The notes below the pieces were generated by a model. The model saw nothing but the letters and a program-made list of their open reading frames with translations. It ran no database searches and was not told the origin of the DNA. From NCBI RefSeq assembly GCF_010093205.1, contig NZ_PDWN01000005.1, positions 62,001 through 126,000 on the forward strand: 64,000 nucleotides of DNA, in the 5' to 3' direction. The stretch is from Pseudoxanthomonas daejeonensis. GTDB lineage: Bacteria > Pseudomonadota > Gammaproteobacteria > Xanthomonadales > Xanthomonadaceae. The translations under genes and the position numbers were made by a program. Positions within the stretch are counted from its first letter, which is position 1; each line of letters starts with the position of its first letter. Shown here piece after piece: positions 1-64,000 of this stretch.

Positions 1-22
1 CGCGGACGCCAAGCTGAAGTAA
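1..22 (+). CDS. 3' end of an unidentified protein gene
   Basis: The window opens inside a plus-strand frame that reads Ala-Asp-Ala-Lys-Leu-Lys and stops at TAA (20-22). A strong plus-strand terminator follows 25 bases later, which supports a real gene ending here. Six residues are too few to identify the product. Confidence 0.5.
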
Positions 23-46
23 GCGCGCGGCTCATCGCCGGACGTG

Positions 47-78
47 GAAACGGGCCGCACAAGCGGCCCGTTTCTTTT
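47..78 (+). terminator. intrinsic terminator
   Basis: A perfect 12-bp stem (47-58 with 63-74) closes an ACAA tetraloop and is followed by TTTT on the plus strand. It ends the gene cut by the left edge. The stem is also just beyond the 3' end of ppc on the other strand, but that side lacks a T run. Confidence 0.85.
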
Positions 79-105
79 GACGCCCGCGCCTGGTGCTGCA
101 GCGAC

Positions 106-2820
106 TCAGCCGGTGTTCTGCACGCCCTGCGAAACACCGTTCACGCTGGCCACCAGCGCGCGCAGCAAGGTCTCGTCCTCCCGTCCACTGGCGCGCCAGC
201 GCTTGAGCAGGTCCGCCTGCAGCACGCTGATCGGATCCACGTACGGGTTGCGCAGGCGGATCGACAGCGCCAGGCGCTGGTCGTGCTGCAGCAGCCATTC
301 GTTGCCGTTGAGGCGCATCGCCCAGTCGCGCGTGAGCGCGTGCTCGGCCTCGATCCGCGGGAAGAACTCGCCGTGCAGCGCGTCGCCGGCCAGTCGCGAG
401 AACATCCCGGCGATGCCCATGTCGCCCTTGGCCAGGACCATGGCGATGTCGTCGAGGAAGGTCTTGAAGAACGGCCAGTCGCGGCCCATCTCGCGCAGCG
501 CGTCCTCGCCGTACTCCCCGACCGCGGCCTGCAGTCCGCTACCCACACCGTACCAGCCGGGGATCACCGCCCGTGCCTGGCTCCACGCGAACACCCAGGG
601 GATGGCGCGCAGGTTGGACAGCGCCGCATCCTGGCCCAGCCGGCGCGACGGCCTCGACCCCAGTGTCATGCGCTCGATCACGTCGATCGGCGTCGCGCTG
701 CGGAAATAGTCCATGAAGCGCGGTGCGCCGACGAAACCACGATAGGCGCCGCTGCTGGCCTCGGCCACCGTGGCCATGACCTGGCGCCACCGCGCCTCGC
801 GCGGCTCCGGCTCGCGCGGCCGGATGCTGGACACCAGCACCGCGCCGGTGGCCTGCTCCAGCGAGCGCAGGGCCAGCGCGCGGATGCCGAACTTGCGGTG
901 GATCGCCTCGCCCTGCTCGGTCACCCTCAGCCGACCATCGACGCTCCCGCGCGGCGACGCATCGACCGCCCGCGAGGTCTTGCCGCCACCGCGGCTGATC
1001 GAACCGCCGCGGCCGTGGAAGAAAGTCAGCTTGATGCCGAGCTCTTCGGCCGCCTGCATCAGTTCCACCTGGGCACGCTGCAGCCCCCAGCGAGAAGCGG
1101 CGATGCCGCCGTCCTTGCCGCTGTCCGAGTAGCCCAGCATCACCATCTGCACGTTGCCGCGCGCGGCCAGGTGCCGGCGGTACACCGCGTCGGCGAGCAG
1201 GTCGCGCAGCGTATCGGGGCCGTGGCGCAGGTCGTCCACGGTCTCGAACAGGGGCGCGATGTCGAGCGGCACGTTGCCCTCGGCATCGACCAGGCCACCG
1301 CGCCGTGCCAATGCCAGCACGGTCAGCACGTCGGCGCGGCTGCGCGCCATGGAAATGATGTAGGCGCCCAGCGCGTCGGTACCGTGGCGCAGGCGGGCAT
1401 CGCCCAGCGCGGCGAACACCGCGTCCAGGCGCGCGTTGCCGGGCTCGTCGACCTGCGGCAGCGCCGTGTCGCCTCCGGCGTAGGGCCCGAGCAGCGCCGC
1501 CTGGTCGACCGCATCGCGCGATTCCCAGTCCTCCTCGCCCAGCGCCGCAGCCACCGCGCGCGCGTGGATGCTCGACTCCTGGCGCACGTCCAGCCGTGCG
1601 AGGTGGAACCCAAAGGTGCGCAGGCGCCAGACCAGGCGTCGCACGGAGAACCAGCCTGCATGCACGCCGCGGTGGTTCTCCAGGCTCTGCCGGATCAGCT
1701 CGATGTCGTCGCCGAACTCGGCCGGCGAGCCGTAGCCCTCGGCGCGGTCGTCCAGGGTGGCCTGCAGCCGCGCGCGCATCAGGTCGATCAGCAGGCGGTA
1801 CGGCATGTCGGCGTGGCGCGGGCGCGCGGCTGCGGCCGCCTGCGGCAACAACTCGCGGTAGCGCTCGACCTGGGCAAGCACCTGCGGATCGACTCCGACC
1901 ACGCCGGTGGACTGGCTCAGCACCGTGGTCAGCTGCTGCAGCTCGCCCAGGTATTTTCCGAGGATCGCGCGGCGCTGTGCGTCGAGCGTATTGCGGATCG
2001 TGTTCGCATCGACGTTCGGGTTGCCGTCCATGTCGCCGCCGACCCAGGTGCCGAAGCGGAGCAGCCGCGGCAGGTCGGTGGCGATGCCGAAGCTCTCGCC
2101 GATCGCGTGTTCCAGCGTCTCGTAGAACACCGGCATGACCCGGTACAGCACTTCGGTCAGGTAGAAGCCGACATGCTCGCGCTCGTCCTCCACGCCCGGG
2201 CGCACCGGCGAGGAGTCGGCGGTCTGCCAGGCCGAGGTCAGCGCCATGCGGAAGCGGGCGATGTCGGCGGCGCGTTCGCCGGGCGTGCGGCCACCGTCGA
2301 GGTCATCGACCAGCGCGGCGACCATGATCTGTTCCTTCTCCAGCAGCGCGCGCCGCACCGCCTCGGTCGGGTGCGCGGTGAACACCGGCTCGATGTCGAT
2401 GCGCTCCAGCCAGTCGCGCAGCTCCTCCGGAGAAACGCCCTTTTGCTTCAAGCGGTGCAGCGCATCGTGCAGGCTGTCGGGTTGCGGCTTGCCGGTGTCG
2501 GCGCGCTGGTAGTCGCGGCGGCGGCGGATGCGGTGCACGCGCTCGGCGATGTTGACGACCTGGAAGTAGGTGCTGAAGGCGCGCACCAGGGCCTCGGCAT
2601 GCACCGGCTCCAGCCCGTCCAGCAGCGCCGACAGCGACGCCATCGAACCACCGTTCTGGCGCCGGGCGATCGCCGTGGTGCGCACCCGCTCCACTTCCTC
2701 GAGGAAGGCCGGCGATACCTGCTCGGCGAGCATGTCGCCGACCAGCGCGCCGAGCCGCCGCACGTCGTCGCGCAGCGGCAGGTCCGGTGGGGCGAATTCG
2801 AGCTGGCGGGGAGCATTCAT
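106..2820 (-). CDS. ppc: phosphoenolpyruvate carboxylase
   Basis: Cytosolic anaplerotic enzyme that carboxylates PEP with bicarbonate to oxaloacetate, refilling the TCA cycle. The 904-residue product has the usual length. It carries the catalytic HPTEAVRR block in the N-terminal part, the central [10 protein letters not shown] loop, the [13 protein letters not shown] segment and the family's C-terminal QNTG end. I start it at the ATG at 2820; a GTG two codons upstream (2826) is also in frame, and neither has a clear Shine-Dalgarno sequence. It is transcribed alone, convergent with the gene leaving the left edge. Identification is firm. Confidence 0.97.
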
Positions 2821-2968
2821 CGACACGCGCTACGGGAAAGGAAGACGATCCCCCGAGCTTAGCCGCGTTTTGTGCGGCGCCGCAAAAGTTTCAGCAGCAC
2901 CCAATGCGCCACCACTCCAGCGCAAACGGACCGGCGCGACCCGTCGCCACGACAGGCCACGCCCCAGG

Positions 2969-5521
2969 TCAGTTCTTCGCCTGCGCGCGCTCCGCCGTGG
3001 CGTTGCGCACGTATTCCTGCAACCAGTCGTCCGTCTCGGCCAGCATGTGCAGGATCGATTCGCGGGCGCGGTAGCCATGCGATTCGTTGGGCAGCATCAC
3101 CAGCCGCGCATTGCCCCCCAGGCCCTTGACCGCGGCGAACATGCGCTCGCTCTGGATCGGGAAGGTGCCCGAATTGTTGTCCTGCTCGCCGTGGATCAGC
3201 AGCAGCGCGTCCTTGATCCGGTCGGCATGGTTGAACGGCGACATCGTCAGGTAGGTTTCCGGCGCCTGCCAGAAGTTGCGCTCCTCGGACTGGAACCCAA
3301 ACGGCGTGAGCGTGCGGTTGTAGGCGCCACTGCGGGCGATGCCGGCCTTGAACAGGCGCGTGTGCGCAAGCAGGTTCGCGGTCATGAAGGCGCCATACGA
3401 ATGGCCGCCGACCGCGACCCGCTTCGGGTCGCCGACGCCACGCCGGGCCAGCTCGTCCACCGCCGCCTGCGCGCTGGCAGTCAGCTGGGCGATGTAGGTG
3501 TCGTTGGGTTCGGCGTCACCCTCGCCCACGATCGGCATCGACGGATCGTCGAGCACCGCGAAACCGCGGGCCAGGAACGGCAGCGGCCCCCAGTAGCTGA
3601 TCCGGTTGAACCGGTACGGCGAGTTGGTGACCTGGCTGGCGGCCTGCGCCGATTTGAATTCCTGCGGGTAGGCCCACATCAGCACCGGCAACGGGCCGTC
3701 GCGCCCGGCGTCGTAGCCGGCCGGCAAATACAGCGTGCCGGTCAGTTCCACGCCATCGGCGCGCTTGTAGCGGATCTGCTCCTTGCGCACGTCGCGCAAC
3801 TGCGGCGTGGGGTGCGGAAAGCGGGTCAGCGCGCGCAGCGGTTCGGCCGCGCCGGCATCGCGTACGTAGAAGTTGCCGGGCTCGGCCGGCGATTCGCGCG
3901 TGGTCAGCAGGCGCAGGCCGCTATCGTCCAGCAGCGCCTGCGGCGCCTCGTAGTACGGCGCCTGCGAATGGAACAGGCGCTCGGACTTGCCGGTGGCCAG
4001 GTCGTAGCGGTCGACGAACGGACGGTCGCCCTCCGGCGAAGCGCCCTCGCCGAGCAGGAACAGGCTGCCCCCGTCGGCGCTGGTCAGGAGGCGCTGCCGC
4101 CCCGCAGCGTCGGTCAGCGTGGCCGCCGAACCCGGATCGGCGTAGCGATCCTCGAAAGAACGGTCCACCAGCAGTTGCGGGGCCTGGGCTGGCGCATCAG
4201 GCGCGATGCGCCAGGTCTTCGTGCGGCGATTCTTCCACCAGGCTTCATCCAGCAGCGCCAGGTCGCCCCGGCCCCAGGTGATGCCGCCGTAGCGCGAGCC
4301 CAGGGCGGCCAGTTTCACCGGCGCGGCCGAGAACGGCGCGGCCTGCATGAACACCGCGTCGCGCACCGCCGCCTCGCGGGCCGGGTCGCCGCCGTCCTGG
4401 GCCTCGGCCCAGGCCAGCGTGGCTGGCGCGTCGGCGCGCCAGGCCACCGAACGGACGCCCGTGGGCACCGCGTCGTTGCCGGTCGGCAGTCCTTCGACCA
4501 GCGGCAGGCGTGCGACGGTGTGCACGCTGCGACCGGAAGTAGCGTCGAGCACCTCGACCACGCGCGGGAAGCGCATCAAAGGAACCAGGTAGGAGAACGG
4601 GCGCTCGATCCTTTGCGCCAGCACGAAGCGTCCATCGGGCGAAGGCGAGGTCGAGGTGTACAACGCGGCCGCACCGACACGCACCACCTTGCCCTGCAGG
4701 TCCACGCGCGCGGGCTGCGACACCAGGTAGTGCTCCAGGGTCAGCGCATCGTTCTCGTTGCGCAGCAGGTCCTGGAACGTGCGGATCGAACGCACCCCGG
4801 CACCGGCTTCGGTCTGCTGCACGCTCGGGCCGGTCGGCACCGCATCGGCAGGCGGCAACGGGCCAGGGCTGCCGGCCTGCAGCCGCACCAGCAGTCCGCG
4901 GCTGTCCGGCAACCAGCTGTAGGCGCTGCCGGCGACCGTGTTGAGTCCGGCCACCAGCCGGCGCGCGCGCAGTGCGGCCACGTCGACCAGCCACAGCTCG
5001 TTGGCCCCGCTCGCACGGTCGATCCGGTTGAAGACGAAATGGCGCTGGTCCGGCGACCAGGCCAGCCCGGCCAGTCCCAGCGGCTCAGGCAATCCGGCGA
5101 TCCGCCGCTCGCTGCCGCTGGCGACATCCATCAGCCACAGCTCGCTGCCGAAGGTGAACTGGCTCGGCGCGTGGACGCGCGGATGAAAGCGCAGGCCCGC
5201 CAGCTTCAGTTCGGGCTGGGCGACCACATCGATCCCCGGCAGGTCCGGCATCCGCACCAGCGCGGCCAGGTCGCGGCGCGGCGAGAGGGTCAGCTGCGGG
5301 GCGCGGGGCGCGTCCACGATCGCACGCAGCTCGGCGACCGGTTCGCGATAGCGCGACGCCCCTTCCGCTCCGGCCTGGGCCGCCGAAGGGCCGGGCAAGG
5401 CCCAGGCCAGCGCCGCCAGGGCCAGCGCCGGCAGGGCGCCCCTGGGGGCGGACGGTCGCGGACGGCCGGAACCGGCGGTCGCCACGGGGCGGCCGGGGTC
5501 GGAGGTCTTGGGTGCGGGCAT
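2969..5521 (-). CDS. exported S9 family serine peptidase, plant CGEP-like
   Basis: An 850-residue prolyl-oligopeptidase-family protein, probably periplasmic: the N terminus has a short charged region and an Ala/Leu-rich hydrophobic stretch ending PGPSAAQA. The middle looks like a beta-propeller; the C-terminal part is an alpha/beta hydrolase with Ser in GGHSYGAF (about residue 708), Asp in HGEQDNNSG (about 781) and His in NESHGY (about 815). The segments [16 protein letters not shown] and ARESILHML resemble, from memory, the plant chloroplast glutamyl endopeptidase (CGEP, S9D), so glutamyl rather than prolyl specificity is possible. The start ATG at 5521 has AGGA about 7 bases ahead; longer frames upstream run into the ahcY control region and are unlikely. 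Confidence 0.9.
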
Positions 5522-5647
5522 CGGCAGTTCCTGGGGTGGCTTGGGACGACCTGACTGGATACCACGCCCGTTGAGACGGCTACCCGTGGCGAAAGTCCCG
5601 CAACGGCGACGCCGTGCCCGGTTCATCCATCGATCCGGATGGACGGA

Positions 5648-5653
5648 TATAAT
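5648..5653 (+). promoter_or_regulatory. -10 element of ahcY
   Basis: A perfect TATAAT lies 7 bases before the first base of the SAH aptamer, so transcription should begin at about 5660 and the aptamer sits at the very 5' end of the mRNA. No convincing -35 box is seen at 16-18 bases upstream. The 301-base gap 5522-5822 holds only this promoter, the riboswitch and the ahcY ribosome-binding site. Confidence 0.75.
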
Positions 5654-5660
5654 GCGCGCG

Positions 5661-5781
5661 CCGCCGAGGGGCGCTGCGACCATGGGACGTGCGGGATCTT
5701 CCGCAGGAGCCGCACGATACGTGCACGCTTCCGACCCGTGGCCAGGCTCGGCAAGGTATCCCAAGCGACAACGGCGCCCGG
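5661..5781 (+). ncRNA. S-adenosylhomocysteine (SAH) riboswitch
   Basis: The leader of ahcY matches the SAH riboswitch consensus. The conserved segment CCGAGGGGCGCTGCGACC is at 5664-5681. P1 forms from GCCGAG (5663-5668) and CTCGGC (5747-5752), and the pseudoknot from GGGCGC (5669-5674) and GCGCCC (5774-5779). The intervening P2/P4 region is GC-rich. The known class binds SAH and turns on ahcY so that toxic SAH is removed. Downstream is a 6-bp hairpin (5787-5792 with 5797-5802) just before GGAG (5812-5815). No T-run terminator is present, so control at translation start is more likely here; that part is inference. Confidence 0.93.
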
Positions 5782-5822
5782 CGAATGCGAGATCCCTCTC
5801 GCCATTGAACCGGAGCACACAC

Positions 5823-7268
5823 GTGAACGCACTGCCCAAGACCTTCTCCACCGAAGGCGATTACAAGGTTGCCGACATCTCCCTGGCCGACTGGGGCCGC
5901 AAGGAGATCGACATCGCCGAGCACGAGATGCCGGGCCTGATGTCCATCCGCCGCAAGCACGCCGCCAACCTGCCGCTCAAGGGCGTGCGCGTGACCGGCT
6001 CGCTGCACATGACCATCCAGACCGCCGTGCTGATCGAGACGCTGAAGGACATCGGCGCCGACGTGCGCTGGGCGTCGTGCAACATCTTCTCGACCCAGGA
6101 CCATGCCGCCGCCGCGATCGCCGCGTCGGGCACCCCGGTGTTCGCCTGGAAGGGCGAGTCGCTGGAGGAATACTGGGACTGCACCCTGGACGCGCTGACC
6201 TTCACCCTGGCCGACGGCACCCTGACCGGGCCGGAGCTGGTGGTCGACGACGGCGGCGACGTGACCCTGCTGATCCACAAGGGCTACGAGCTGGAACAAG
6301 GCGATGACAGCTGGGTCAACTCGGCATCGGGCTCGCACGAGGAACAGGTGATCAAGAACCTGCTCAAGCGCGTGGCCGGCGAGCGCCCGGGCTACTGGAC
6401 CCGCGTGGTCAAGGACTGGAAGGGCGTCTCCGAAGAGACCACCACCGGCGTGCACCGCCTGTACCAGATTGCCGAGCAGGGCAAGCTGCTGATCCCGGCG
6501 ATCAACGTCAACGACTCGGTCACCAAGTCCAAGTTCGACAACCTGTACGGCTGCCGCGAGTCGCTGGCCGACGGCCTCAAGCGCGCCATGGACGTGATGC
6601 TGGCCGGCAAGGTCGCCGTGGTCTGCGGCTACGGCGATGTCGGCAAGGGCTCGGCGCATTCGCTGCGTGCCTACGGCGCCCGCGTGATCGTCACCGAGAT
6701 CGATCCGATCTGCGCCCTGCAGGCGGCGATGGAAGGCTTCGAGGTCGCCCCGGTCGAGGACAGCCTCGGCACCGCCGACATCTACGTCACCACCACCGGC
6801 AACAAGGACATCATCACCCTCGAGCACATGAAGGCGATGAAGGACCAGGCCATCGTCTGCAACATCGGCCACTTCGACAACGAGATCCAGGTCGATGCGC
6901 TGTACGCGTCCGGTGCGGTGAAGACCAACATCAAGCCCCAGGTGGACAAGTTCACCTTCTCCAACGGCAACAGCATCTTCCTGCTGGCCGAAGGCCGCCT
7001 GGTGAACCTGGGCTGCGCCACGGGCCATCCGTCGTTCGTGATGTCCAACAGCTTCTCCAACCAGACCCTGGCCCAGATCGACCTGTGGGCGAACAAGGAC
7101 GTCTACGAGAAGACCGTGTACCGCCTGCCCAAGAAGCTGGACGAGGAAGTGGCGCGGCTGCACCTGGAGAAGATCGGTGTGAAGCTGACCCGTCTGACCA
7201 AGGACCAGGCCGACTACCTCGGCGTTGCGGTCGACGGCCCGTACAAGCCGGAGCATTACCGCTACTGA
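5823..7268 (+). CDS. ahcY: adenosylhomocysteinase
   Basis: Hydrolyses SAH to adenosine and homocysteine, clearing the product inhibitor of methyltransferases. The 481-residue protein has the NAD-binding GYGDVGKG motif, TTGNKDI, and the typical C terminus ending KPEHYRY. The start is GTG at 5823 with GGAG at 5812-5815 (7-base spacing); longer frames would run through the riboswitch and are rejected. An intrinsic terminator follows, so it is monocistronic. The nearby metF belongs to the same methionine/SAM cycle. Confidence 0.98.
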
Positions 7269-7297
7269 GCGGCGTACAGGCCTTCAGCCGTACACGG

Positions 7298-7324
7298 AAC
7301 GGGCGCCGCAAGGCGCCCGTTTCC
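7298..7324 (+). terminator. intrinsic terminator of ahcY
   Basis: Stem AACGGGCGCC (7298-7307) pairs with GGCGCCCGTT (7312-7321) around a GCAA tetraloop, followed by a short T/C tract. It lies 29 bases after the ahcY stop. Confidence 0.8.
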
Positions 7325-7350
7325 GTTTCGCGCGCCGCGCCGTTACGACC

Positions 7351-8085
7351 TCAGCCGACGCTAGCCACCGGCGCTGGCGCCACGACCTCCACCACTGGCG
7401 GGTTCCGGTCGACCCGCTCCGGTGCCGCCGCGACCTTCATCGCGATCGAACGGACCGCCTCCGTCGCCGCACCCAGTGGCACGCGCTCGGCCAGGCGCCG
7501 GAACGTGTCGCGGCTGTCGTATCCGGAGCCATCGCGGGGATACATGTCGTACATGCTGAGCAGCTCCTCGCAGGCAACCGCCAGCGATCGCTGGCTGCCG
7601 CCGGCCAGCGCGCGGCCGATCCGGTCGAAGGTATGCAGGCAGTCCGCCAGCCAGAGCAGGTCGTAGCGCGCCTTCTGCGGTTCGGGGCCGCTATGGCCGC
7701 GGGTGAAGGCGCTGTAGCCGCGGATGGCCGTGGCCACGCGCGCGACGTGCTCGAAAAGCAGGCCGATCTCGCCGGAAATGTCGAGGGTGTCGATCACCAC
7801 CATCGGGAAAGGCCGCTCCTCCGGCGCTGTATCCGGGGCCTCGGCCTCGAGCCTGCGTCGCAACACGAGGTACTCGCGTTCGAGCGCTTCGAACTGCGCG
7901 GCCGTCTCCGTCGCGCGCCCCTCCAGTCGTCGCAGTGCGGCACGGTAGCGCGCGTTGCGTTCCTGTTCCGCCTCGTGCTCCCCGCGCTCGTGGCGCAGGT
8001 TCCGGCCCCAGGCGACAGCCAGCACGGTCGCCAGGACGGCCCAGCCGCCCAGCACACTCATCAGGATGATCGGGAGCGTGCCCAT
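7351..8085 (-). CDS. membrane-anchored coiled-coil protein of unknown function
   Basis: A 244-residue protein I do not recognise. It starts with one hydrophobic segment (about residues 4-24, PIILMSVLGGWAVLATVLAV), then a charged helical stretch rich in Glu, Arg and Ala (about 25-85) that looks like a coiled coil. A more globular C-terminal part follows, with YDLLWLADCLHTFDRIG and a Pro/Val-rich tail. Topology suggests an inner-membrane anchor with a cytosolic body. I start at the ATG at 8085 because it precedes the hydrophobic segment directly; an upstream start at 8130 adds 15 residues. No Shine-Dalgarno is evident. It is convergent with ahcY. Confidence 0.7.
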   Translation of the reverse strand: MGTLPIILMSVLGGWAVLATVLAVAWGRNLRHERGEHEAEQERNARYRAALRRLEGRATETAAQFEALEREYLVLRRRLEAEAPDTAPEERPFPMVVIDTLDISGEIGLLFEHVARVATAIRGYSAFTRGHSGPEPQKARYDLLWLADCLHTFDRIGRALAGGSQRSLAVACEELLSMYDMYPRDGSGYDSRDTFRRLAERVPLGAATEAVRSIAMKVAAAPERVDRNPPVVEVVAPAPVASVG

Positions 8086-8293
8086 GTGCACCAGAGTAAA
8101 GAGTGGACGGAAAGTCGCATCCGCCCGCACCGGTGCACGCCGTCCAGCAGCGGCGTCCGGTCAAGGGGACTTGGCATAGATCGGCACCGGCACCGGAATC
8201 CTGAGCGTGCCGGCTGCGCACCGCCCGCTCCGCGCGGTCGCGACGGCCGGGTGGCCACCGGAACCCGCTCTGGAATGACGGGCCGGCGCGTCG

Positions 8294-8851
8294 TCAGGGC
8301 CGCCAGTTGGCGTTGGCTTCCCAGAACGCCACGCTGCGGCGGTAGGCCTCCCGATCAAGCGGGACACCCGAACCACCCTCCCCTACCCCCAGCGCGTTGC
8401 GCATCATCGTCACCGGCGCCATCGGGATCTCCTCCGGCGCCATCGTGTACAGGCAGCCGACCACGCCCCAGTCGGCATCGATCGGCGTGCCTTCCCGGGC
8501 CAGCTGGTCGCGGTCATAGAGGATGACGACCAGGTAGTCGGCCACTGGCGGCTGCACGCCCTCGAACCAGCGCACCAGCACCGGCAGCTCGTCGCGGCTG
8601 CGCGCCTCGTAGGCCGAGCGCAACAGGTGCCGGTTCCCGGCGGTGACCGGCACGGTCAGGCAGCGGGTCGAGGTCCAGTTGCGGTGGACGTGCAGCTTGC
8701 AGAACGACGCATAGCCGTCCAGGACCGCCAGCGGCGCGTGCGCGTTGAGGTACTGCTCGAACTGCCCCGGGGTGCAGTCCTGGATGGTGTTGCCGCGCGG
8801 CTGGCGCGGAAACAGGCGGGTGCGGGCGAAATCGGTGAGGAAGATCGACAT
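8294..8851 (-). CDS. DUF3228 family protein
   Basis: A 185-residue soluble protein matching, from memory, the DUF3228 family found in plants and some proteobacteria. Recognisable pieces are TDFARTRLFP at the N terminus, FCKLHVHRNWT in the middle, and the region around YLVVILYDRDQL and DWGVVGCL. Function is unknown. It is divergent from metF with 141 bases between starts, so the two share a control region. The start ATG at 8851 gives the conventional N terminus, without a clear Shine-Dalgarno. Confidence 0.8.
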   Translation of the reverse strand: MSIFLTDFARTRLFPRQPRGNTIQDCTPGQFEQYLNAHAPLAVLDGYASFCKLHVHRNWTSTRCLTVPVTAGNRHLLRSAYEARSRDELPVLVRWFEGVQPPVADYLVVILYDRDQLAREGTPIDADWGVVGCLYTMAPEEIPMAPVTMMRNALGVGEGGSGVPLDREAYRRSVAFWEANANWRP

Positions 8852-8935
8852 GTGTCAGTTCGTGGGGCAGGCGCGACAGGGTAAACCGCCGCATCGCGTG
8901 GCGGCCGCCACCTGGCCAGGCGGCGGAAATACATA

Positions 8936-8965
8936 TTCACATCCATCGCGATAAAGAGATATTAT
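8936..8965 (+). promoter_or_regulatory. candidate metF promoter
   Basis: TTCACA (8936-8941) and TATTAT (8960-8965) are 18 bases apart in an AT-rich patch (ACATATTCACATCC... GATAAAGAGATATTATGG) that stands out from the surrounding GC-rich DNA. The predicted start is at about 8972, giving a leader of about 20 bases before metF. AT-rich flanks could hold a regulator site, but I cannot name one. Confidence 0.55.
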
Positions 8966-8992
8966 GGCCGCGACCCACCGAGCCAGGCCGCG

Positions 8993-9814
8993 ATGAGCCA
9001 CGTCAGTTTCGAGTTCTACCCCCCCAAGACCGACGAGCAGCGCACGCAGCTCGATCGCGCCGCGGCGAAGCTGAAGGCGCACGCTCCCGAATATGTGTCC
9101 TGCACCTTCGGCGCCGGCGGTTCGACCCTGAGCTACACCTCCGAAACCGTCCGCCACCTCAGCCAGCACCATGGCTTCGAGGCGGCGCCGCACCTGTCCT
9201 GCGTCGGCGGCAACCGCGAAGAGATCCGCGAGCTGCTCAAGCTTTACCGCGCGATCGGCTGCCGGCGCATCGTGGCCCTGCGCGGCGACCTGCCCTCGGG
9301 CATGGGCCATGCGGGCGACCTGCGCTACGCCTCTGAACTGGTCGAACTGATCCGGGCCGAGCACGGCGACCGCTTCCGCATCGAAGTGGCCGCCTACCCG
9401 GAAACGCATCCGCAGGCCGAGAATGCGCTGACGGACCTGCACCATTTCAAGGCCAAGGTCGATGCCGGCGCAGACGCGGCCATCACCCAGTACTTCTACA
9501 ACGCCGATGCCTATTTCCGTTTCGTCGACGATGTGCGCCGACTGGGCGTGGACATCCCGATCATTCCCGGGATCATGCCGGTCTCGAACTTCACCCAGCT
9601 GCGTCGCTTTTCCGAAGCCTGTGGCGCGGAGATTCCGCGCTGGGTGGGTAAACGCATGCAGGCCTTCGGCGACGACGCTGAGGCGATCCGCGAGTTCGGC
9701 GCGGACGTGGTCGCCGACCTGTGCCGGCGCCTGGTCGCCGGCGGGGCGCCGGGCCTGCACTTCTACACGCTGAACCTGGCAAAGCCGACCGAAGCGGTGC
9801 TGTCGCGTCTGTGA
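8993..9814 (+). CDS. metF: 5,10-methylenetetrahydrofolate reductase
   Basis: FAD enzyme that reduces 5,10-methylene-THF to 5-methyl-THF, the methyl donor for methionine synthesis from homocysteine. The 273-residue product begins SFEFYPPKT as in the family and has the GAGGST, RGDLP and HPQAENALTDLHHFKAKVDAGA regions expected for MetF; it lacks the C-terminal regulatory domain of eukaryotic MTHFR. It uses homocysteine-cycle products from the neighbouring ahcY pathway step. Identification is firm. Confidence 0.97.
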   Translation: MSHVSFEFYPPKTDEQRTQLDRAAAKLKAHAPEYVSCTFGAGGSTLSYTSETVRHLSQHHGFEAAPHLSCVGGNREEIRELLKLYRAIGCRRIVALRGDLPSGMGHAGDLRYASELVELIRAEHGDRFRIEVAAYPETHPQAENALTDLHHFKAKVDAGADAAITQYFYNADAYFRFVDDVRRLGVDIPIIPGIMPVSNFTQLRRFSEACGAEIPRWVGKRMQAFGDDAEAIREFGADVVADLCRRLVAGGAPGLHFYTLNLAKPTEAVLSRL

Positions 9815-9858
9815 CCGAACTGCTTTCCGTGGGCGCGCGTCGCCGCTAGGCTGCGCCG

Positions 9859-10569
9859 ATGCCCCGGCTTCTGCTGTTCCTCGCCTGCCTCTGCCTGGCG
9901 CTGCCGCCGGCGACGGTGCGGGCGCAGCAGGTGCAACGCTGCATCGGGCCGGACGGGCGCGCGGTCTACACCGACCGCCGCTGCGACGACATCGGCGCGA
10001 TCTCCCGGCTTCCGCCAGCGGCGGCCGGCGAAGGGCCGCGGCTGTTCCGTGGCGGCTGTCCGCGCCAGCTCAGCCAGCTGGTCGGCGAGATCGGCGCGGC
10101 CATCCAGAACCGCGACGTCAATCGCCTGGCCAGCGTGTACGACTGGAGCGGAGCAACCGACGCCTCGGCCTCGCGAACGCTCGATCGCCTGGAGGCGATG
10201 GCCGAACGTCCGCTGGTGGACATCGTCCCGGTCTACGCCAGTAGTGATGCCATGCCGCTGCCGGAACCGCCGCCCCCGGACAATGTGGCGCGGGATGAAG
10301 GTGCAGAGGTGGACGCCCGTGCAGCGTCGACGGGTCCCGAAGCCTGGATGCCCAGCTGGACCAGCAGCGAGGGATCCGCCAACCCTCCGGATGTCGAAGC
10401 CGCGGGCATTGCCGGCGCCGCGACCGCAACGGTACGCGCGCCCCTGCCACCCGCACGACCGCGCCCGGTCGGCCTGCGCGTCGAACAGACCCTCGCCGGC
10501 CGCGCCACGCCATCGCACACGGTATTCGGCCTGCGCCGCAGCTACGGCTGCTTCTGGCTCACGCTCTAG
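9859..10569 (+). CDS. exported protein with DUF4124-like N-terminal domain
   Basis: A 236-residue protein with a clear signal peptide (MPRLLLFLACLCLALPPATVRAQ). The mature N terminus has VQRCIGPDGRAVYTDRRCDD, a Cys-pair/aromatic pattern like DUF4124 (usually YKW...G...YTD). The rest is Pro/Ala-rich and poorly conserved, with two further Cys (GGCPRQLSQLVGEI and the C-terminal YGCFWLTL). Likely periplasmic; function unknown. A TAGGCT hexamer (9847-9852) ends 6 bases before the ATG, so the mRNA may be leaderless. Confidence 0.75.
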   Translation: MPRLLLFLACLCLALPPATVRAQQVQRCIGPDGRAVYTDRRCDDIGAISRLPPAAAGEGPRLFRGGCPRQLSQLVGEIGAAIQNRDVNRLASVYDWSGATDASASRTLDRLEAMAERPLVDIVPVYASSDAMPLPEPPPPDNVARDEGAEVDARAASTGPEAWMPSWTSSEGSANPPDVEAAGIAGAATATVRAPLPPARPRPVGLRVEQTLAGRATPSHTVFGLRRSYGCFWLTL

Positions 10570-10640
10570 GCCGATCCCCGCATCCCGCGCACCGTCGCGG
10601 CCTGGGGCAGAATGGCCCTGTACCCGTGCGGAGCAGGCCC

Positions 10641-11552
10641 ATGCAGTTCCCCGAGAAGATCTGGCACAACGGAACGATCAAGCCCTGGGCCGAGGCGACC
10701 ACCCACGTGATGGCGCACGCGATCCACTACGGCTCATCCGTGTTCGAGGGACTGCGCGCCTACGACACCCCCAAGGGGCCGGCGATCTTCCGCCTTGGCG
10801 ACCACACCCGGCGGCTGTTCAAGTCGGCCAGGATCTACGACATCGTCATTCCGTACACGCCCGGGCAGATCGACGCCGCGTGCCGTGACATCGTGGCGGC
10901 CAACGGCCTGCGCAGCGCCTACCTGCGCCCGGTCGCATTCCGCGGCGCCGGCAGCATCGGCCTCGCCGCCGAGACGCCGATCGACGTGGCGGTCGCCGCG
11001 CTGGATTTCGGCCGCTACCTCGGCGCCGAGGCGCTGGAACAGGGCATCGACGCGTGCGTCTCCAGCTGGCAGCGATTCGCGCCCAACACGGTCCCCGCCG
11101 GCGCCAAGGCCGGCGGCAACTACCTGTCCGGGCAACTGGTGACGCGCGAGGCGCGCCGCCACGGATACGGCGAAGGCATCGCGCTCGCATCCACCGGGCT
11201 GCTCAGCGAAGGCGCGGGCGAGAACCTGTTCCTGGTGTTCGACGGCGCCCTGCACACCACGCCGGCCAGCGCTTCGATCCTGAGCGGGATCACCCGCGAT
11301 TCGATCGTGAAGCTCGCCCGCGACGCCGGGATCGAGGTGGTCGAGCGCGACATCCCGCGCGAGTACCTGTACCTGTGCGACGAGCTGCTGATGTGCGGAA
11401 CCGCCGCGGAGATCACGCCGCTGCGTTCGGTCGACGGGAAGCCGGTCGGTGATGGGGTCCCCGGCCCGGTGACCCGGCGACTGCAACAGCTGTTCTTCGG
11501 CCTGTTCGATGGCAGCACGGCCGACACGCGTGGCTGGCTGGAGTACGTCTGA
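10641..11552 (+). CDS. ilvE: branched-chain amino acid aminotransferase
   Basis: PLP enzyme for the last step of valine, leucine and isoleucine synthesis. The 303-residue fold-type IV protein has HYGSSVFEGLRAY near the N terminus, the PLP-binding Lys (about residue 156) in AGAKAGGNYLSGQ, EGAGENLFLV, and SILSGITRDSI. I choose the ATG at 10641 because GGAG (10630-10633) sits 7 bases ahead; a GTG at 10626 would place the Shine-Dalgarno inside the gene. A D-amino acid or aminodeoxychorismate lyase role is less likely given the length and motifs. Confidence 0.96.
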   Translation: MQFPEKIWHNGTIKPWAEATTHVMAHAIHYGSSVFEGLRAYDTPKGPAIFRLGDHTRRLFKSARIYDIVIPYTPGQIDAACRDIVAANGLRSAYLRPVAFRGAGSIGLAAETPIDVAVAALDFGRYLGAEALEQGIDACVSSWQRFAPNTVPAGAKAGGNYLSGQLVTREARRHGYGEGIALASTGLLSEGAGENLFLVFDGALHTTPASASILSGITRDSIVKLARDAGIEVVERDIPREYLYLCDELLMCGTAAEITPLRSVDGKPVGDGVPGPVTRRLQQLFFGLFDGSTADTRGWLEYV

Positions 11553-11626
11553 GGCGCGAGCGTGTGCGGCGGAGCCGGCGCCTGGACGGGGCCGAACCCG
11601 TCGCCGCCCGCGCGCCATGATTTGCA

Positions 11627-12994
11627 TCACCCGGCGGTACCCGTCTCCACCGGCGCAGCGCCGCTGAACGACAACGTGGCCACCACGCCATGGTTGCCAT
11701 CATGGCGTGGCCGGACGCTCACGTCCCAGCCATACAGGTCGCACAACCGGCCGACGATGGACAGGCCGATGCCGGCCCCCTGCGAATGCCCGGCGTGCGT
11801 ACCGCGATAGCCGCGCTGGAACAGCCGCGCCGCGTCCTCCTCGCTCAGGCCCGGCCCGGTATCGACCACCTGCACCCCATCCGCCAGCAGGCAGACCACG
11901 ACCTCGCCTTGCGGCGTGTACTTGACCGCGTTGCCGATCAGGTTGCCCAGCGCCACCGACAATGCGGCCTCCGGCGCCTCGATCACCAAGCCCGGCTCGC
12001 CTTCGATGCGCAGCTCCAGCGGCTTGCCGCCCAGCTGGGCACGATGCGATTCCAGCAGCTGCTCGGCGACCTTGGCCACGTCGCTGCTGCCCTGGCCGCG
12101 CTCGTTGCGCGACAGCAGCAGCAGCGAGCCGATCAGGTCGGTGCACTGCTGCTCGGCACGCTGGATGCGTTGCAGGCGCGCGCGGGTGCGCTCGTCCAGC
12201 TCCGGCCGCGACAGCAGCAGTTCGACCGCGCCCTTGATCACCGCCAGCGGCGTGCGCAGCTCGTGGCTGACGTCGGCATTGAATTCGCGGTCGCGCTGGA
12301 CCACTTCGGTCAGCCGCAAGGAATAGTCGTCCAGCGCCTCGGCCAGCTGGCCGACTTCGTCCTCGGGGAAGTGCGTCGCCAGACGGCGCGGGTGGCTGCT
12401 GCCGCGATAGGCACGCAGCCGCGCCGCCAGTTCGGTTACCGGCCTCATCACCCTCGAGGCCGACCACCACCCGATTACCAGCGACAGCGCGCTGAACAGC
12501 AGGATCGAGACGTACAGCGCGCGCTTGAGCTGCGCCTCGCCGCGCATGCTCTGGGTCATGTCGTAGGCGAGGAAGAACCACTCGTTCGGGGTCTTGCGGA
12601 CGGCGAGCTTGTAGGCGAACGGGTCGCCGTTGTCGTCGCGGCCGGTGATGCTGTGGATGCCGTCGGGCAGCTCGTACCAGTCCGGCTGCATGACCCGCAG
12701 CTGCTCGAAGTCGGCCCGCTTCACCACCCGGCCGCGCATCTGCTGCACCGGCAGGTCCGGGTTGCGGCTGGGATCGACGTAGAACCGGCGCGCGAACTCG
12801 TCGATGTTGGTGTTCATCACCTCCTCGACCAGCTCGCTCTCGACCCGCTGGCGCGAGTAGTCGGTCAGGAACGCGAACAGTGCCGTCAGGCCGGTGCCCA
12901 GCAGCAGGAACGAAAGGATGATGCGGGTGCGCAGCCGCCGGCGGAAGCGCCGTGGGCTGCGGGTCGCCGGCGCGGTCCCGTCAGGTGCCGCCAT
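11627..12994 (-). CDS. sensor histidine kinase
   Basis: Inner-membrane kinase of 455 residues: TM1 about residues 25-45, a periplasmic sensor of about 110 residues, TM2 about 165-190, HAMP linker, HisKA with the phospho-acceptor His244 in DVSHELRTPLAVIKG, and a HATPase with NLIGNAVKYTP, DTGPGLSEEDA and GAGIGLSIV. It follows its response regulator with a 14-base overlap. The layout resembles the Xanthomonas ColS/VgrS type, whose sensor domain has ExxE metal-binding motifs; an ELVE sequence occurs in the sensor here, but that is weak evidence for an iron ligand. Confidence 0.93.
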   Translation of the reverse strand: MAAPDGTAPATRSPRRFRRRLRTRIILSFLLLGTGLTALFAFLTDYSRQRVESELVEEVMNTNIDEFARRFYVDPSRNPDLPVQQMRGRVVKRADFEQLRVMQPDWYELPDGIHSITGRDDNGDPFAYKLAVRKTPNEWFFLAYDMTQSMRGEAQLKRALYVSILLFSALSLVIGWWSASRVMRPVTELAARLRAYRGSSHPRRLATHFPEDEVGQLAEALDDYSLRLTEVVQRDREFNADVSHELRTPLAVIKGAVELLLSRPELDERTRARLQRIQRAEQQCTDLIGSLLLLSRNERGQGSSDVAKVAEQLLESHRAQLGGKPLELRIEGEPGLVIEAPEAALSVALGNLIGNAVKYTPQGEVVVCLLADGVQVVDTGPGLSEEDAARLFQRGYRGTHAGHSQGAGIGLSIVGRLCDLYGWDVSVRPRHDGNHGVVATLSFSGAAPVETGTAG

Positions 12995-13664
12995 CGGGAG
13001 CCGCGATGCGGTAGCCGATGCCGTGCCTGGTCTGGATGTAGGGAACGGGGAACGGCTTGTCGATCACCGCGCGCAGGCCGTGGATGTGCACGCGCAAGGA
13101 ATCGGAATCGGGCAACTCCTCGCCCCAGACCCGGGTCTCCAGTTCCTGGCGGGTGACCACCGCCGGCGAGGCCTCCATCAGCGCCTGCAGGATTTTCAGC
13201 GCGGTCGGGTTGAGTTGCAGCAACCTGCCCTCGCGCCGGACCTCGAGGGTGTCGAGGTTGTACTCCACGTCGCCGGTATTGAGCACGCGCGTCTGCACGC
13301 CCTTGCCGCGGCGCGACAGCGCGTTGAGCCGGACCTCCACTTCCTGCAGCGCGAACGGCTTGATCAGGTAGTCGTCGGCGCCGGAGTCGAAGCCGGCGAG
13401 CTTGTTCTCCAGGCTGTCGCGGGCGGTGAGCATCAGCACCGGGGTCTGCTTGCGGGCTTCGTTGCGCAGCTTGCGGCAGACCTCGATGCCATCCATGCCC
13501 GGCAGGTTCAGGTCCAGCACGATCGCGTCGAAGTCATGCACCACGGCCAGGTGCAGGCCGGTCACGCCATCGGCGGCGAAATCCACGGTATGGCCACGGT
13601 CCTCGAGGTAATCACCGAGGTTGGCCGCGATGTCGCTGTTGTCTTCGATGACGAGGATGCGCAT
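12981..13664 (-). CDS. OmpR-family response regulator
   Basis: A 227-residue two-domain regulator: receiver domain with acidic residues E7/D8, phospho-acceptor Asp51 (IVLDLNLPG), Thr in LMLTARDS and Lys in YLIKPF, followed by a winged-helix DNA-binding domain (RQELETRVWGEELPDSDSLRVHI). The sequence closely recalls ColR/VgrR of Xanthomonas, though I cannot confirm orthology. ATG at 13664 gives MRILVIEDNSDI, the usual start; a GTG at 13673 touches the upstream stop codon. Its partner kinase overlaps its 3' end. Confidence 0.95.
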   Translation of the reverse strand: MRILVIEDNSDIAANLGDYLEDRGHTVDFAADGVTGLHLAVVHDFDAIVLDLNLPGMDGIEVCRKLRNEARKQTPVLMLTARDSLENKLAGFDSGADDYLIKPFALQEVEVRLNALSRRGKGVQTRVLNTGDVEYNLDTLEVRREGRLLQLNPTALKILQALMEASPAVVTRQELETRVWGEELPDSDSLRVHIHGLRAVIDKPFPVPYIQTRHGIGYRIAAPDGGT

Positions 13665-13673
13665 GGAAGACAC

Positions 13674-14162
13674 TCAGTTGGCGGCCGGCATCTGCACGCG
13701 GCGCATCTTCGAGAGCTGCTGCTCGGTTTCCTCGCGGGCGCGCCGGCGCTCGGCCACGGTCATGCAGCTGTTGGTGGCGCGGTGGGAACCGACCTTCTTC
13801 TCGCGGGTGCACACCAGGCGGCTGTCCTCGCGGGCCTGGGTCAGCAGCGTGTTGACCAGCTCCTGCTCGTTGAACACTTCGACCTTGGTCGCTGCCGGCA
13901 GCTGGTTCACGCTCTGCACGTCGCCGAGCAGGCCGGAGATGCGGTTGAGCGAGGAAGTCACGCGCTGCCGGTCGTCGGGGGAGATCTCGGCGTAGGTCTT
14001 GCCGTCGCCCAGTGCGGTCACGATGGCGGTGCGCTGGGCTTCGAACGAGCTGCTCAGGTCGAGCCCCTTCTCCGGCGAGAACGCGTCGCCCTGGGACTGG
14101 ATGTTGGCACTGGCCACGAGCGGCGCCAGGGCGAGAGCGGAAAGCATGAGCAGCTTGTACAT
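13674..14162 (-). CDS. exported protein preceding the two-component pair
   Basis: A 162-residue protein with a signal peptide (MYKLLMLSALALAPLVASA) and a helical, Gln/Glu/Arg-rich mature part that includes VCTREKKVGSHRATNSCMT (two Cys, possibly a disulfide) near the C terminus. I do not recognise a family. The start ATG at 14162 has GAGG just ahead. It ends 9 bases before the response regulator ATG and so is almost certainly in one operon with it, suggesting a periplasmic accessory or a target of the system (inference). Confidence 0.85.
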   Translation of the reverse strand: MYKLLMLSALALAPLVASANIQSQGDAFSPEKGLDLSSSFEAQRTAIVTALGDGKTYAEISPDDRQRVTSSLNRISGLLGDVQSVNQLPAATKVEVFNEQELVNTLLTQAREDSRLVCTREKKVGSHRATNSCMTVAERRRAREETEQQLSKMRRVQMPAAN

Positions 14163-14214
14163 GGGACCTCGCAACGAGAGGGATTGGGAATCGCCAGGAC
14201 GCGGGCGTATTCCG

Positions 14215-14243
14215 ATTCTGCCTGCCGATCGGGAACCGGGCAA
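14215..14243 (-). promoter_or_regulatory. candidate promoter of the exported protein/two-component operon
   Basis: On the minus strand TTGCCC (plus 14238-14243) and CAGAAT (plus 14215-14220) are separated by 17 bases. The predicted start is at about 14208, about 45 bases before the ATG at 14162. It lies just downstream of the terminator at 14262-14294, so the operon is insulated from rimK. Confidence 0.5.
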
Positions 14244-14261
14244 ACGGCGGCGGACGGATAC

Positions 14262-14294
14262 AAAAAGGCCCAGGCTGGGGAGACCGCCTGGGCC
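14262..14294 (-). terminator. intrinsic terminator
   Basis: Read on the minus strand, a perfect 9-bp stem GGCCCAGGC / GCCTGGGCC (plus 14267-14275 with 14286-14294) with a 10-base loop is followed by TTTTTG. It ends transcription coming from rimK or from the candidate small RNA just upstream. Confidence 0.88.
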
Positions 14295-14440
14295 AAAGGA
14301 TTGCCCCGATTACCGTATCTCGTATTGACGACCGGGGGACCTTGGTTCCCTGGCTGACGATGGAGCTGCGGTCCGACGGAGCCTAAGCCGGAATCGATTA
14401 AAGCCGTGTTAAAGCGCAGGCCCCAACGACCGGGGCAACA
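14262..14440 (-). ncRNA. candidate structured small RNA or long structured 3' UTR
   Basis: The 314-base gap 14163-14476 has no convincing gene but much structure on the minus strand. TTGCCCCG (plus 14431-14438) and CGGGGCAA (plus 14301-14308) form a perfect 8-bp closing stem around about 120 bases, and the terminator follows at once. Inside are CTGCG/CGCAG (14415-14419 with 14366-14370) and a GGGAACC-AA-GGTCCC hairpin (14336-14350). The 10-mer ACGACCGGGG (plus strand) occurs twice (14328-14337, 14426-14435). A weak promoter (TTCCTT, 17 bases, GTTAAT) could start transcription near 14440. I cannot match it to a known family; it could also be the 3' UTR of rimK. Confidence 0.45.
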
Positions 14441-14476
14441 CACGTCAATTAACATATGTTGCTGATATAAAAGGAA

Positions 14477-15346
14477 TTATCTCGAAGACACGTAGTCGAT
14501 GATGGCCCCGGCTACGTCCACCTTGCAGGCCCCCTCGACCCCCTCCAGGCCCGGGGTCGAGTTGACCTCCAGGACCAGCGGACCCCGTGTCGAACGGATC
14601 AGGTCGACGCCGGCCACGCCCAGCCCCAGTGCCTGCGCCGAGCGCACGGCCACCGCCTGCTCCTCGGCGCTGGCTTCAGCCGGGAAGCCCTCGCCGCCCC
14701 GGTGCAGGTTCGAGCGGAATTCGCCCTCGGCCGCCTGCCGGCGCATCGCCGCCACCACCCGGTCGCCGACCACGAAGCAGCGCAGGTCGGCGCCATTGGC
14801 CTCGGCCACGAACTCCTGGACCAGGAAGCTGGCGTAAAGCCCGCGCAGGGTCTCCACCACCGCGCGCGAGGCCGAGGTCTTCTCGGTCAGCATCACTCCC
14901 GCGCCCTGGGTGCCCTCGTTGAGCTTGACCACGTGCGGTGGCGGCCCGAGCAGCGAGAGCAGGTCGACAGTGTCGTCCGGGTTGTCGCCGAACACCGTGG
15001 TCGGCAACCCGATCCCCTGCGCGGCCAGCAACTGGTGCGTACGCAGCTTGTCGCGGGCTCGCAGGATCGCGTCGGGCGGATTGGGCGTCCAGCTGCCCAT
15101 CAGTTCGAACTGGCGCAGCACCGCGGTGGCGTAGCGGGTGATCGAGGTGCCGATCCGCGGGATCACCACGTCGTAGCCCGTCACCGGCCGGCCCTTGTAG
15201 CGCATCGAGAAACCGCCGGGCGCGATGCGCATGTAACAGCGCAGGGGATCCAGCACGCGCACGCTGTGGTGGCGCGCGCGCGCGGCTTCCACCAGCCGGC
15301 GGGTGGAATACAGCGAGGCGTTGCGGGAAAGGATCGCCAGCTTCAT
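14477..15346 (-). CDS. rimK: RimK-type ATP-grasp ligase (ribosomal protein S6 glutamate ligase family)
   Basis: A 289-residue ATP-grasp enzyme. It begins MKLAILSRN as in RimK, has the N-terminal [19 protein letters not shown], central [14 protein letters not shown] (ATP-binding loop), [16 protein letters not shown], and C-terminal [13 protein letters not shown] with metal-binding Glu and Asn. E. coli RimK adds glutamates to the C terminus of S6; related ligases act on other substrates, so specificity is inferred. It ends 183 bases before the minus-strand terminator region, an unusually long 3' gap. Confidence 0.9.
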
Positions 15347-15419
15347 CGGCGCGTCACCGTGAACGATGCCTTTGGGACGCGAAACGCCGCGGATCTGTCC
15401 GCGGCGCTATCGGCATGTG

Positions 15420-15493
15420 TGGAGCGGGTGATGGGAATCGAACCCACGCTAGCAGCTTGGGAAGCTGCAGTTCTACCATTGAACTACACCCGC
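15420..15493 (-). tRNA. tRNA-Gly(CCC)
   Basis: Full cloverleaf on the minus strand: acceptor GCGGGTG/CACCCGC, anticodon stem GCAGC/GCTGC around the 7-base loop TTCCCAA (anticodon CCC, reading GGG), T-arm GTGGG-TTCGATT-CCCAT, and an encoded 3' TCCA. Length 74 including CCA. Confidence 0.97.
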
Positions 15494-15539
15494 GGATGAC
15501 CGGCAGTCTATGCGCCCGCGGGGCGCCCGTGCAACGCCA

Positions 15540-15570
15540 GCCGGGTACGCACGCGGGGTGCGCACCCGGC
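15540..15570 (-). terminator. hairpin after the autotransporter gene
   Basis: GCCGGGTACGCAC (15540-15552) pairs with GTGCGCACCCGGC (15558-15570) with one mismatch and a 5-base loop, 13 bases past the stop of the autotransporter gene. No T tract follows, so termination is only a possibility. Confidence 0.35.
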
Positions 15571-15582
15571 CGCTGTGGTGGA

Positions 15583-17373
15583 TCAGAAACTGCCGCCCAG
15601 GCTGAGGAACACGCCGCTGTCGCTGCCGCCATCCTGGCCGGCGCTGGCGCGCACGCCCGCATCGGCGTCCAGCCCGAACAGGCCGAAGCGCGCGCCCAGC
15701 ACCACGGTGCCGAAGTCGCCATCGAAGTCCACGCCCGGCACTGCGTACTCCTGGTCGGGCAGGGTCTGCAGGCGGGCGAAGACCTCCTCCTGCGCATCCT
15801 CGAATTCATGGTCCCAGGTGGCGCGCAGGTAAGGCGTCCAGCTGCCGGCGTCGTAGCGCACCTGCCAGCCGAGGCTGCCGACCAGCGAGTCCAGGGTCTG
15901 GTCCGAATAGGCCAGGGCGGTGGAGGACAGGTTGTCCTCGCTGAAGCCGTCCACCTCGACCTTCTGCCACAGCAGGCCGGCGACCGGCCCATGGCGCAGC
16001 GCGCCCTCGCCGAAGTCGTAGCCGCCGTTGACGCCGAACGCGGTATTGCTGCCATCGGTCGAACCGTTGTGGCGGCGCATCGACGGGCCCATGCGCACGT
16101 CGCGGGTCACGTCGTAGTCCAGGCTGGTGTAGCTGGCCTGGGCGTTGACCCAGCTGCGCCCGCCGTACCAGCCAAGGAAGCCGCCGAAGGTCGCATCGGT
16201 CTGCTCGAAGTCGCCGCGGTTGCCGCCGAAGTCGGCATCCATGCGGCCATAGCCGAGGAAGCCGCCGGCGACGATGCCGTTGCCGTTGGCCCAGTCCAGG
16301 CCGAACAGGCCGGCCGGGGCCATGCCGTCGTAGAGGTCCGCATGGTCGTAGCGCTGGGTGTCGGCGCGCACGCCGCCCCACCAGCGCAGGCCGGCCGGCG
16401 CCTCCGGCAGGTGGTAGGCGACCTGGTCGGCGCGGCTGCGGCCGATGACCTTGGCCGAGTGCGGCAGGACGCCGATCAGTTGAGGGCCCTCAAGTACGGA
16501 GATGGCGTAATCGGCCAGGATCGCGTGCGCGGCGCCGCTGGGATGCACGCCATCGGCGAACAGGTAGGTACTGGCCGCGTCGGGCGCCACCAGCGAGGAC
16601 GGGTTGCAGGTCAGCGAGCTGCCGGACGGAGGAAGGCAGGCGGTCTGGGTGACGTTGCGCATGCCGTACGTCACCGGGCTGGCGACCACTTCGCGCAGCA
16701 TGCTGAAGGTGTCCAGCGGGATCACCCGGTAGCCGGCCTGCGACAGTGCGCCGTACATGGAGGTGTTGTAGGTCGTGGCCAGCTGGGTCAGCGTCGCCTG
16801 CGCCACCGGGCCGGCAGCGATGGCGTTTGGAGTGATGCCCATGTCCGGCAGGCTCGGAACCAGAATGTAGCGCGCGCCTGCAGCGTCGAGCGTGCCCACG
16901 ATCTGGACGACGCCGCCCACCGCGGTGGCGAGGGTCGCCTGCGGCGGCGCGCCGGCGGCGACCGCGAACAGGTCGTTGGCGCCGGTCCACACCGTGTAGA
17001 GGGTGTCGGGGTTGGCCTTGCCGCCGTTGGCGGCCAGGTAGCGCCCGACCTGCGACACCGTCGACTCGGCCGCGCCGTTCTGCACCGTGACCCGCGAACC
17101 GCCCTGGGCGTAATTGTCGCCGCCCTGGTTGTCGGTGAAGCCGTTGCCGTCGTAGCGGTCGGCCAGGTACTCGGCCCAGACCCAGGCCGGGTTGGTGGTG
17201 AACTTGCCGGTGATCGGGCGCACGTTGGCCGGCAGCTGGTTCTGGAAGTGGCCCGAATCGGTGAGGCTGTCACCGAAGAACACGGCGCCTTCGAACTCTC
17301 CCGCCAGGGCCGGAGCGGCCGCCAGGGCCAGGGCAACGGCGAGCGTCGAGCGGAGCGGACGGGGAGCGGACAT
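15583..17373 (-). CDS. GDSL-type autotransporter esterase/lipase
   Basis: A 596-residue surface esterase of the EstA type. A signal peptide (LAVALALAAAPALAGE) leads to an SGNH/GDSL hydrolase passenger with block I FGDSLTDSG, GANDLF, and the block V Asp/His in DGVHPSGAAH. From about residue 340 onward is a 12-strand autotransporter beta-barrel (WGGVRADTQRYDHAD, GLDWANGNGIVAGGF) ending in the aromatic terminus LGGSF recognised by the Bam machinery. It hydrolyses ester substrates at the cell surface; the natural substrate is unknown. It is transcribed alone, toward the tRNA gene. Confidence 0.93.
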   Translation of the reverse strand: MSAPRPLRSTLAVALALAAAPALAGEFEGAVFFGDSLTDSGHFQNQLPANVRPITGKFTTNPAWVWAEYLADRYDGNGFTDNQGGDNYAQGGSRVTVQNGAAESTVSQVGRYLAANGGKANPDTLYTVWTGANDLFAVAAGAPPQATLATAVGGVVQIVGTLDAAGARYILVPSLPDMGITPNAIAAGPVAQATLTQLATTYNTSMYGALSQAGYRVIPLDTFSMLREVVASPVTYGMRNVTQTACLPPSGSSLTCNPSSLVAPDAASTYLFADGVHPSGAAHAILADYAISVLEGPQLIGVLPHSAKVIGRSRADQVAYHLPEAPAGLRWWGGVRADTQRYDHADLYDGMAPAGLFGLDWANGNGIVAGGFLGYGRMDADFGGNRGDFEQTDATFGGFLGWYGGRSWVNAQASYTSLDYDVTRDVRMGPSMRRHNGSTDGSNTAFGVNGGYDFGEGALRHGPVAGLLWQKVEVDGFSEDNLSSTALAYSDQTLDSLVGSLGWQVRYDAGSWTPYLRATWDHEFEDAQEEVFARLQTLPDQEYAVPGVDFDGDFGTVVLGARFGLFGLDADAGVRASAGQDGGSDSGVFLSLGGSF

Positions 17374-17517
17374 GGAGTCTCCTGTTGTGGATCTGGGTAG
17401 GCCCGGGCGGGCAAGGCATTACAGCGTACGGCTGCGAATGGTCAATCGTCCGCCCAAGCGGGCCGGCACACACGCTGCGCTGCGGCATGCCGCGAGCGGG
17501 CGATGCGACAATGGGCC

Positions 17518-17718
17518 ATGGACATCGCATTGAACGGGGAGCCGCGCACCCTTCCGCCCGGCACGACGGTGGCGGGGCTGCTGCAGGCCGAGGGCCTGGC
17601 CGGGCGCCGGGTCGCGGTCGAGGTCGACGGCGACATCGTTCCGCGTGGCGCGCACGAGGCACGGGTGCTGGAGCCCGGCAACCGGGTCGAGATCGTGCAC
17701 GCGCTCGGCGGCGGCTAG
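17518..17718 (+). CDS. thiS: sulfur carrier protein ThiS
   Basis: A 66-residue ubiquitin-fold carrier that delivers sulfur as a C-terminal thiocarboxylate to the thiazole synthase ThiG. It has the ALNGEPRTLPPGTTVAGLL start and the essential Gly-Gly C terminus (HALGGG). The ATG at 17518 is preceded 5 bases earlier by GACAAT, so the message may be leaderless; a start at 17503 is possible but unlike the family. No TPP riboswitch is visible ahead of it. Confidence 0.93.
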   Translation: MDIALNGEPRTLPPGTTVAGLLQAEGLAGRRVAVEVDGDIVPRGAHEARVLEPGNRVEIVHALGGG

Positions 17719-17953
17719 TCGCCGGGAAATTCCGCGGCGCGAACGCGCCCTGGTCACACCCGCCGGCGCGAAAGCTCCAGGCCGGGGCACGTTCCAACGC
17801 GCAGCAGCCCGACTGCGGCTGCAGTCATGATGGCGCGGCGCCGGGTCGTCGCTCGCATGGCCGCAACACCCGCTCGTGCCCTCGCATGCCGTCACCCGGA
17901 CGGATCCGCAGGCAAAGCATGCACGGGCGGTTCCGGCCACGGCGCCACCGGTC

Positions 17954-17959
17954 CATAAT
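17954..17959 (+). promoter_or_regulatory. candidate -10 element of thiG
   Basis: CATAAT ends 6 bases before the thiG ATG, which would place the transcription start at or next to the start codon. The 247-base thiS-thiG gap holds no other recognisable feature. No good -35 box is seen. Confidence 0.4.
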
Positions 17960-17965
17960 CGCGCG

Positions 17966-18760
17966 ATGGAAAACACCCCCGCACATGATCCGCTGGTCAT
18001 CGCTGGCCGGACCTACCACTCGCGCCTGCTGACCGGCACCGGCAAGTTCAAGGACCTCGACGAGACCCGTCGCGCCACCGAAGCCGCGGCCGCGGAGATC
18101 GTCACCCTGGCGATACGCCGGACCAACATCGGCCAGAACCCCGGCGAGCCCAACCTGCTCGACGTCCTGCCGCCGGACCGCTACACCATCCTGCCCAACA
18201 CCGCCGGCTGCTACACCGCCGAAGACGCGGTGCGCACCTGCCGGCTGGCGCGCGAACTGCTCGACGGCCATACGCTGGTCAAGCTCGAGGTGCTCGGCGA
18301 CCAGCGCACGCTGTACCCGGACGTGGTGCAGACGCTCAAGGCCGCCGAGCTGCTCGTTGCCGACGGTTTCGACGTCATGGTCTACACCAGCGACGACCCG
18401 ATCCTGGCCCGGCAGCTCGAACAGATCGGCTGCTGCGCGGTGATGCCGCTGGCCGCGCCCATTGGCTCTGGCCTGGGCATCCAGAACCGCTACACGCTGC
18501 TGGAGATCATCGAGAACGCCAAGGTGCCGATCATCGTCGACGCCGGCGTGGGCACCGCCTCCGATGCGGCGATCGCGATGGAACTGGGCTGCGACGGCGT
18601 GCTGATGAACACCGCCATCGCCGGCGCGCGCGACCCGGTGCTGATGGCCGGCGCCATGCGCAAGGCGGTCGAGGCCGGGCGCGACGCGTTCCTTGCCGGC
18701 CGTATCCCGCGCAAGCGCTACGCCAGCGCATCCTCGCCGATCGACGGCTTGATCGGCTGA
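17966..18760 (+). CDS. thiG: thiazole synthase
   Basis: Makes the thiazole phosphate moiety of thiamine from deoxyxylulose phosphate, dehydroglycine and ThiS thiocarboxylate. The 264-residue TIM-barrel protein has TGTGKF near the N terminus, the Schiff-base Lys in LVKLEVLGD (about residue 106), [13 protein letters not shown], and the phosphate-binding [11 protein letters not shown] and [11 protein letters not shown]. The ATG at 17966 gives the usual N terminus. Its stop is 1 base before trmB, so the two are co-transcribed. Confidence 0.97.
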
Positions 18761-18761
18761 C

Positions 18762-19553
18762 ATGACCGACCCCTTCAGCAGCGACGGCGCCAAGGCCCCG
18801 CCCAAGCCCTACACCCCCGGCGACGGCCGCCGCGAGATCCGCAGTTTCGTGCTTCGCCAGGGCCGCTTCACCCCTGCCCAGCAGCGCGCGTTCGAAGACC
18901 GCTGGCCGCGCTTCGGCCTCGACTACACCGGCACGCCGCGCGACCTGGATGCGGTATTCGGTCGCACAGCGCCGAAGGTGCTGGAAATTGGTTTTGGCAA
19001 CGGCGAGGCGCTGCGTTTCGCCGCGCGCCAGGACCCGTCGCGCGACTACATCGGCCTGGAAGTACATGCCCCGGGCGTCGGCCGCCTGCTCAACGCACTG
19101 GCCGACGACGACAGCGGGCACGTCCGCCTCTACCACCACGATGCGGTCGAGGTGCTGCAGAACGAGATCGCCGACGGTTCGCTCGACGAGGTCCGGATCT
19201 ACTTCCCCGACCCGTGGCACAAGAAGCGCCACAACAAGCGCCGCCTGGTCCAGCCGGAGTTCGCCGCGCTGCTGGTGCGCAAGCTGCGTCCCGGCGGCCG
19301 CCTGCATGCAGCCACCGACTGGCGCGACTACGCCGAGCAGATGTGGGACGTGCTCGACGCCACCCCGGGGCTGGCCAACCGTGCCGGCCCGCGCGGCCAC
19401 GTGCCGCGTCCGGACTGGCGGCCGGAAACCCACTTCCAGCGACGCGGCGAGAAACTCGGCCACGGCGTGTGGGACCTGCTGTACGACCGCATCGAACGTG
19501 ACCGGATCGAGGATCACGCCGGCGCGCCGGCGCTAGACTCGCCAGCACGATGA
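18762..19553 (+). CDS. trmB: tRNA (guanine-N7)-methyltransferase
   Basis: SAM-dependent enzyme that makes m7G46 in the tRNA variable loop. The 263-residue product shows [12 protein letters not shown], the SAM loop [23 protein letters not shown], and the family signature [15 protein letters not shown]. It follows thiG after a single base. The linkage to thiamine genes is recurrent in this family and probably has no functional meaning. Confidence 0.96.
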
Positions 19554-19648
19554 CCACCGCGCCGCCCGAACTCCGACCAGGCTCGACCGCACCCGCCGGC
19601 CGCGCGTACCGCACCGCCACCGCTTCGCCCTAAGGACACCGGCGCGCA

Positions 19649-21508
19649 ATGGAATCCGGCCTGACCCTGACCAACGACATGCGCCTGGTGCTCGGGCTGG
19701 TCGGGTTCACGATGGCCATGTTCCTGTTCGAGCGCATCCGCGCCGACCTGGTCGCGCTGGTGGTGCTGGTCATCCTGGGCATCACCGGCCTGATCCCGCC
19801 GGAGGAGATCTTCAGCGGCTTCTCCGGCAACGCGGTGATGAGCATCATGGCCACCATGATCCTGGGCGCCGGGCTCGATCGCACCGGCGCGCTCAACCGG
19901 CTGGCCGGCTGGCTGCTGCGGCGCGGCCATGGCAAGGAACAGCGGCTGCTGACCCTGACCACGCTGATCGCGGGCCTCAATTCGTCCTTCATGCAGAACC
20001 CGTCGGTCATGGCGCTGTACCTGCCGGTGGCCGCGCGGCTGTCCTCGCGCAGCGGCCTGGCGATGTCGCGGCTGCTGCTGCCACTGGCGGCGGCCATCGT
20101 CATGGGCGCGGCCCTGACCATGGTCGGCAACTCGCCGCTGATCCTGCTCAACGACCTGCTGGTCTCGGCCAACAACAACCTGCCCTCGGGCATGGCCACG
20201 CTCGAGCAGCTGCCGATGTTCGCACCCGCGCCCGTGGGCGTGGTCCTGCTCGCCGCCTCGCTGCTGTACTTCCGCTTCTACGGCAACCGCAAACTGGCCG
20301 AACTGGAGGATGGCGGCGGCGAGAACGTCACCCCGGCGCGCACCGAAAGCTACTTCGCCCGCACCTACGGCATCGAGGGCGACGTGTTCGAGCTGGTGGT
20401 CAGCGCCGAGAGCCCGCTGGTGGGCATGTCGGTGGCCGAGGCCGAGTCGATGCACGACGCGCCGCTGCTGCTGGCGCTGAAATCCGGCAACGACACGCGC
20501 CTGGCACCGCCGGCGGACATGCGCATCTGGGTCGGCAGCGTGCTGGGCGTGATGGGCCCGCGCCAGCAGGTCCACGATTTCGCCCAGAACCACTTCCTGC
20601 GCATGTCCTCGCGCCTGCGCAACCTGGGCGACCTGTTCAATCCGGCGCGCGCGGGCATTTCCGAGGCGGTGGTGCCGCCGACCTCGCGCTTCATCGGCAA
20701 GAGCGCGCGCGAGCTGCGCCTGCGCCAGCAGGCAGGCATCAGCCTGCTGGCGATCAACCGCGACAAGCAGGTGATCCGCGACGACGTGCGCTCGACCACG
20801 TTGCGCGCCGGCGACATGCTGGTGTTCCACAGCATCTGGCAGGACCTGGCGCGCGCGGCGGAAAGCCGCGACTTCGCCGTGGTCACCGACTACCCCAAGG
20901 GCGAGCAGCGCCCGCACAAGTTCAAGCTGGCGATGGGGATCTTCGCGATCACCATCGTCATCGCGCTGACCGGGAAGCTGCCGGTGGCGCTGACCTTGAT
21001 GACCGGCGTGGCCGGCATGCTGCTGGCGGGCGTCCTGAAGATGGACGAGGCCTACGCAGCGATCAACTGGAAGACGGTGTTCCTCACCGCCGGCCTGATC
21101 CCGCTGGGCTGGGCGATGGACAGCAGCGGTGCGGCCGCCTGGGTCGCCGGCCACACCCTGGACAAGTTGCCCGACGGGATGCCGCCCTGGGCGCTGCAGA
21201 TCGTGCTGGCGATATTGACCACCGCGTTCTCGCTGGTGATCAGCCATGTCGGCGCGACCATCGTGATGGTCCCCATCGCGATCAACCTGGCCCTGGCGGT
21301 GGGCGGCAATCCCACCGCGTTCGCGCTGATCGCCGCGCTGTCGGCCTCCAACAACCTGATGACCGCGTCCAATCCGGTGATGTCGATGATCACCGGCCCG
21401 GCCAACTATTCGGCACGGGAACTATGGCGTGTCGGCGCGCCGCTGTCGCTGATCTATACCGTGGTCGCGGTGACCGTGGTCAACCTGATGTTCTGGGGCG
21501 CGCGTTGA
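19649..21508 (+). CDS. SLC13/DASS-type permease with internal RCK_C (TrkA-C) domains
   Basis: A 619-residue inner-membrane transporter. About five hydrophobic segments (residues 10-210) precede a soluble insert (about 215-425) that holds two TrkA-C-like modules (SPLVGMSVAEAESMH... and SRFIGKSARELRLRQQAGISLLAINR). A second membrane half follows, with the SLC13-type pieces NSSFMQNPSVMALYLPV and SASNNLMTASNPVMS. Related proteins move sulfate, dicarboxylates or other anions; the substrate here cannot be told from sequence. AAGGA lies 13 bases before the ATG, rather far. Transcribed alone. Confidence 0.88.
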   Translation: MESGLTLTNDMRLVLGLVGFTMAMFLFERIRADLVALVVLVILGITGLIPPEEIFSGFSGNAVMSIMATMILGAGLDRTGALNRLAGWLLRRGHGKEQRLLTLTTLIAGLNSSFMQNPSVMALYLPVAARLSSRSGLAMSRLLLPLAAAIVMGAALTMVGNSPLILLNDLLVSANNNLPSGMATLEQLPMFAPAPVGVVLLAASLLYFRFYGNRKLAELEDGGGENVTPARTESYFARTYGIEGDVFELVVSAESPLVGMSVAEAESMHDAPLLLALKSGNDTRLAPPADMRIWVGSVLGVMGPRQQVHDFAQNHFLRMSSRLRNLGDLFNPARAGISEAVVPPTSRFIGKSARELRLRQQAGISLLAINRDKQVIRDDVRSTTLRAGDMLVFHSIWQDLARAAESRDFAVVTDYPKGEQRPHKFKLAMGIFAITIVIALTGKLPVALTLMTGVAGMLLAGVLKMDEAYAAINWKTVFLTAGLIPLGWAMDSSGAAAWVAGHTLDKLPDGMPPWALQIVLAILTTAFSLVISHVGATIVMVPIAINLALAVGGNPTAFALIAALSASNNLMTASNPVMSMITGPANYSARELWRVGAPLSLIYTVVAVTVVNLMFWGAR

Positions 21509-21522
21509 ACGCCATCGCCTGA

Positions 21523-21879
21523 TCAGGCGTCCGCGGCACCCACAAGCCAGACCTGGCCCTCGCGCACCTCCACCGCCACAGCGCGCAATGCATCGCCGCG
21601 GCAGGGCCCCGCCACGCACTGGCCGCCTTCGAGCTCGAACGATGCGCCGTGCGCGGCACAGACCAGCAGTCCCTCGCGACTCTTCAGGAACTGGCCGGGC
21701 GCCCAGTCCAGGCGCCGGCCGGCATGTGGGCACACATTCAGCCAGGCGCGCACGACATCGCCCTGGCGATGGATGACCAGGGACTCGGAATCGTCGCCCA
21801 GCCTCGCTTCGGCCTCGACCAGCGCCCCATCGGCCAGCCCGTCAAGACTGAGCAGTGGTTCAACATTTAACGAACCCAT
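21523..21879 (-). CDS. small Rieske [2Fe-2S] protein
   Basis: A 118-residue Rieske ferredoxin-like protein with the cluster motifs CPHAGRRLDW and CAAHGASFE (Cys-X-His and Cys-X2-His). Such proteins serve as electron-transfer partners of oxygenases or in nitrite reductase-like small subunits; no oxygenase gene is adjacent, so the partner is unknown. ATG at 21879 gives MGSLNVEPLLSL; a start 12 codons upstream is possible. It is convergent with the SLC13 gene and divergent from the next membrane protein. Confidence 0.88.
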   Translation of the reverse strand: MGSLNVEPLLSLDGLADGALVEAEARLGDDSESLVIHRQGDVVRAWLNVCPHAGRRLDWAPGQFLKSREGLLVCAAHGASFELEGGQCVAGPCRGDALRAVAVEVREGQVWLVGAADA

Positions 21880-21943
21880 CACAACCTCGCCGACGCACAC
21901 GCCGATACTTCGCACTGGCCGTCATTCTGGCACGTGAAATCGC

Positions 21944-22225
21944 ATGCACGCCCGTTCTTTCCGCTTCGACTCCGCCCACCTCAACGCGTTCTTCTCCCCG
22001 CGCAAGCCGCGCACGCCGCTGCTGCGCGCCGTGCTGGGCGTGGTCGGCCTGGTACTGCTTGCAATGCTGGTGTTCTTCGGCCTGTTCGTCGGCGCGGCGA
22101 TGCTTGCCGTCGGACTGGCCTGGCGACTGCTGCGCCGTAGCCCGGCGCGCCCGGCCTCCCCGACCCAGGTCGTCGATGCGGAGTACCGCGTCGTGCGCAA
22201 GTCCGAGCTGCCCGCGCCGCGCTGA
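21944..22225 (+). CDS. small membrane protein of unknown function
   Basis: A 93-residue protein with a basic N terminus (FSPRKPRTPLLRAVLG) and one long hydrophobic region of about 35 residues (VVGLVLLAMLVFFGLF through AVGLAWRLL), enough for one or two membrane passes. A short cytosolic tail ends VDAEYRVVRKSELP. No family is recognised. The coding potential and the position between two opposed genes support it as real. Confidence 0.7.
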   Translation: MHARSFRFDSAHLNAFFSPRKPRTPLLRAVLGVVGLVLLAMLVFFGLFVGAAMLAVGLAWRLLRRSPARPASPTQVVDAEYRVVRKSELPAPR

Positions 22226-22277
22226 CCTCCGCGCCGCGCCGCGTAGACTGCAAGGCCCCAACAATCCGGGCCGAACC

Positions 22278-23009
22278 GTGACAGACGCGCACCCCACCGA
22301 CCTGCACCCCACCGACGTGATCCGTGCTCCCGACGTACCGCGCGTCCCGGTGCGTGGGGGCGGCAGCTTTCCCGTGCGGCGCATCTATTGCGTCGGCCGC
22401 AACTTCGCCGACCACGCCCGCGAGATGGGCGCCACCGCACCGGCATCGAAGGCCGAACGCGGCGTGCCGGTGTTCTTCATGAAGCCGGCCGATGCCATCG
22501 TCATCGACGAGGTCGTGCCCTATCCCAGCGGCACTTCCGACCTGCACCACGAAGTCGAACTGGTGGTGGCGATCGGCCGCGACGCGCCTGCCGGCGTACT
22601 GCCGCTGGAGCAGGCACCGGCGCTGGTGTTCGGCTACACCGTCGGCCTGGACCTGACCCGGCGCGACCTGCAGGCCGCGGCCAAGGCCAAGGGCCTGCCC
22701 TGGGATACGGCCAAGGGTTTCGATCATTCGGCGCCCATCGGCCCACTGGTCCCCGCCGCCGAGGCCGGCGACATCGACACGCGCTCGCTGTCGCTGCGCG
22801 TGAACGGCGAACTGCGCCAGCAGGCGCCACTGACGGACCTGATCTGGGATGTTGCGGACATCCTGCACGAGCTGTCGAAACTCTATGCGCTGCGCGCAGG
22901 CGACCTGGTGTTCATGGGCACGCCGGCCGGCGTGGCCGCGTTGCAGCCGGGCGACGGTTTCGAGGCATCGCTGGATGGCATCGCCACGCTGCGTGGCAGG
23001 ATCGACTGA
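22278..23009 (+). CDS. fumarylacetoacetate hydrolase (FAH) family protein
   Basis: A 243-residue enzyme of the FAH superfamily, related to fumarylpyruvate and acylpyruvate hydrolases. It has RIYCVGRNFADHAREMG, FMKPADAI, metal ligands in HHEVELVV (two Glu), and GYTVGLDLTRRDLQ with the third Asp ligand, plus MGTPAGVAALQPGD. It probably splits a C-C bond in a beta-diketone-type acid; the substrate is not defined. I use the GTG at 22278 as start because upstream sequence in frame overlaps the previous gene and shows no family homology. Confidence 0.88.
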   Translation: MTDAHPTDLHPTDVIRAPDVPRVPVRGGGSFPVRRIYCVGRNFADHAREMGATAPASKAERGVPVFFMKPADAIVIDEVVPYPSGTSDLHHEVELVVAIGRDAPAGVLPLEQAPALVFGYTVGLDLTRRDLQAAAKAKGLPWDTAKGFDHSAPIGPLVPAAEAGDIDTRSLSLRVNGELRQQAPLTDLIWDVADILHELSKLYALRAGDLVFMGTPAGVAALQPGDGFEASLDGIATLRGRID

Positions 23010-23081
23010 ACCACCGGCGACCGTGGCCGGGTTAGGCTTACGACCGCACCCGCGCCGGGTGCCGCACACCAGGAGACAGGC

Positions 23082-23486
23082 ATGGGCATGTTGAGCGAGT
23101 TCAAGGAATTTGCCATGCGCGGCAACGTGATCGACCTCGCCGTGGGCGTGGTCATCGGCGCCGCGTTCGGCAAGATCGTCACCGCGCTGGTGGAGAAGGT
23201 GATCATGCCTCCGATCGGCCTGCTGCTGGGCGGGGTCGACTTCTCCAAATGGGTGTGGGTGCTGAAGGAAGCCAGCGTGGATGCCGCGGGCAACGTGGTA
23301 CCGGCGGTGGGCATCGGCGTCGGCGAATTCCTCAACGCGATCGTCCAGTTCGTCATCGTGGCCTTCGCCATCTTCATGGTGGTCAAGGCGATCAACCGCA
23401 TTTCGCGCCGCGAAGCCCCGCCGCCGCCGGGCCCGACCGACGAGGTGCTGCTGCTGCGCGAGATCCGCGACTCGCTCAAGCGCTGA
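23082..23486 (+). CDS. mscL: large-conductance mechanosensitive channel
   Basis: Inner-membrane pore that opens under membrane tension to release solutes on osmotic downshock. The 134-residue product begins with [31 protein letters not shown] (N-terminal helix and TM1), followed by a periplasmic loop and TM2 ([16 protein letters not shown]). The C-terminal helix ([14 protein letters not shown]) is the usual cytoplasmic bundle. AGGAG lies 8 bases ahead of the ATG. Confidence 0.97.
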
Positions 23487-23573
23487 GCCCGGCCCTGCCG
23501 CTCCCGTGACCATGCGCACGGGAGCGCGCCGCCCCTGTTTGCTAGGCTCGACGGATTGTCTCCTGGAGTCCGT

Positions 23574-24989
23574 ATGCGCCCTGCCCTGCGTGCCGCCGCC
23601 CCGCTGGCCCTTGCCCTGTTCTTCGCCGGTTCCGCGGACGCCGCCAGCGAAACCCGCATTCCCGCCAGGGCACTGGAGCAGGCCGCGCAGCTGCGCGAGC
23701 GCGCCCTGGCCGACGACACCGGCTGGAAGATCACCGAGTCGCTGACCACCGAAGTCGGTCCGCGCCTGGCCGGCAGCGAAGCGGACGCGCGCGCGGTGGA
23801 ATGGGCCAAGGCCAAGTTCCGCGAGCTGGGCTTCGACAAGGTCTGGACCGAACCGGTGACCTTCCCGAAATGGGAGCGGCGCAGCGAGAGCGCAGCGGTG
23901 CTGGGTCCGCATGCACAGCCGCTGGCGATCACCGCCCTGGGCGGAAGCCCCGGCGGCACCGTCGAGGGCGAGGTCGTGCGCTTCGCCGACCTGGCCGCGC
24001 TGGAAGCGGCGGCAGAGGGTTCGCTGGCTGGCAGGATCGCGTTCGTGGATTACCAGATGCCGGCGTCGCGCGATGGCAGCGGCTACGGCAAGGGCAGCGC
24101 GGTGCGCTCCAGGGGTCCGTCGGCGGCGATCCGCAAGGGCGCCACCGGTTTCCTGATGCGCTCGGCCGGCACCGACAACCACCGCGTGCCGCACACCGGC
24201 ATCACCCGTTATGACGCGGGACTGACGCCGGTGCCGTCGGCCGCCCTGAGCATTCCCGATGCCGACCAGCTCGCGCGCCTGGCCGCGCGCGGCCCGGTCA
24301 AGGTCCGCCTGGCGATCGACGCGGGCTGGGACGGCGAATACACCTCGCAGAATGTCATCGGCGAAATGACCGGGCGCAGCAAGCCGAAGGAAGTCGTACT
24401 GATCGGCGGCCACCTGGACTCCTGGGACCTGGGCACGGGCGCGATCGACGACGCGGCCGGCATCGGCATCACCATGGCCGCGGCGAAGCTCATCGCGCAG
24501 ATGCCCAGGCGCCCGGCGCGCAGCATCCGCGTGGTCGCCTTCGCCAACGAGGAACAGGGCCTGCATGGCGGCAAGGCATACGCGGCGGCGCATGCGGCCG
24601 ACGCTGCCCGCCACCAGCTTGCCGCCGAGAGCGATTTCGGCGCGGGCCGCATCTACGCCTTCAACACCGGCGCACCGGAACATGCGCGCGCGGCGACGCA
24701 GAAGATCGCCGAAGCGCTGGCGCCGCTGGGCATCGAGTACGCACCCGGCAAGGGCGGCGCTGGCCCCGACATCGGCCCGCTTTCGGCCAAGGGCACGACG
24801 TGGGCCTGGCTGGCGCAGGACGGCAGCGACTACTTCGACCTGCACCACACCGCCGACGACACCCTCGACAAGATCGATCCGGCGGCACTGGCGCAGAACG
24901 TAGCCGCCTATGCAGTGTTCGCGTATCTCGCCGCCGAAGCCGAGGGCGATTTCGGCAGCACGGTGAAGGCGGAGACGAAGGCGCCCTGA
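23574..24989 (+). CDS. exported M28 family zinc peptidase
   Basis: A 471-residue aminopeptidase/carboxypeptidase Q-type protein with a signal peptide (LRAAAPLALALFFAGSADAA). The catalytic domain has the two-zinc ligands His and Asp in GGHLDSWDLGTGAIDDAAG, the Glu-Glu pair in FANEEQGL, Asp in AESDFGAG and His in DLHHTADDTLD. A PA-like insert domain lies between residues 130 and 240. It is likely periplasmic and releases amino acids from peptides. ATG at 23574 is just before the signal peptide, with TGGAG 6 bases upstream. Confidence 0.93.
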   Translation: MRPALRAAAPLALALFFAGSADAASETRIPARALEQAAQLRERALADDTGWKITESLTTEVGPRLAGSEADARAVEWAKAKFRELGFDKVWTEPVTFPKWERRSESAAVLGPHAQPLAITALGGSPGGTVEGEVVRFADLAALEAAAEGSLAGRIAFVDYQMPASRDGSGYGKGSAVRSRGPSAAIRKGATGFLMRSAGTDNHRVPHTGITRYDAGLTPVPSAALSIPDADQLARLAARGPVKVRLAIDAGWDGEYTSQNVIGEMTGRSKPKEVVLIGGHLDSWDLGTGAIDDAAGIGITMAAAKLIAQMPRRPARSIRVVAFANEEQGLHGGKAYAAAHAADAARHQLAAESDFGAGRIYAFNTGAPEHARAATQKIAEALAPLGIEYAPGKGGAGPDIGPLSAKGTTWAWLAQDGSDYFDLHHTADDTLDKIDPAALAQNVAAYAVFAYLAAEAEGDFGSTVKAETKAP

Positions 24990-25096
24990 CCCGTAACGCG
25001 CGCAGGCCGCATATGCCACCTGCGCCGCCCTGGTATTCCAGACACGACGCGCATCTGCGTTTAACCTCCGGGACCTGTCCTGGAGGGGATACCGGA

Positions 25097-27124
25097 ATGC
25101 CTGGAAGCCGTGCTCTCGTGATGATCGTCGCCATGCTGGCTTTCGCTCCGCGGGGCGAAGCGGCAACCGCCGCGCCACTGCAGCTGCAGTCACCCGGGGG
25201 CCAGGCCACAGTCGCGCTGTCGCTGGATGGCGAAGGCCAGGCCTTGTACTCGGTGGAGTGGAACGGCACGCAGGTGCTGCTGCCCTCGCCGCTGGGCCTG
25301 CAGCTCGGACCGGATGACCGCCTCGATCGCGGGCTGCGCGTCGTCGACGTGCGCTATGGCAGCCACGACAGCACCTACGCGCTGGTCGCCGGCAAGGCCA
25401 GCCAGGTGCGCGACCATTACCGGCAGATGGAAGTGGACCTGGCCGACGCCGGCGGCCGCAGGCTTGGCGTGATCCTGCGTGCCTACGACGATGGCATCGC
25501 GCTTCGCTACCGCGTGCCGTTGCCGGCCAGGGGCGACCTGGTGGTGAAGGAAGACCTGACCGGTTTCCTGTTTCCGCGCGACTACGCGTGCTGGATGCTC
25601 AACCTCGGCACCTTCGGCACCAGCCACGAAGGCGAGTACGACCGGTTCGCCGCCTCCAAGCTGCGGCCGATGCATCTGATCGAACTGCCGCTGGTCTGCC
25701 GGAGCGGCGACGGCGAAGCCAGCTTCGCAATCGCCGAAGCGGACCTGGACCGTTTCGCCGGCCTGTACCTCAGCGGCCGCGGCGATGGACGCCTGGGCGT
25801 GGAAGCGCGCCTGTCGCCGCGCCTGGACGAGCGCGGTATCGCGGTGCGCCTGCCGCGCGCCGACGTCGCCGCTGGTGGCCACCTGACCCCCTGGCGCGTC
25901 CTGATGCTTGGCGACAGTCCCGGTGCGCTGGTCGAATCCAACCTCATCTCCAGCCTCAATCCACCCACGCCGATCAAGGACACGTCCTGGATCCGCCCGG
26001 GCAAGACCGCCTGGGACTGGTGGTCCGGCGGCCTGGCCCCGGATGTGCCCGACCCCGGCATGAACACCGCGACCATCAAGCGCTACATCGACCACGCCGC
26101 GGCACTGAAGCTGGAGTACATGCTGATCGACGACGGCTGGTACGTGGGCAGCCTCGGCAACGGCGCCTACAACCCGGACGCCGACATCCTCCGCCCGGTG
26201 CCGCAGCTGGACCTGCCCGCGATGGTCGAATACGCGCGCGAGCGCGGCGTGGGCATCTGGGTCTGGGCGCACTGGAAATCGCTGCAGCCGCGCATGGACG
26301 CGGTGTTCGCGGCCTATCGCGACATGGGCATCCAGGGCGTCAAGATCGACTTCATGGACCGCGACGACCAGGAGATGGTCGAGTTCTTCCACCGCATGAT
26401 GGCCAGCGCCGCCGAACACCGGCTGATGCTCGACCTGCATGGCGCGTACCGCCCGACCGGCCTCAACCGCACCTGGCCGAACTTCCTCACCCAGGAAGGC
26501 GTGCTCGGCGCGGAATACAACAAGTGGAGCCGGCGCATCACGCCCACGCACAACGTGACCCTGCCGTTCACCCGCATGCTGCTGGGTCCGATGGACTACA
26601 CCCCCGGCGGTTTCCGCAACGTCGCCCCGGCGCAATTCCAGAAGTCGTTCACCGGCCCGCAGGTCATGGGCACGCGCGCGCACCAGCTGGCGATGTTCGT
26701 GGTCTACGAAAGCGCGCTGCAGATGGTGGCCGACAGCCCTGACGTATACGTGGGCGAAGCTGGCGGCCTGGCGCCCGGTGCAGACTTCCTGTCGATCGTG
26801 CCGGCGACCTGGGACGAGACGCGCGTGCTGGCCGGGGAGATCGGCGAGTACATCGTGGTGGCACGACGCAGTGGCCGCGACTGGTACATCGGCGCGATGA
26901 CCAATGAGTCCCCGCGCACGCTCGAAGTGCCGCTGGACTTCCTGCCCGCCGCCGACTACCAGGCCACGCTGTGGCGCGACGGCGCCGCGGCGACCGACGT
27001 GCGGCGCGAGGAGCGACGCATCGATGCGGCCAACCGCACGCTGAAGCTGGAGCTGTCCGGCGGGGGCGGCGCGGCGGTGCATCTGGCGCCACCCGCGCCG
27101 CGGATCGCCGGCAGCGCACGCTGA
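25097..27124 (+). CDS. GH97 family glycoside hydrolase, retaining-type
   Basis: A 675-residue exported enzyme: signal peptide, N-terminal beta-sandwich (LQSPGGQATVALSLDG), TIM barrel and C-terminal beta domain, as in GH97. Barrel landmarks are KTAWDWWSGGLAP, YMLIDDGWYVG, GVKIDFMDRDDQ and TQEGVLGAEYNKWS. Asp418 in KIDFMD is placed like the nucleophile of retaining GH97 and clan GH-D enzymes, whereas the inverting SusB type uses glutamates; an alpha-galactosidase activity is therefore as likely as alpha-glucosidase. ATG at 25097 follows GGAGGGG by about 9 bases. No SusC/SusD partners are nearby. Confidence 0.9.
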   Translation: MPGSRALVMIVAMLAFAPRGEAATAAPLQLQSPGGQATVALSLDGEGQALYSVEWNGTQVLLPSPLGLQLGPDDRLDRGLRVVDVRYGSHDSTYALVAGKASQVRDHYRQMEVDLADAGGRRLGVILRAYDDGIALRYRVPLPARGDLVVKEDLTGFLFPRDYACWMLNLGTFGTSHEGEYDRFAASKLRPMHLIELPLVCRSGDGEASFAIAEADLDRFAGLYLSGRGDGRLGVEARLSPRLDERGIAVRLPRADVAAGGHLTPWRVLMLGDSPGALVESNLISSLNPPTPIKDTSWIRPGKTAWDWWSGGLAPDVPDPGMNTATIKRYIDHAAALKLEYMLIDDGWYVGSLGNGAYNPDADILRPVPQLDLPAMVEYARERGVGIWVWAHWKSLQPRMDAVFAAYRDMGIQGVKIDFMDRDDQEMVEFFHRMMASAAEHRLMLDLHGAYRPTGLNRTWPNFLTQEGVLGAEYNKWSRRITPTHNVTLPFTRMLLGPMDYTPGGFRNVAPAQFQKSFTGPQVMGTRAHQLAMFVVYESALQMVADSPDVYVGEAGGLAPGADFLSIVPATWDETRVLAGEIGEYIVVARRSGRDWYIGAMTNESPRTLEVPLDFLPAADYQATLWRDGAAATDVRREERRIDAANRTLKLELSGGGGAAVHLAPPAPRIAGSAR

Positions 27125-27262
27125 GGTTTCACGCCCGCCCCACGGGACTGCAGCGGATTGCAGGCGTGTGCCCGACCGCGATCGCAACGTCGCGGCGGCC
27201 AGTACCTCGCGCATGCGCAAGCGGTCCGGGTGGCGCCCACGCCGGCGCCCGCACGCAACGGC

Positions 27263-28207
27263 CTAGATAGAACGGGCCGCCCACCGTGACAGGAACACCG
27301 CCGTGGCGGCGGCCACGTTGAGGCTCTCCACCGCTCCGGTGCCGGGGATCGACAGGCGCAACTCGCAGGCGGCGGCCAGTGCGGGATCCATGCCTTCGCC
27401 CTCGGCCCCCATCACGTAGACCAGCCGCTGCGGAAGGCGCGCGCCGAACAGGTCGTCGCCCCCGCGCACCAGGGTGGCCGCCATCGCGAATCCGGCCGCA
27501 CGCAGTGGCGCGAAGGCCGCAGCGGCATCGGGCAACCGCACCAGGGTGACCGCCTCGGCGCCGCCTTCGGCCACGCGCGCGGCCGCGCCTGAAAGCGCCA
27601 GCGGCGAGCGCGCCGGCAGCAATACCGCCGCCCCGAAATGCGCGGCCGAACGCAGGATCGCGCCGAAGTTGTGCGGATTGCCGACGCCGTCCAGCCAGAT
27701 CGCCAGTGCCGGCGCACCGGGCGCCAGGCCGCGCAACCAGGCCTCCAGCGGCAATGGCTCGATCCGCTGCACGTCGGCGACCACGCCCTCGTGGTGCGAG
27801 CTGGCCGCGAGGCGGTCGAGGTCTTCCTCCTCCACCACGCGGTAGCCGACCCGGTGCTTCACGCACCAGGCCAGCAAAGGCTTGAGCGCGTGGATGCGCG
27901 ACTGCGCCAGATAGACCTTGCGGATCGCCTCGGGCCGGCGGTCGAACACTGCCTGCACCGCGTTGAGTCCGTAGAGCCGGAGCTCCTCGCGGCGCGTCGC
28001 ATGTCCGCTGCCGCCGCGCTCGTGCGCACCGTGCGCCGGTTCGCCCGCTCCTGCCGTCGCATGCACCGGCGCATCGCGCGTCGGCGCAGGCACAGCTGCG
28101 GCCGATAGCCGCGGGTTCGACGACGGCCCGGCACGATCGTCCGGCCCACGCGGTCCGCGCGGCGGCGCAGGCCGGCGCGGCGGACGGTTGTCCCAGGGGC
28201 CGGCCAT
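27263..28207 (-). CDS. rlmB: SpoU-family rRNA 2'-O-methyltransferase, RlmB-like
   Basis: SAM-dependent SPOUT enzyme; RlmB methylates G2251 of 23S rRNA. The 314-residue product has an L30e-like substrate domain (LYGLNAVQAVFDRRPEAIRKVYL), then SpoU motif 1 DGVGNPHNFGAILRSA, motif 2 YVMGAEGEGMD and motif 3 LSIPGTGAVESLNVAAAT. About 70 Pro/Arg/Gly-rich residues precede the first domain, making it longer than usual (about 245). The ATG at 28207 is 1 base after the agcS stop, so the two may be co-transcribed. TrmH or another SpoU paralogue cannot be ruled out. Confidence 0.85.
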   Translation of the reverse strand: MAGPWDNRPPRRPAPPRGPRGPDDRAGPSSNPRLSAAAVPAPTRDAPVHATAGAGEPAHGAHERGGSGHATRREELRLYGLNAVQAVFDRRPEAIRKVYLAQSRIHALKPLLAWCVKHRVGYRVVEEEDLDRLAASSHHEGVVADVQRIEPLPLEAWLRGLAPGAPALAIWLDGVGNPHNFGAILRSAAHFGAAVLLPARSPLALSGAAARVAEGGAEAVTLVRLPDAAAAFAPLRAAGFAMAATLVRGGDDLFGARLPQRLVYVMGAEGEGMDPALAAACELRLSIPGTGAVESLNVAAATAVFLSRWAARSI

Positions 28208-28208
28208 G

Positions 28209-29714
28209 TCAGCCGCGCCTGTTCCAGAAGCCGGCGTTGCGGATGCCCAGCGCCTCCGGATCGAAGGTCGGGTCCAGGCCCAGCTTCTTCTGCCGCTCGT
28301 AGTCGCGCAGCGCCAGCAAAGCCGGCTTCTGCAGGATCAGGATGGCGACGATGTTCAGCCACGCCATCAGGCCCACGCCGATGTCGCCCAGGGTCCAGGC
28401 CATGGCCGCGTTGTGGTACGCGCCGAACACCACCATGCCCACGATGCCCAGCCGCAGCAGCAGCGTGGCCAGCGGGTGGGTCTTCTTCACGCCAGCCAGG
28501 TAGGTGAGGTTGGTTTCGGCCATGTAGTAATAGGCCATGATCGTGGTGAAGGCGAAGAAGAAAAGCGCCAGCGCCACGAAGCCCGCGCCCCAGCCGGGCA
28601 GCACCGATTCCACGGCCGCCTGGGTGAACTGCGCGCCTTCCGAAGGCTGCACGCCCGGCACGCCGCTGAAGATCTCCACCAGGGTTTCCTTGCCGTCCTG
28701 GGTGACCGTCTTGAAGGTGTTGTACATGCCCGTGGACAGCAGCAGGAACGCGGTCGAGGTGCACACCAGCATGGTGTCGAAGTAGATCGCGAATGCCTGC
28801 ACGTAGCCCTGCTTGGCCGGGTGCGAGACCTCGGCGGCCGCGGCGGCGTGCGGGCCGGTGCCCTGGCCGGCTTCGTTGGCGTAGATGCCGCGCTTGACGC
28901 CCCAGGCCACCGCCTGCCCCACGATCGCGCCGAACGCGGCGTGCCCGCCGAACGCGCTGGAGAAGATGTCGGCGAACATCGCCGGCACCTTGTCGGCGTT
29001 GGCGACCATCACGATCACCGCCATCAGGATGAAGGCCAGGGCCATGAACGGGACCACGACCTCGGCGAAGGTGGCGATGCGCTTGATGCCGCCGAAAATG
29101 ATGACCGCCAGCATCGCGGCCACGCCCAGGCCGATCCACAGCTTCATCGCGCCGGTCCCGCCGACCGCCGTGCAGCCGTCGATGCCGCACAGCACGTTGG
29201 TGGCGCTGTCGGCAATGGCATTGGCCTGCACGCCTGGCAGCAGCAGGCCCGCGGCGACCACGGTGGCGATGGCGAACGCCACCGCGTACCACTTCAGGCC
29301 CATGGCCTTCTCGATGTAGTAGGCCGGCCCGCCGCGGTAGCGCCCCTCGGCGTCCTTCTCCTTGTAGATCTGGGCCAGGGTGCACTCGATGTACGAAGTC
29401 GAGGCGCCGAGGAAGCCCATCACCCACATCCAGAACACCGCGCCCGGGCCGCCATAGGCGATCGCGGTGGCCACGCCGGCGATGTTGCCGATGCCCATGC
29501 GCCCGGCCATGGAGATGGCCAGCGCCTGGAACGAGGACACGCCAGCCTCGGACTTCTGCCCGGACACCGTCAGCCGGCACATCTCGGCGAAACCGCGCAC
29601 CTGCATGAAACGGGTGCGGAACGAGAACCACAGGCCGGCGCCCAGGCACAGCGCGATCAGCACGTTGCTCCAGATGATGCCGTTCAACCAGACAAAAAAG
29701 GCTTCCACGGGCAT
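28209..29714 (-). CDS. alanine/glycine:sodium symporter, AGCS family
   Basis: A 501-residue inner-membrane symporter that takes up alanine or glycine with sodium. It begins VEAFFVWLNGIIWSNVLIALCLG and contains GTGNIAGVATA-like MGIGNIAGVATAI, FWMWVMGFLGASTSYIECTLA, and the conserved cytoplasmic GPHAAAAAEVSHPAKQGYVQA. Around eleven hydrophobic segments are seen. ATG at 29714 has GGAG just ahead. It precedes rlmB by one base, but the two functions look unrelated. Confidence 0.92.
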   Translation of the reverse strand: MPVEAFFVWLNGIIWSNVLIALCLGAGLWFSFRTRFMQVRGFAEMCRLTVSGQKSEAGVSSFQALAISMAGRMGIGNIAGVATAIAYGGPGAVFWMWVMGFLGASTSYIECTLAQIYKEKDAEGRYRGGPAYYIEKAMGLKWYAVAFAIATVVAAGLLLPGVQANAIADSATNVLCGIDGCTAVGGTGAMKLWIGLGVAAMLAVIIFGGIKRIATFAEVVVPFMALAFILMAVIVMVANADKVPAMFADIFSSAFGGHAAFGAIVGQAVAWGVKRGIYANEAGQGTGPHAAAAAEVSHPAKQGYVQAFAIYFDTMLVCTSTAFLLLSTGMYNTFKTVTQDGKETLVEIFSGVPGVQPSEGAQFTQAAVESVLPGWGAGFVALALFFFAFTTIMAYYYMAETNLTYLAGVKKTHPLATLLLRLGIVGMVVFGAYHNAAMAWTLGDIGVGLMAWLNIVAILILQKPALLALRDYERQKKLGLDPTFDPEALGIRNAGFWNRRG

Positions 29715-29820
29715 GGGTCTCCGGCCGTCGTGTCGCGGGAAAGGGAGGGTGGCGTGCAACGCCGCCCGGTGCCTGAAAGATACCCGCAACACGTGCCGGT
29801 GCGCAGTACCGCGTTGCCGC

Positions 29821-30372
29821 TCAGTGCGTCCAGAGTCGCGCGAACAGCCTCAGGTCGCGCAGGCCGTCCGGTTTGAGGATGGCGCCGCGGCGCACGCCTT
29901 CCTCCTGGAACCCGTTCTTCTCGAGCACGCGCGCCGAGGCCGGATTGCCGTCCAGCACGCTGGCCTCCACCCGCTGCAGCGCCAGCGTCGGCACCACCCA
30001 TCCGAGGTAGGTGCCCACCACCCGCGTCATCAGGCCCTGTCCCCAATGCCGGCGACCGAGCCAGTAACCCAGCTCGGCCGCGTGCGCACGCTCGCCAGCG
30101 CCGGGACGCGCGGCGATGCTGCCGCAGGCCTGGCCATCGATTTCGATGGCCAGCAGCGGTCCGTCCAGTTCAACCACGCGTCCGCCCAGGAACGCCTCGC
30201 CGTCGGCGCGCGTGTACGGATGCGGGAAGCGGTCGCTCAGGCCGCGTGGCACCTGCGGGTCGTCGGCATGGACGAGCAGCGATTCGAGGTCGCCTGCATG
30301 CCAGGCGCGCAGGACGAAGCCATCGCCCTGCAGGCGCACTTCCACGTGCGGACGGGTGCCCGGCTCAGCCAT
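29821..30372 (-). CDS. GNAT family N-acetyltransferase, RimJ/RimL-like
   Basis: A 183-residue acetyltransferase with VRLQGDGFVLRAWHAGDLESL, the acetyl-CoA loop region ELGYWLGRRHWGQGLMTRVV, and NPASARVLEKNGFQEEGVRRG, all typical of ribosomal-protein/Ser-Thr-type GNATs. Substrate unknown. The ATG at 30372 overlaps the stop of the RND pump gene by 8 bases, so it is likely translated from the same mRNA. A GTG at 30378 is a possible alternative start. Confidence 0.87.
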   Translation of the reverse strand: MAEPGTRPHVEVRLQGDGFVLRAWHAGDLESLLVHADDPQVPRGLSDRFPHPYTRADGEAFLGGRVVELDGPLLAIEIDGQACGSIAARPGAGERAHAAELGYWLGRRHWGQGLMTRVVGTYLGWVVPTLALQRVEASVLDGNPASARVLEKNGFQEEGVRRGAILKPDGLRDLRLFARLWTH

Positions 30373-33300
30373 GGCCACCGACCTGGGGCGTGTCCGCTTC
30401 GAGCTTTTCCAGTTCGTGCGCCAACGCCTCGGGCGAGCGCGTGTACGGCGCCAGCAACGCGTAGAACGCCGGCACCACGTACAGCGACAGCAGGGTCGAG
30501 AAGGTCACGCCGAAGATGACCACGATGCCGATGGTGGCGCGGCTGGCCGAGCCCGGGCCGCCGGCGAGCACCAGCGGGAGCGCGCCCATGACCGTGGCGA
30601 CCGAGGTCATCAGGATCGGCCGCAGCCGCACCTTGGCCGCTTCGGCGATGGCGCTGTGCACGCTCGCGCCTCCGTCGCGCAGCTGGTTGGCGAACTCCAC
30701 GATCAGGATGCCGTTCTTCGCCGCCAGGCCGATCAACATGACGATGCCGATCTGGCTGAACAGGTTGAGCGAGCTGCCGGTCACCCACAGCCCGAGCAAC
30801 GCGCCCAGCACCGCCAGCGGCACGGTCAGCATGATCACCAGCGGATGCAGGAAGCTCTCGAACTGCGCGGCCAGCACCAGGTACACGATCAGCAGGGCCA
30901 GGGTGAAGGTCAGCACGATCGCGCCACCCGCCTCCTGGTACTCGCGCGACTCGCCCTTCCAGTCGACCTGGGCATAGTCCGGCAGCTCCTCGTCCACGAC
31001 CTGCCGGGTCCACTCCAGCGCTTCGCCCATCGTGTAGCCGGGAGACAGCCCGGCACTGATGGTGATCGCGCGCAGGCGGTTGAAGCGGTTGAGGCTGCCC
31101 GGCTCGGCGATCTCCGACAGGGTGACCAGGTTGGACAGCGGCACCAGCGCTTCGCCGCGGCCGCGCACGTAGGTCTGGGCCAGGTCGGAAGGGTCGACGC
31201 GCTTTTCGCGCCCGGCCTGCAGCATCACGTCGTATTCCTCGCCGTTGTCCACGTAGGTGGTCACCTGGCGCGAACCCATCATCGTCTCCAGCGTGCGGCC
31301 GATCTCCTGCACCGGCACGCCCAGGTCGGCGGCGCGGTCGCGGTCGATCTCCACGCGCATCTGCGGACGCGTTTCCTTGTAGTCCGAATCCGGGTCCTGG
31401 ATGCCGGGGTTGGATTCCATCCGCTGCAGGATCCGGTCGCGCCACTGCGCCAGCTCGGCGTAGTCGGGACCACCCAGCACCAGCTGGTAGCGCTGGCCGC
31501 GGCTGCCGACCAGGCCGCCGGGAACGTTGGCGCGCACCTGCACGCCAGGCAGCTTGGCGAACTGGGCGCGCAGCGAATTGACCACCTCGTCGGTCGTGGC
31601 CTCGCGCTCGTGCCAGTCCTGCAGGAAGACGATCACCTGCCCGGTATGCATGTCCTCGCCACCGCCCCAGCCGCGCGGCACCCGCGAGTTGGCGCGCTGG
31701 ATCGGCTGGTCGGCGCCGACCTTGGACAGCACGATCTCTTCGACCTGCTGCATCTGGCCGACGGTGTAGTCGAAGCCCGCGCCTTCGGGCCCATCGACCA
31801 TCACGAAGAAGCGGCCCCGATCCTCTGCCGGCGCCAGTTCGCTGGGCACGCGCAGCCCGAGGCCCACGATCGCCGCCACGCACAGCCCCATCGCAACGAG
31901 GAGGACCACCAGCAGCCTCCGGCCAGGCACGGCGACCATGCGCGCGACCTGGCGGCCGTAACCCTCGCCGATCCGGTTGAGCGTGCGCTGGGTGAATGCA
32001 TTGAGGCCGCGCGGCTTGCCGTGCGGGCGCACCAGCTTGGACGACATCATCGGCGTGAGCGTCAGCGCCACGAAAGCCGAGATCGCCACCGCCGCGGCCA
32101 GCGCCACCGAAAGCTCGCGGAACAGGCGCCCGGTATTGCCCTCCATGAAACCGACCGGCAGGAACACCGCCACCAGCACCGCGGTGGTGGCGATCACCGC
32201 GAACGCGACCTGCTGGGTGCCACGGCGCGCGGCGACCAGCGGCGGTTCGCCCAGGTCGGCGCGGCGCTGGATGTTCTCCAGCACCACGATCGCGTCGTCG
32301 ACCACCAGGCCGATGCACAGCACCAGCGCCAGCAGGGTCAGCAGGTTGATCGAGAACCCGAACGCATACAGCGCGATGAATGCCGCCACCAGGCACACCG
32401 GCACGGTCACCGCGGGAATCAGCGCGGCCCGCAGGCTGCCCAGGAACAGCCAGATCACCAGGAACACCAGCACCATCGCCTCGCCCAGCGTCCAGTACAC
32501 GCGCTCGATCGAGGCCTCGATGAAGGTGGTGCTGTCGAAGGCGATGAAGATGTCGGTGCCTTCCGGCAGCGTCTGCTGGATCACCTCGGCCTCGGCGCGC
32601 GCGGCGCGGGCCACGTCCAGTGCGTTGGCGGTGGACGTGCGGACGATGCCCAGGCCCACGTTGGGCACGCCGTTGCTGCGCAGGTAGGAACGGCGTTCCT
32701 CCGCGCCCAGTTCGACCTTGGCCACGTCGCCCAGCCGGACCACGTAGCCGTCGGCGCCCTTGCGCAACGGCAGTTGCGCGAACTGCTGCGGCTGCCGGTA
32801 GCCGCGCTCCACGCGCAGGGTGAAATCGCGCGTCTCCGATTCGATGCGACCGGCCGGCAGTTCCACGTTCTGCGCACGCAGCGCGCTTTCCACGTCGCTG
32901 GTGGTGATGCCGCGCGCGGCCATCGCCTCGCGGTCCAGCCAGATCCGCATCGCGTAGCGCTGGCCGCCACCGAGCTGGACGCGGGCCACGCCATCCAGCG
33001 AGGACAGCCGGTCGACGACGTAGCGGTCGGCGTAATCGGTCAGCTCCATCGTGTCCATCACGGTGGAACGCATGTTCAACCAGACGATGACCTCGGCGTC
33101 GGCCTCGACCTTGGAGATCTCCGGCGGATCGGCCTCGTCCGGCATCCGGTCCATCACCCGGCTGACGCGGTCGCGCACGTCGTTGGCCGCCGCCTCGATG
33201 TCGCGGCTGAGGTTGAATTCGATGGTGACGTCGGAACGGCCGTTACGGCTGGACGACTGGATCGTCTTGATGCCCTCGATGCCGGCCAGGCCATCCTCGA

Positions 33301-33499
33301 GGATCTGGGTGATGCGGGTTTCCACCACCGCGGCCGAAGCACCGGGATAGTTCACCTCCACCGACACGATCGGCGGGTCGATGTTGGGCAGCTCGCGCAG
33401 GGTCAGGCGCAGGAATGACATCACCCCCAGCACCACCAGCAAGAGGCTCACCACCACCGCGAACACGGGGCGCTTGATCGACAGGTCCGACAGCTTCAT
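30365..33499 (-). CDS. RND family efflux pump, HAE1-type inner-membrane subunit
   Basis: A 1044-residue proton-driven drug exporter of the AcrB/MexB superfamily. It starts MKLSDLSIKRPVFAVVVS, has the porter-domain LRELPNIDPPIVSVEVNYPGAS, and TM4 Asp-Asp pair in GLVVDDAIVVLENI for proton relay. Two large periplasmic loops and 12 hydrophobic segments are present. It follows its membrane fusion protein after 4 bases. No outer-membrane TolC-like gene is adjacent, so it probably uses a shared one. Substrates are not predictable. Confidence 0.94.
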   Translation of the reverse strand: MKLSDLSIKRPVFAVVVSLLLVVLGVMSFLRLTLRELPNIDPPIVSVEVNYPGASAAVVETRITQILEDGLAGIEGIKTIQSSSRNGRSDVTIEFNLSRDIEAAANDVRDRVSRVMDRMPDEADPPEISKVEADAEVIVWLNMRSTVMDTMELTDYADRYVVDRLSSLDGVARVQLGGGQRYAMRIWLDREAMAARGITTSDVESALRAQNVELPAGRIESETRDFTLRVERGYRQPQQFAQLPLRKGADGYVVRLGDVAKVELGAEERRSYLRSNGVPNVGLGIVRTSTANALDVARAARAEAEVIQQTLPEGTDIFIAFDSTTFIEASIERVYWTLGEAMVLVFLVIWLFLGSLRAALIPAVTVPVCLVAAFIALYAFGFSINLLTLLALVLCIGLVVDDAIVVLENIQRRADLGEPPLVAARRGTQQVAFAVIATTAVLVAVFLPVGFMEGNTGRLFRELSVALAAAVAISAFVALTLTPMMSSKLVRPHGKPRGLNAFTQRTLNRIGEGYGRQVARMVAVPGRRLLVVLLVAMGLCVAAIVGLGLRVPSELAPAEDRGRFFVMVDGPEGAGFDYTVGQMQQVEEIVLSKVGADQPIQRANSRVPRGWGGGEDMHTGQVIVFLQDWHEREATTDEVVNSLRAQFAKLPGVQVRANVPGGLVGSRGQRYQLVLGGPDYAELAQWRDRILQRMESNPGIQDPDSDYKETRPQMRVEIDRDRAADLGVPVQEIGRTLETMMGSRQVTTYVDNGEEYDVMLQAGREKRVDPSDLAQTYVRGRGEALVPLSNLVTLSEIAEPGSLNRFNRLRAITISAGLSPGYTMGEALEWTRQVVDEELPDYAQVDWKGESREYQEAGGAIVLTFTLALLIVYLVLAAQFESFLHPLVIMLTVPLAVLGALLGLWVTGSSLNLFSQIGIVMLIGLAAKNGILIVEFANQLRDGGASVHSAIAEAAKVRLRPILMTSVATVMGALPLVLAGGPGSASRATIGIVVIFGVTFSTLLSLYVVPAFYALLAPYTRSPEALAHELEKLEADTPQVGGHG

Positions 33500-33503
33500 C
33501 CGC

Positions 33504-34622
33504 TCAGTCCTGCTTTGGCGCGTCGGCGTCCGGCGCCGGCGCGGCCGGCTTCTCCGGCGCAGCCGCCGGGCCGCCCTCGGCCACGGTCACGCCGGGGCGC
33601 AGCTTGCCGGTGCCGTCGACCACGATGCGGTCGCCGGCCTGCAGGCCTTCCACGATCTCGACCTTGCCGTCGCGACGCACGCCGGCCGTCACCATCGCCC
33701 GCTCGACCTTGTCGTCCTGGCCGACGCGGTACACGAACGTGTCCCGGCCCACCTGCACCACCGCGATCTCCGGGACGACCAGCGCCTGGCGCTCGGGACG
33801 GAACAGGTGCACGTCCAGCAGCATGCCGGGGCGCAGCAGGCGCTCGGGATTGTCGAACTCCGCACGTACCGTCACCGCACGGGTGGTCGGGTCGATCCGC
33901 GCGTCGACGGTCTGCACTTCGCCCTCGAACTTGCGCCCCGGCCAGGCGGCGGTCCCGGCGGTCACGCGCGCGCCGGGCACCATCGCCGACAGCGCGGCTT
34001 CCGGCACCTGGAAGTCGACGTACATCCGCGAGATGTCGTCCAGCGTGGCGATCACAGCATTGGGAGTGAGCAACGCGCCCGGGCTGACCTGGCGGATGCC
34101 CAGTACGCCGGCGAACGGCGCGCGCACGTGGCGGTCGCGGATGTCGGACTTCATCTGCCGCACGCGCGCGGCGGCGACTTCGCGCAACGCCCGCTGCGCA
34201 TCCAGGGTCGAGCGCGCCACCAGCTGCTGCGCGGCCAGTCCCTGCAGGCGCTGGTACTGCTGCTCGGCTTCGGCCAGGGTCGACTCCGCCTCGCCCAGCG
34301 CGGCCTGCTGCGCATCCACGCGCAGGGTCACCAGAGGCTGGCCGGCCTGGGCCTGCTGCCCGCTCTCGAAGTGGACCTGGTCGACGATCTCGCTGACCTT
34401 GGCGGTCAGGGTCACTGATTCGCGTGCCTGGGCCGTGCCCAGTGCCTGCACCGTGTCGCTCCATGCCACCGGCTGCACCACGGTCGTGGTGACCGGGATG
34501 GCGGGCGATGCGTTACCGGTTTTCTCGGGCGGCCGGTTGCATGCCGCCAGACCCACCATGCCGACCAGGACCAGACCCCTGGCCAGGAAACGTGACGCCA
34601 TCGACCGCCTCGCTGCTTTCAT
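33504..34622 (-). CDS. RND efflux membrane fusion lipoprotein
   Basis: A 372-residue periplasmic adaptor that links the RND pump to an outer-membrane channel. Signal peptide with lipobox GLAAC (Cys about residue 28) predicts a lipid anchor. The lipoyl halves flank a coiled-coil hairpin (LGEAESTLAEAEQQYQRLQGL), then beta-barrel (RAPFAGVLGIRQVSPG). The C-terminal tail is Pro/Ala-rich. A start at the second Met (34601) would still keep the signal peptide. AT-rich DNA at 34640-34660 (GTAACGAGCGATTGTTAAC) may hold the promoter or an operator. Confidence 0.92.
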   Translation of the reverse strand: MKAARRSMASRFLARGLVLVGMVGLAACNRPPEKTGNASPAIPVTTTVVQPVAWSDTVQALGTAQARESVTLTAKVSEIVDQVHFESGQQAQAGQPLVTLRVDAQQAALGEAESTLAEAEQQYQRLQGLAAQQLVARSTLDAQRALREVAAARVRQMKSDIRDRHVRAPFAGVLGIRQVSPGALLTPNAVIATLDDISRMYVDFQVPEAALSAMVPGARVTAGTAAWPGRKFEGEVQTVDARIDPTTRAVTVRAEFDNPERLLRPGMLLDVHLFRPERQALVVPEIAVVQVGRDTFVYRVGQDDKVERAMVTAGVRRDGKVEIVEGLQAGDRIVVDGTGKLRPGVTVAEGGPAAAPEKPAAPAPDADAPKQD

Positions 34623-34724
34623 TACTCGACCGCGAAGTGTAACGAGCGATTGTTAACGTCTGTATGTGCCTTTCGTTGACATGGTGCGCCGACTACATGG
34701 GAGAACCCGTGCCGGACGCCCGCG

Positions 34725-36641
34725 TCAGAGCCAGGAAGTGCCCGAGCTCCCCTCCGGGTCGAGCGCCTGCAGCACCTGCGCCACCATCGCCTCCGGGGTG
34801 CTGCCCGCGGCTTCCAGGTGGACTTCGGGCCGCTCCGGCGCCTCGTAGGGCGAGTCGATGCCGGTGAAGTTGGGGATCAGGCCGGCGCGCGCCTTGGCGT
34901 ACAGGCCCTTCACGTCGCGCGCCTCGGCCACGGCCAGGGGCACGTCGACGAACACTTCGATGAACTCGCCTTCGGCGAAGCGCTCCCGCGCCATCTGCCG
35001 CTCGGCCCGGAACGGCGAGATGAAGCTGACCAGCACGATCAGGCCGGCATCGGCCATCAGCCGGGCGACTTCGGCGACGCGGCGGATGTTCTCGACCCGG
35101 TCCTCGTCGGTGAAGCCCAGGTCGCGGTTGAGGCCGTGGCGCACGTTGTCGCCGTCGAGCACGAACGTGTGGTAGCCCAATGCGTGCAGGCGCTTGTCCA
35201 CCAGGTTGGCGACGGTCGACTTGCCCGCGCCGGACAGGCCGGTGAACCACAGCACCTTCGGCACCTGGCCCTTGATCCGCGCGCGCGCGGCCCGGTCCAC
35301 ATCCAGGTGCTGCCAGTGCACGTTGTCGGCGCGGCGCAGGGCGAAATCCAGGGTGCCGGCGGCGACGGTATCGTTGCTCTGGCGGTCGATCAGGATGAAG
35401 CCACCCAGCGCGCGGTTCTCCGCATAGGCGGCAAAGGCAACAGGCTCCTCCAGGCTGAGGTTGCAGTAGCCGACCTCGTTGAGCTCCAGGCGCTTGGCGG
35501 CCAGGTGCTCCTGGGTGTTCACGTCGACCCGGTGCTTGATCTCGCTGATGCTGGCGGCCACCGTGCGCGCGCCGATCTTCAGCCAGTAGGGGCGGCCCGG
35601 CAGCAGCGGCGCATCGCTCATCCACAGCAGGTGCGCGGCGAACTGGTCGGCCACGGCCGGCGGGTCGCCGGCGGCGGCGATGACATCGCCGCGGCTGATG
35701 TCGACCTCGTCGGCCAGGGTCAGGGTCACCGCCTGTCCGGCGAAGGCGCGCTCGACCGGGCCGTCCGCGCCCAGGACACGGGTGACGGTGGAACGCCGTG
35801 CCGAGGGCAGCACCACGACCGCGTCGCCCGGCGCGACTTCGCCGGCGGCGATGGTGCCGGCGAAACCGCGGAAATCCTGGTTGGGCCGGTTCACCCACTG
35901 GACCGGCAGGCGCAGTCCGGACGCGGCGTCGCCGGCTTCGACCTCGACGGTTTCAAGGTGCTGGAGCAGGCTGGGTCCGTCGTACCACGGCGTGTGCGTC
36001 GAAGCCGAGGAGAGGTTCTCGCCCTCCAGCGCCGACAGCGGGATCGCCTGCACGTGCGCGATGCCCAGCTGCGCGGCCAGCGCGCGGTAGCCTTCGACGA
36101 TGTCTTCGAATACGCCGCGGTCGTAGCCGACCAGGTCCATCTTGTTCACCGCCAGCACCACGTGGCGGATGCCCAGCAGCGAAACGATATAGCTGTGCCG
36201 GCGGGTCTGCGGCAGCAGGCCCTTGCGCGCGTCGACCAGGACCACGGCCAGGTCGGCGGTGGAGGCACCGGTGGCCATGTTGCGGGTGTACTGCTCGTGG
36301 CCGGGGCAGTCGGCGACGATGAACTTGCGCTTCTCGGTGTCGAAGTAGCGGTAGGCCACGTCGATGGTGATGCCCTGTTCGCGCTCGGCGGCCAGGCCGT
36401 CCATCAGCAGTGCGTAGTCGATGCGCTCGCCCTGGGTGCCATGCCGGCGGCTGTCGGCCTCCAGCGCGGCGAGCTGGTCGTCGAACAGGCGCTTGCTCTC
36501 GTACAGCAGGCGTCCGATCAGGGTGCTCTTGCCGTCGTCCACGCTGCCGCAGGTGATGAAGCGCAGCAGCGGCTTGTCCTCGTGCTGGCGCAGGTAGGCG
36601 GCGATGTCGGCGCCGGTGGCGCCCGTCGCGTCGGCGGCCAT
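34725..36641 (-). CDS. cysNC: bifunctional sulfate adenylyltransferase subunit 1 / adenylylsulfate kinase
   Basis: CysN-CysC fusion of 638 residues that makes APS (with CysD) and phosphorylates it to PAPS. The N-terminal GTPase has GSVDDGKST (G1), DCPGHEQY (G3) and NKMD (G4), with EF-Tu-like barrel domains to about residue 430. The C-terminal kinase, from about 440, has P-loop [24 protein letters not shown] and the phosphoryl-carrying Ser in FISPFR. Its ATG overlaps the cysD stop by one base (TGATG), so translation is coupled. Fusion of CysN and CysC is common in this group. Confidence 0.96.
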
Positions 36642-37552
36642 CAGAAGTACCCCTCCAGCTTCTTCTTCTCCATCGAGGCGGTCGGATCCTGGTCGATGAC
36701 CCGGCCCTGGCGCTCGGAACTGGTGGCCACCAGCATCTCGGCGATGATCTTCTCCAGCGAATCGGCCTCGGACTCGATCGCGCCGGTCAGCGGATAGCAG
36801 CCCAGCGTGCGGAAACGGACGTTGCGCAGCTGCGGGACTTCGCCCGGCGCCAGTGGCAGGCGCTCGTCGTCGACCAGGATCAGAGCGCCGTCGCGCTCGA
36901 CCACCGGCCGGGGCGCGGCGAAGTACAGCGGCACCACCGGGATCTTCTCGCGGTAGATGTAGAGCCACACGTCCAGCTCGGTCCAGTTCGAGATCGGGAA
37001 GGCGCGCACGCTCTCGCCCTTGCGGATGCGGGCGTTGTACAGGTTCCACAGCTCCGGGCGCTGGCGCTTGGGATCCCAGCGATGGTTCTCGTTGCGGAAG
37101 GAGAAAACGCGCTCCTTGGCGCGCGACTTCTCCTCGTCGCGGCGCGCACCGCCGATCGCGGCGTCGAACTGGTACTGGTCCAGCGCCTGCTTCAGGCCCT
37201 GGGTCTTCATCACGTCGGTATGGATGGTGGCGCCGTGGCTGACCGGGCCGATGCCCTGGGCGATGCCGTCCGGATTGATGTGGACCCGCAGGTCGACGCC
37301 CGTCTCGGTGGCGCGCCGGTCGCGGAAGGCGATCATCTCGCGGAACTTCCAGCGCGTGTCCACGTGCAGCAAGGGGATCGGCGGCGGCGCCGGGGCGAAC
37401 GCCTTGAGCAGCAGGTGCAGCAGCACCGAGCTGTCCTTGCCCACCGAATACAGCAGTACCGGGTTCCGGAACTCGGCAGCGACCTCGCGCAGGATATGGA
37501 TGCTCTCGGCCTCAAGGCGGTCGAGGTGGGACAGGCGGTGGGTCAGGCTCAT
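36641..37552 (-). CDS. cysD: sulfate adenylyltransferase subunit 2
   Basis: PP-loop ATPase half of ATP sulfurylase: joins ATP and sulfate into APS with CysN. The 303-residue product has [19 protein letters not shown] (PP-loop), [31 protein letters not shown] and a C-terminal [20 protein letters not shown] at 37552 gives [14 protein letters not shown], the family N terminus; the frame extends further upstream but through the control region. First gene of the cysD-cysNC operon, divergent from cysJ. Confidence 0.97.
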
Positions 37553-37674
37553 CAGGCGTTCGGGCAGCGGGGGCGGGCGAAGGCCATGGGCCTCCGGCGA
37601 CGGAGGGCCGGCCTGGAGGGACCCGGTGGCGGTCCGGGACGGTGGATGTTCCGGGCGGCGGCGAGTCCGACGAA

Positions 37675-37693
37675 ATAAGCTCAGAGCATAAGC
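37675..37693. promoter_or_regulatory. candidate CysB operator between cysD and cysJ
   Basis: ATAAGCTCAGAGCATAAGC here matches the pattern ATAA-N8-CATAAGC, seen with identical spacing at 43811-43829 between cysB and the SUMT gene. A further AATAAC follows at 37695-37700. It lies 85 bases before the cysJ start and 123 before cysD. Known CysB sites are AT-rich ATAA-containing elements; the assignment is inference. Confidence 0.55.
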
Positions 37694-37777
37694 CAATAAC
37701 TACAGGGCGTTTCAGCCGGGCTTTGCAGGTTCCTAACATCGGTGGTCCGTCGAACCCGACGCCCGCCGAGACCCCGC

Positions 37778-39631
37778 ATGACCGCTGCGCCCACCGCGCT
37801 GCCCCCCAGCCCGCTCAACGAAGACCGCAAGGTCCTGCTGGGCCGGCTGGTCGATGGCCTGGACGGGCCGTCGCTGTGGTGGCTTTCGGGTTACACCGCC
37901 GGCCTGGCCCAGGTCCATGCACCGCCCCAGCTGGCGGTGCTTCCCGGCGGCGCTGCGGGGGCAGCGAGCCAGGCGGGGCAGCGGCTGACCGTGCTGTACG
38001 GAAGTCAGACCGGCAACGCCCGCCGTGAAGCGGAGAAGATCGCCCAGGCCGCCGAAGGCGCCGGCCTGGCCGTGCGCCTGCTCCGTACCGATGCCTATGC
38101 CACCCGCGAACTGGCCAGCGAGCGCCTCCTGTATGTCGTCATCAGCACCCAGGGCGAAGGCGATCCGCCGGACGATTCGATCGGTTTCACCGAGTTCCTG
38201 CTCGGCAAGCGCGCGCCGAAGCTGCCCGAACTGAAATTCGCGGTGCTTGGCCTGGGCGACACCAGCTATGCCGACTTCTGCGGCATCTCCCGCAAGCTCG
38301 ATGCCCGCCTGGCCGAACTGGGCGCGCAGCGCGTGCTCGAGGCCGGGCAGGCCGACCTGGACATCGACACGGTCGCCGGTCCCTGGCGCGACAGCGCCCT
38401 GGCCCAGGCGCGCGAGCTGCTCAAGGCGAGCCCCGCCCCGGCCGCCGCGCACCTGGCCACGGTCACTCCCCTGCGCGCGGTGTCGGCCTGGTCGCACGAA
38501 CGGCCGTTCCCGGCCGAGGTGCTCGCCAACCAGCGCGTGAGCGGGCGCGAGTTCAAGGGCCAGGGTTTCCTGCAGTACGGGTCCGGCGACAAGGACGTGC
38601 GACACATCGAGCTGTCGCTGGAGGGTTCGGGCCTGGCCTACGAGCCGGGCGATGCACTGGGCATCCGCCACCGCAATCCCGCCGTGCTGGTCGACGCCGT
38701 GCTGCAGGCCACGCACCTGGACGGCAACACCGCTGTCACCTCCGGCGAGCAGACTCTGCCCCTGTCCGAGTGGCTGGCCACCCGCCGCGAACTGACCCGG
38801 CTGTCGCGCCCGTTCCTGGCCGCGCATGCCGAACGTTCCGGTGCGGCGTCGCTGAAGCAGCTGCTCGACCCGACCCAGCCCGCCGGCCTGGCTGCGCTGC
38901 TTGCCGACCACCAGCTGGTGGACGTGCTGCGCCGCTGGCCGGCGGATTGGGACCACGACGGCCTGCTCGCCGCGCTGCGCCCGCAGGCCCAGCGCCTGTA
39001 TTCGATCGCCTCCAGCCCCAGGCGCGTTGGCGAGGAAGCGCACCTCACCGTCGACATCCTCGGCTACCACGCCCACGGTCACGACCATGGCGGCGCGGCC
39101 AGCGGTTTCCTCGCCACCCTGGACGAGGGCGGCCAGGTTCCGGTCTACATCGAACCCAACGAGCGCTTCCGGGTGCCGGCCGACGGCGCGCGCGACATCA
39201 TCATGGTCGGCCCCGGCACCGGCGTGGCGCCGTTCCGCGGCTTCGTCCAGGAACGTGCCGAGACCGGCGCCAGCGGTCGCAACTGGCTGTTCTTCGGCGC
39301 CCAGCACTTCAATACCGGCTTCCTTTACCAGGTCGAGTGGCAGGATGCCCTGCGCCGCAGGGAACTGCACCGCCTCGACCTGGCCTTCTCCCGCGACCAG
39401 GCCGACAAGATCTACATCCAAAGCCGCCTGCGCGAGCGCGGCCGCGAGGTCTACGACTGGCTGCAGAGCGGCGCGCACTTCTATGTCTGCGGCGCGATCG
39501 CCATGGGCAAGGACGTGCACGCCACCCTGCTCGAGATCATTGCCGCGCACAACGGCGGCGACGCCGAGGCCGCATCCGACTACCTGACCGCACTGCAGAC
39601 CGAGGGCCGCTACAGCCGCGACGTCTACTGA
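37778..39631 (+). CDS. cysJ: sulfite reductase flavoprotein alpha subunit
   Basis: NADPH-to-sulfite-reductase electron carrier, 617 residues. FMN-binding flavodoxin part with [16 protein letters not shown] and [12 protein letters not shown] domain with [16 protein letters not shown] domain with [13 protein letters not shown] and WLFFGAQH, ending in the usual YSRDVY. A short variable N-terminal stretch precedes the flavodoxin domain. ATG at 37778 follows a weak GAG; the frame extends slightly upstream without homology. First gene of cysJ-cysI-cysH. Confidence 0.97.
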
Positions 39632-39654
39632 AGACGCCACGGCCCAGCCACCGC

Positions 39655-41379
39655 ATGAGCACCACCCATTCCGTCGAAGACATCAAGGCCGAGAGCCGCC
39701 GCCTGCGCGGGTCGCTGCTGGAAAGCCTGGCCGATCCGGTCACCGGCTCGCTGCGCGAGGACGACCAGACCCTCATCAAGTACCACGGCAGCTACCAGCA
39801 GGACGACCGCGACATCCGCGACGAGCGCCGCCGGCAGAAGCTCGAGCCGGCCTACCAGTTCATGATCCGTACCCGCACCCCCGGCGGCGTGATCAGCCCC
39901 GAGCAGTGGCTGAAGCTCGATTCGGTCGCCACGCGTTTCTCCAACCACTCGCTGCGCGTCACCACGCGCCAGGCGTTCCAGTTCCACGGCGTGATCAAGC
40001 GCGAACTGAAGTCGACCATGCAGGCGATCAACGCCGCGATGATCGACACCCTGGCCGCCTGCGGCGACGTCAACCGCAACGTCCAGGTCGCCGCCAATCC
40101 GCTGCTGTCGAAGGCGCATGCCGACCTGTACGGCGACGCCGCGCGCACGTCCGAGCACCTGCTGCCCAATACCCGCGCCTACTACGAGATCTGGCTGGAC
40201 GAGGAACAGGTGGCTGGCAGCGGCGAGGAGACCGAACCGGTCTATGGCGACAAGTACCTGCCGCGCAAGTTCAAGATCGGCTTCGCCCTGCCACCGGTGA
40301 ACGATGTCGACGTGTACGCCAACGACCTGGGCTTCATCGGCGTGCTCGACCCCCAGGGCCAGCTCGAAGGCTACGACGTCACCATCGGCGGCGGCATGGG
40401 TTCGACCCATGGCGACGCGGAAACCTACCCGCGGCTGGCCAACAACGTCGGCTTCATCCCGCGCGATGCGCTGCTGGAGGTCGCCACCGCGGTGGTCACC
40501 ACCCAGCGCGACTTCGGCAACCGCGTGCTGCGCAAGCGCGCGCGCTTCAAGTACACGATCGACGACCATGGCCTGGAGTTCATCGTCGACGAGATCGAAC
40601 GTCGCGCCGGCCTTAAGTTCGCCGCGCCGCGCGCCGCCGCCTTCGAGCACAACGGCGACCGCTACGGCTGGGTCGAGGGCGAGGATGGCCGCTGGCACCT
40701 GACCCTGTCGCTGCCGGCCGGCCGCATCGCCGATCGCCCGGGCGCGCCGCACCTGACCGGCCTGCGCGAGATCGCCAACGTGCACCGTGGCGAGTTCCGG
40801 ATGACCGGCAACCAGAACCTGGTGATCGCCGGCGTGCCGGCCGGCGAGCGCAAGCGCATCGAAGCGCTGGTCCGCGACCATGGCCTCGATGCCGGCAACC
40901 GCGCGCCGACCGCGCTCGCCCGCGCGGCGATGGCATGCGTCTCCCTGCCGACTTGCGGCCTGGCCATGGCCGAGGCCGAGCGCTACCTGCCGGATTTCGC
41001 CGCCAGGCTGGAGCCGCTGCTGGACCGGCACGGCCTGCGCGAGGCGCCGATCCTGGTGCGCATCTCCGGCTGCCCGAACGGCTGCTCGCGGCCGTACCTG
41101 GCCGAGATCGCGCTGGTCGGCAAGGCGCCGGGCCGCTACAACCTGATGCTTGGCGCCGACCACCGCGGCCAGCGGCTCAACACGCTGTACCGCGAGAACA
41201 TCACCGAGGCCGAGATCATCGAGGCGCTCGATCCCCTGTTCGCCCGCTATGCCGGCGAACGCCAGTCCGGCGAAGGCTTCGGCGATTTCCTGCACCGCGC
41301 CGGCCTGGTCGCGCTGCCGCCCTATCCCACCCATGTCCGCGTCGACCCGGCCCCGGCCGCGCTCGGCGAGGCCGCCTGA
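39655..41379 (+). CDS. cysI: sulfite reductase hemoprotein beta subunit
   Basis: Siroheme/[4Fe-4S] enzyme of 574 residues that reduces sulfite to sulfide by six electrons from CysJ. Cluster ligands are Cys428 and Cys434 ([15 protein letters not shown]) and Cys473 and Cys477 ([10 protein letters not shown]), matching the family spacing. [15 protein letters not shown] and [10 protein letters not shown] are further conserved. It lies 23 bases after cysJ and ends 37 before the chosen cysH start. Confidence 0.97.
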
Positions 41380-41416
41380 TCCCATGTCGCTGCAGAACCT
41401 GCGTCCGGAGCCTCCG

Positions 41417-42157
41417 ATGAGCCTCACCGCCACTACCCGTGAAGCCGCCAACAGCCCGCAGGCAACGCCCGTGCTGGACCTCGACGCGCTCAACAGCCGG
41501 CTCGAAGCGATGGATGCCGAACAGCGCGTGGACTGGGCGCTGCAGCATGGACCGGGCAACGCCGCGCTGTCTTCGAGCTTCGGCGCGCAATCGGCGGTCA
41601 CCCTGCACCTGCTCACCCTGCAGAAGCCGGACATCCCGGTGATCCTGATCGATACCGGCTACCTGTTCCCGGAAACCTACCGCTTCGCCGACGAACTGGC
41701 CGAACGGCTCAAGCTCAACCTGCAGATCTATCGTCCGCTGGTCAGTCGCGCGTGGATGGAAGCGCGCCATGGGCGCCTGTGGGAACAGGGCGTGACCGGC
41801 CTGGACAACTACAACCAGCTGCGCAAGGTCGAGCCGATGCGCCGCGCGCTGGACGACCTGGGCGTGGGTACCTGGTTCACCGGCCTGCGCCGCAACCAGT
41901 CGGCCAGCCGCGCCGAAACGCCGATCCTGCAGCGCCGCGGCGAACGGCTCAAGGTCAGCCCGATCGCCGACTGGTCCGACCGCGATGTCTGGCAGTACCT
42001 GAAGAAGCACGACCTGCCCTACCACCCGCTGTGGCACGAAGGCTATGTCTCGATCGGCGACTTCCACACCACCAGCCGCTGGGAGCCGGGCATGCGCGAC
42101 GAGGACACCCGCTTCTTCGGCCTCAAGCGCGAGTGCGGCATCCACGAGGAGATCTGA
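41417..42157 (+). CDS. cysH: phosphoadenylylsulfate (PAPS) reductase
   Basis: Reduces PAPS to sulfite with thioredoxin. The 246-residue product has [43 protein letters not shown] and the catalytic Cys in [10 protein letters not shown] at the C terminus. The extra Cys pairs of APS reductases are absent, so it is the PAPS type, in line with the CysC kinase domain nearby. I choose the ATG at 41417 because GGAG (41407-41410) sits 6 bases ahead; an ATG at 41384 has no such signal. Confidence 0.95.
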
Positions 42158-42226
42158 CCGGGCTGCGGTGCCGCCCGCGCGGTTAGCGTTGCCTGGCACC
42201 GGATTGAAGCTGGCCGCCGCCGGCGA

Positions 42227-42610
42227 CTAGCGGTACTGCTTTTCCTCGATGAACTGGGAACCCGCCAGGCGGTTGATCTCGTTCTTGATCCCGACCCGCT
42301 CGCCGTTGCGGGTCGCCACGGCACGCGCCAGCGTGATGAATTCCTCGCCGAAATCCTGCGCCGCTTCCTTCGCGCGCAGGGCGTCCTGCACGTCCCACAT
42401 ACGCTCGTTGACCGCGCGCAGCTGCGCCTTCAGCGCCGGCAGCTCACCGGACCCCGCCGCCAGCGACTCCCACAGCGGGCGCAGGCCGTCGAGTTCGACT
42501 GCCACGTTCCGGCGCTTGTCCTCGGCCGCGATCCGCTCGGCCTTGATCTCGAGGATGGTGATCTTGTCGATGAGCTCCCCGACCGAAACGGGGACCATGA
42601 TGGTGTTCAT
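42227..42610 (-). CDS. DUF6165 family protein
   Basis: A 127-residue soluble protein that matches, from memory, DUF6165: it begins IMVPVSVGELIDKITILEIKAERI and is mostly helical and charged (DKRRNVAVELDGLRPLWESL, EINRLAGSQFIEEKQYR). Function unknown. It sits between cysH and cysB, pointing toward cysH, but shows no link to sulfur chemistry in its sequence. Confidence 0.75.
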   Translation of the reverse strand: MNTIMVPVSVGELIDKITILEIKAERIAAEDKRRNVAVELDGLRPLWESLAAGSGELPALKAQLRAVNERMWDVQDALRAKEAAQDFGEEFITLARAVATRNGERVGIKNEINRLAGSQFIEEKQYR

Positions 42611-42751
42611 GCCGGGATCCTGTGGCGTGCGCAGGAGCGCAGTCTACCGGCAGGCTGCATGATGGGGCCCGCATCCGTTGCGCAGCGGCCGATGCATCGC
42701 GTGTCGCCCTCCATCGCGCTGGTGTATTGCGCCGCCGGCAGGCGCCACGGA

Positions 42752-43735
42752 TCAGCTGGTGATGGTCTGGGTCAGCGATTCCCAGGTCGGAGGCTCGGGC
42801 CAGTCGGCCGCCTGGTTTCCGTCCAGCACGCGGCGCAGGTCGCGCTTGTCGATCTGCGGGGCGAGCACGTTGACCAGCTCGAGCGCGTAGTCGCGCAGCA
42901 CGCGTTCGCGCGGCAGCACCGCCCAGGCGATGCATTCGGAAACCTCGGTGGGCGCCGGCCAGCCGCGCAGATCGGTATCGCCGGTGCTGACCGCCATCTC
43001 CGCCAGCAGGCCCACGCCCAGTCCGGCACGCACGTAGGTCTTGATCAGGTCGGCATCCAGCGCGGTCAGGGCCAGGTTCGGCTCCAGGCCGACGCTGCTG
43101 AAAGCGCGCTGCAGCGAGGATTCCGGACGGGTCGAGGATTCGTAGCTGATCAGCGGGTACTGCGACAGCTCCTGGATGTCCGGCGCCTTGCCGGCCCGGT
43201 CCAGCGGATGGCCGCGCGGCACCAGCGCCAGCCGGCGCCAGCGGTACAGCGGTACGGCCACCCCGCCCTGCGGTTCGCCCCCGGCCGTGCTGACCACGGC
43301 CATGTCGGCCTCGCCGCTGCCCAGCAGGTCCAGCGCCGCCCCCTCGGCGGACTGCTGCAGGTGCACGCTGACCTGGGGGAACTCGCGCTTGATCCGCGCG
43401 ATCGCCGGCGGCAACACGAAGCGGGCCTGGGTATGGGTGGTGGTGATGGTCAGCTGGCCCTGGCTCTCGCGGCGCTGGTTGGCGGCGTAGGCCCGGATGT
43501 TGGCGGTCTCGGCCAGGATCACCCGGGCCCGGTCCAGGACCTCGGCGCCGGCCGGGGTGATCGCCTCCAGGCTGCGCCCCTTGCGCACAAACAGCAGGAA
43601 GCCCAGCTCGTCCTCCAGCTGCTTGAGCTGCTTGGACAGGCCGGGCTGGGTCGCATGAACGCGCGCCGCCGCCAGGGTGATGTTGAGCCCGGCGTCGGCG
43701 ATGGCAACGAGGTAGCGCAGCTGGGTAAGCGTCAT
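42752..43735 (-). CDS. cysB: LysR-type regulator of cysteine genes, CysB
   Basis: A 327-residue LysR-type regulator. HTH in residues 1-60 (TLTQLRYLVAIADAGLNITLAAARVHATQPGLSKQLKQLE), followed by the inducer-binding domain with TTTHTQARFVLPPAI, the segment around the N-acetylserine/sulfate pocket in CysB/Cbl proteins. In the family it activates sulfate assimilation genes under sulfur limitation, with N-acetylserine as inducer. It is divergent from the SUMT gene and near all the cys genes; Cbl or another paralogue is the alternative. Confidence 0.92.
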   Translation of the reverse strand: MTLTQLRYLVAIADAGLNITLAAARVHATQPGLSKQLKQLEDELGFLLFVRKGRSLEAITPAGAEVLDRARVILAETANIRAYAANQRRESQGQLTITTTHTQARFVLPPAIARIKREFPQVSVHLQQSAEGAALDLLGSGEADMAVVSTAGGEPQGGVAVPLYRWRRLALVPRGHPLDRAGKAPDIQELSQYPLISYESSTRPESSLQRAFSSVGLEPNLALTALDADLIKTYVRAGLGVGLLAEMAVSTGDTDLRGWPAPTEVSECIAWAVLPRERVLRDYALELVNVLAPQIDKRDLRRVLDGNQAADWPEPPTWESLTQTITS

Positions 43736-43810
43736 TCGGGGGCCGGGCGACCGGGGGGGTCAGGTCGTGACAGGTCTGGCGACTGTAGTGGTAATCAGTG
43801 CCCCCATCTT

Positions 43811-43829
43811 ATAACTGGGAGGCATAAGC
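43811..43829. promoter_or_regulatory. candidate CysB operator between cysB and the SUMT gene
   Basis: ATAACTGGGAGGCATAAGC, same ATAA-N8-CATAAGC pattern and spacing as at 37675-37693. It lies 76 bases before the chosen SUMT start and 76 bases from the cysB start, so it could serve activation of one and autoregulation of the other. Confidence 0.55.
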
Positions 43830-43904
43830 ATTGTGCGGCAAGTTATTTCCGCCCGTTATGAGCACGGGGGTACGGTCGGCATCCCACTCCCTGCCGGGCC
43901 TGCC

Positions 43905-44726
43905 GTGAGCCTGTCCCCTTCCGCCGCCTTCGACCTGCCCCCGGGCGGCGTCGCCCTGGTCGGCGCCGGTCCCGGTGATCCGGGCCTGTTGACCCTGAAC
44001 GCGCTGCGCGCGCTGGAGGCGGCCGAGGTCGTGCTGTACGACCGCCTGGTCGGCGCCGGCGTGCTGGCCCTGGCCAACCCGGCGGCGTTGAGGATCGAGG
44101 TCGGCAAGTCGGCCGGCAACCACAGCATGCCGCAGGAGCAGATCCACGCGCTGATGCTGGAGCACGCCCGCGCCGGCCGCCGCGTGGTCCGTCTCAAGGG
44201 CGGCGACCCCTTCGTCTTCGGCCGCGGCGGCGAGGAACTCGAGTACCTGCATGCCCACGGCATTCCCTACCGGGTCGTGCCCGGCATCACCGCGGCGGTC
44301 GCCTGCGCGGCCTATGCCGGCATCCCCCTGACCCATCGCGACCACGCGCAATCGCTGCGACTGATGACCGCCCACTGCAGGGACTCGGTGGACACCCTGG
44401 ACTGGGCGTCGCTGGCGCAGGAACGGCAGACCCTGGCCGTGTACATGGGCGTGGCCGCACTCGGCCACCTGCGCGAACGCCTGCTCGCTGCGGGCCGCGA
44501 CCCGGCGACGCCGTTCGCCCTGGTCGAAAACGGCTCGCGCCCGGAGCAGCGCGTGGTCACCGGCACCCTGGACGACCTGGCCGCGACCGCCCAGGCGCAC
44601 GCCGTCGCCTCGCCGGCGCTGCTGATCCTGGGCGAGGTGGCGGCACTGGCTGCACAGCTGCACTGGTTCGGCGCGACGCCGCTCGGCCCGCCACCCGCTG
44701 AACCGGCCTTGGCCCAGGCCGCCTGA
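43905..44726 (+). CDS. cobA: uroporphyrinogen-III C-methyltransferase (SUMT)
   Basis: Makes precorrin-2, the siroheme precursor needed by CysI. It has [24 protein letters not shown], the [16 protein letters not shown] signature, [22 protein letters not shown] and YMGVAAL. This is the CysG C-terminal domain alone; the N-terminal dehydrogenase/ferrochelatase of CysG is absent, so another gene must finish siroheme. I use GTG at 43905 (273 residues), which keeps the distance to the putative operator like that of cysJ. A GTG at 43833 with GGGAGG 10 bases ahead is an alternative, giving 297 residues. Confidence 0.9.
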
Positions 44727-44780
44727 ATCACGCGTACTGAATCCCACATTCCCCGCCTCCTGGAACCACGGAACCCGCTC

Positions 44781-45740
44781 ATGGCCATCTACGACAGCAT
44801 CCTCGACACCATCGGCCGCACTCCGGTCGTCAAGCTGCATCGCATCGCTCCGGCGCACGTGGAGCTCTATGCCAAGGTCGAGGCGTTCAATCCCGGCGGC
44901 TCGGTCAAGGACCGCCTGGCCCTGGCGATCGTCCTGGACGCCGAATCCAAGGGCCAGCTCAAGCCCGGCGACACGATCATCGAGGCCACTTCAGGCAATA
45001 CCGGCGTCGCCCTGGCCCAGGTCGCTGCCGCGCGCGGCTACAAGTTCGTCGCGGTGATGGTCGAGACGTTCTCGATCGAGCGCCGCAAGCTGATGCGCGC
45101 CTACGGCGCCAAGGTGATCCTGACGCCCGCGGCCGAGCGCGGCACGGGCATGGTGCGCCGCGCCGAAGAGCTGGCGAAAAAGCATGGCTGGTTCCTCGCC
45201 CGCCAGTTCGAGAACCCGGCCAATCCTGCCTACCATCGCCAGACCACCGCCGCCGAGATCCTGCATGACTTCGCCGGTCGCCGACTGGACCACTTCGTCA
45301 GCGGCTGGGGCACTGGCGGAACGCTGACCGGCGTGGGCGAGGTGCTGCGCGTCGCCCGCCCGGAAGTGAAGATCACCGCCGCCGAACCGGCCAATGCGTC
45401 GCTGCTGGCCGGCAACGAATGGAAGCCGCACAAGATCCAGGGCTGGACCCCGGACTTCGTGCCGGCGGTGCTCAATCGCGAGGTCGCCGACCAGATCCTC
45501 GGCGTCACCGACGAGGACGCCATCGCCACCGCACGCCGCCTGGCGGCAGAGGAAGGCATCTTCGCTGGCATCTCCTCGGGCGCGACGGTCGCTGCGGCGC
45601 TCAAGGTCGCCGCCGATGCGCCGGCCGGCACGGTGCTGCTGGCGGTGCTGCCGGACACGGGCGAACGCTACTTCTCCACTCCGCTGTTCGAGGGCGTCAA
45701 CGAAGGTTCGGACGACGAGTGGCTGGCTTCACTGAGCTGA
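44781..45740 (+). CDS. cysK: O-acetylserine sulfhydrylase (cysteine synthase A type)
   Basis: PLP enzyme that joins O-acetylserine and sulfide to cysteine. The 319-residue product begins IYDSILDTIGRTPVVKLHRI, has the PLP Lys43 in NPGGSVKDRLA, TSGNTGVALAQVAA, GTGGTLTGVGEVL and ISSGATVAAA. Length and motifs favour CysK over CysM. It lies 54 bases after the SUMT gene on the same strand and is closed by its own terminator. Confidence 0.96.
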   Translation: MAIYDSILDTIGRTPVVKLHRIAPAHVELYAKVEAFNPGGSVKDRLALAIVLDAESKGQLKPGDTIIEATSGNTGVALAQVAAARGYKFVAVMVETFSIERRKLMRAYGAKVILTPAAERGTGMVRRAEELAKKHGWFLARQFENPANPAYHRQTTAAEILHDFAGRRLDHFVSGWGTGGTLTGVGEVLRVARPEVKITAAEPANASLLAGNEWKPHKIQGWTPDFVPAVLNREVADQILGVTDEDAIATARRLAAEEGIFAGISSGATVAAALKVAADAPAGTVLLAVLPDTGERYFSTPLFEGVNEGSDDEWLASLS

Positions 45741-45762
45741 GTCTTTCCAGAGTGAGAAACGG

Positions 45763-45795
45763 AACGGGCGACACGCAGGTGCCGCCCGTTTTCGC
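45763..45795 (+). terminator. intrinsic terminator of cysK
   Basis: AACGGGCG (45763-45770) pairs with CGCCCGTT (45783-45790), loop of 12, followed by TTCGCTT. It lies 22 bases after the cysK stop. Confidence 0.65.
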
Positions 45796-45899
45796 TTGGC
45801 GCTAGGCCGCCGCGCGCTAGCAGCCTGGCTTGCGGCGGGACGCAGAAAGCAAGGCAAGGGCAAAAGCAAAAGACGGAGCGTGCGTCGCGGTTGCGCTGC

Positions 45900-45979
45900 G
45901 GGGTGTTCCCTTCCGCGAATGTCCCCCGGCACCGATAAAGCCGGTGCCTCCTCCTTTATTTCGCTGCAGGGAACACCCC
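45900..45979 (+). repeat. 80-nt palindromic repeat element, copy 1
   Basis: A nested imperfect palindrome. Outer arms GGGGTGTTCCC (45900-45910) and GGGAACACCCC (45969-45979) pair perfectly. Inside is a 50-nt core (45915-45964): GCGAA/TTCGC ends and a central GGCACCG-ATAAAGC-CGGTGCC hairpin. The core is repeated in inverted form at 46144-46193 with one mismatch. REP/REPIN-like in design, but I do not recognise the family. Its place between convergent genes fits a terminator-like or intergenic repeat role. Confidence 0.85.
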
Positions 45980-46128
45980 ACATCGCCTGAAGGTGGCAGC
46001 GGCCTGGCTGGGCGACGCACGGTCAATGCAAAAGGCTGAACCCGGCAGCATGCGTCGAGTGGCGCAATGTGTTCATCGCGTGCGCGCCAGATTTCTGGAG
46101 GAAGCGCCTGGTACCTGTCGGGACGTGG

Positions 46129-46209
46129 TGCGATGCCCTCGGGGCGAAATCAAGGAGGAGGCACCGGCTTTATCGGTGCCGGGGGACATTCGCCCCGAGG
46201 GGCATCGCA
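46129..46209 (-). repeat. 81-nt palindromic repeat element, copy 2
   Basis: Second copy, in opposite orientation. The 50-nt core (46144-46193) is the reverse complement of copy 1 with one mismatch. The outer arms are of different sequence (TGCGATGCCCTCGGGGCG at 46129-46146 and CGCCCCGAGGGGCATCGCA at 46191-46209) yet still pair over 18 bp with one bulge. Copy 1 and 2 are 149 bases apart. Confidence 0.85.
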
Positions 46210-46335
46210 GCGCGTCTTGCCGCGACCCGTCCGCCCAAACCAATGCTGTGCTCGCTCTTTGACGAAACCGCATCGCGATGCGCTGCGAGAATCACAGTGC
46301 AGCAGCCGTGCAGGACACGGCTGCCACGTACCTCA

Positions 46336-47847
46336 TCACACCCGCATGGTGCCCGTTTCCAGATAGCGCTCGTGCCAGGACAGTGCCTCGCCCAGCAGGT
46401 GCGGGGTGTGCTTGCCCTTGCTGTGCCTGCAGGCCCGGTCGAAGTAATCCTCCAGCATCGGCCGGTAGTCCGGGTGCGCGCAGTTCTCGATCACCTTGCG
46501 TGCGCGCTGCTTGGGCGACAGGCCTCGCAGGTCGGCCAGACCCTGCTCGGTGACGATCACCGCGACGTCGTGCTCGGTGTGGTCGACATGGCTGACCATC
46601 GGCACGATCGCAGAGATCGCACCATTCTTGGCCGTACTCGGGGTCAGGAAGCACGAGAGGAAGCCATTGCGCGCGAAGTCGCCCGAACCGCCGATGCCGT
46701 TGATGATGCTGGTGCCGGCCACATGGGTGGAATTGACGTTGCCGTACAGGTCCGCCTCGACCATGCCGTTCATACCGATCACGCCCAGGCGCCGGATCAG
46801 CTCGGCGTGGTTGGAGATCTCCTGCGGACGCAGCACGATCTTCTCCCGGTAGCGGTCGATGTTGCGCACGAAGTCGTCCACGCCGCCCGGGCTCAGCGCG
46901 AACGAGCTGGCCGATGCGACTTCGATGGTGCCATCGCCGATGAGTTCCAGCATCCCGTCCTGGATCACCTCGGTGAAGGCGGTCAGCCCACGGAATCCCG
47001 CCTCGCGCAGGCCGGCCAGCACCGCGTTGGCGACGTTGCCCACGCCCGACTGCAACGGCAGCAGCTTCTCGTGCAGCCGCCCGGCGCGGATCTCGTGGCG
47101 GAAGAACTCGACCAGGTGATCGGCAATCCGCCGCGAAGTCTCGTCCGGCGGCGCGAAGGCCCCGAGCCGGTCCGGTGCGTCGGTCTCGACCACGGCGATG
47201 ACCTTGTCCGGATCGCAACGCAGGTAGGGCTCGCCGATACGGTCGCCCGGCTGGGTCAGCGGAATCGGCACGCGTTGCGGTGGCAAGGCCGTGCCGTAGT
47301 AGATGTCGTGCATCCCTTCCAGGCCCCGCGGCTGGCGCTGGTTGACCTCGATGATCACCTTGTCGGCCAGGTCCAGCCAGGTCTTGTTGTTGCCCACCGA
47401 CGTGGAGGGCACCAGTTGCCCGTCCGGCAGGATCGCGCTGACTTCGACCACGGCCACATCGAGCTTGCCGAGGAAGCCGAACCAGGTGTACTGCGCGACA
47501 TGGCCCAAGTGGATGTCCATGTACTCGATCTCGCCCTGGTTGATGCGGGCGCGCAGGTCGGGATCAGACTGGTAGGGCAGGCGGAAATCGATGCCGCCGG
47601 CACGGGCCAGCGCACCGTCGAGCTCCGGCGCGGTGGAAGCGCCGGTGAGGATGCGCAATGCGAAGGGTTCGCCGCGGTCGTGCGCGGCGGTGATCCGGTG
47701 CGCCAGCGCAAGCGGGATCGCTTTCGGATAGCCGGCGCCGGTGAACCCGCTCATGCCGACTGCCATGCCCGGCCCGATCAGCGCGGCCGCCTGTTCGGCC
47801 GTCATCCGCTTCGCCGCCAGCCCTGCGTGGGCGATCCTGTTGCTCAT
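46336..47847 (-). CDS. succinyl-CoA:acetate CoA-transferase-type acetyl-CoA hydrolase/transferase
   Basis: A 503-residue class I CoA-transferase like AarC of Acetobacter and bacterial YgfH/Cat1. It begins with MTAEQAAALIGPGMAVGMSGFTGAG, has the family VGNNKTWLDLADKVI, the catalytic Glu293 in FTEVIQDGM and GIGGSGDFARNG. It should shift CoA between succinyl-CoA and acetate (or act as acetyl-CoA hydrolase). It is transcribed alone, convergent with cysK across the repeat-bearing gap. Confidence 0.9.
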   Translation of the reverse strand: MSNRIAHAGLAAKRMTAEQAAALIGPGMAVGMSGFTGAGYPKAIPLALAHRITAAHDRGEPFALRILTGASTAPELDGALARAGGIDFRLPYQSDPDLRARINQGEIEYMDIHLGHVAQYTWFGFLGKLDVAVVEVSAILPDGQLVPSTSVGNNKTWLDLADKVIIEVNQRQPRGLEGMHDIYYGTALPPQRVPIPLTQPGDRIGEPYLRCDPDKVIAVVETDAPDRLGAFAPPDETSRRIADHLVEFFRHEIRAGRLHEKLLPLQSGVGNVANAVLAGLREAGFRGLTAFTEVIQDGMLELIGDGTIEVASASSFALSPGGVDDFVRNIDRYREKIVLRPQEISNHAELIRRLGVIGMNGMVEADLYGNVNSTHVAGTSIINGIGGSGDFARNGFLSCFLTPSTAKNGAISAIVPMVSHVDHTEHDVAVIVTEQGLADLRGLSPKQRARKVIENCAHPDYRPMLEDYFDRACRHSKGKHTPHLLGEALSWHERYLETGTMRV

Positions 47848-48021
47848 TCGGTTGTTCCGTGGGGGATTGGCCGATTTTACCGGCTCGTCGCGACCGGATC
47901 ATGATGCTGGACAAGGCCAGTCACGCGACTTTCGGCTAACTGCCAAGACAGTCGCATTGTGCGCACCCCGGAAATGCAGCCCGGACCGCGGCGATCCGGC
48001 CGCTCGCGGCCCCGCCAGGCC

Positions 48022-48408
48022 TCAGCCTTCGTAAAGCTCCAGCGGCAGGCCGTCGGGATCGGCGAAGAAGGTGAAGCGGCCGCCGGTGTATTCATCCACG
48101 CGCACCGGCTCGGTGGCCACGGCGTGCGCGCGCAGGTGCTGGACCGCTTCATCGAGATCGGCCACGCGCAAGGCGAGGTGGCGCAGGCCGCAGGCCTCCG
48201 GCCGCGATACGCGCGGCGGCGGCGCGGGAAACGAGAACAGCTCCACCTGGGTGCCGTCGGCCAGGCGCAGGTCGAGCTTCCACGAGCCGCGCGCCTCGCG
48301 GTAGGCCTCGGCGACCACCTCCAACCCCAGCACCTCGACATAGAAGCGCTTCGAGCGCGCGTAGTCGGAGGCGATGATCGCGACGTGATGGATGCCGGCG
48401 AGCTTCAT
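48022..48408 (-). CDS. VOC family protein (glyoxalase I-like)
   Basis: A 128-residue single-domain VOC protein with two beta-alpha-beta-beta-beta modules. It has GIHHVAIIASDYARSKRFYVEVLGLEV, LRHLALRVADLDEAVQHL and FADPDGLPLELYEG; the first His, two Glu and later His positions look like the metal ligands of YaeR/GloA2 proteins. Substrate unknown; classical glyoxalase I activity is not assured. Confidence 0.88.
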   Translation of the reverse strand: MKLAGIHHVAIIASDYARSKRFYVEVLGLEVVAEAYREARGSWKLDLRLADGTQVELFSFPAPPPRVSRPEACGLRHLALRVADLDEAVQHLRAHAVATEPVRVDEYTGGRFTFFADPDGLPLELYEG

Positions 48409-48480
48409 GGTGCGAGTGCAGGCCTGGGCGCTGAGGCGCCCCGATCCCCGGGCATGCGGCGGAGATTCAAGGCGCGCACA

Positions 48481-50025
48481 TCAATGCGCCGCGGCCGCCG
48501 CGTCGGCGGCGCCGCCCTCGCGCGCTTCGTGCCGCCCGCTGTGCATCAGCAGCACCAGCGGCATCGCGCACAGGGTCAGCACCATCATCATCCAGAAATC
48601 GTTCGAGTAGCCGATCGCCGCCGACTGGCGCATCACCTCGGCATTGAGCATGGCTGCACCCGATTGCGTGGCCGGGTTCCAGATCGCCGGCAGCAAGGTC
48701 TGCTCCGCGCCGTACGCAGGGATGCGGGCGCTGATCTCGGCGTGGTTGACCTGGCTGGCCCGGGCCAGCAACGCGACCACCATCGAGATGCCCACCGACG
48801 AGCCGATATTGCGGACCAGGCTGAACAGGCCGGCGGCCTCGGTGCGCTGCGATGCCGGGAGCGTCGAGTACGCGATCGTGGATATCGGCACGAACACCAG
48901 GCCCAGGCCCATGCCTTGCAGCACGCCCAGCCACACCACCGCCTCGATCGAGGCCTCGATGCCGAACTGCGACATGCCGTGCAGCGACAGCACCATCATC
49001 GCCATGCCAACGAGGATCGGAATGCGCGCGTCGACCCGGCCGAGCATCCGCCCCACCAGCATCATCGTGAACATGGTGCCGATGCCGCGCGGCGCCAGCA
49101 CCATGCCGATGGTCAGGATCGGATAGTGCATGAGCGTGTTGAGGTACGGCGGCATCAGCGCGAGCGTGGCGAACAGGACGATGCCGACCACGAAGATCAG
49201 CACGCAGCCGACCGCGAAGTTGCGGTTGCCGAGCATGCCCAGGTCCAGCAGCGCGCGGTCGCGCCGGTTCCACCACCACAGGCCGTACAGGTACAGCGCC
49301 AGGAAGGCCAGCGCGGCCTCGACCTGGATCTCCAGGCTGCCGAACCAGTCCATGGTCTCGCCGCGGTCCAGGAACAGCTGCAGCGCGCCGATGCCCAGCG
49401 CCAGCAGGGCCAGGCCGACCGCATCGAGCGGACGCGGACGCGGCGTTTCGCGCTTCACGCTGGCCATGATGCCGACCAGCGCGATCGCGCCCACCGGCAG
49501 GTTGATCAGGAACACCCAGTGCCAGCTGTAGTACTCGGTCAGCCAGCCGCCCAGCGGCGGGCCGAGGATCGGGCCGACCATGATCCCCATGCCCCACATC
49601 GCCATCGCCGCGCCGTGCTTTTCCTTGGGGAAGGCATCGAGCAGCAGCGACTGCGAGATCGGCACCAGCGAGGCGCCGAACACGCCCTGCAGGATGCGGA
49701 ACATCACCATCTGACCGATGCCGGTGGCCATCGCGCACAGCAGCGAGGCGACGGTGAATCCGGAGACGGCGATGATCAACAGGCGGCGCCGGCCCAGTCG
49801 CGCCGCCAGCCAGCCGGTGACCGGCGTCAGGATCGCCGCAGCCACGATGTAACTGGTCAGCACCCACGACGCCTGGTCCTGGGTGGCCGACAGCGAACCC
49901 TGCATGTCCGGCAGGGCGACGTTGGCGATGGTGGTGTCCAGCGCCTGCATCAGCGTGGCCAGCATCACCGAGCCGACCAGCAAGGCACGGCTGCCGCCTT
50001 CGGAAGAACTCAGGCGCGAAATCAT
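48481..50025 (-). CDS. emrB: DHA2 family multidrug efflux MFS transporter, EmrB-like
   Basis: A 514-residue inner-membrane drug/proton antiporter with about 14 hydrophobic segments. It starts with LVGSVMLATLMQALDTTIANVALPDMQGSL (motif D1 region) and includes SWVLTSYIVAAAILTPVTGWLA and GASLVPISQSLLLDAFPKEKHGAAMAMWG, typical of EmrB/HsrA. It pairs with the adaptor emrA upstream and the MarR regulator, forming emrR-emrA-emrB. Its own outer-membrane partner is not here. Confidence 0.92.
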   Translation of the reverse strand: MISRLSSSEGGSRALLVGSVMLATLMQALDTTIANVALPDMQGSLSATQDQASWVLTSYIVAAAILTPVTGWLAARLGRRRLLIIAVSGFTVASLLCAMATGIGQMVMFRILQGVFGASLVPISQSLLLDAFPKEKHGAAMAMWGMGIMVGPILGPPLGGWLTEYYSWHWVFLINLPVGAIALVGIMASVKRETPRPRPLDAVGLALLALGIGALQLFLDRGETMDWFGSLEIQVEAALAFLALYLYGLWWWNRRDRALLDLGMLGNRNFAVGCVLIFVVGIVLFATLALMPPYLNTLMHYPILTIGMVLAPRGIGTMFTMMLVGRMLGRVDARIPILVGMAMMVLSLHGMSQFGIEASIEAVVWLGVLQGMGLGLVFVPISTIAYSTLPASQRTEAAGLFSLVRNIGSSVGISMVVALLARASQVNHAEISARIPAYGAEQTLLPAIWNPATQSGAAMLNAEVMRQSAAIGYSNDFWMMMVLTLCAMPLVLLMHSGRHEAREGGAADAAAAAH

Positions 50026-50080
50026 GTCCGGTATCCGGGAAGTACGGTCGCGGCCCGCAGGCGCGGGCCGGAACGTGGAA

Positions 50081-51184
50081 TCAGTGCTGGCCGGCGGCCA
50101 CGGCGGCGGTGCCTTCGGCCCTGGCGGGCGGCGCGCGCAGGTCGACCTCGACCTCGGCGCTCATGCCGGCGCGCAGCACGGGGGCGTTGTCGCGGTCGGC
50201 GGAATCGATCTCCAGGCGCACCGGGATGCGCTGCACGATCTTGACCCAGTTGCCGGTGGCGTTCTGCGCGGGCAGCACGCTGAACTCGGCGCCGGAGGCC
50301 GGTGCGATCGAGGCCACGTGGGCCTTCCATTTCGCGCCGGGATAGCTGTCGACCTTGATCGTCGCCGGCTGGCCGACCTGCATCTTCGCCAGCTCGGTCT
50401 CCTTGAAGTTCGCTTCGATCCAGATCGGCGAGGTCGCCACCAGCGGCATCGCGGTCTGGCCGACGTTGAGGAATTCGCCGACCTGCAGGTCGTGGGTGCC
50501 GATGACGCCGTCCACGGGCGCGCGCACTTCGGCATGCGCCAGGTCGAGCCTGGCCTTGGCCAGCATCGCCATCGCGGCGCGGTAGTCGGGCAGGTCTTCG
50601 GTCGGCGTGTTCGCCTGGCCGCTGAGCGTGGCGGCCGCTTCGCTCTGCGAAGCGATCGCATCGGCCAGGTCGGTGCGCGCCTCGGCCACGGCATGGCGCG
50701 CATCGTCGACCATCTTGCGCGACACCAGCTGCTGGTCGCCCAGCTGCTGCAGGCGCTGCAGGTCGCGCTGGGCCCAGGCCAGGGTCTCGCGCGACGCCTG
50801 GATGGTGGTGCCGGTACCGGTGACCTTGGCCCGGCTGGCGTCGGCGGCATTGGCCATGTGCGCCAGCAACGCCTCGTTCTGCGCCACCGCGATCTCCAGC
50901 GGCTGGGCGTCGATGCGGAACAGCAGGTCGCCCTTCTTCACCGGCTGGTTCTGGCCGACCGCGACCTCTACGACCCGGCCGCCGACCTGCGGCGCGACCA
51001 GGATGCGTTCGGCCTTGACGTAGGCGTTGTCGGTATCGACTTCACGGCCGGAATTGACCCACTGCCAGCCGAAGAAGCCGGCGACCGCCAGTGGCCCGGC
51101 GATCCACAGCCAGACCGGCACGCGGCGCTTGCGTGCCGGAGCCGGAGTCGCGTCGGCGAGGGTGTTGTCGGACTTGCTGGTCAT
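50081..51184 (-). CDS. emrA: HlyD/EmrA family membrane fusion protein
   Basis: A 367-residue adaptor. One TM segment (about residues 23-42, VPVWLWIAGPLAVAGFFGW), then lipoyl halves (VDTDNAYVKAERILVAPQVGGRVVEV and APVDGVIGTHDLQVGEF) around a coiled coil, and a beta domain with WIEANFKETELAKM, characteristic of EmrA. It carries substrates from EmrB across the periplasm. Starts at ATG 51184, 5 bases after the emrR stop. Confidence 0.93.
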   Translation of the reverse strand: MTSKSDNTLADATPAPARKRRVPVWLWIAGPLAVAGFFGWQWVNSGREVDTDNAYVKAERILVAPQVGGRVVEVAVGQNQPVKKGDLLFRIDAQPLEIAVAQNEALLAHMANAADASRAKVTGTGTTIQASRETLAWAQRDLQRLQQLGDQQLVSRKMVDDARHAVAEARTDLADAIASQSEAAATLSGQANTPTEDLPDYRAAMAMLAKARLDLAHAEVRAPVDGVIGTHDLQVGEFLNVGQTAMPLVATSPIWIEANFKETELAKMQVGQPATIKVDSYPGAKWKAHVASIAPASGAEFSVLPAQNATGNWVKIVQRIPVRLEIDSADRDNAPVLRAGMSAEVEVDLRAPPARAEGTAAVAAGQH

Positions 51185-51189
51185 GGGGT

Positions 51190-51663
51190 TCAGCTCTTGG
51201 GAGAAGGTTCGCCGCGGTCTTCGCGGTCGAGCCGGGTGAGGTTTTCGCGCACGCGATCGAGTACCGACAGCGTGTTCGCCAGTTCTTCGGTGGAGATGCC
51301 GGCCATCGCCTCCTTGCGCAGTGCATGGGCCACGGTTTCCACCGGGCCCATCACCTGCGCCGACTGCGGCAGCAGATACAGGCGCCAGACCCGGCGATCG
51401 GCCGGATCGGCGCGCCGTTCGACGAAACCGGCCTTCTGCAGCCGGTCGATGACCCGGCCCAGCGCGATCGGCTCCATGTCGAGCCGGTCGGCCAGCTCTA
51501 CCTGGGTGACGCCCTCGGCGTGGCCCAGATGCTTGAGCGCGCGCCACTGCACGCGGGTCAGCTCGAGGTGCGCGACGCGGCGATCGAACACGCGGCCGAA
51601 CAGGCGGTGCAGGTCGGCGACCTGGTAGCCGAGGCTCTCGCGGGGGTCTGTCTTGGCAGGCAT
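51190..51663 (-). CDS. emrR: MarR family transcriptional regulator, EmrR-like
   Basis: A 157-residue winged-helix regulator: helices with LGYQVADLHRLFGRVFDRRV (dimer), the recognition region GVTQVELADRLDMEPIALGRVIDRLQKAGFVERR and the wing ADPADRRVWRLYLL. MarR proteins repress nearby efflux genes until bound by a ligand. First gene of the emr operon; the palindrome in its promoter fits autorepression. The ATG at 51663 lies only 8 bases after the predicted -10, so the mRNA may be leaderless. Confidence 0.93.
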   Translation of the reverse strand: MPAKTDPRESLGYQVADLHRLFGRVFDRRVAHLELTRVQWRALKHLGHAEGVTQVELADRLDMEPIALGRVIDRLQKAGFVERRADPADRRVWRLYLLPQSAQVMGPVETVAHALRKEAMAGISTEELANTLSVLDRVRENLTRLDREDRGEPSPKS

Positions 51664-51671
51664 GGGTGCAT

Positions 51672-51701
51672 AGGATATAGATGCCTAGGCAGGTATTTCA
51701 A
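51672..51701 (-). promoter_or_regulatory. emrRAB promoter with MarR-type operator
   Basis: On the minus strand TTGAAA (plus 51696-51701) and TATCCT (plus 51672-51677) are 18 bases apart. Between them is the perfect palindrome TGCCTAGGCA (51682-51691), extending to an 18-bp TA-N2-TGCCTAGGCA-N2-TA symmetry (51678-51695). Repressor bound here would block both boxes. Confidence 0.75.
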
Positions 51702-51832
51702 GGCGGGCCGCTGGTCGTTCATCCGGCGGAGGGGTGGACGGTCCCGCGCCACCCGGCCACGGATCGACCGCGCCCCAAGCGCCTGGCACTCCTTCTGGAT
51801 GGAAACCCGCGATCGGCCGTCCTGCGCGGCGC

Positions 51833-53161
51833 CTACTTCGCCGCCATGAACGCTTCGATTTCCTCGGCCGAACGCGCCAGTGCGCCGGTCAGCACGCGAT
51901 GGCCTTCGCCGGTGACCAGGACGTCGTCCTCGGTGCGGATGCCGATACCCCGCCACTTCGCATGCACCGACGTGTCGTCCGCGGCCACATACAGGCCCGG
52001 CTCGATGGTGAAGACCATGCCGGGCTCGAGCTGGCGCGACTCGCCGTCAATCCGGTAATCGCCCACGTCATGCACGTCCAGCCCCAGCCAGTGCCCGCTC
52101 TTGTGCCGGTAGAAGCGCTTGTAGTGCCCTTCGGCGATGTTCTTCTGGAGGCCACCCTTGAGCAGCCCCAGCCGCAGCAGGCCTTCGGTCAGGACCTCCA
52201 CCGCCGCGTCGTGGATCGCCGACCAGGCGACGCCGGGCCGCGCGCAGGCCAGCGCCGCGGCCTGCGCCGCGCCGACCAGGTCGTGCAGCGCGCGCTGCTC
52301 CTTCGAGAAGCGGCCGTTGACCGGGAAGGTGCGGGTGATGTCGGCGGCGTAGTTGCGGTATTCGGCACCGGCGTCGATCAGCACCAGCTCGCCGTCCGCG
52401 GCGCGGGCATTGTTGGCCACGTAATGCAGCACGCAGCCATTGGCGCCAGCGCCGACGATGCTGTTGTAGGCCGGGCAGGCGTCGGCGGCGCGGAACACGC
52501 GCTCGACCTCGGCCTGCAGTTCGTACTCGTGGATGCCCGGCCGCGCCGCGCGCATCGCCGCTTCGTGCGCACGCATGCTGATCGCCGCGGCCTTGTCCAT
52601 CAGCCGGATCTCGTCCCTGGACTTGAACAGGCGCTGCTCGTGCAGCAGGTGCCCAAGCTCGAGGAATTCGTGCGGCGGCTGCGCGCCGTGCCGCACCTGG
52701 GCACGGACCCGGTTGAGCCAGCCGATCAGCTTGAGGTCGAAATCGGCGTCGCGACCGAAGTGGTAGTAAACCCGCGAGCGCCCTTCCAGCAGCCCGGGCA
52801 GGATCTCGTCGAGGTCGTCGATCGGGTAGGCATCGTCCATGCCGAACGCCTCGACCGCGCCTTCCTGGCCGGCGCGGGCGCCATCCCAGCCCTCGCGCTC
52901 GGGGTCGCGCTCGCGACAGAACAGCAGGGCCTCGCCGTGCTTGCGCCCGGGGACCAGCACCAGCACCGCGTCCGGCTCGGGGAAGCCGCACAGGTACCAG
53001 AAGTCCGAATCCTGCCGGTACGGATAATGGGTGTCGTGGCTGCGCACCCGCACCGGCGCGGCCGGCAACACCAGGATCGCGTCGTCGCCGGCCATGCGCA
53101 TGAGCTGGCGGCGCCGGCGCGCGAACTCGGTCGCGGAAATGTCGGTCAGCGAACGCTGCAT
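51833..53161 (-). CDS. pepP: Xaa-Pro aminopeptidase P
   Basis: Mn-dependent cytosolic peptidase, 442 residues, that removes N-terminal residues next to proline. Pita-bread fold with metal ligands Asp and Asp in LIDAGAEYRNYAADITRTFP, His in GHWLGLDVHD, Glu in FTIEPGLY and Glu in IRTEDDVLV. N-terminal domain begins ATEFARRRRQLMRMAGDDAILVL. It follows ygfB after one base; the ygfB-pepP pair is common in gammaproteobacteria, where ubiH often follows (not here). Confidence 0.97.
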   Translation of the reverse strand: MQRSLTDISATEFARRRRQLMRMAGDDAILVLPAAPVRVRSHDTHYPYRQDSDFWYLCGFPEPDAVLVLVPGRKHGEALLFCRERDPEREGWDGARAGQEGAVEAFGMDDAYPIDDLDEILPGLLEGRSRVYYHFGRDADFDLKLIGWLNRVRAQVRHGAQPPHEFLELGHLLHEQRLFKSRDEIRLMDKAAAISMRAHEAAMRAARPGIHEYELQAEVERVFRAADACPAYNSIVGAGANGCVLHYVANNARAADGELVLIDAGAEYRNYAADITRTFPVNGRFSKEQRALHDLVGAAQAAALACARPGVAWSAIHDAAVEVLTEGLLRLGLLKGGLQKNIAEGHYKRFYRHKSGHWLGLDVHDVGDYRIDGESRQLEPGMVFTIEPGLYVAADDTSVHAKWRGIGIRTEDDVLVTGEGHRVLTGALARSAEEIEAFMAAK

Positions 53162-53162
53162 G

Positions 53163-53708
53163 TCAGTTCAGGCTGCGGCGATGGCGCGGTCCAAGCACGC
53201 AGTCCCCATGCAGCAGCAGGACGGCGACGCGGACGAACTCTTCCAGTTCGGAGAGCGCGTCCTCGTCCTCGTCGTCCTCATCGATGTCTTCCACGCTGGC
53301 GCCTGCCAGGCGCGCCAGGTCCTGCAATGCCTCCGCGCCTTCCTCCGACAGCGGCGGCTGCGCGCCGGCGGCCAGGCCGAAGCCGCCAAGGAAGCTGCGA
53401 CACCAGTCGAACAGGCCCTGCGCGCGCTCCCGCAGCGGCATGTCGTCCGCGCCGAGCAGGAGCTGGAAGGTGAACTCGCCATCGCCAAGCTGGGCGGCCG
53501 TCGCCTTGCGCAGGCGGTCCAGGGCACTGCCGGGTGCCGGCGTGGCCACGCCGGCATCGGCCAGCACGCGCGCCGGCCACGCCGCGGTGTCCTCGCCACC
53601 TCCCGCCAGCCAACCGCACAGCGAGCCGTGCAGCTCCGGAACAGTGGCGCCCAGGCCCAGCGTGCGGCTGGCTTCGGCGACCTCGTCGGGGGCGGGGAAA
53701 TCGGGCAT
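53163..53708 (-). CDS. ygfB: UPF0149 family protein YgfB
   Basis: A 181-residue acidic helical protein of the YgfB/YecA family, with ELHGSLCGWLAGGG, LLLGADDMPLRERAQGLFDWCRSFLGGFGLAAG and an acidic run DIDEDDEDEDALSELEEFVRVAVLLLHGD. Biochemical function is uncertain; in Pseudomonas YgfB affects antibiotic resistance through transcriptional control. It is first in the operon with pepP. A TACACT on the minus strand (about 53739-53744) may be its -10. Confidence 0.9.
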   Translation of the reverse strand: MPDFPAPDEVAEASRTLGLGATVPELHGSLCGWLAGGGEDTAAWPARVLADAGVATPAPGSALDRLRKATAAQLGDGEFTFQLLLGADDMPLRERAQGLFDWCRSFLGGFGLAAGAQPPLSEEGAEALQDLARLAGASVEDIDEDDEDEDALSELEEFVRVAVLLLHGDCVLGPRHRRSLN

Positions 53709-53892
53709 GCGGAACCGTGATCGCGATGGATGATCGGGCGAAGTGTAGCAACCGCTCCGGCCGTGCCGCTTGTCGCCGTTCCCCGGCCATGCCTACACTC
53801 GTGAAGATCACCCATCCCACCGCCCGCCATCCCATGCCGTCCGACGTCGCTGCGCGATACCGCCAGACAGGACCCATCCGGATGGGTCGTCC

Positions 53893-56052
53893 ATGACTGC
53901 CGCTCTGATGGCCCTGGCCGCCGGGCTGATGCTCGCGGTGCTGGTCCTGCTCTGGCGCTGGCGCAACAGCCACATGAAGCAGCACGAGGCACTGCAGGCC
54001 CGCGAGGAGCACCTGACCGTGGCCTTGTGGGGTTCGGGCGAGCAGTTCTGGGACTTCGACCTGGACCGGCGCGAGTTGCACCTGCTGCATGCCGACGAAT
54101 CCGAACCGGACCTGGGCAAGGGCCTGGCGGTGAGCAGCCGCCGGGTCTCGCTGCCACTGGTGCATCCACACGACCGGGCCACCCTGCGCCGGCGCCTGCG
54201 TGCGCACCTGCGGGGCCGCGAGCCGCTGTTCACCTCCGAGCACCGGGTCGACCCGGACGGCGACGGCAACTGGGTGTGGGTCCGGATCCACGGCCGCACC
54301 GTCCTGCGCGATGCGCGCGGGCGCACCCGCCGCCTCGCCGGCACCGCGCGCGACACCACGGCCAATCGCCATGCCGAAGCCGAACGCCGCATCGCCAGCG
54401 AGGTGCTGCGCAGCATGAGCGAGGCGGTGGCGGTGCTGGACCGCGAGCTGCACTTCGTCGCGGTCAATCCGGCTTTCACCCAGATCACCGGGTACAGCGA
54501 CGTGGAGGCGCTGGGCCGGCCGTTCACCATGCTCGACAGCGACCACAGCGAGGGCGGCGGCACCCTGCGCCAGGACCTCAACCGGCAGCACTGGCAGGGC
54601 AACGTCTGGATGACGCGCCGCGACGGCGAGGAGATCCTCTGCCACGTCAAGCACAACGGCATTCCCGATGCCGCCGGCGACGTCAATTTCCACGTGGTCG
54701 TGCTCAGCGACATCACCGAACAGAAGCGTGCCGAGCAGGAGCTGCGCTACCTGGCCAACTACGACGCGCTGACCAGCCTGCCCAACCGCTCGCTGCTGTC
54801 CGAGCGCCTGGCCCGGGCGATCGTGCGGGCGCGCCGCGAAGGCGGGCATGTCGCCGTACTGTTCCTGGACCTGGACCGGTTCAAGGACGTCAACGACTCG
54901 CTCGGCCACGCCACCGGCGACCGCGTCCTGCGCGCGGCGGCCGAACGCGTGCAGCAGGCGGTGGGGCCGCAGCACACCGTCGCCCGGCTGGGCGGCGACG
55001 AATTCACCGTGGTCCTGGAGGGGCTGGCCGCCCCGCGCGAGGCCGAGGACGTCGCGCAAAGGGTGATCGAATCGTTCGCCATGCCGCTGGTGCTGGACGA
55101 ACACCATGAGATCACCGTGTCGCCATCGATCGGGATCAGCCTGTTCCCGGACCACGCCCAGGTCCCGACCGAGCTGCTCAAGCACGCCGATACCGCGATG
55201 TACCAGGCCAAGGCTGCCGGTCGCCGCACCTGGCAGGTCTACTCGGCCAGCATGGACGAGGCGACCCGCCGCCGCGCCACCCTCACTGGCCTGCTGCGCC
55301 GCGTGGTCGAGCGCGAAGAGCTGGCCCTGGTCTACCAGCCGCGCTATTCGCTGCACGAAGGCCGGGTGGTCGGCGCCGAGGCGCTGCTGCGCTGGCGCAA
55401 CCCGGAGTTCGGCTCGATCCCGCCGGACCAGTTCATCCCGCTGGCCGAAGACACCGGGCTGATCCTGGAGATCGGCGAATGGGTGCTCAAGGAAGCGTGC
55501 ACGACCCTGCGCCAGTGGCACGAGGCCGGCCTGGAGGGGATGCGGATGTCGGTGAACGTCTCGCCGATCCAGCTGCTGCGCGGCGACCTGGCCGCGACCC
55601 TGGCGCGGATCCTGGCCGAGACCGGCGTGGCCTCGGGCCAGCTGGAGCTGGAGCTGACCGAGAGCGCGATCATGGCCAACGTCGGCCGCAGCGCCAGCGT
55701 GCTGCACGCCTGCCGCATCCTGGGCGTGGGCGTGGCGGTGGACGACTTCGGCACCGGCTACTCCTCGCTGGCCTATCTCAAGCGGCTGCCGCTGACCACG
55801 CTGAAGATCGACCAGGAGTTCGTCGGCGACCTGACCCGCGACCCGGACGACGAGGCCATCACCAGCACGGTCATCGCGATGGGCCACTCGCTGTCGCTGA
55901 CCGTGGTCGCCGAGGGCGTGGAGACCGCCGGCCAGCTGCAGTTCCTGCGCGACCATGGTTGCGACGAGGTCCAGGGTCACTACATCGCCGCGGCCATGGA
56001 GCGCGATGAATGCATGGCGTTCATGGCGCGGCCGATGGCCGAGCCGGCCTGA
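53893..56052 (+). CDS. PAS-GGDEF-EAL protein, c-di-GMP turnover
   Basis: A 719-residue signalling protein. An N-terminal TM helix (residues 3-23) leads to two PAS-like domains (about 40-160 and 170-285), a GGDEF domain with intact LGGDEF (about 367-372), and an EAL domain with GAEALLRW (about 496), MSVNVSP, ELTESAI, DDFGTGYSSLAYL, LKIDQEFV and EGVETAGQ. Both catalytic sites look complete, so cyclase and phosphodiesterase are both possible. The C terminus is unusual: instead of QGYxxxxP it has QGHYIAAAMERDECMAF. Divergent from ygfB. Confidence 0.93.
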   Translation: MTAALMALAAGLMLAVLVLLWRWRNSHMKQHEALQAREEHLTVALWGSGEQFWDFDLDRRELHLLHADESEPDLGKGLAVSSRRVSLPLVHPHDRATLRRRLRAHLRGREPLFTSEHRVDPDGDGNWVWVRIHGRTVLRDARGRTRRLAGTARDTTANRHAEAERRIASEVLRSMSEAVAVLDRELHFVAVNPAFTQITGYSDVEALGRPFTMLDSDHSEGGGTLRQDLNRQHWQGNVWMTRRDGEEILCHVKHNGIPDAAGDVNFHVVVLSDITEQKRAEQELRYLANYDALTSLPNRSLLSERLARAIVRARREGGHVAVLFLDLDRFKDVNDSLGHATGDRVLRAAAERVQQAVGPQHTVARLGGDEFTVVLEGLAAPREAEDVAQRVIESFAMPLVLDEHHEITVSPSIGISLFPDHAQVPTELLKHADTAMYQAKAAGRRTWQVYSASMDEATRRRATLTGLLRRVVEREELALVYQPRYSLHEGRVVGAEALLRWRNPEFGSIPPDQFIPLAEDTGLILEIGEWVLKEACTTLRQWHEAGLEGMRMSVNVSPIQLLRGDLAATLARILAETGVASGQLELELTESAIMANVGRSASVLHACRILGVGVAVDDFGTGYSSLAYLKRLPLTTLKIDQEFVGDLTRDPDDEAITSTVIAMGHSLSLTVVAEGVETAGQLQFLRDHGCDEVQGHYIAAAMERDECMAFMARPMAEPA

Positions 56053-56129
56053 ACAGGCCCGGGACGCATCCGCGGGCGACTTCCCGCGCCGCTTGACCGC
56101 TCCGGCGGGCGCTGCCTATCGTGACCGCC

Positions 56130-56354
56130 ATGGATTCCTCCGCCGACGCCACCGCCCAGCTCCGCGCCCTCGCCACGCGGGTCGAGGCGCTGGCCGAGCG
56201 TTGCCAGCGCCTGGCCGACGAGAACCGCAGCCTGCGCCAGCAGCAGGAGCAGCTGTTCACCGAGCGCGCCCAGCTGCTCAACAAGAACGAGCAGGCGCGC
56301 TCGCGCGTGGAAGCAATGATCGCGCGGCTGAAATCGCTGGAGCAGCACACGTGA
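56130..56354 (+). CDS. ZapB-like coiled-coil protein (TIGR02449 type)
   Basis: A 74-residue all-helical protein with leucine-heptad character (ALATRVEALAERCQRLADENRSLRQQ). It fits the small TIGR02449/ZapB-like group found next to zapA, probably a division accessory. I start at ATG 56130, following a TATCGT -10-like box (56117-56122) by 7 bases; a GTG at 56121 would add 3 residues. Its stop overlaps the zapA start (GTGA). Confidence 0.8.
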   Translation: MDSSADATAQLRALATRVEALAERCQRLADENRSLRQQQEQLFTERAQLLNKNEQARSRVEAMIARLKSLEQHT

Positions 56355-56656
56355 GCAGCCAAGCCGAACCGGTCAGCGTCCGCATCCTCGACCGCGAATA
56401 CACCGTGGGCGTCAGTGGCGACGAGCGCGACGGACTGGTCGCCGCCGCCCGCCTGCTCGATGCGCGGATGCGCGAGGTCCGCGGCAGCAACCGCATGGTC
56501 GCGCTGGACCGCGTCGCCGTGCTCGCGGCACTGAACCTGGCGCACGAAGTACAGCAGCTGCGCGAGGAACGCGATGCGCAGCAACGCGAACTCGCGGGCA
56601 CGCTCGATACGCTCAACCGTCGCCTGGATGGACTGCTCGGCACCAGCGCAGGCTGA
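56351..56656 (+). CDS. zapA: cell division protein ZapA
   Basis: A 101-residue protein that bundles FtsZ filaments. It has EPVSVRILDREYTVGVSGDERDGLVAAARLLDARM, typical ZapA N-terminal strand-helix, and a C-terminal coiled coil. GTG at 56351 overlaps the preceding stop by 4 bases, implying coupled translation. As in many proteobacteria it is followed by 6S RNA and the cyclo-ligase gene. Confidence 0.93.
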   Translation: MSSQAEPVSVRILDREYTVGVSGDERDGLVAAARLLDARMREVRGSNRMVALDRVAVLAALNLAHEVQQLREERDAQQRELAGTLDTLNRRLDGLLGTSAG

Positions 56657-56758
56657 ATGCGCCGCATGCGATAGACGTCGTCTTGCGACGCTGAACCGTG
56701 GATTGCCGATTCCTTCGCACGCACCGACGGACGGGCTAGGCAGTCGCCCAAGGAACGC

Positions 56759-56764
56759 TATACT
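56759..56764 (+). promoter_or_regulatory. -10 element of 6S RNA gene
   Basis: TATACT, 6 bases before the predicted 5' end of 6S RNA. A matching -35 box is not obvious. Confidence 0.65.
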
Positions 56765-56769
56765 TCACC

Positions 56770-56955
56770 TGCGTTCTCTGCCGTGTTCGACAGCTGGCAA
56801 AACATTCACCTTGTCCCTTAAAAACGACACCGGGGATGCGACGACGCCGGGTGTGCATGTCCGCCTTGCAGCGGAAAGCCCGATGGTTTCCCAGCTTCCC
56901 CACTTGAACCCAGGGTTCAAGGTCGTTTCGCCGCATCGGCATGGTGGAGAATGCC
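56770..56955 (+). ncRNA. ssrS: 6S RNA
   Basis: About 186 nt between zapA and the 5-formyl-THF cyclo-ligase gene, the classic ssrS site. The 5' GCGTTCTC pairs with the 3' GAGAATGC to form the closing stem. The 3' half has the family hairpin CTTGAACCcagGGTTCAAG and CGCCGCATCGGCAT. The unpaired centre mimics an open promoter and lets 6S bind the RNA polymerase holoenzyme in stationary phase. Confidence 0.92.
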
Positions 56956-56962
56956 TTATTCG

Positions 56963-56993
56963 ACAACGCCTCCTCCGGGAGGCGTTGTTTTTT
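56963..56993 (+). terminator. intrinsic terminator after 6S RNA
   Basis: ACAACGCCTCC (56963-56973) and GGAGGCGTTGT (56978-56988) form a perfect 11-bp stem with TCCG loop, followed by TTTTT. It lies between 6S RNA and the cyclo-ligase start. Confidence 0.9.
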
Positions 56994-57082
56994 CCGGGCC
57001 CGGCCGCGTCGCGCGCGGGCTTGGCGCGGACCGGCGCGTCCGCGATCATGCACCTCTCCGCCACACGACCACACACGTCCCG

Positions 57083-57687
57083 ATGACCCAGGACCGCGAC
57101 ACGCTGCGTCGCCAGCTGCGCCAGCTGCGCCGCGAACTGCCCGCCGCCGCGCGCATCGCCGCCGCCGAATCGCTGGCGCGGCGCATCCTCGCCCTGCCCT
57201 TTTTCCCGCAGAGCGGATATGTCGCCGGGTACTGGGCGATGGATGGTGAAATCGGCCTGCACGTACTGCAGCTGCGCCTGCCGCCGGGACTGGTCTGGTG
57301 CCTGCCGGTACTGGATGGCGACAGGCTGCGCTTCGCGCCGTGGCGCGCCGGCGATCCGCTGGTCACCAACCGGTTCGGCATCCCAGAGCCGGATGTGGCG
57401 CCGTCTTCGGCGCTGGAGCCACAGGCGCTGGCGCTTGCGGTCATGCCGCTGGTGGGTTTCGACGCCGGTGGCCAGCGGCTGGGCATGGGAGGCGGCTGGT
57501 ACGATCGCGGCTTCGCGTTCCGCCACGGCAGCGCCGCGCCGCCCTGGCTGGTCGGCGCCGGGTTCGCCGTCCAGCAGGTGCCGGAGCTGGAAGCCGCGCC
57601 CTGGGACGTGGTTCCCGATGCGATCTGCACCGAATCCGCCACCGTGTTGCCGCACGACCGAACCGCCCGCGCCGAGACCGATCCCGC

Positions 57688-57691
<4 letters not shown>
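57083..57691 (+). CDS. fau: 5-formyltetrahydrofolate cyclo-ligase
   Basis: ATP-dependent enzyme of 202 residues that converts 5-formyl-THF to 5,10-methenyl-THF, returning folate to the active pool. It has the N-terminal LRRQLRQLRRELP helix, the central AMDGEIGLHVL and LPVLDGDRLRF, and the substrate loop VGFDAGGQRLGMGGGWYDRGF. ATG at 57083 gives the usual N terminus. Downstream gene overlaps by 4 bases (ATGA). Confidence 0.94.
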
Positions 57692-58158
<467 letters not shown>

Positions 58159-58200
58159 CCGCGATCGCTGAATCCGCATACTCCTGCAAGGTCTGAACCC

Positions 58201-58848
58201 ATGAGCGAAGCAAAGCGCCTGGCTGGCGAGAAAGCCATCGACTACGTCGAGGACGGCATGATCGTCGGCGTCGGCACCGGCTCCACCGTTGCCTACTTCA
58301 TCGACGCGCTGGGCCGGATCCGCGACCGCATCGCCGGCGCGGTCTCCAGCTCCGAGCAGAGCACCGCGCGGCTGAGAGCGCTGGGCATCGAGGTGCTCGA
58401 TGCCAACGCCGCCGGCCCGCTCAAGCTCTATGTGGACGGCGCCGACGAATGCGACCCGCACAAGCGCCTGATCAAGGGCGGCGGCGCCGCGCTGACCCGC
58501 GAGAAGATCATCGCCGAGGCCAGCGAGACCTTCGTGTGCATCGTCGACCCGGCCAAGCAGGTGCCGGTGCTGGGCCGTTTCCCGCTGCCGGTGGAAGTGG
58601 TGCCGATGGCGCGCAGCCTGGTCGCGCGCCGCATCCTCGCCCTCACCGGCGGCCAGCCGGTCTGGCGCGATGGCGTGGTCACCGACAACGGCAACTGGAT
58701 CCTCGACGTGCACAACCTGTCGATCACCGACCCGGTCGCCATGGAAACCGAGCTCAACCAGATTCCCGGCGTGGTCAGCGTCGGCCTTTTCGCGCGCCGC
58801 CCGGCCGATGTCGTCATCGTCGGCGGCGAGCCGCCCCGCGTGCTGTAG
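58201..58848 (+). CDS. rpiA: ribose-5-phosphate isomerase A
   Basis: Interconverts ribose-5-phosphate and ribulose-5-phosphate in the pentose phosphate pathway. The 215-residue protein has [57 protein letters not shown] and the C-terminal [26 protein letters not shown] sits about 9 bases before the ATG. Follows the EVE gene by 42 bases. Confidence 0.97.
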
Positions 58849-58906
58849 GCGCTTGCGCAGGCCCGTGCCCGCTCTGTCGCTCCAACCCTGCTTCCGGAAT
58901 CCACCC

Positions 58907-59365
58907 ATGCACCGTCTCGCGCGCCTGACCCTCACGCCCCTGCTGCTGCTCCTGAGCGCCTGCGCCTCGGCAGGTACGCCCTGGGTGGAGCTGGGTGGCG
59001 AACGCTTCCAGGTCGAGATCGCCGACGACGACGCCGAGCGCGCGCGCGGCCTGATGTTCCGCGACGAGATGGCCGCCGACCACGGCATGCTCTTCATCCA
59101 CGACCGCCAGGAACCGCTGGCGTACTGGATGAAGAACACCCGGCTCCCGCTCGACATCCTCTACTTCGACAGCGAACGCCGGCTGGTGTCGCAGCAGCGC
59201 GACGTGCCGCCGTGTTCGGCCGGCGACCGCTGCCCGCCCTATCCGAGCCGGGGCCCTGCGCGCTACGTGCTGGAGCTCAACGCCGGCCAGGCCGCGCGGC
59301 TGAAGCTGGAAGACGGTGCCGAACTGCGCCTGGGGCCAGGGGTTCCCGCCGCGCCCGGCGGCTGA
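58907..59365 (+). CDS. DUF192 family lipoprotein
   Basis: A 152-residue protein with a lipoprotein signal (LTPLLLLLSAC, lipid-modified Cys about residue 19) and a DUF192 domain: ARGLMFRDEMAADHGMLFIH, YWMKNTRLPLDILYFD and a C-terminal YVLELNAGQAARLKL. Function is unknown; DUF192 proteins are small beta-barrel-like periplasmic proteins. ATG at 58907. Confidence 0.9.
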   Translation: MHRLARLTLTPLLLLLSACASAGTPWVELGGERFQVEIADDDAERARGLMFRDEMAADHGMLFIHDRQEPLAYWMKNTRLPLDILYFDSERRLVSQQRDVPPCSAGDRCPPYPSRGPARYVLELNAGQAARLKLEDGAELRLGPGVPAAPGG

Positions 59366-59442
59366 ATCCGCGCGGCTCCGCGCGACCACAGCGAGGATGC
59401 GCAGGGCTTGATTGTGGCCATTTCCGGCCCCAATCTTGCGGC

Positions 59443-60300
59443 ATGGGGATCGAATCGCACCTGCCTGACTGGAACGCCCTTGACTGGAGTAGGCTCGCCA
59501 CGCTCGATGACGACGCGTTGCCGCTGCTGCCGACGGCCCTGCTGATCGCCCGCGACGAGTATCCCGGACTGGACCCGCAACCGTACGAAGCCCTGGTCCA
59601 GGCCCACGCCGACCACCTGCGCACCGAAGTGGCCGCGATCGAGCAGCAGCCGCTCAAGATGGCCGCGATCAACCGCCACCTGTTCGACGAACTGGGCTAC
59701 AGCGGCAACCACGACGAGTACTACGACCCGCGCAACAGCTACCTCAACCAGGTGCTGGACCGCAGGCTGGGCAACCCGATCTCGCTGGCGATGGTGCAGA
59801 TGGAAGTCGCGCGCCGGCTCGGCATCCCGCTCGATGGCGTGTCGTTCCCCGGCCATTTCCTGGTCCGCCTGCCGGTCGACGGCGGCCTGCTGGTAATGGA
59901 TCCGTTCAATGGCGGCCGTCCACTGGCGGTGGAGGAACTGCGCGAGCGGGCCAAGCCGCACCTGGGCGAAACGCCCGACGATGGCGTGCTGCTGCAGATC
60001 CTCAGTCCCGCGCCGCACCGGGCCATCCTGGTCCGGGTGCTGCGCAACCTGCACGGCCTGTACGCCGGGACGCAACAGTGGGATCGCGCCGCGCGCTGCG
60101 CCGACCGCGTGCTGAAACTGGTCCCCGAACAGTCCGAGGCGCTGCGCGACCGTGGCCTGGCCTACCTGGAACTGGATTACCTGCCGGGTGCGCGCCAGGA
60201 CCTCGCCCGCTACCTGGAGCTGGCCCCTGAAGCGAGCGACGTGGATCAGATCCGCGAGCGGCTGATCGAAGCGGCCGGCACGCGCGCGCCGCTGCACTGA
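59443..60300 (+). CDS. SirB1-type transglutaminase-like protein with TPR
   Basis: A 285-residue protein with a Transglut_core2 domain (INRHLFDELGYSGNHDEYYDPRNSYLNQVLDRRLGNPISLA, and VSFPGHFLVRL with the conserved His) followed by a TPR-like segment (QQWDRAARCADRVLKLVPEQSEALRDRGLAYLEL). The transglutaminase Cys is replaced (Asn-Pro-Ile-Ser motif is typical of this group), so catalysis is doubtful. Role unknown; relatives lie near prmC/kdsA in other species. Confidence 0.88.
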   Translation: MGIESHLPDWNALDWSRLATLDDDALPLLPTALLIARDEYPGLDPQPYEALVQAHADHLRTEVAAIEQQPLKMAAINRHLFDELGYSGNHDEYYDPRNSYLNQVLDRRLGNPISLAMVQMEVARRLGIPLDGVSFPGHFLVRLPVDGGLLVMDPFNGGRPLAVEELRERAKPHLGETPDDGVLLQILSPAPHRAILVRVLRNLHGLYAGTQQWDRAARCADRVLKLVPEQSEALRDRGLAYLELDYLPGARQDLARYLELAPEASDVDQIRERLIEAAGTRAPLH

Positions 60301-60315
60301 GTGCAGCGGTCGCTA

Positions 60316-60504
60316 CTAGGCTTCCACCATCTCGAAATCTGACTTGGTCACGCCGCAGTCGGGGCAGGTCCAGGTCTCCGGGATGTCTTCCCAGCGCGTC
60401 CCGGGCGCGATTCCTTCCTCGGGCAGGCCCTCGGCCTCGTCGTAGGTGAAGCCGCAGACGACGCACATCCAGTTGCGAAAGGGGGCGGAGTCGGCAGCGT
60501 TCAT
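60316..60504 (-). CDS. rubA: rubredoxin
   Basis: A 62-residue iron protein with the two ligand loops [13 protein letters not shown] and [12 protein letters not shown] (Cys-X2-Cys-Gly twice), which bind one Fe for electron transfer, often to alkane hydroxylases or in oxidative stress. Start ATG at 60504 gives a short variable N terminus ([12 protein letters not shown]). Divergent from thiE. Confidence 0.96.
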
Positions 60505-60573
60505 CGGATAATGCGGGATCGGGCGAGGCGGGCGCGCATTGTCCCACCTCCGCCGCCGCCCCGGAAATCCCGC

Positions 60574-61293
60574 ATGGCCCGAACCCCCCCACCGCCGCCC
60601 CCCGCCGATCCGCCGCAAGGCTCGCCCTCGGCACCGTCGGAAGGCATCCGCAGGCCATGTGGCCTGTACCTGGTCACCCCGGACGAACCGGATACCGCGC
60701 GGCTGCTGGCGCGGGTGGCGCCACTGCTGGGCGAAGGCGTGGCCTGGCTGCAGTACCGCAACAAGGCCGCCGGTGCCGGACTCAGGCGCGAACAGGCCGC
60801 CGCGCTGCAGGCCTTGTGCGCCCCGGCCGGCGTGCCCCTGCTGGTCAATGATGACGTCGCCCTCGCGAGGGCGATCGGCGCGGCGGGCGTCCACCTGGGC
60901 GAGGACGACGGGGATATCGCCACCGCGCGCGCGGTGCTCGGACCCGAAGCGATCCTCGGCGCCTCCTGCTACGACGAGCTGGAACTGGCCCGGCGCGCGG
61001 TCGCAGCCGGTGCCAGCTACGTCGCCTTCGGCGCCTTCTTCCCGACCACCACCAAGGCGACCACGCGCCGGGCTTCGCCGGCGCTGTTGCGCGATGCGGC
61101 CGGCCTGGGCGTGGCGCGCGTCGCCATCGGCGGCATCAGCCCGGAGAACGCCGGGCCGCTGGTGGCGGCCGGCGCGGACCTGCTGGCGGTGATCGGCGGG
61201 GTATTCGACGCCCCCGATCCAGTGGCCGCCGTCCGCGCCTATATCCGCTGTTTTCCGTCGCACGAACGCGCACCGCATCCATCGGGCGCCTGA
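60574..61293 (+). CDS. thiE: thiamine-phosphate synthase
   Basis: Joins thiazole phosphate and HMP pyrophosphate to thiamine phosphate. The 239-residue TIM barrel has [59 protein letters not shown] and [12 protein letters not shown]. About 20 Pro-rich residues precede the conserved part; the ATG at 60574 (or an even later start) should be right since the conserved fold begins at about residue 30. thiS/thiG lie 42 kb away in this window. Confidence 0.95.
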
Positions 61294-61346
61294 ACCCGGC
61301 GGCATCAGCCGTGCCGACATCGTCGTGTCGCGGGCATGCCCGCTCC

Positions 61347-61352
61347 TACAAT
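61347..61352 (+). promoter_or_regulatory. candidate -10 element of hemL
   Basis: TACAAT, 29 bases before the hemL ATG. The leader holds GCAGGAAG near the start codon. No clear -35 box. Confidence 0.4.
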
Positions 61353-61381
61353 GGCGCCTTTCGCACGCAGGAAGTCCCCCG

Positions 61382-62674
61382 ATGAACCATGACCGCTCCC
61401 ACGCCCTCTTCGCACGCGCACAGCAGCTGCTGCCGGGCGGGGTCAACTCGCCGGTGCGCGCGTTCAAGTCGGTCGGCGGCGAACCGTTCTTCGTGCAGCG
61501 TGCCGATGGCGCCTACCTGTACGACGTCGACGGCAACCGCTACATCGACTACGTCGGCTCGTGGGGCCCGATGATCGTCGGCCACAACCACCCGGCGGTG
61601 CGCGACGCGGTGCAGAAAGCGATCGGCGACGGGCTTTCGTTCGGCGCGCCATGCGCGGCCGAGGTGACGATGGCCGAGACGATCACCCGGCTGGTGCCGT
61701 CGTGCGAAATGGTGCGCATGGTCAACTCCGGCACCGAAGCGACGCTCTCGGCGATCCGCCTGGCGCGCGGCGCCACCGGCCGCCAGCGCATCGTCAAGTT
61801 CGAGGGCTGCTACCACGGCCACGGCGACTCGTTCCTGGTCAAGGCGGGCAGCGGCATGCTCACGCTCGGCGTACCGACGTCGCCCGGCGTGCCAGCCGGG
61901 CTGAGCGAGCTGACCAGCACCCTGAGTTACAACGACTTCGAAGGCGCGACGAAACTGTTCGACGAGATCGGCCACGAGATCGCCGCGCTGATCATCGAAC
62001 CGGTGGTCGGCAATGCCAACTGCATCCCGCCGCGCGAAGGCTACCTGAAACACCTGCGCGAGCTGTGCACGAAGCACGGCACGCTGCTGATCTTCGACGA
62101 GGTGATGACCGGCTTCCGCGTGGCCTTGGGCGGCGCCCAGGCGCACTACGGCATCACCCCGGACCTGAGCACCTTCGGCAAGATCATCGGCGGCGGCATG
62201 CCGGTGGGCGCCTACGGCGGCCGCCGCGACCTCATGCAGCAGATCGCACCAGCCGGGCCGATCTACCAGGCCGGCACCCTGTCCGGCAATCCGGTGGCGA
62301 TGGCCGCCGGCCTGGCGATGCTGGAACTCATCCAGGCGCCGGGCTTCCACGAGCGCCTGGCCGCGGCCACCGCGTCGCTGTGCGAAGGCCTGGAAGCGGC
62401 CGCGCGCGACGCCGGCGTGGCGGTGACCACCACCCGCGTCGGCGCGATGTTCGGGCTGTTCTTCACCGACCAGCAGGTGGAGACCTATGCGCAGGCCACC
62501 GCGTGCGACATCGGTGCGTTCAACCGCTTCTTCCACGCCATGCTCGAGCGCGGCGTGTTCCTGGCACCGTCGGCCTACGAGGCCGGTTTCATGTCGAGCG
62601 CGCACGACGAGGCGGTGATCGCCGCCACGGTCGAAGCGGCGCGCGAGGCCTTCAAGGTCGCCGGGAAGGCCTGA
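61382..62674 (+). CDS. hemL: glutamate-1-semialdehyde 2,1-aminomutase
   Basis: PLP enzyme that makes 5-aminolevulinate for heme and siroheme from glutamate-1-semialdehyde. The 430-residue protein has [51 protein letters not shown] and the PLP Lys267 in [19 protein letters not shown] at 61382 has AGGAAG 8 bases ahead. Heme output also feeds the siroheme need of the cys cluster. Confidence 0.97.
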
Positions 62675-62720
62675 GCGCCACGACGCGGCGGGTTTCGCAC
62701 CGCGTCGATCCGCCTCCACG

Positions 62721-63344
62721 ATGATCGCGCCGCGCCTGGAACTTCTGCTGCTCGATTTCGACGGCGTGCTCGCGCGCTACGAACGGGCCTTGCGCTGCGC
62801 GCACCTTGCGCAGGTCGCCGGCTGTCCGGCAACCCAGGTCATGCAGGTGCTGTTCTCCTCGGGGCTCGAGCTCGCCTACGACAGCGGCGCGCTGGACACG
62901 GCAACCTACCTGCGCCAACTCGGCGAAGGCGTTGGCACGCGCATCGACGAAACAGCCTGGATCGACGCACGCGTCGCCGCCTGCGCGCCGGATCCGCGGA
63001 TCCTGGCGATGGTCGCGGCGGTAGCCCGGCGGTACCCGGTGGCGATCCTGACCAACAACGGCCCGCTGATGGCGCAGGCGATCCCGCGCATCGTCCCGGA
63101 ACTGTTTCCCGCGCTCGACGGCCGCGTGCTGTGCAGTGGCACGCTGGGCGGGCGCAAGCCGCAGGCTACGGTTTACACGCAGGCACTCGAGCGGCTTGGC
63201 GCTCGCGCGGCATCGACGCTGTTCGTCGACGACCTGTTCGTCAACGTGCAGGGCGCGCGCCGCGCCGGCCTGCATGCGGACACGGTCCGCGATGCCCGCT
63301 CGATGCGCCGGGTACTGGCGCGCTTCGGCCTACCGACCGGCTAG
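62721..63344 (+). CDS. HAD superfamily hydrolase
   Basis: A 207-residue HAD hydrolase. Motif I DFDGVLAR (nucleophile Asp), motif II TNNG, motif III Lys in GGRKPQATVY, motif IV VDDLFVN. An alpha-helical cap follows motif I, as in the epoxide hydrolase/phosphoglycolate-like group. Probably a small-metabolite phosphatase; substrate unknown. Confidence 0.9.
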   Translation: MIAPRLELLLLDFDGVLARYERALRCAHLAQVAGCPATQVMQVLFSSGLELAYDSGALDTATYLRQLGEGVGTRIDETAWIDARVAACAPDPRILAMVAAVARRYPVAILTNNGPLMAQAIPRIVPELFPALDGRVLCSGTLGGRKPQATVYTQALERLGARAASTLFVDDLFVNVQGARRAGLHADTVRDARSMRRVLARFGLPTG

Positions 63345-63402
63345 CGTTCCCGGCCCAGCCCGCCGCGGGTCCACGCAGGCGATGGCGCGGCCACTCTCGC
63401 AG

Positions 63403-63439
63403 GCGATCCTGGCCCGGGCTTTTCGTCGACCAGGATCGC
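63403..63439. other. intergenic hairpin
   Basis: GCGATCCTGG (63403-63412) pairs perfectly with CCAGGATCGC (63430-63439), loop of 17, with a further CAGGC/GCCTG outside. Between convergent HAD and argD-type genes; no T run, so a terminator role is unproven. Confidence 0.4.
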
Positions 63440-63462
63440 GCGGACGCCTGGTCGCCCGCCGC

Positions 63463-64000
63463 TCAGCGGCCGGCGAGTGCGGCGACGGCCGCCCGAAGCC
63501 GCGTGAGGCCCTCGGCGACGTCCGCATCGGTGATGTTCAGCGCCGGCACCAGGCGCAGCACGTCCGGGCCGGCCTGCAGCAACAGCAGGCCATGAGCGGC
63601 GGCATGGTCGAGGATTTCGCCGGCGCGCCCGGCGAACGCGGGCTTGAGCACCGCGCCGAGCATCAGGCCGCGACCGCGCACCTGCCCGAAGAGATCGAAC
63701 TCCGCACCGATCGCCAGCAAACCCTCGCGCAACGCCTGCGACTGCCGCGACACGTTCGATGCGACCTGCGCCGAGGCGATCTTGCGCAGCGCGACCCGGG
63801 CCACCGCCGCGGCCAGCGGGTTGCCGCCGAACGTGGTGCCGTGCGCGCCGAACTGCATGGCCTGGGCGACCTTCGGCCCGGCCAGCATCGCGCCGATCGG
63901 GAAGCCGCCGCCCAGCGCCTTGGCCAGGGTGACGATGTCCGGCACCACGCCATCCTGCCAGTGCGCGAACAGGGTCCCGGTACGGCCCATCCCGGCCTGG
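63463..64000 (-). CDS. argD: acetylornithine/class III aminotransferase, 5' part missing
   Basis: The C-terminal 179 codons of a class III aminotransferase; the gene enters from the right edge. It has the conserved QAGMGRTGTLFAHW, PLP-binding Lys in TLAKALGGGFPIGA, HGTTFGGNPLAAAVA and RGLMLGAVL. Pattern fits ArgD (N-acetylornithine aminotransferase, arginine synthesis) or AstC; the first is favoured by GGGFPIGAM and overall similarity. The start lies outside the window. Confidence 0.88.
   Translation of the reverse strand, partial: QAGMGRTGTLFAHWQDGVVPDIVTLAKALGGGFPIGAMLAGPKVAQAMQFGAHGTTFGGNPLAAAVARVALRKIASAQVASNVSRQSQALREGLLAIGAEFDLFGQVRGRGLMLGAVLKPAFAGRAGEILDHAAAHGLLLLQAGPDVLRLVPALNITDADVAEGLTRLRAAVAALAGR

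Follow-up and report, generated by a model that had tools for sequence, protein, structure and literature searches.

A dispersed double-hairpin repeat with a near-invariant internal loop in Xanthomonadaceae and Comamonadaceae, probably mobilised by ISL3-type transposases in at least two genera

The analysed window, a 64-kb stretch of the Pseudoxanthomonas daejeonensis genome, contains two hairpins in inverted orientation between a pair of convergent genes, namely cysK on the plus strand (cysteine synthase, TIGR01139; positions 44781 to 45740) and scpC on the minus strand (succinyl-CoA:acetate CoA-transferase, NF053853; 46336 to 47847). The pair sits just past an intrinsic-terminator-like hairpin and T-tract 3′ of cysK (45765 to 45797, plus strand), recognised from the sequence, and a similar terminator is kept in relatives in which this site is empty. 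Hairpin A (45893 to 45986, plus strand) carries the pyrimidine-rich loop strand on the plus strand and was delimited by its fold and inverted arms. Hairpin B (46122 to 46216, minus strand) is inverted with respect to A, has outer arms of its own and was delimited by fold, arms and orthologue pair counts. The spacer between them (45987 to 46121) is unconserved in comparisons between genera. An inverted-repeat comparison placed the two 50-nt cores at 45915 to 45964 and 46144 to 46193, 179 nt apart and 98% complementary with one mismatch, just as the preliminary description of this DNA had claimed. No third match to the apical sequence was found in the 64-kb window (chance expectation 0.00). The same description had called the units nested palindromes of 80 nt; the folded hairpins are larger, at approximately 95–100 nt each.

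In each hairpin the outer stem is long and variable and is usually followed by a GCGAA/TTCGC clamp. Next comes an asymmetric internal loop, with TGTCCCCC on one strand and TCCTCCTTKAT on the other, and beyond it a GGC/GCC clamp leads into an apical stem that again varies. The outer arms are unlike in sequence between A and B and each is complementary to its own partner, as had been proposed: self-pairing is 85% over 27 nt in hairpin A (45893 to 45919 with 45960 to 45986), and in hairpin B 88% over 17 nt (46122 to 46138 with 46200 to 46216) and 100% over a further 13 nt (46136 to 46148 with 46189 to 46201). Folding energies lie between −51 and −70 kcal/mol (z = −7.2 to −8.2), and 0 of 200 shuffles folded equally well for any of the four strands. 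The core of hairpin A (plus strand; model R1, E = 5.5e-22) runs from the GCGAA clamp through an 8-nt loop, the variable apical stem and an 11-nt loop to the TTCGC clamp, and that of hairpin B lies on the minus strand (E = 7.1e-21). In A, the 5′ half of the conserved loop is TGTCCCCC (45920 to 45927, plus strand; columns 82–99% conserved in 214 copies) and the 3′ half is TCCTCCTTTAT (45949 to 45959, plus strand; columns 84–100% conserved except at a T/G position). The purine sides of loop B, read on the plus strand, are ATCAAGGAGGA (46149 to 46159), in which the AAGGAGGAGG run already noticed in the core begins at 46152, and GGGGGACA (46181 to 46188). An intrinsic terminator was rejected as an identity for the hairpins, given that none of the sequences inspected has a T-tract directly after the stem. 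In Rfam, no family exceeded its gathering score for the window pair, and only sub-threshold miRNA and radC matches were returned. The MIR918 and mir-9441 matches at 45915 to 46214 (30–53 bits, far under the thresholds) are probably artefacts of long hairpins.

Genome searches with a covariance model of the core identified 16 copies in this genome, 27, 31 and 37 in three Lysobacter genomes, 74 in a Comamonadaceae metagenome-assembled genome (MAG) and 5 in a Rhodoferax MAG, with 27–90 copies in several related genomes. Furthermore, the exact 21-nt half-core was found in Lysobacter sp. A03, L. concretionis, L. antarcticus and Comamonadaceae/Rhodoferax MAGs. At the level of the family, 94 of 395 genomes matched at E ≤ 0.001, nine of them with only weak best matches (E > 1e-4), and 85 genomes from seven genera matched at E < 1e-6; at the level of the class, matches were found in 4 of 369 genomes. 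A local duplication, which the preliminary description had considered should further copies prove absent, is excluded by these copy numbers. A phage or viral origin was likewise rejected, as neither of two patterns matched any of 2.9 million viral contigs exactly.

Copies usually form convergent A/B pairs, and all of the G124 pairs inspected consist of one A-type and one B-type hairpin. Genome G124 has 90 copies, of which 16 are single and the rest form 37 pairs, 36 of them convergent; in G190, orientation is convergent in 13 of 15 pairs. The context of the sites was taken from loci and crude open reading frame calls, and the few sites that appear to lie within reading frames may be calling errors. 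With simple gene calls, 17 of the 36 classified G124 sites lie between convergent genes (13 tandem, 6 divergent), as do four of the seven sites classified with crude calls in the window's own genome. The window pair belongs to a non-coding double-hairpin repeat that is dispersed, usually in intergenic DNA and often between convergent genes. In L. concretionis, the stretch between one A copy and one B copy contains a hybrid hairpin, whose left arm is B-type and right arm A-type (L030, 4026 to 4473); its folding as one long hairpin is lost, which suggests recombination inside the core. Single hairpins with differing arms were also observed in four genomes of one genus (L081, L086, L091 and L092), just 3′ of what is apparently one CoA-transferase subunit gene.

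The history of the window locus was followed in 13 genus members with scpC, of which three are filled with the pair or a remnant (this genome, G001 and G014), nine are empty and one is rearranged. The gene neighbours are unchanged at the empty sites and the pair is absent. That members of one genus differ in having the pair at this locus shows that it is gained or lost as a unit. Among the three orthologues of hairpin B, seven pairs have changed on both sides, compared with a shuffled mean of 2.3 and 0–1 in slid controls; the orthologues of hairpin A show two compensated pairs, no more than shuffles, and its 5′ loop is altered in G001 and G014. At this locus, no target duplication was identified and no ISL3-type ends were recognised for the window copy, which is older and probably represents a miniature mobile element that has been inherited in place.

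Compensation in the stems extends to dispersed copies. The left arms of 13 hairpins in this genome average 46% identity, and the hairpins fold at −38.1 kcal/mol with their own arms versus −20.9 when arms are swapped among copies, with the same direction in three other sets. The apical stem also changes by compensation, and many arms are perfect palindromes with a sequence unique to the copy. Loop positions are mostly 92–100% constant in 214 copies, the exceptions being one T/G position and two positions that co-vary. The claim that the fold and not the sequence has been kept is thus half right: the arms compensate between orthologues and paralogues, but the sequence of the internal loop is the most conserved part of the repeat. 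Counted over 177 copies, which are related by descent, the combinations in the two loop halves were C/T (145), T/C (20), C/G (7), T/T (4), T/G (1) and C/C (0, versus approximately 17 expected under independence). The T/C form occurs in four lineages (the Comamonadaceae MAG, G545, G130 and G287) and differs from C/T by a G·A to A·G exchange on the purine strand. This covariation is suggestive only, and it may fit either bases of the loop pairing non-canonically or a protein that counts GGA motifs.

In some hosts the pair belongs to a larger element. Alignment of 24 G124 pairs revealed conservation extending past the hairpins to GGTTCTTCgCCCAATcGAGGG and CCCTCACTTGGGAGAAGAACC, and G124 elements with both ends found measure 412–436 bp. 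Two of the 17 measured elements have exact 8-bp duplications (TTCCTTTT and GAAAATAA; elements at 608060 and 1443189) and two more have an 8-bp duplication with one mismatch, while none is seen in most older copies; many G124 elements adjoin A or T runs. In L. concretionis, element L019 has the ends GGTTCATC...GAAGAACC and is flanked on both sides by TTATTTCT. The outward TIR motif was present on 40 of 78 sides in G124 (the wrong strand gave 1 of 78 and control stretches 0 of 78) and on 5 of 52 sides in Lysobacter; the scan gave 0 of 18 sides in the window's genome and none in the Comamonadaceae MAG or in any further genus sampled. Full ISL3 insertion sequences with ends matching those of the element were found in G140 (1309 bp, with a 407-aa transposase; NF033550, E = 6.9e-101) and in L. 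concretionis (TSD TTTTTTAT), and no ISL3 transposase match was obtained in G124 or in the window's genome. ISL3 elements are reported to generate duplications of 8 bp that are AT-rich (PMC5559704; the 8-bp length also in PMC12554700). The G124 and Lysobacter copies share with ISL3 insertion sequences and derived MITEs the GGTTC(T/A)TC... ends, the AT-rich 8-bp duplication and the T-tract target. They differ in that the insertion sequence itself is without hairpins, and ISL3 ends cannot be recognised in most copies of the repeat, that in the window among them. The literature searched contained no ISL3-derived MITE with hairpins of this sort. An IS1595 MITE, an idea raised by the 8-bp duplication, was rejected with PF12762 present in just 1 of 20 genomes.

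Since the ends of the element match those of ISL3-family insertion sequences, spread in G124 and Lysobacter was most likely by ISL3 transposases in trans, and the whole is probably a MITE/BIME-like double-hairpin repeat that ISL3 has mobilised in at least two genera. For G124 and Lysobacter, where ends, duplications and a matching insertion sequence were observed, mobilisation in trans can be proposed with good confidence. The corresponding chance for the window copy is placed a little short of even; because such ends are absent from its genome and from the Comamonadaceae copies, we infer the route there from the other hosts. In the Comamonadaceae MAG, L258 and approximately 11 other copies, about a third, have a GTGCTATTGAATTTGTAG-like stretch 64–89 nt upstream. 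No inverted partner of this stretch was established in that MAG, and it is perhaps the end of a different vehicle.

The hairpins had been likened at first sight to REP/REPIN elements, with the suggestion to look for a RAYT/Y1 transposase, and the comparison holds in part: the repeat is a family with inverted partner units, as in BIMEs and REPINs, and its inverted dimers are dispersed in intergenic DNA. Convergent dimers, intergenic sites and the hairpin fold would all suit a large REPIN moved by a RAYT in trans, and some Y1_Tnp gene is present in 18 of 22 genomes tested. However, six genomes that bear the element (L. antarcticus, Lysobacter sp. A03, G224, G410, G004 and G215) have no Y1_Tnp, and no core lies within approximately 1.5 kb of any of the 46 RAYT loci scanned; the tests of a RAYT link covered 32 genomes in all. 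In addition, the RAYTs of this genome and of G124 have repeats of their own, GTAG-type REPs and GGGGTCAG TIRs, respectively, and inspection of the alignments revealed neither a constant GTAG nor a constant CGTC tag. Mobilisation by a RAYT is consequently judged improbable. The only Y1_Tnp gene found in the window's genome (G000:C22:136105-136431, L036) is flanked by several GTAGGAGCGG REP copies, a separate repeat family of the classic GTAG type, and the AAAATGGGGTCAGGTACATTT inverted repeats that flank the G124 RAYT (L133, 1360 to 1380 and 2152 to 2281) fit the published GGGGWSAS motif of TIRYT genes. REPs of the GTAG and CGTC super-families are likewise dispersed intergenic palindromes, mainly in inverted dimers and frequently heterodimers (PMC3733652), but their units are 20–40 nt versus approximately 100 nt here, and of the two only the present repeat has a fixed internal loop set between long stems that vary freely. 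In Stenotrophomonas, RAYT genes are described with TIR families of other kinds on their flanks; some of these families are self-complementary and occur as close pairs, one self-complementary family being from S. maltophilia (Di Nocera et al., PMC3733652). These TIRYT repeats share self-complementarity and close pairing with the window repeat, and the loop strand GGGGGACA resembles GGGGWSAS; in contrast, no tyrosine transposase flanked by window-type repeats was found, and TIRYT-type repeats here read GGGGTCAG. The S. maltophilia 1152 TIR family is the main published candidate for identity, with the comparison made by description only, and on that footing the core is apparently undescribed in the literature searched. 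Integron attC sites also form imperfect hairpins with a variable apical part and conserved unpaired bases, and so resemble the window hairpins. They differ in that, by inspection, the core has no R box (RYYYAAC/GTTRRRY), its outer stem is unconserved and it forms no arrays with open reading frames.

What maintains the paired arms and the loop is a separate matter. Quasi-palindrome template switching is an established mutational mechanism and could contribute to compensation, so compensation, although real, is not by itself treated as proving that selection acts on the fold. Such switching might even keep the arms paired with no selection at all and leave the element a neutral dispersed relic, as the many perfect but copy-unique palindromes would allow; the same process, however, should make the mismatched loop palindromic, and the loop stays unpaired and near-invariant across distant families, which makes a purely mutational origin rather unlikely. 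Because template switching would destroy the loop, the loop is a stronger sign of function than the arms, and its near-invariance implies that the extruded single strand or the transcript would act in a sequence-specific way. A rival reading, slightly less unlikely than the neutral relic, is an RNA element that works in both directions at convergent 3′ ends. Any read-through transcript, from whichever side, would finish with the purine-loop hairpin, to which a GGA-recognising protein such as RsmA/CsrA might bind or which might block exonucleases, and mobility would be incidental. Convergent orientation puts the purine hairpin second on either strand, the sites often lie between convergent genes as counted above, and the several GGA motifs of the purine loop keep their number in the swapped loop form. 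Nevertheless, one GGA is lost in the G124 form whose covarying 3′ position is G, the missing T-tract means that the hairpins are not intrinsic terminators, and the G124 copies behave as transposon cargo. Mimicry of a Shine-Dalgarno or anti-Shine-Dalgarno sequence (AAAGGAGG / CCTCCTTT) has 8 nt identical to the canonical motif in its favour; it is highly improbable, since CTCCCCCTT variants, present in 20 of the 177 copies, break the mimic and are matched by a reciprocal change in the opposite loop half, and no start codon is positioned downstream.

The preferred explanation is a dispersed double-hairpin repeat, spread by ISL3 in G124 and Lysobacter, with a loop of sequence-specific role. Its identity as a mobile repeat is held with high confidence, and the explanation as a whole is considered likely. 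In G124 and Lysobacter the pair would be carried in a MITE-like element with ISL3-family ends, on which ISL3 transposases would act in trans, inserting it at AT-rich sites such as terminator T-tracts. Selection, perhaps aided by template switching on quasi-palindromes during replication, would keep the stems self-paired, and the most likely role of the conserved loop, judged from its conservation, would be binding by a host protein to the extruded single strand or transcript. Recognition by such a putative factor is proposed tentatively. Equally tentative is the broader possibility that the bulged hairpin is a new structured nucleic-acid module common to Xanthomonadaceae and Comamonadaceae, recognised as single strand or RNA by a putative host factor and carried by more than one kind of vehicle, in which the reciprocal loop changes would reflect non-canonical pairing.

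As a dispersed non-coding palindromic element, mobile in some hosts at least, the repeat is of an ordinary kind, and it is the core that is unusual. Palindromic repeats of a type usually credited to RAYTs are here tied to ISL3-type ends. Freely changing stems around a nearly constant unpaired loop in distant bacteria point to a specific recognition event and not to a generic hairpin, and the hundreds of natural variants form a set for mapping what that recognition needs.
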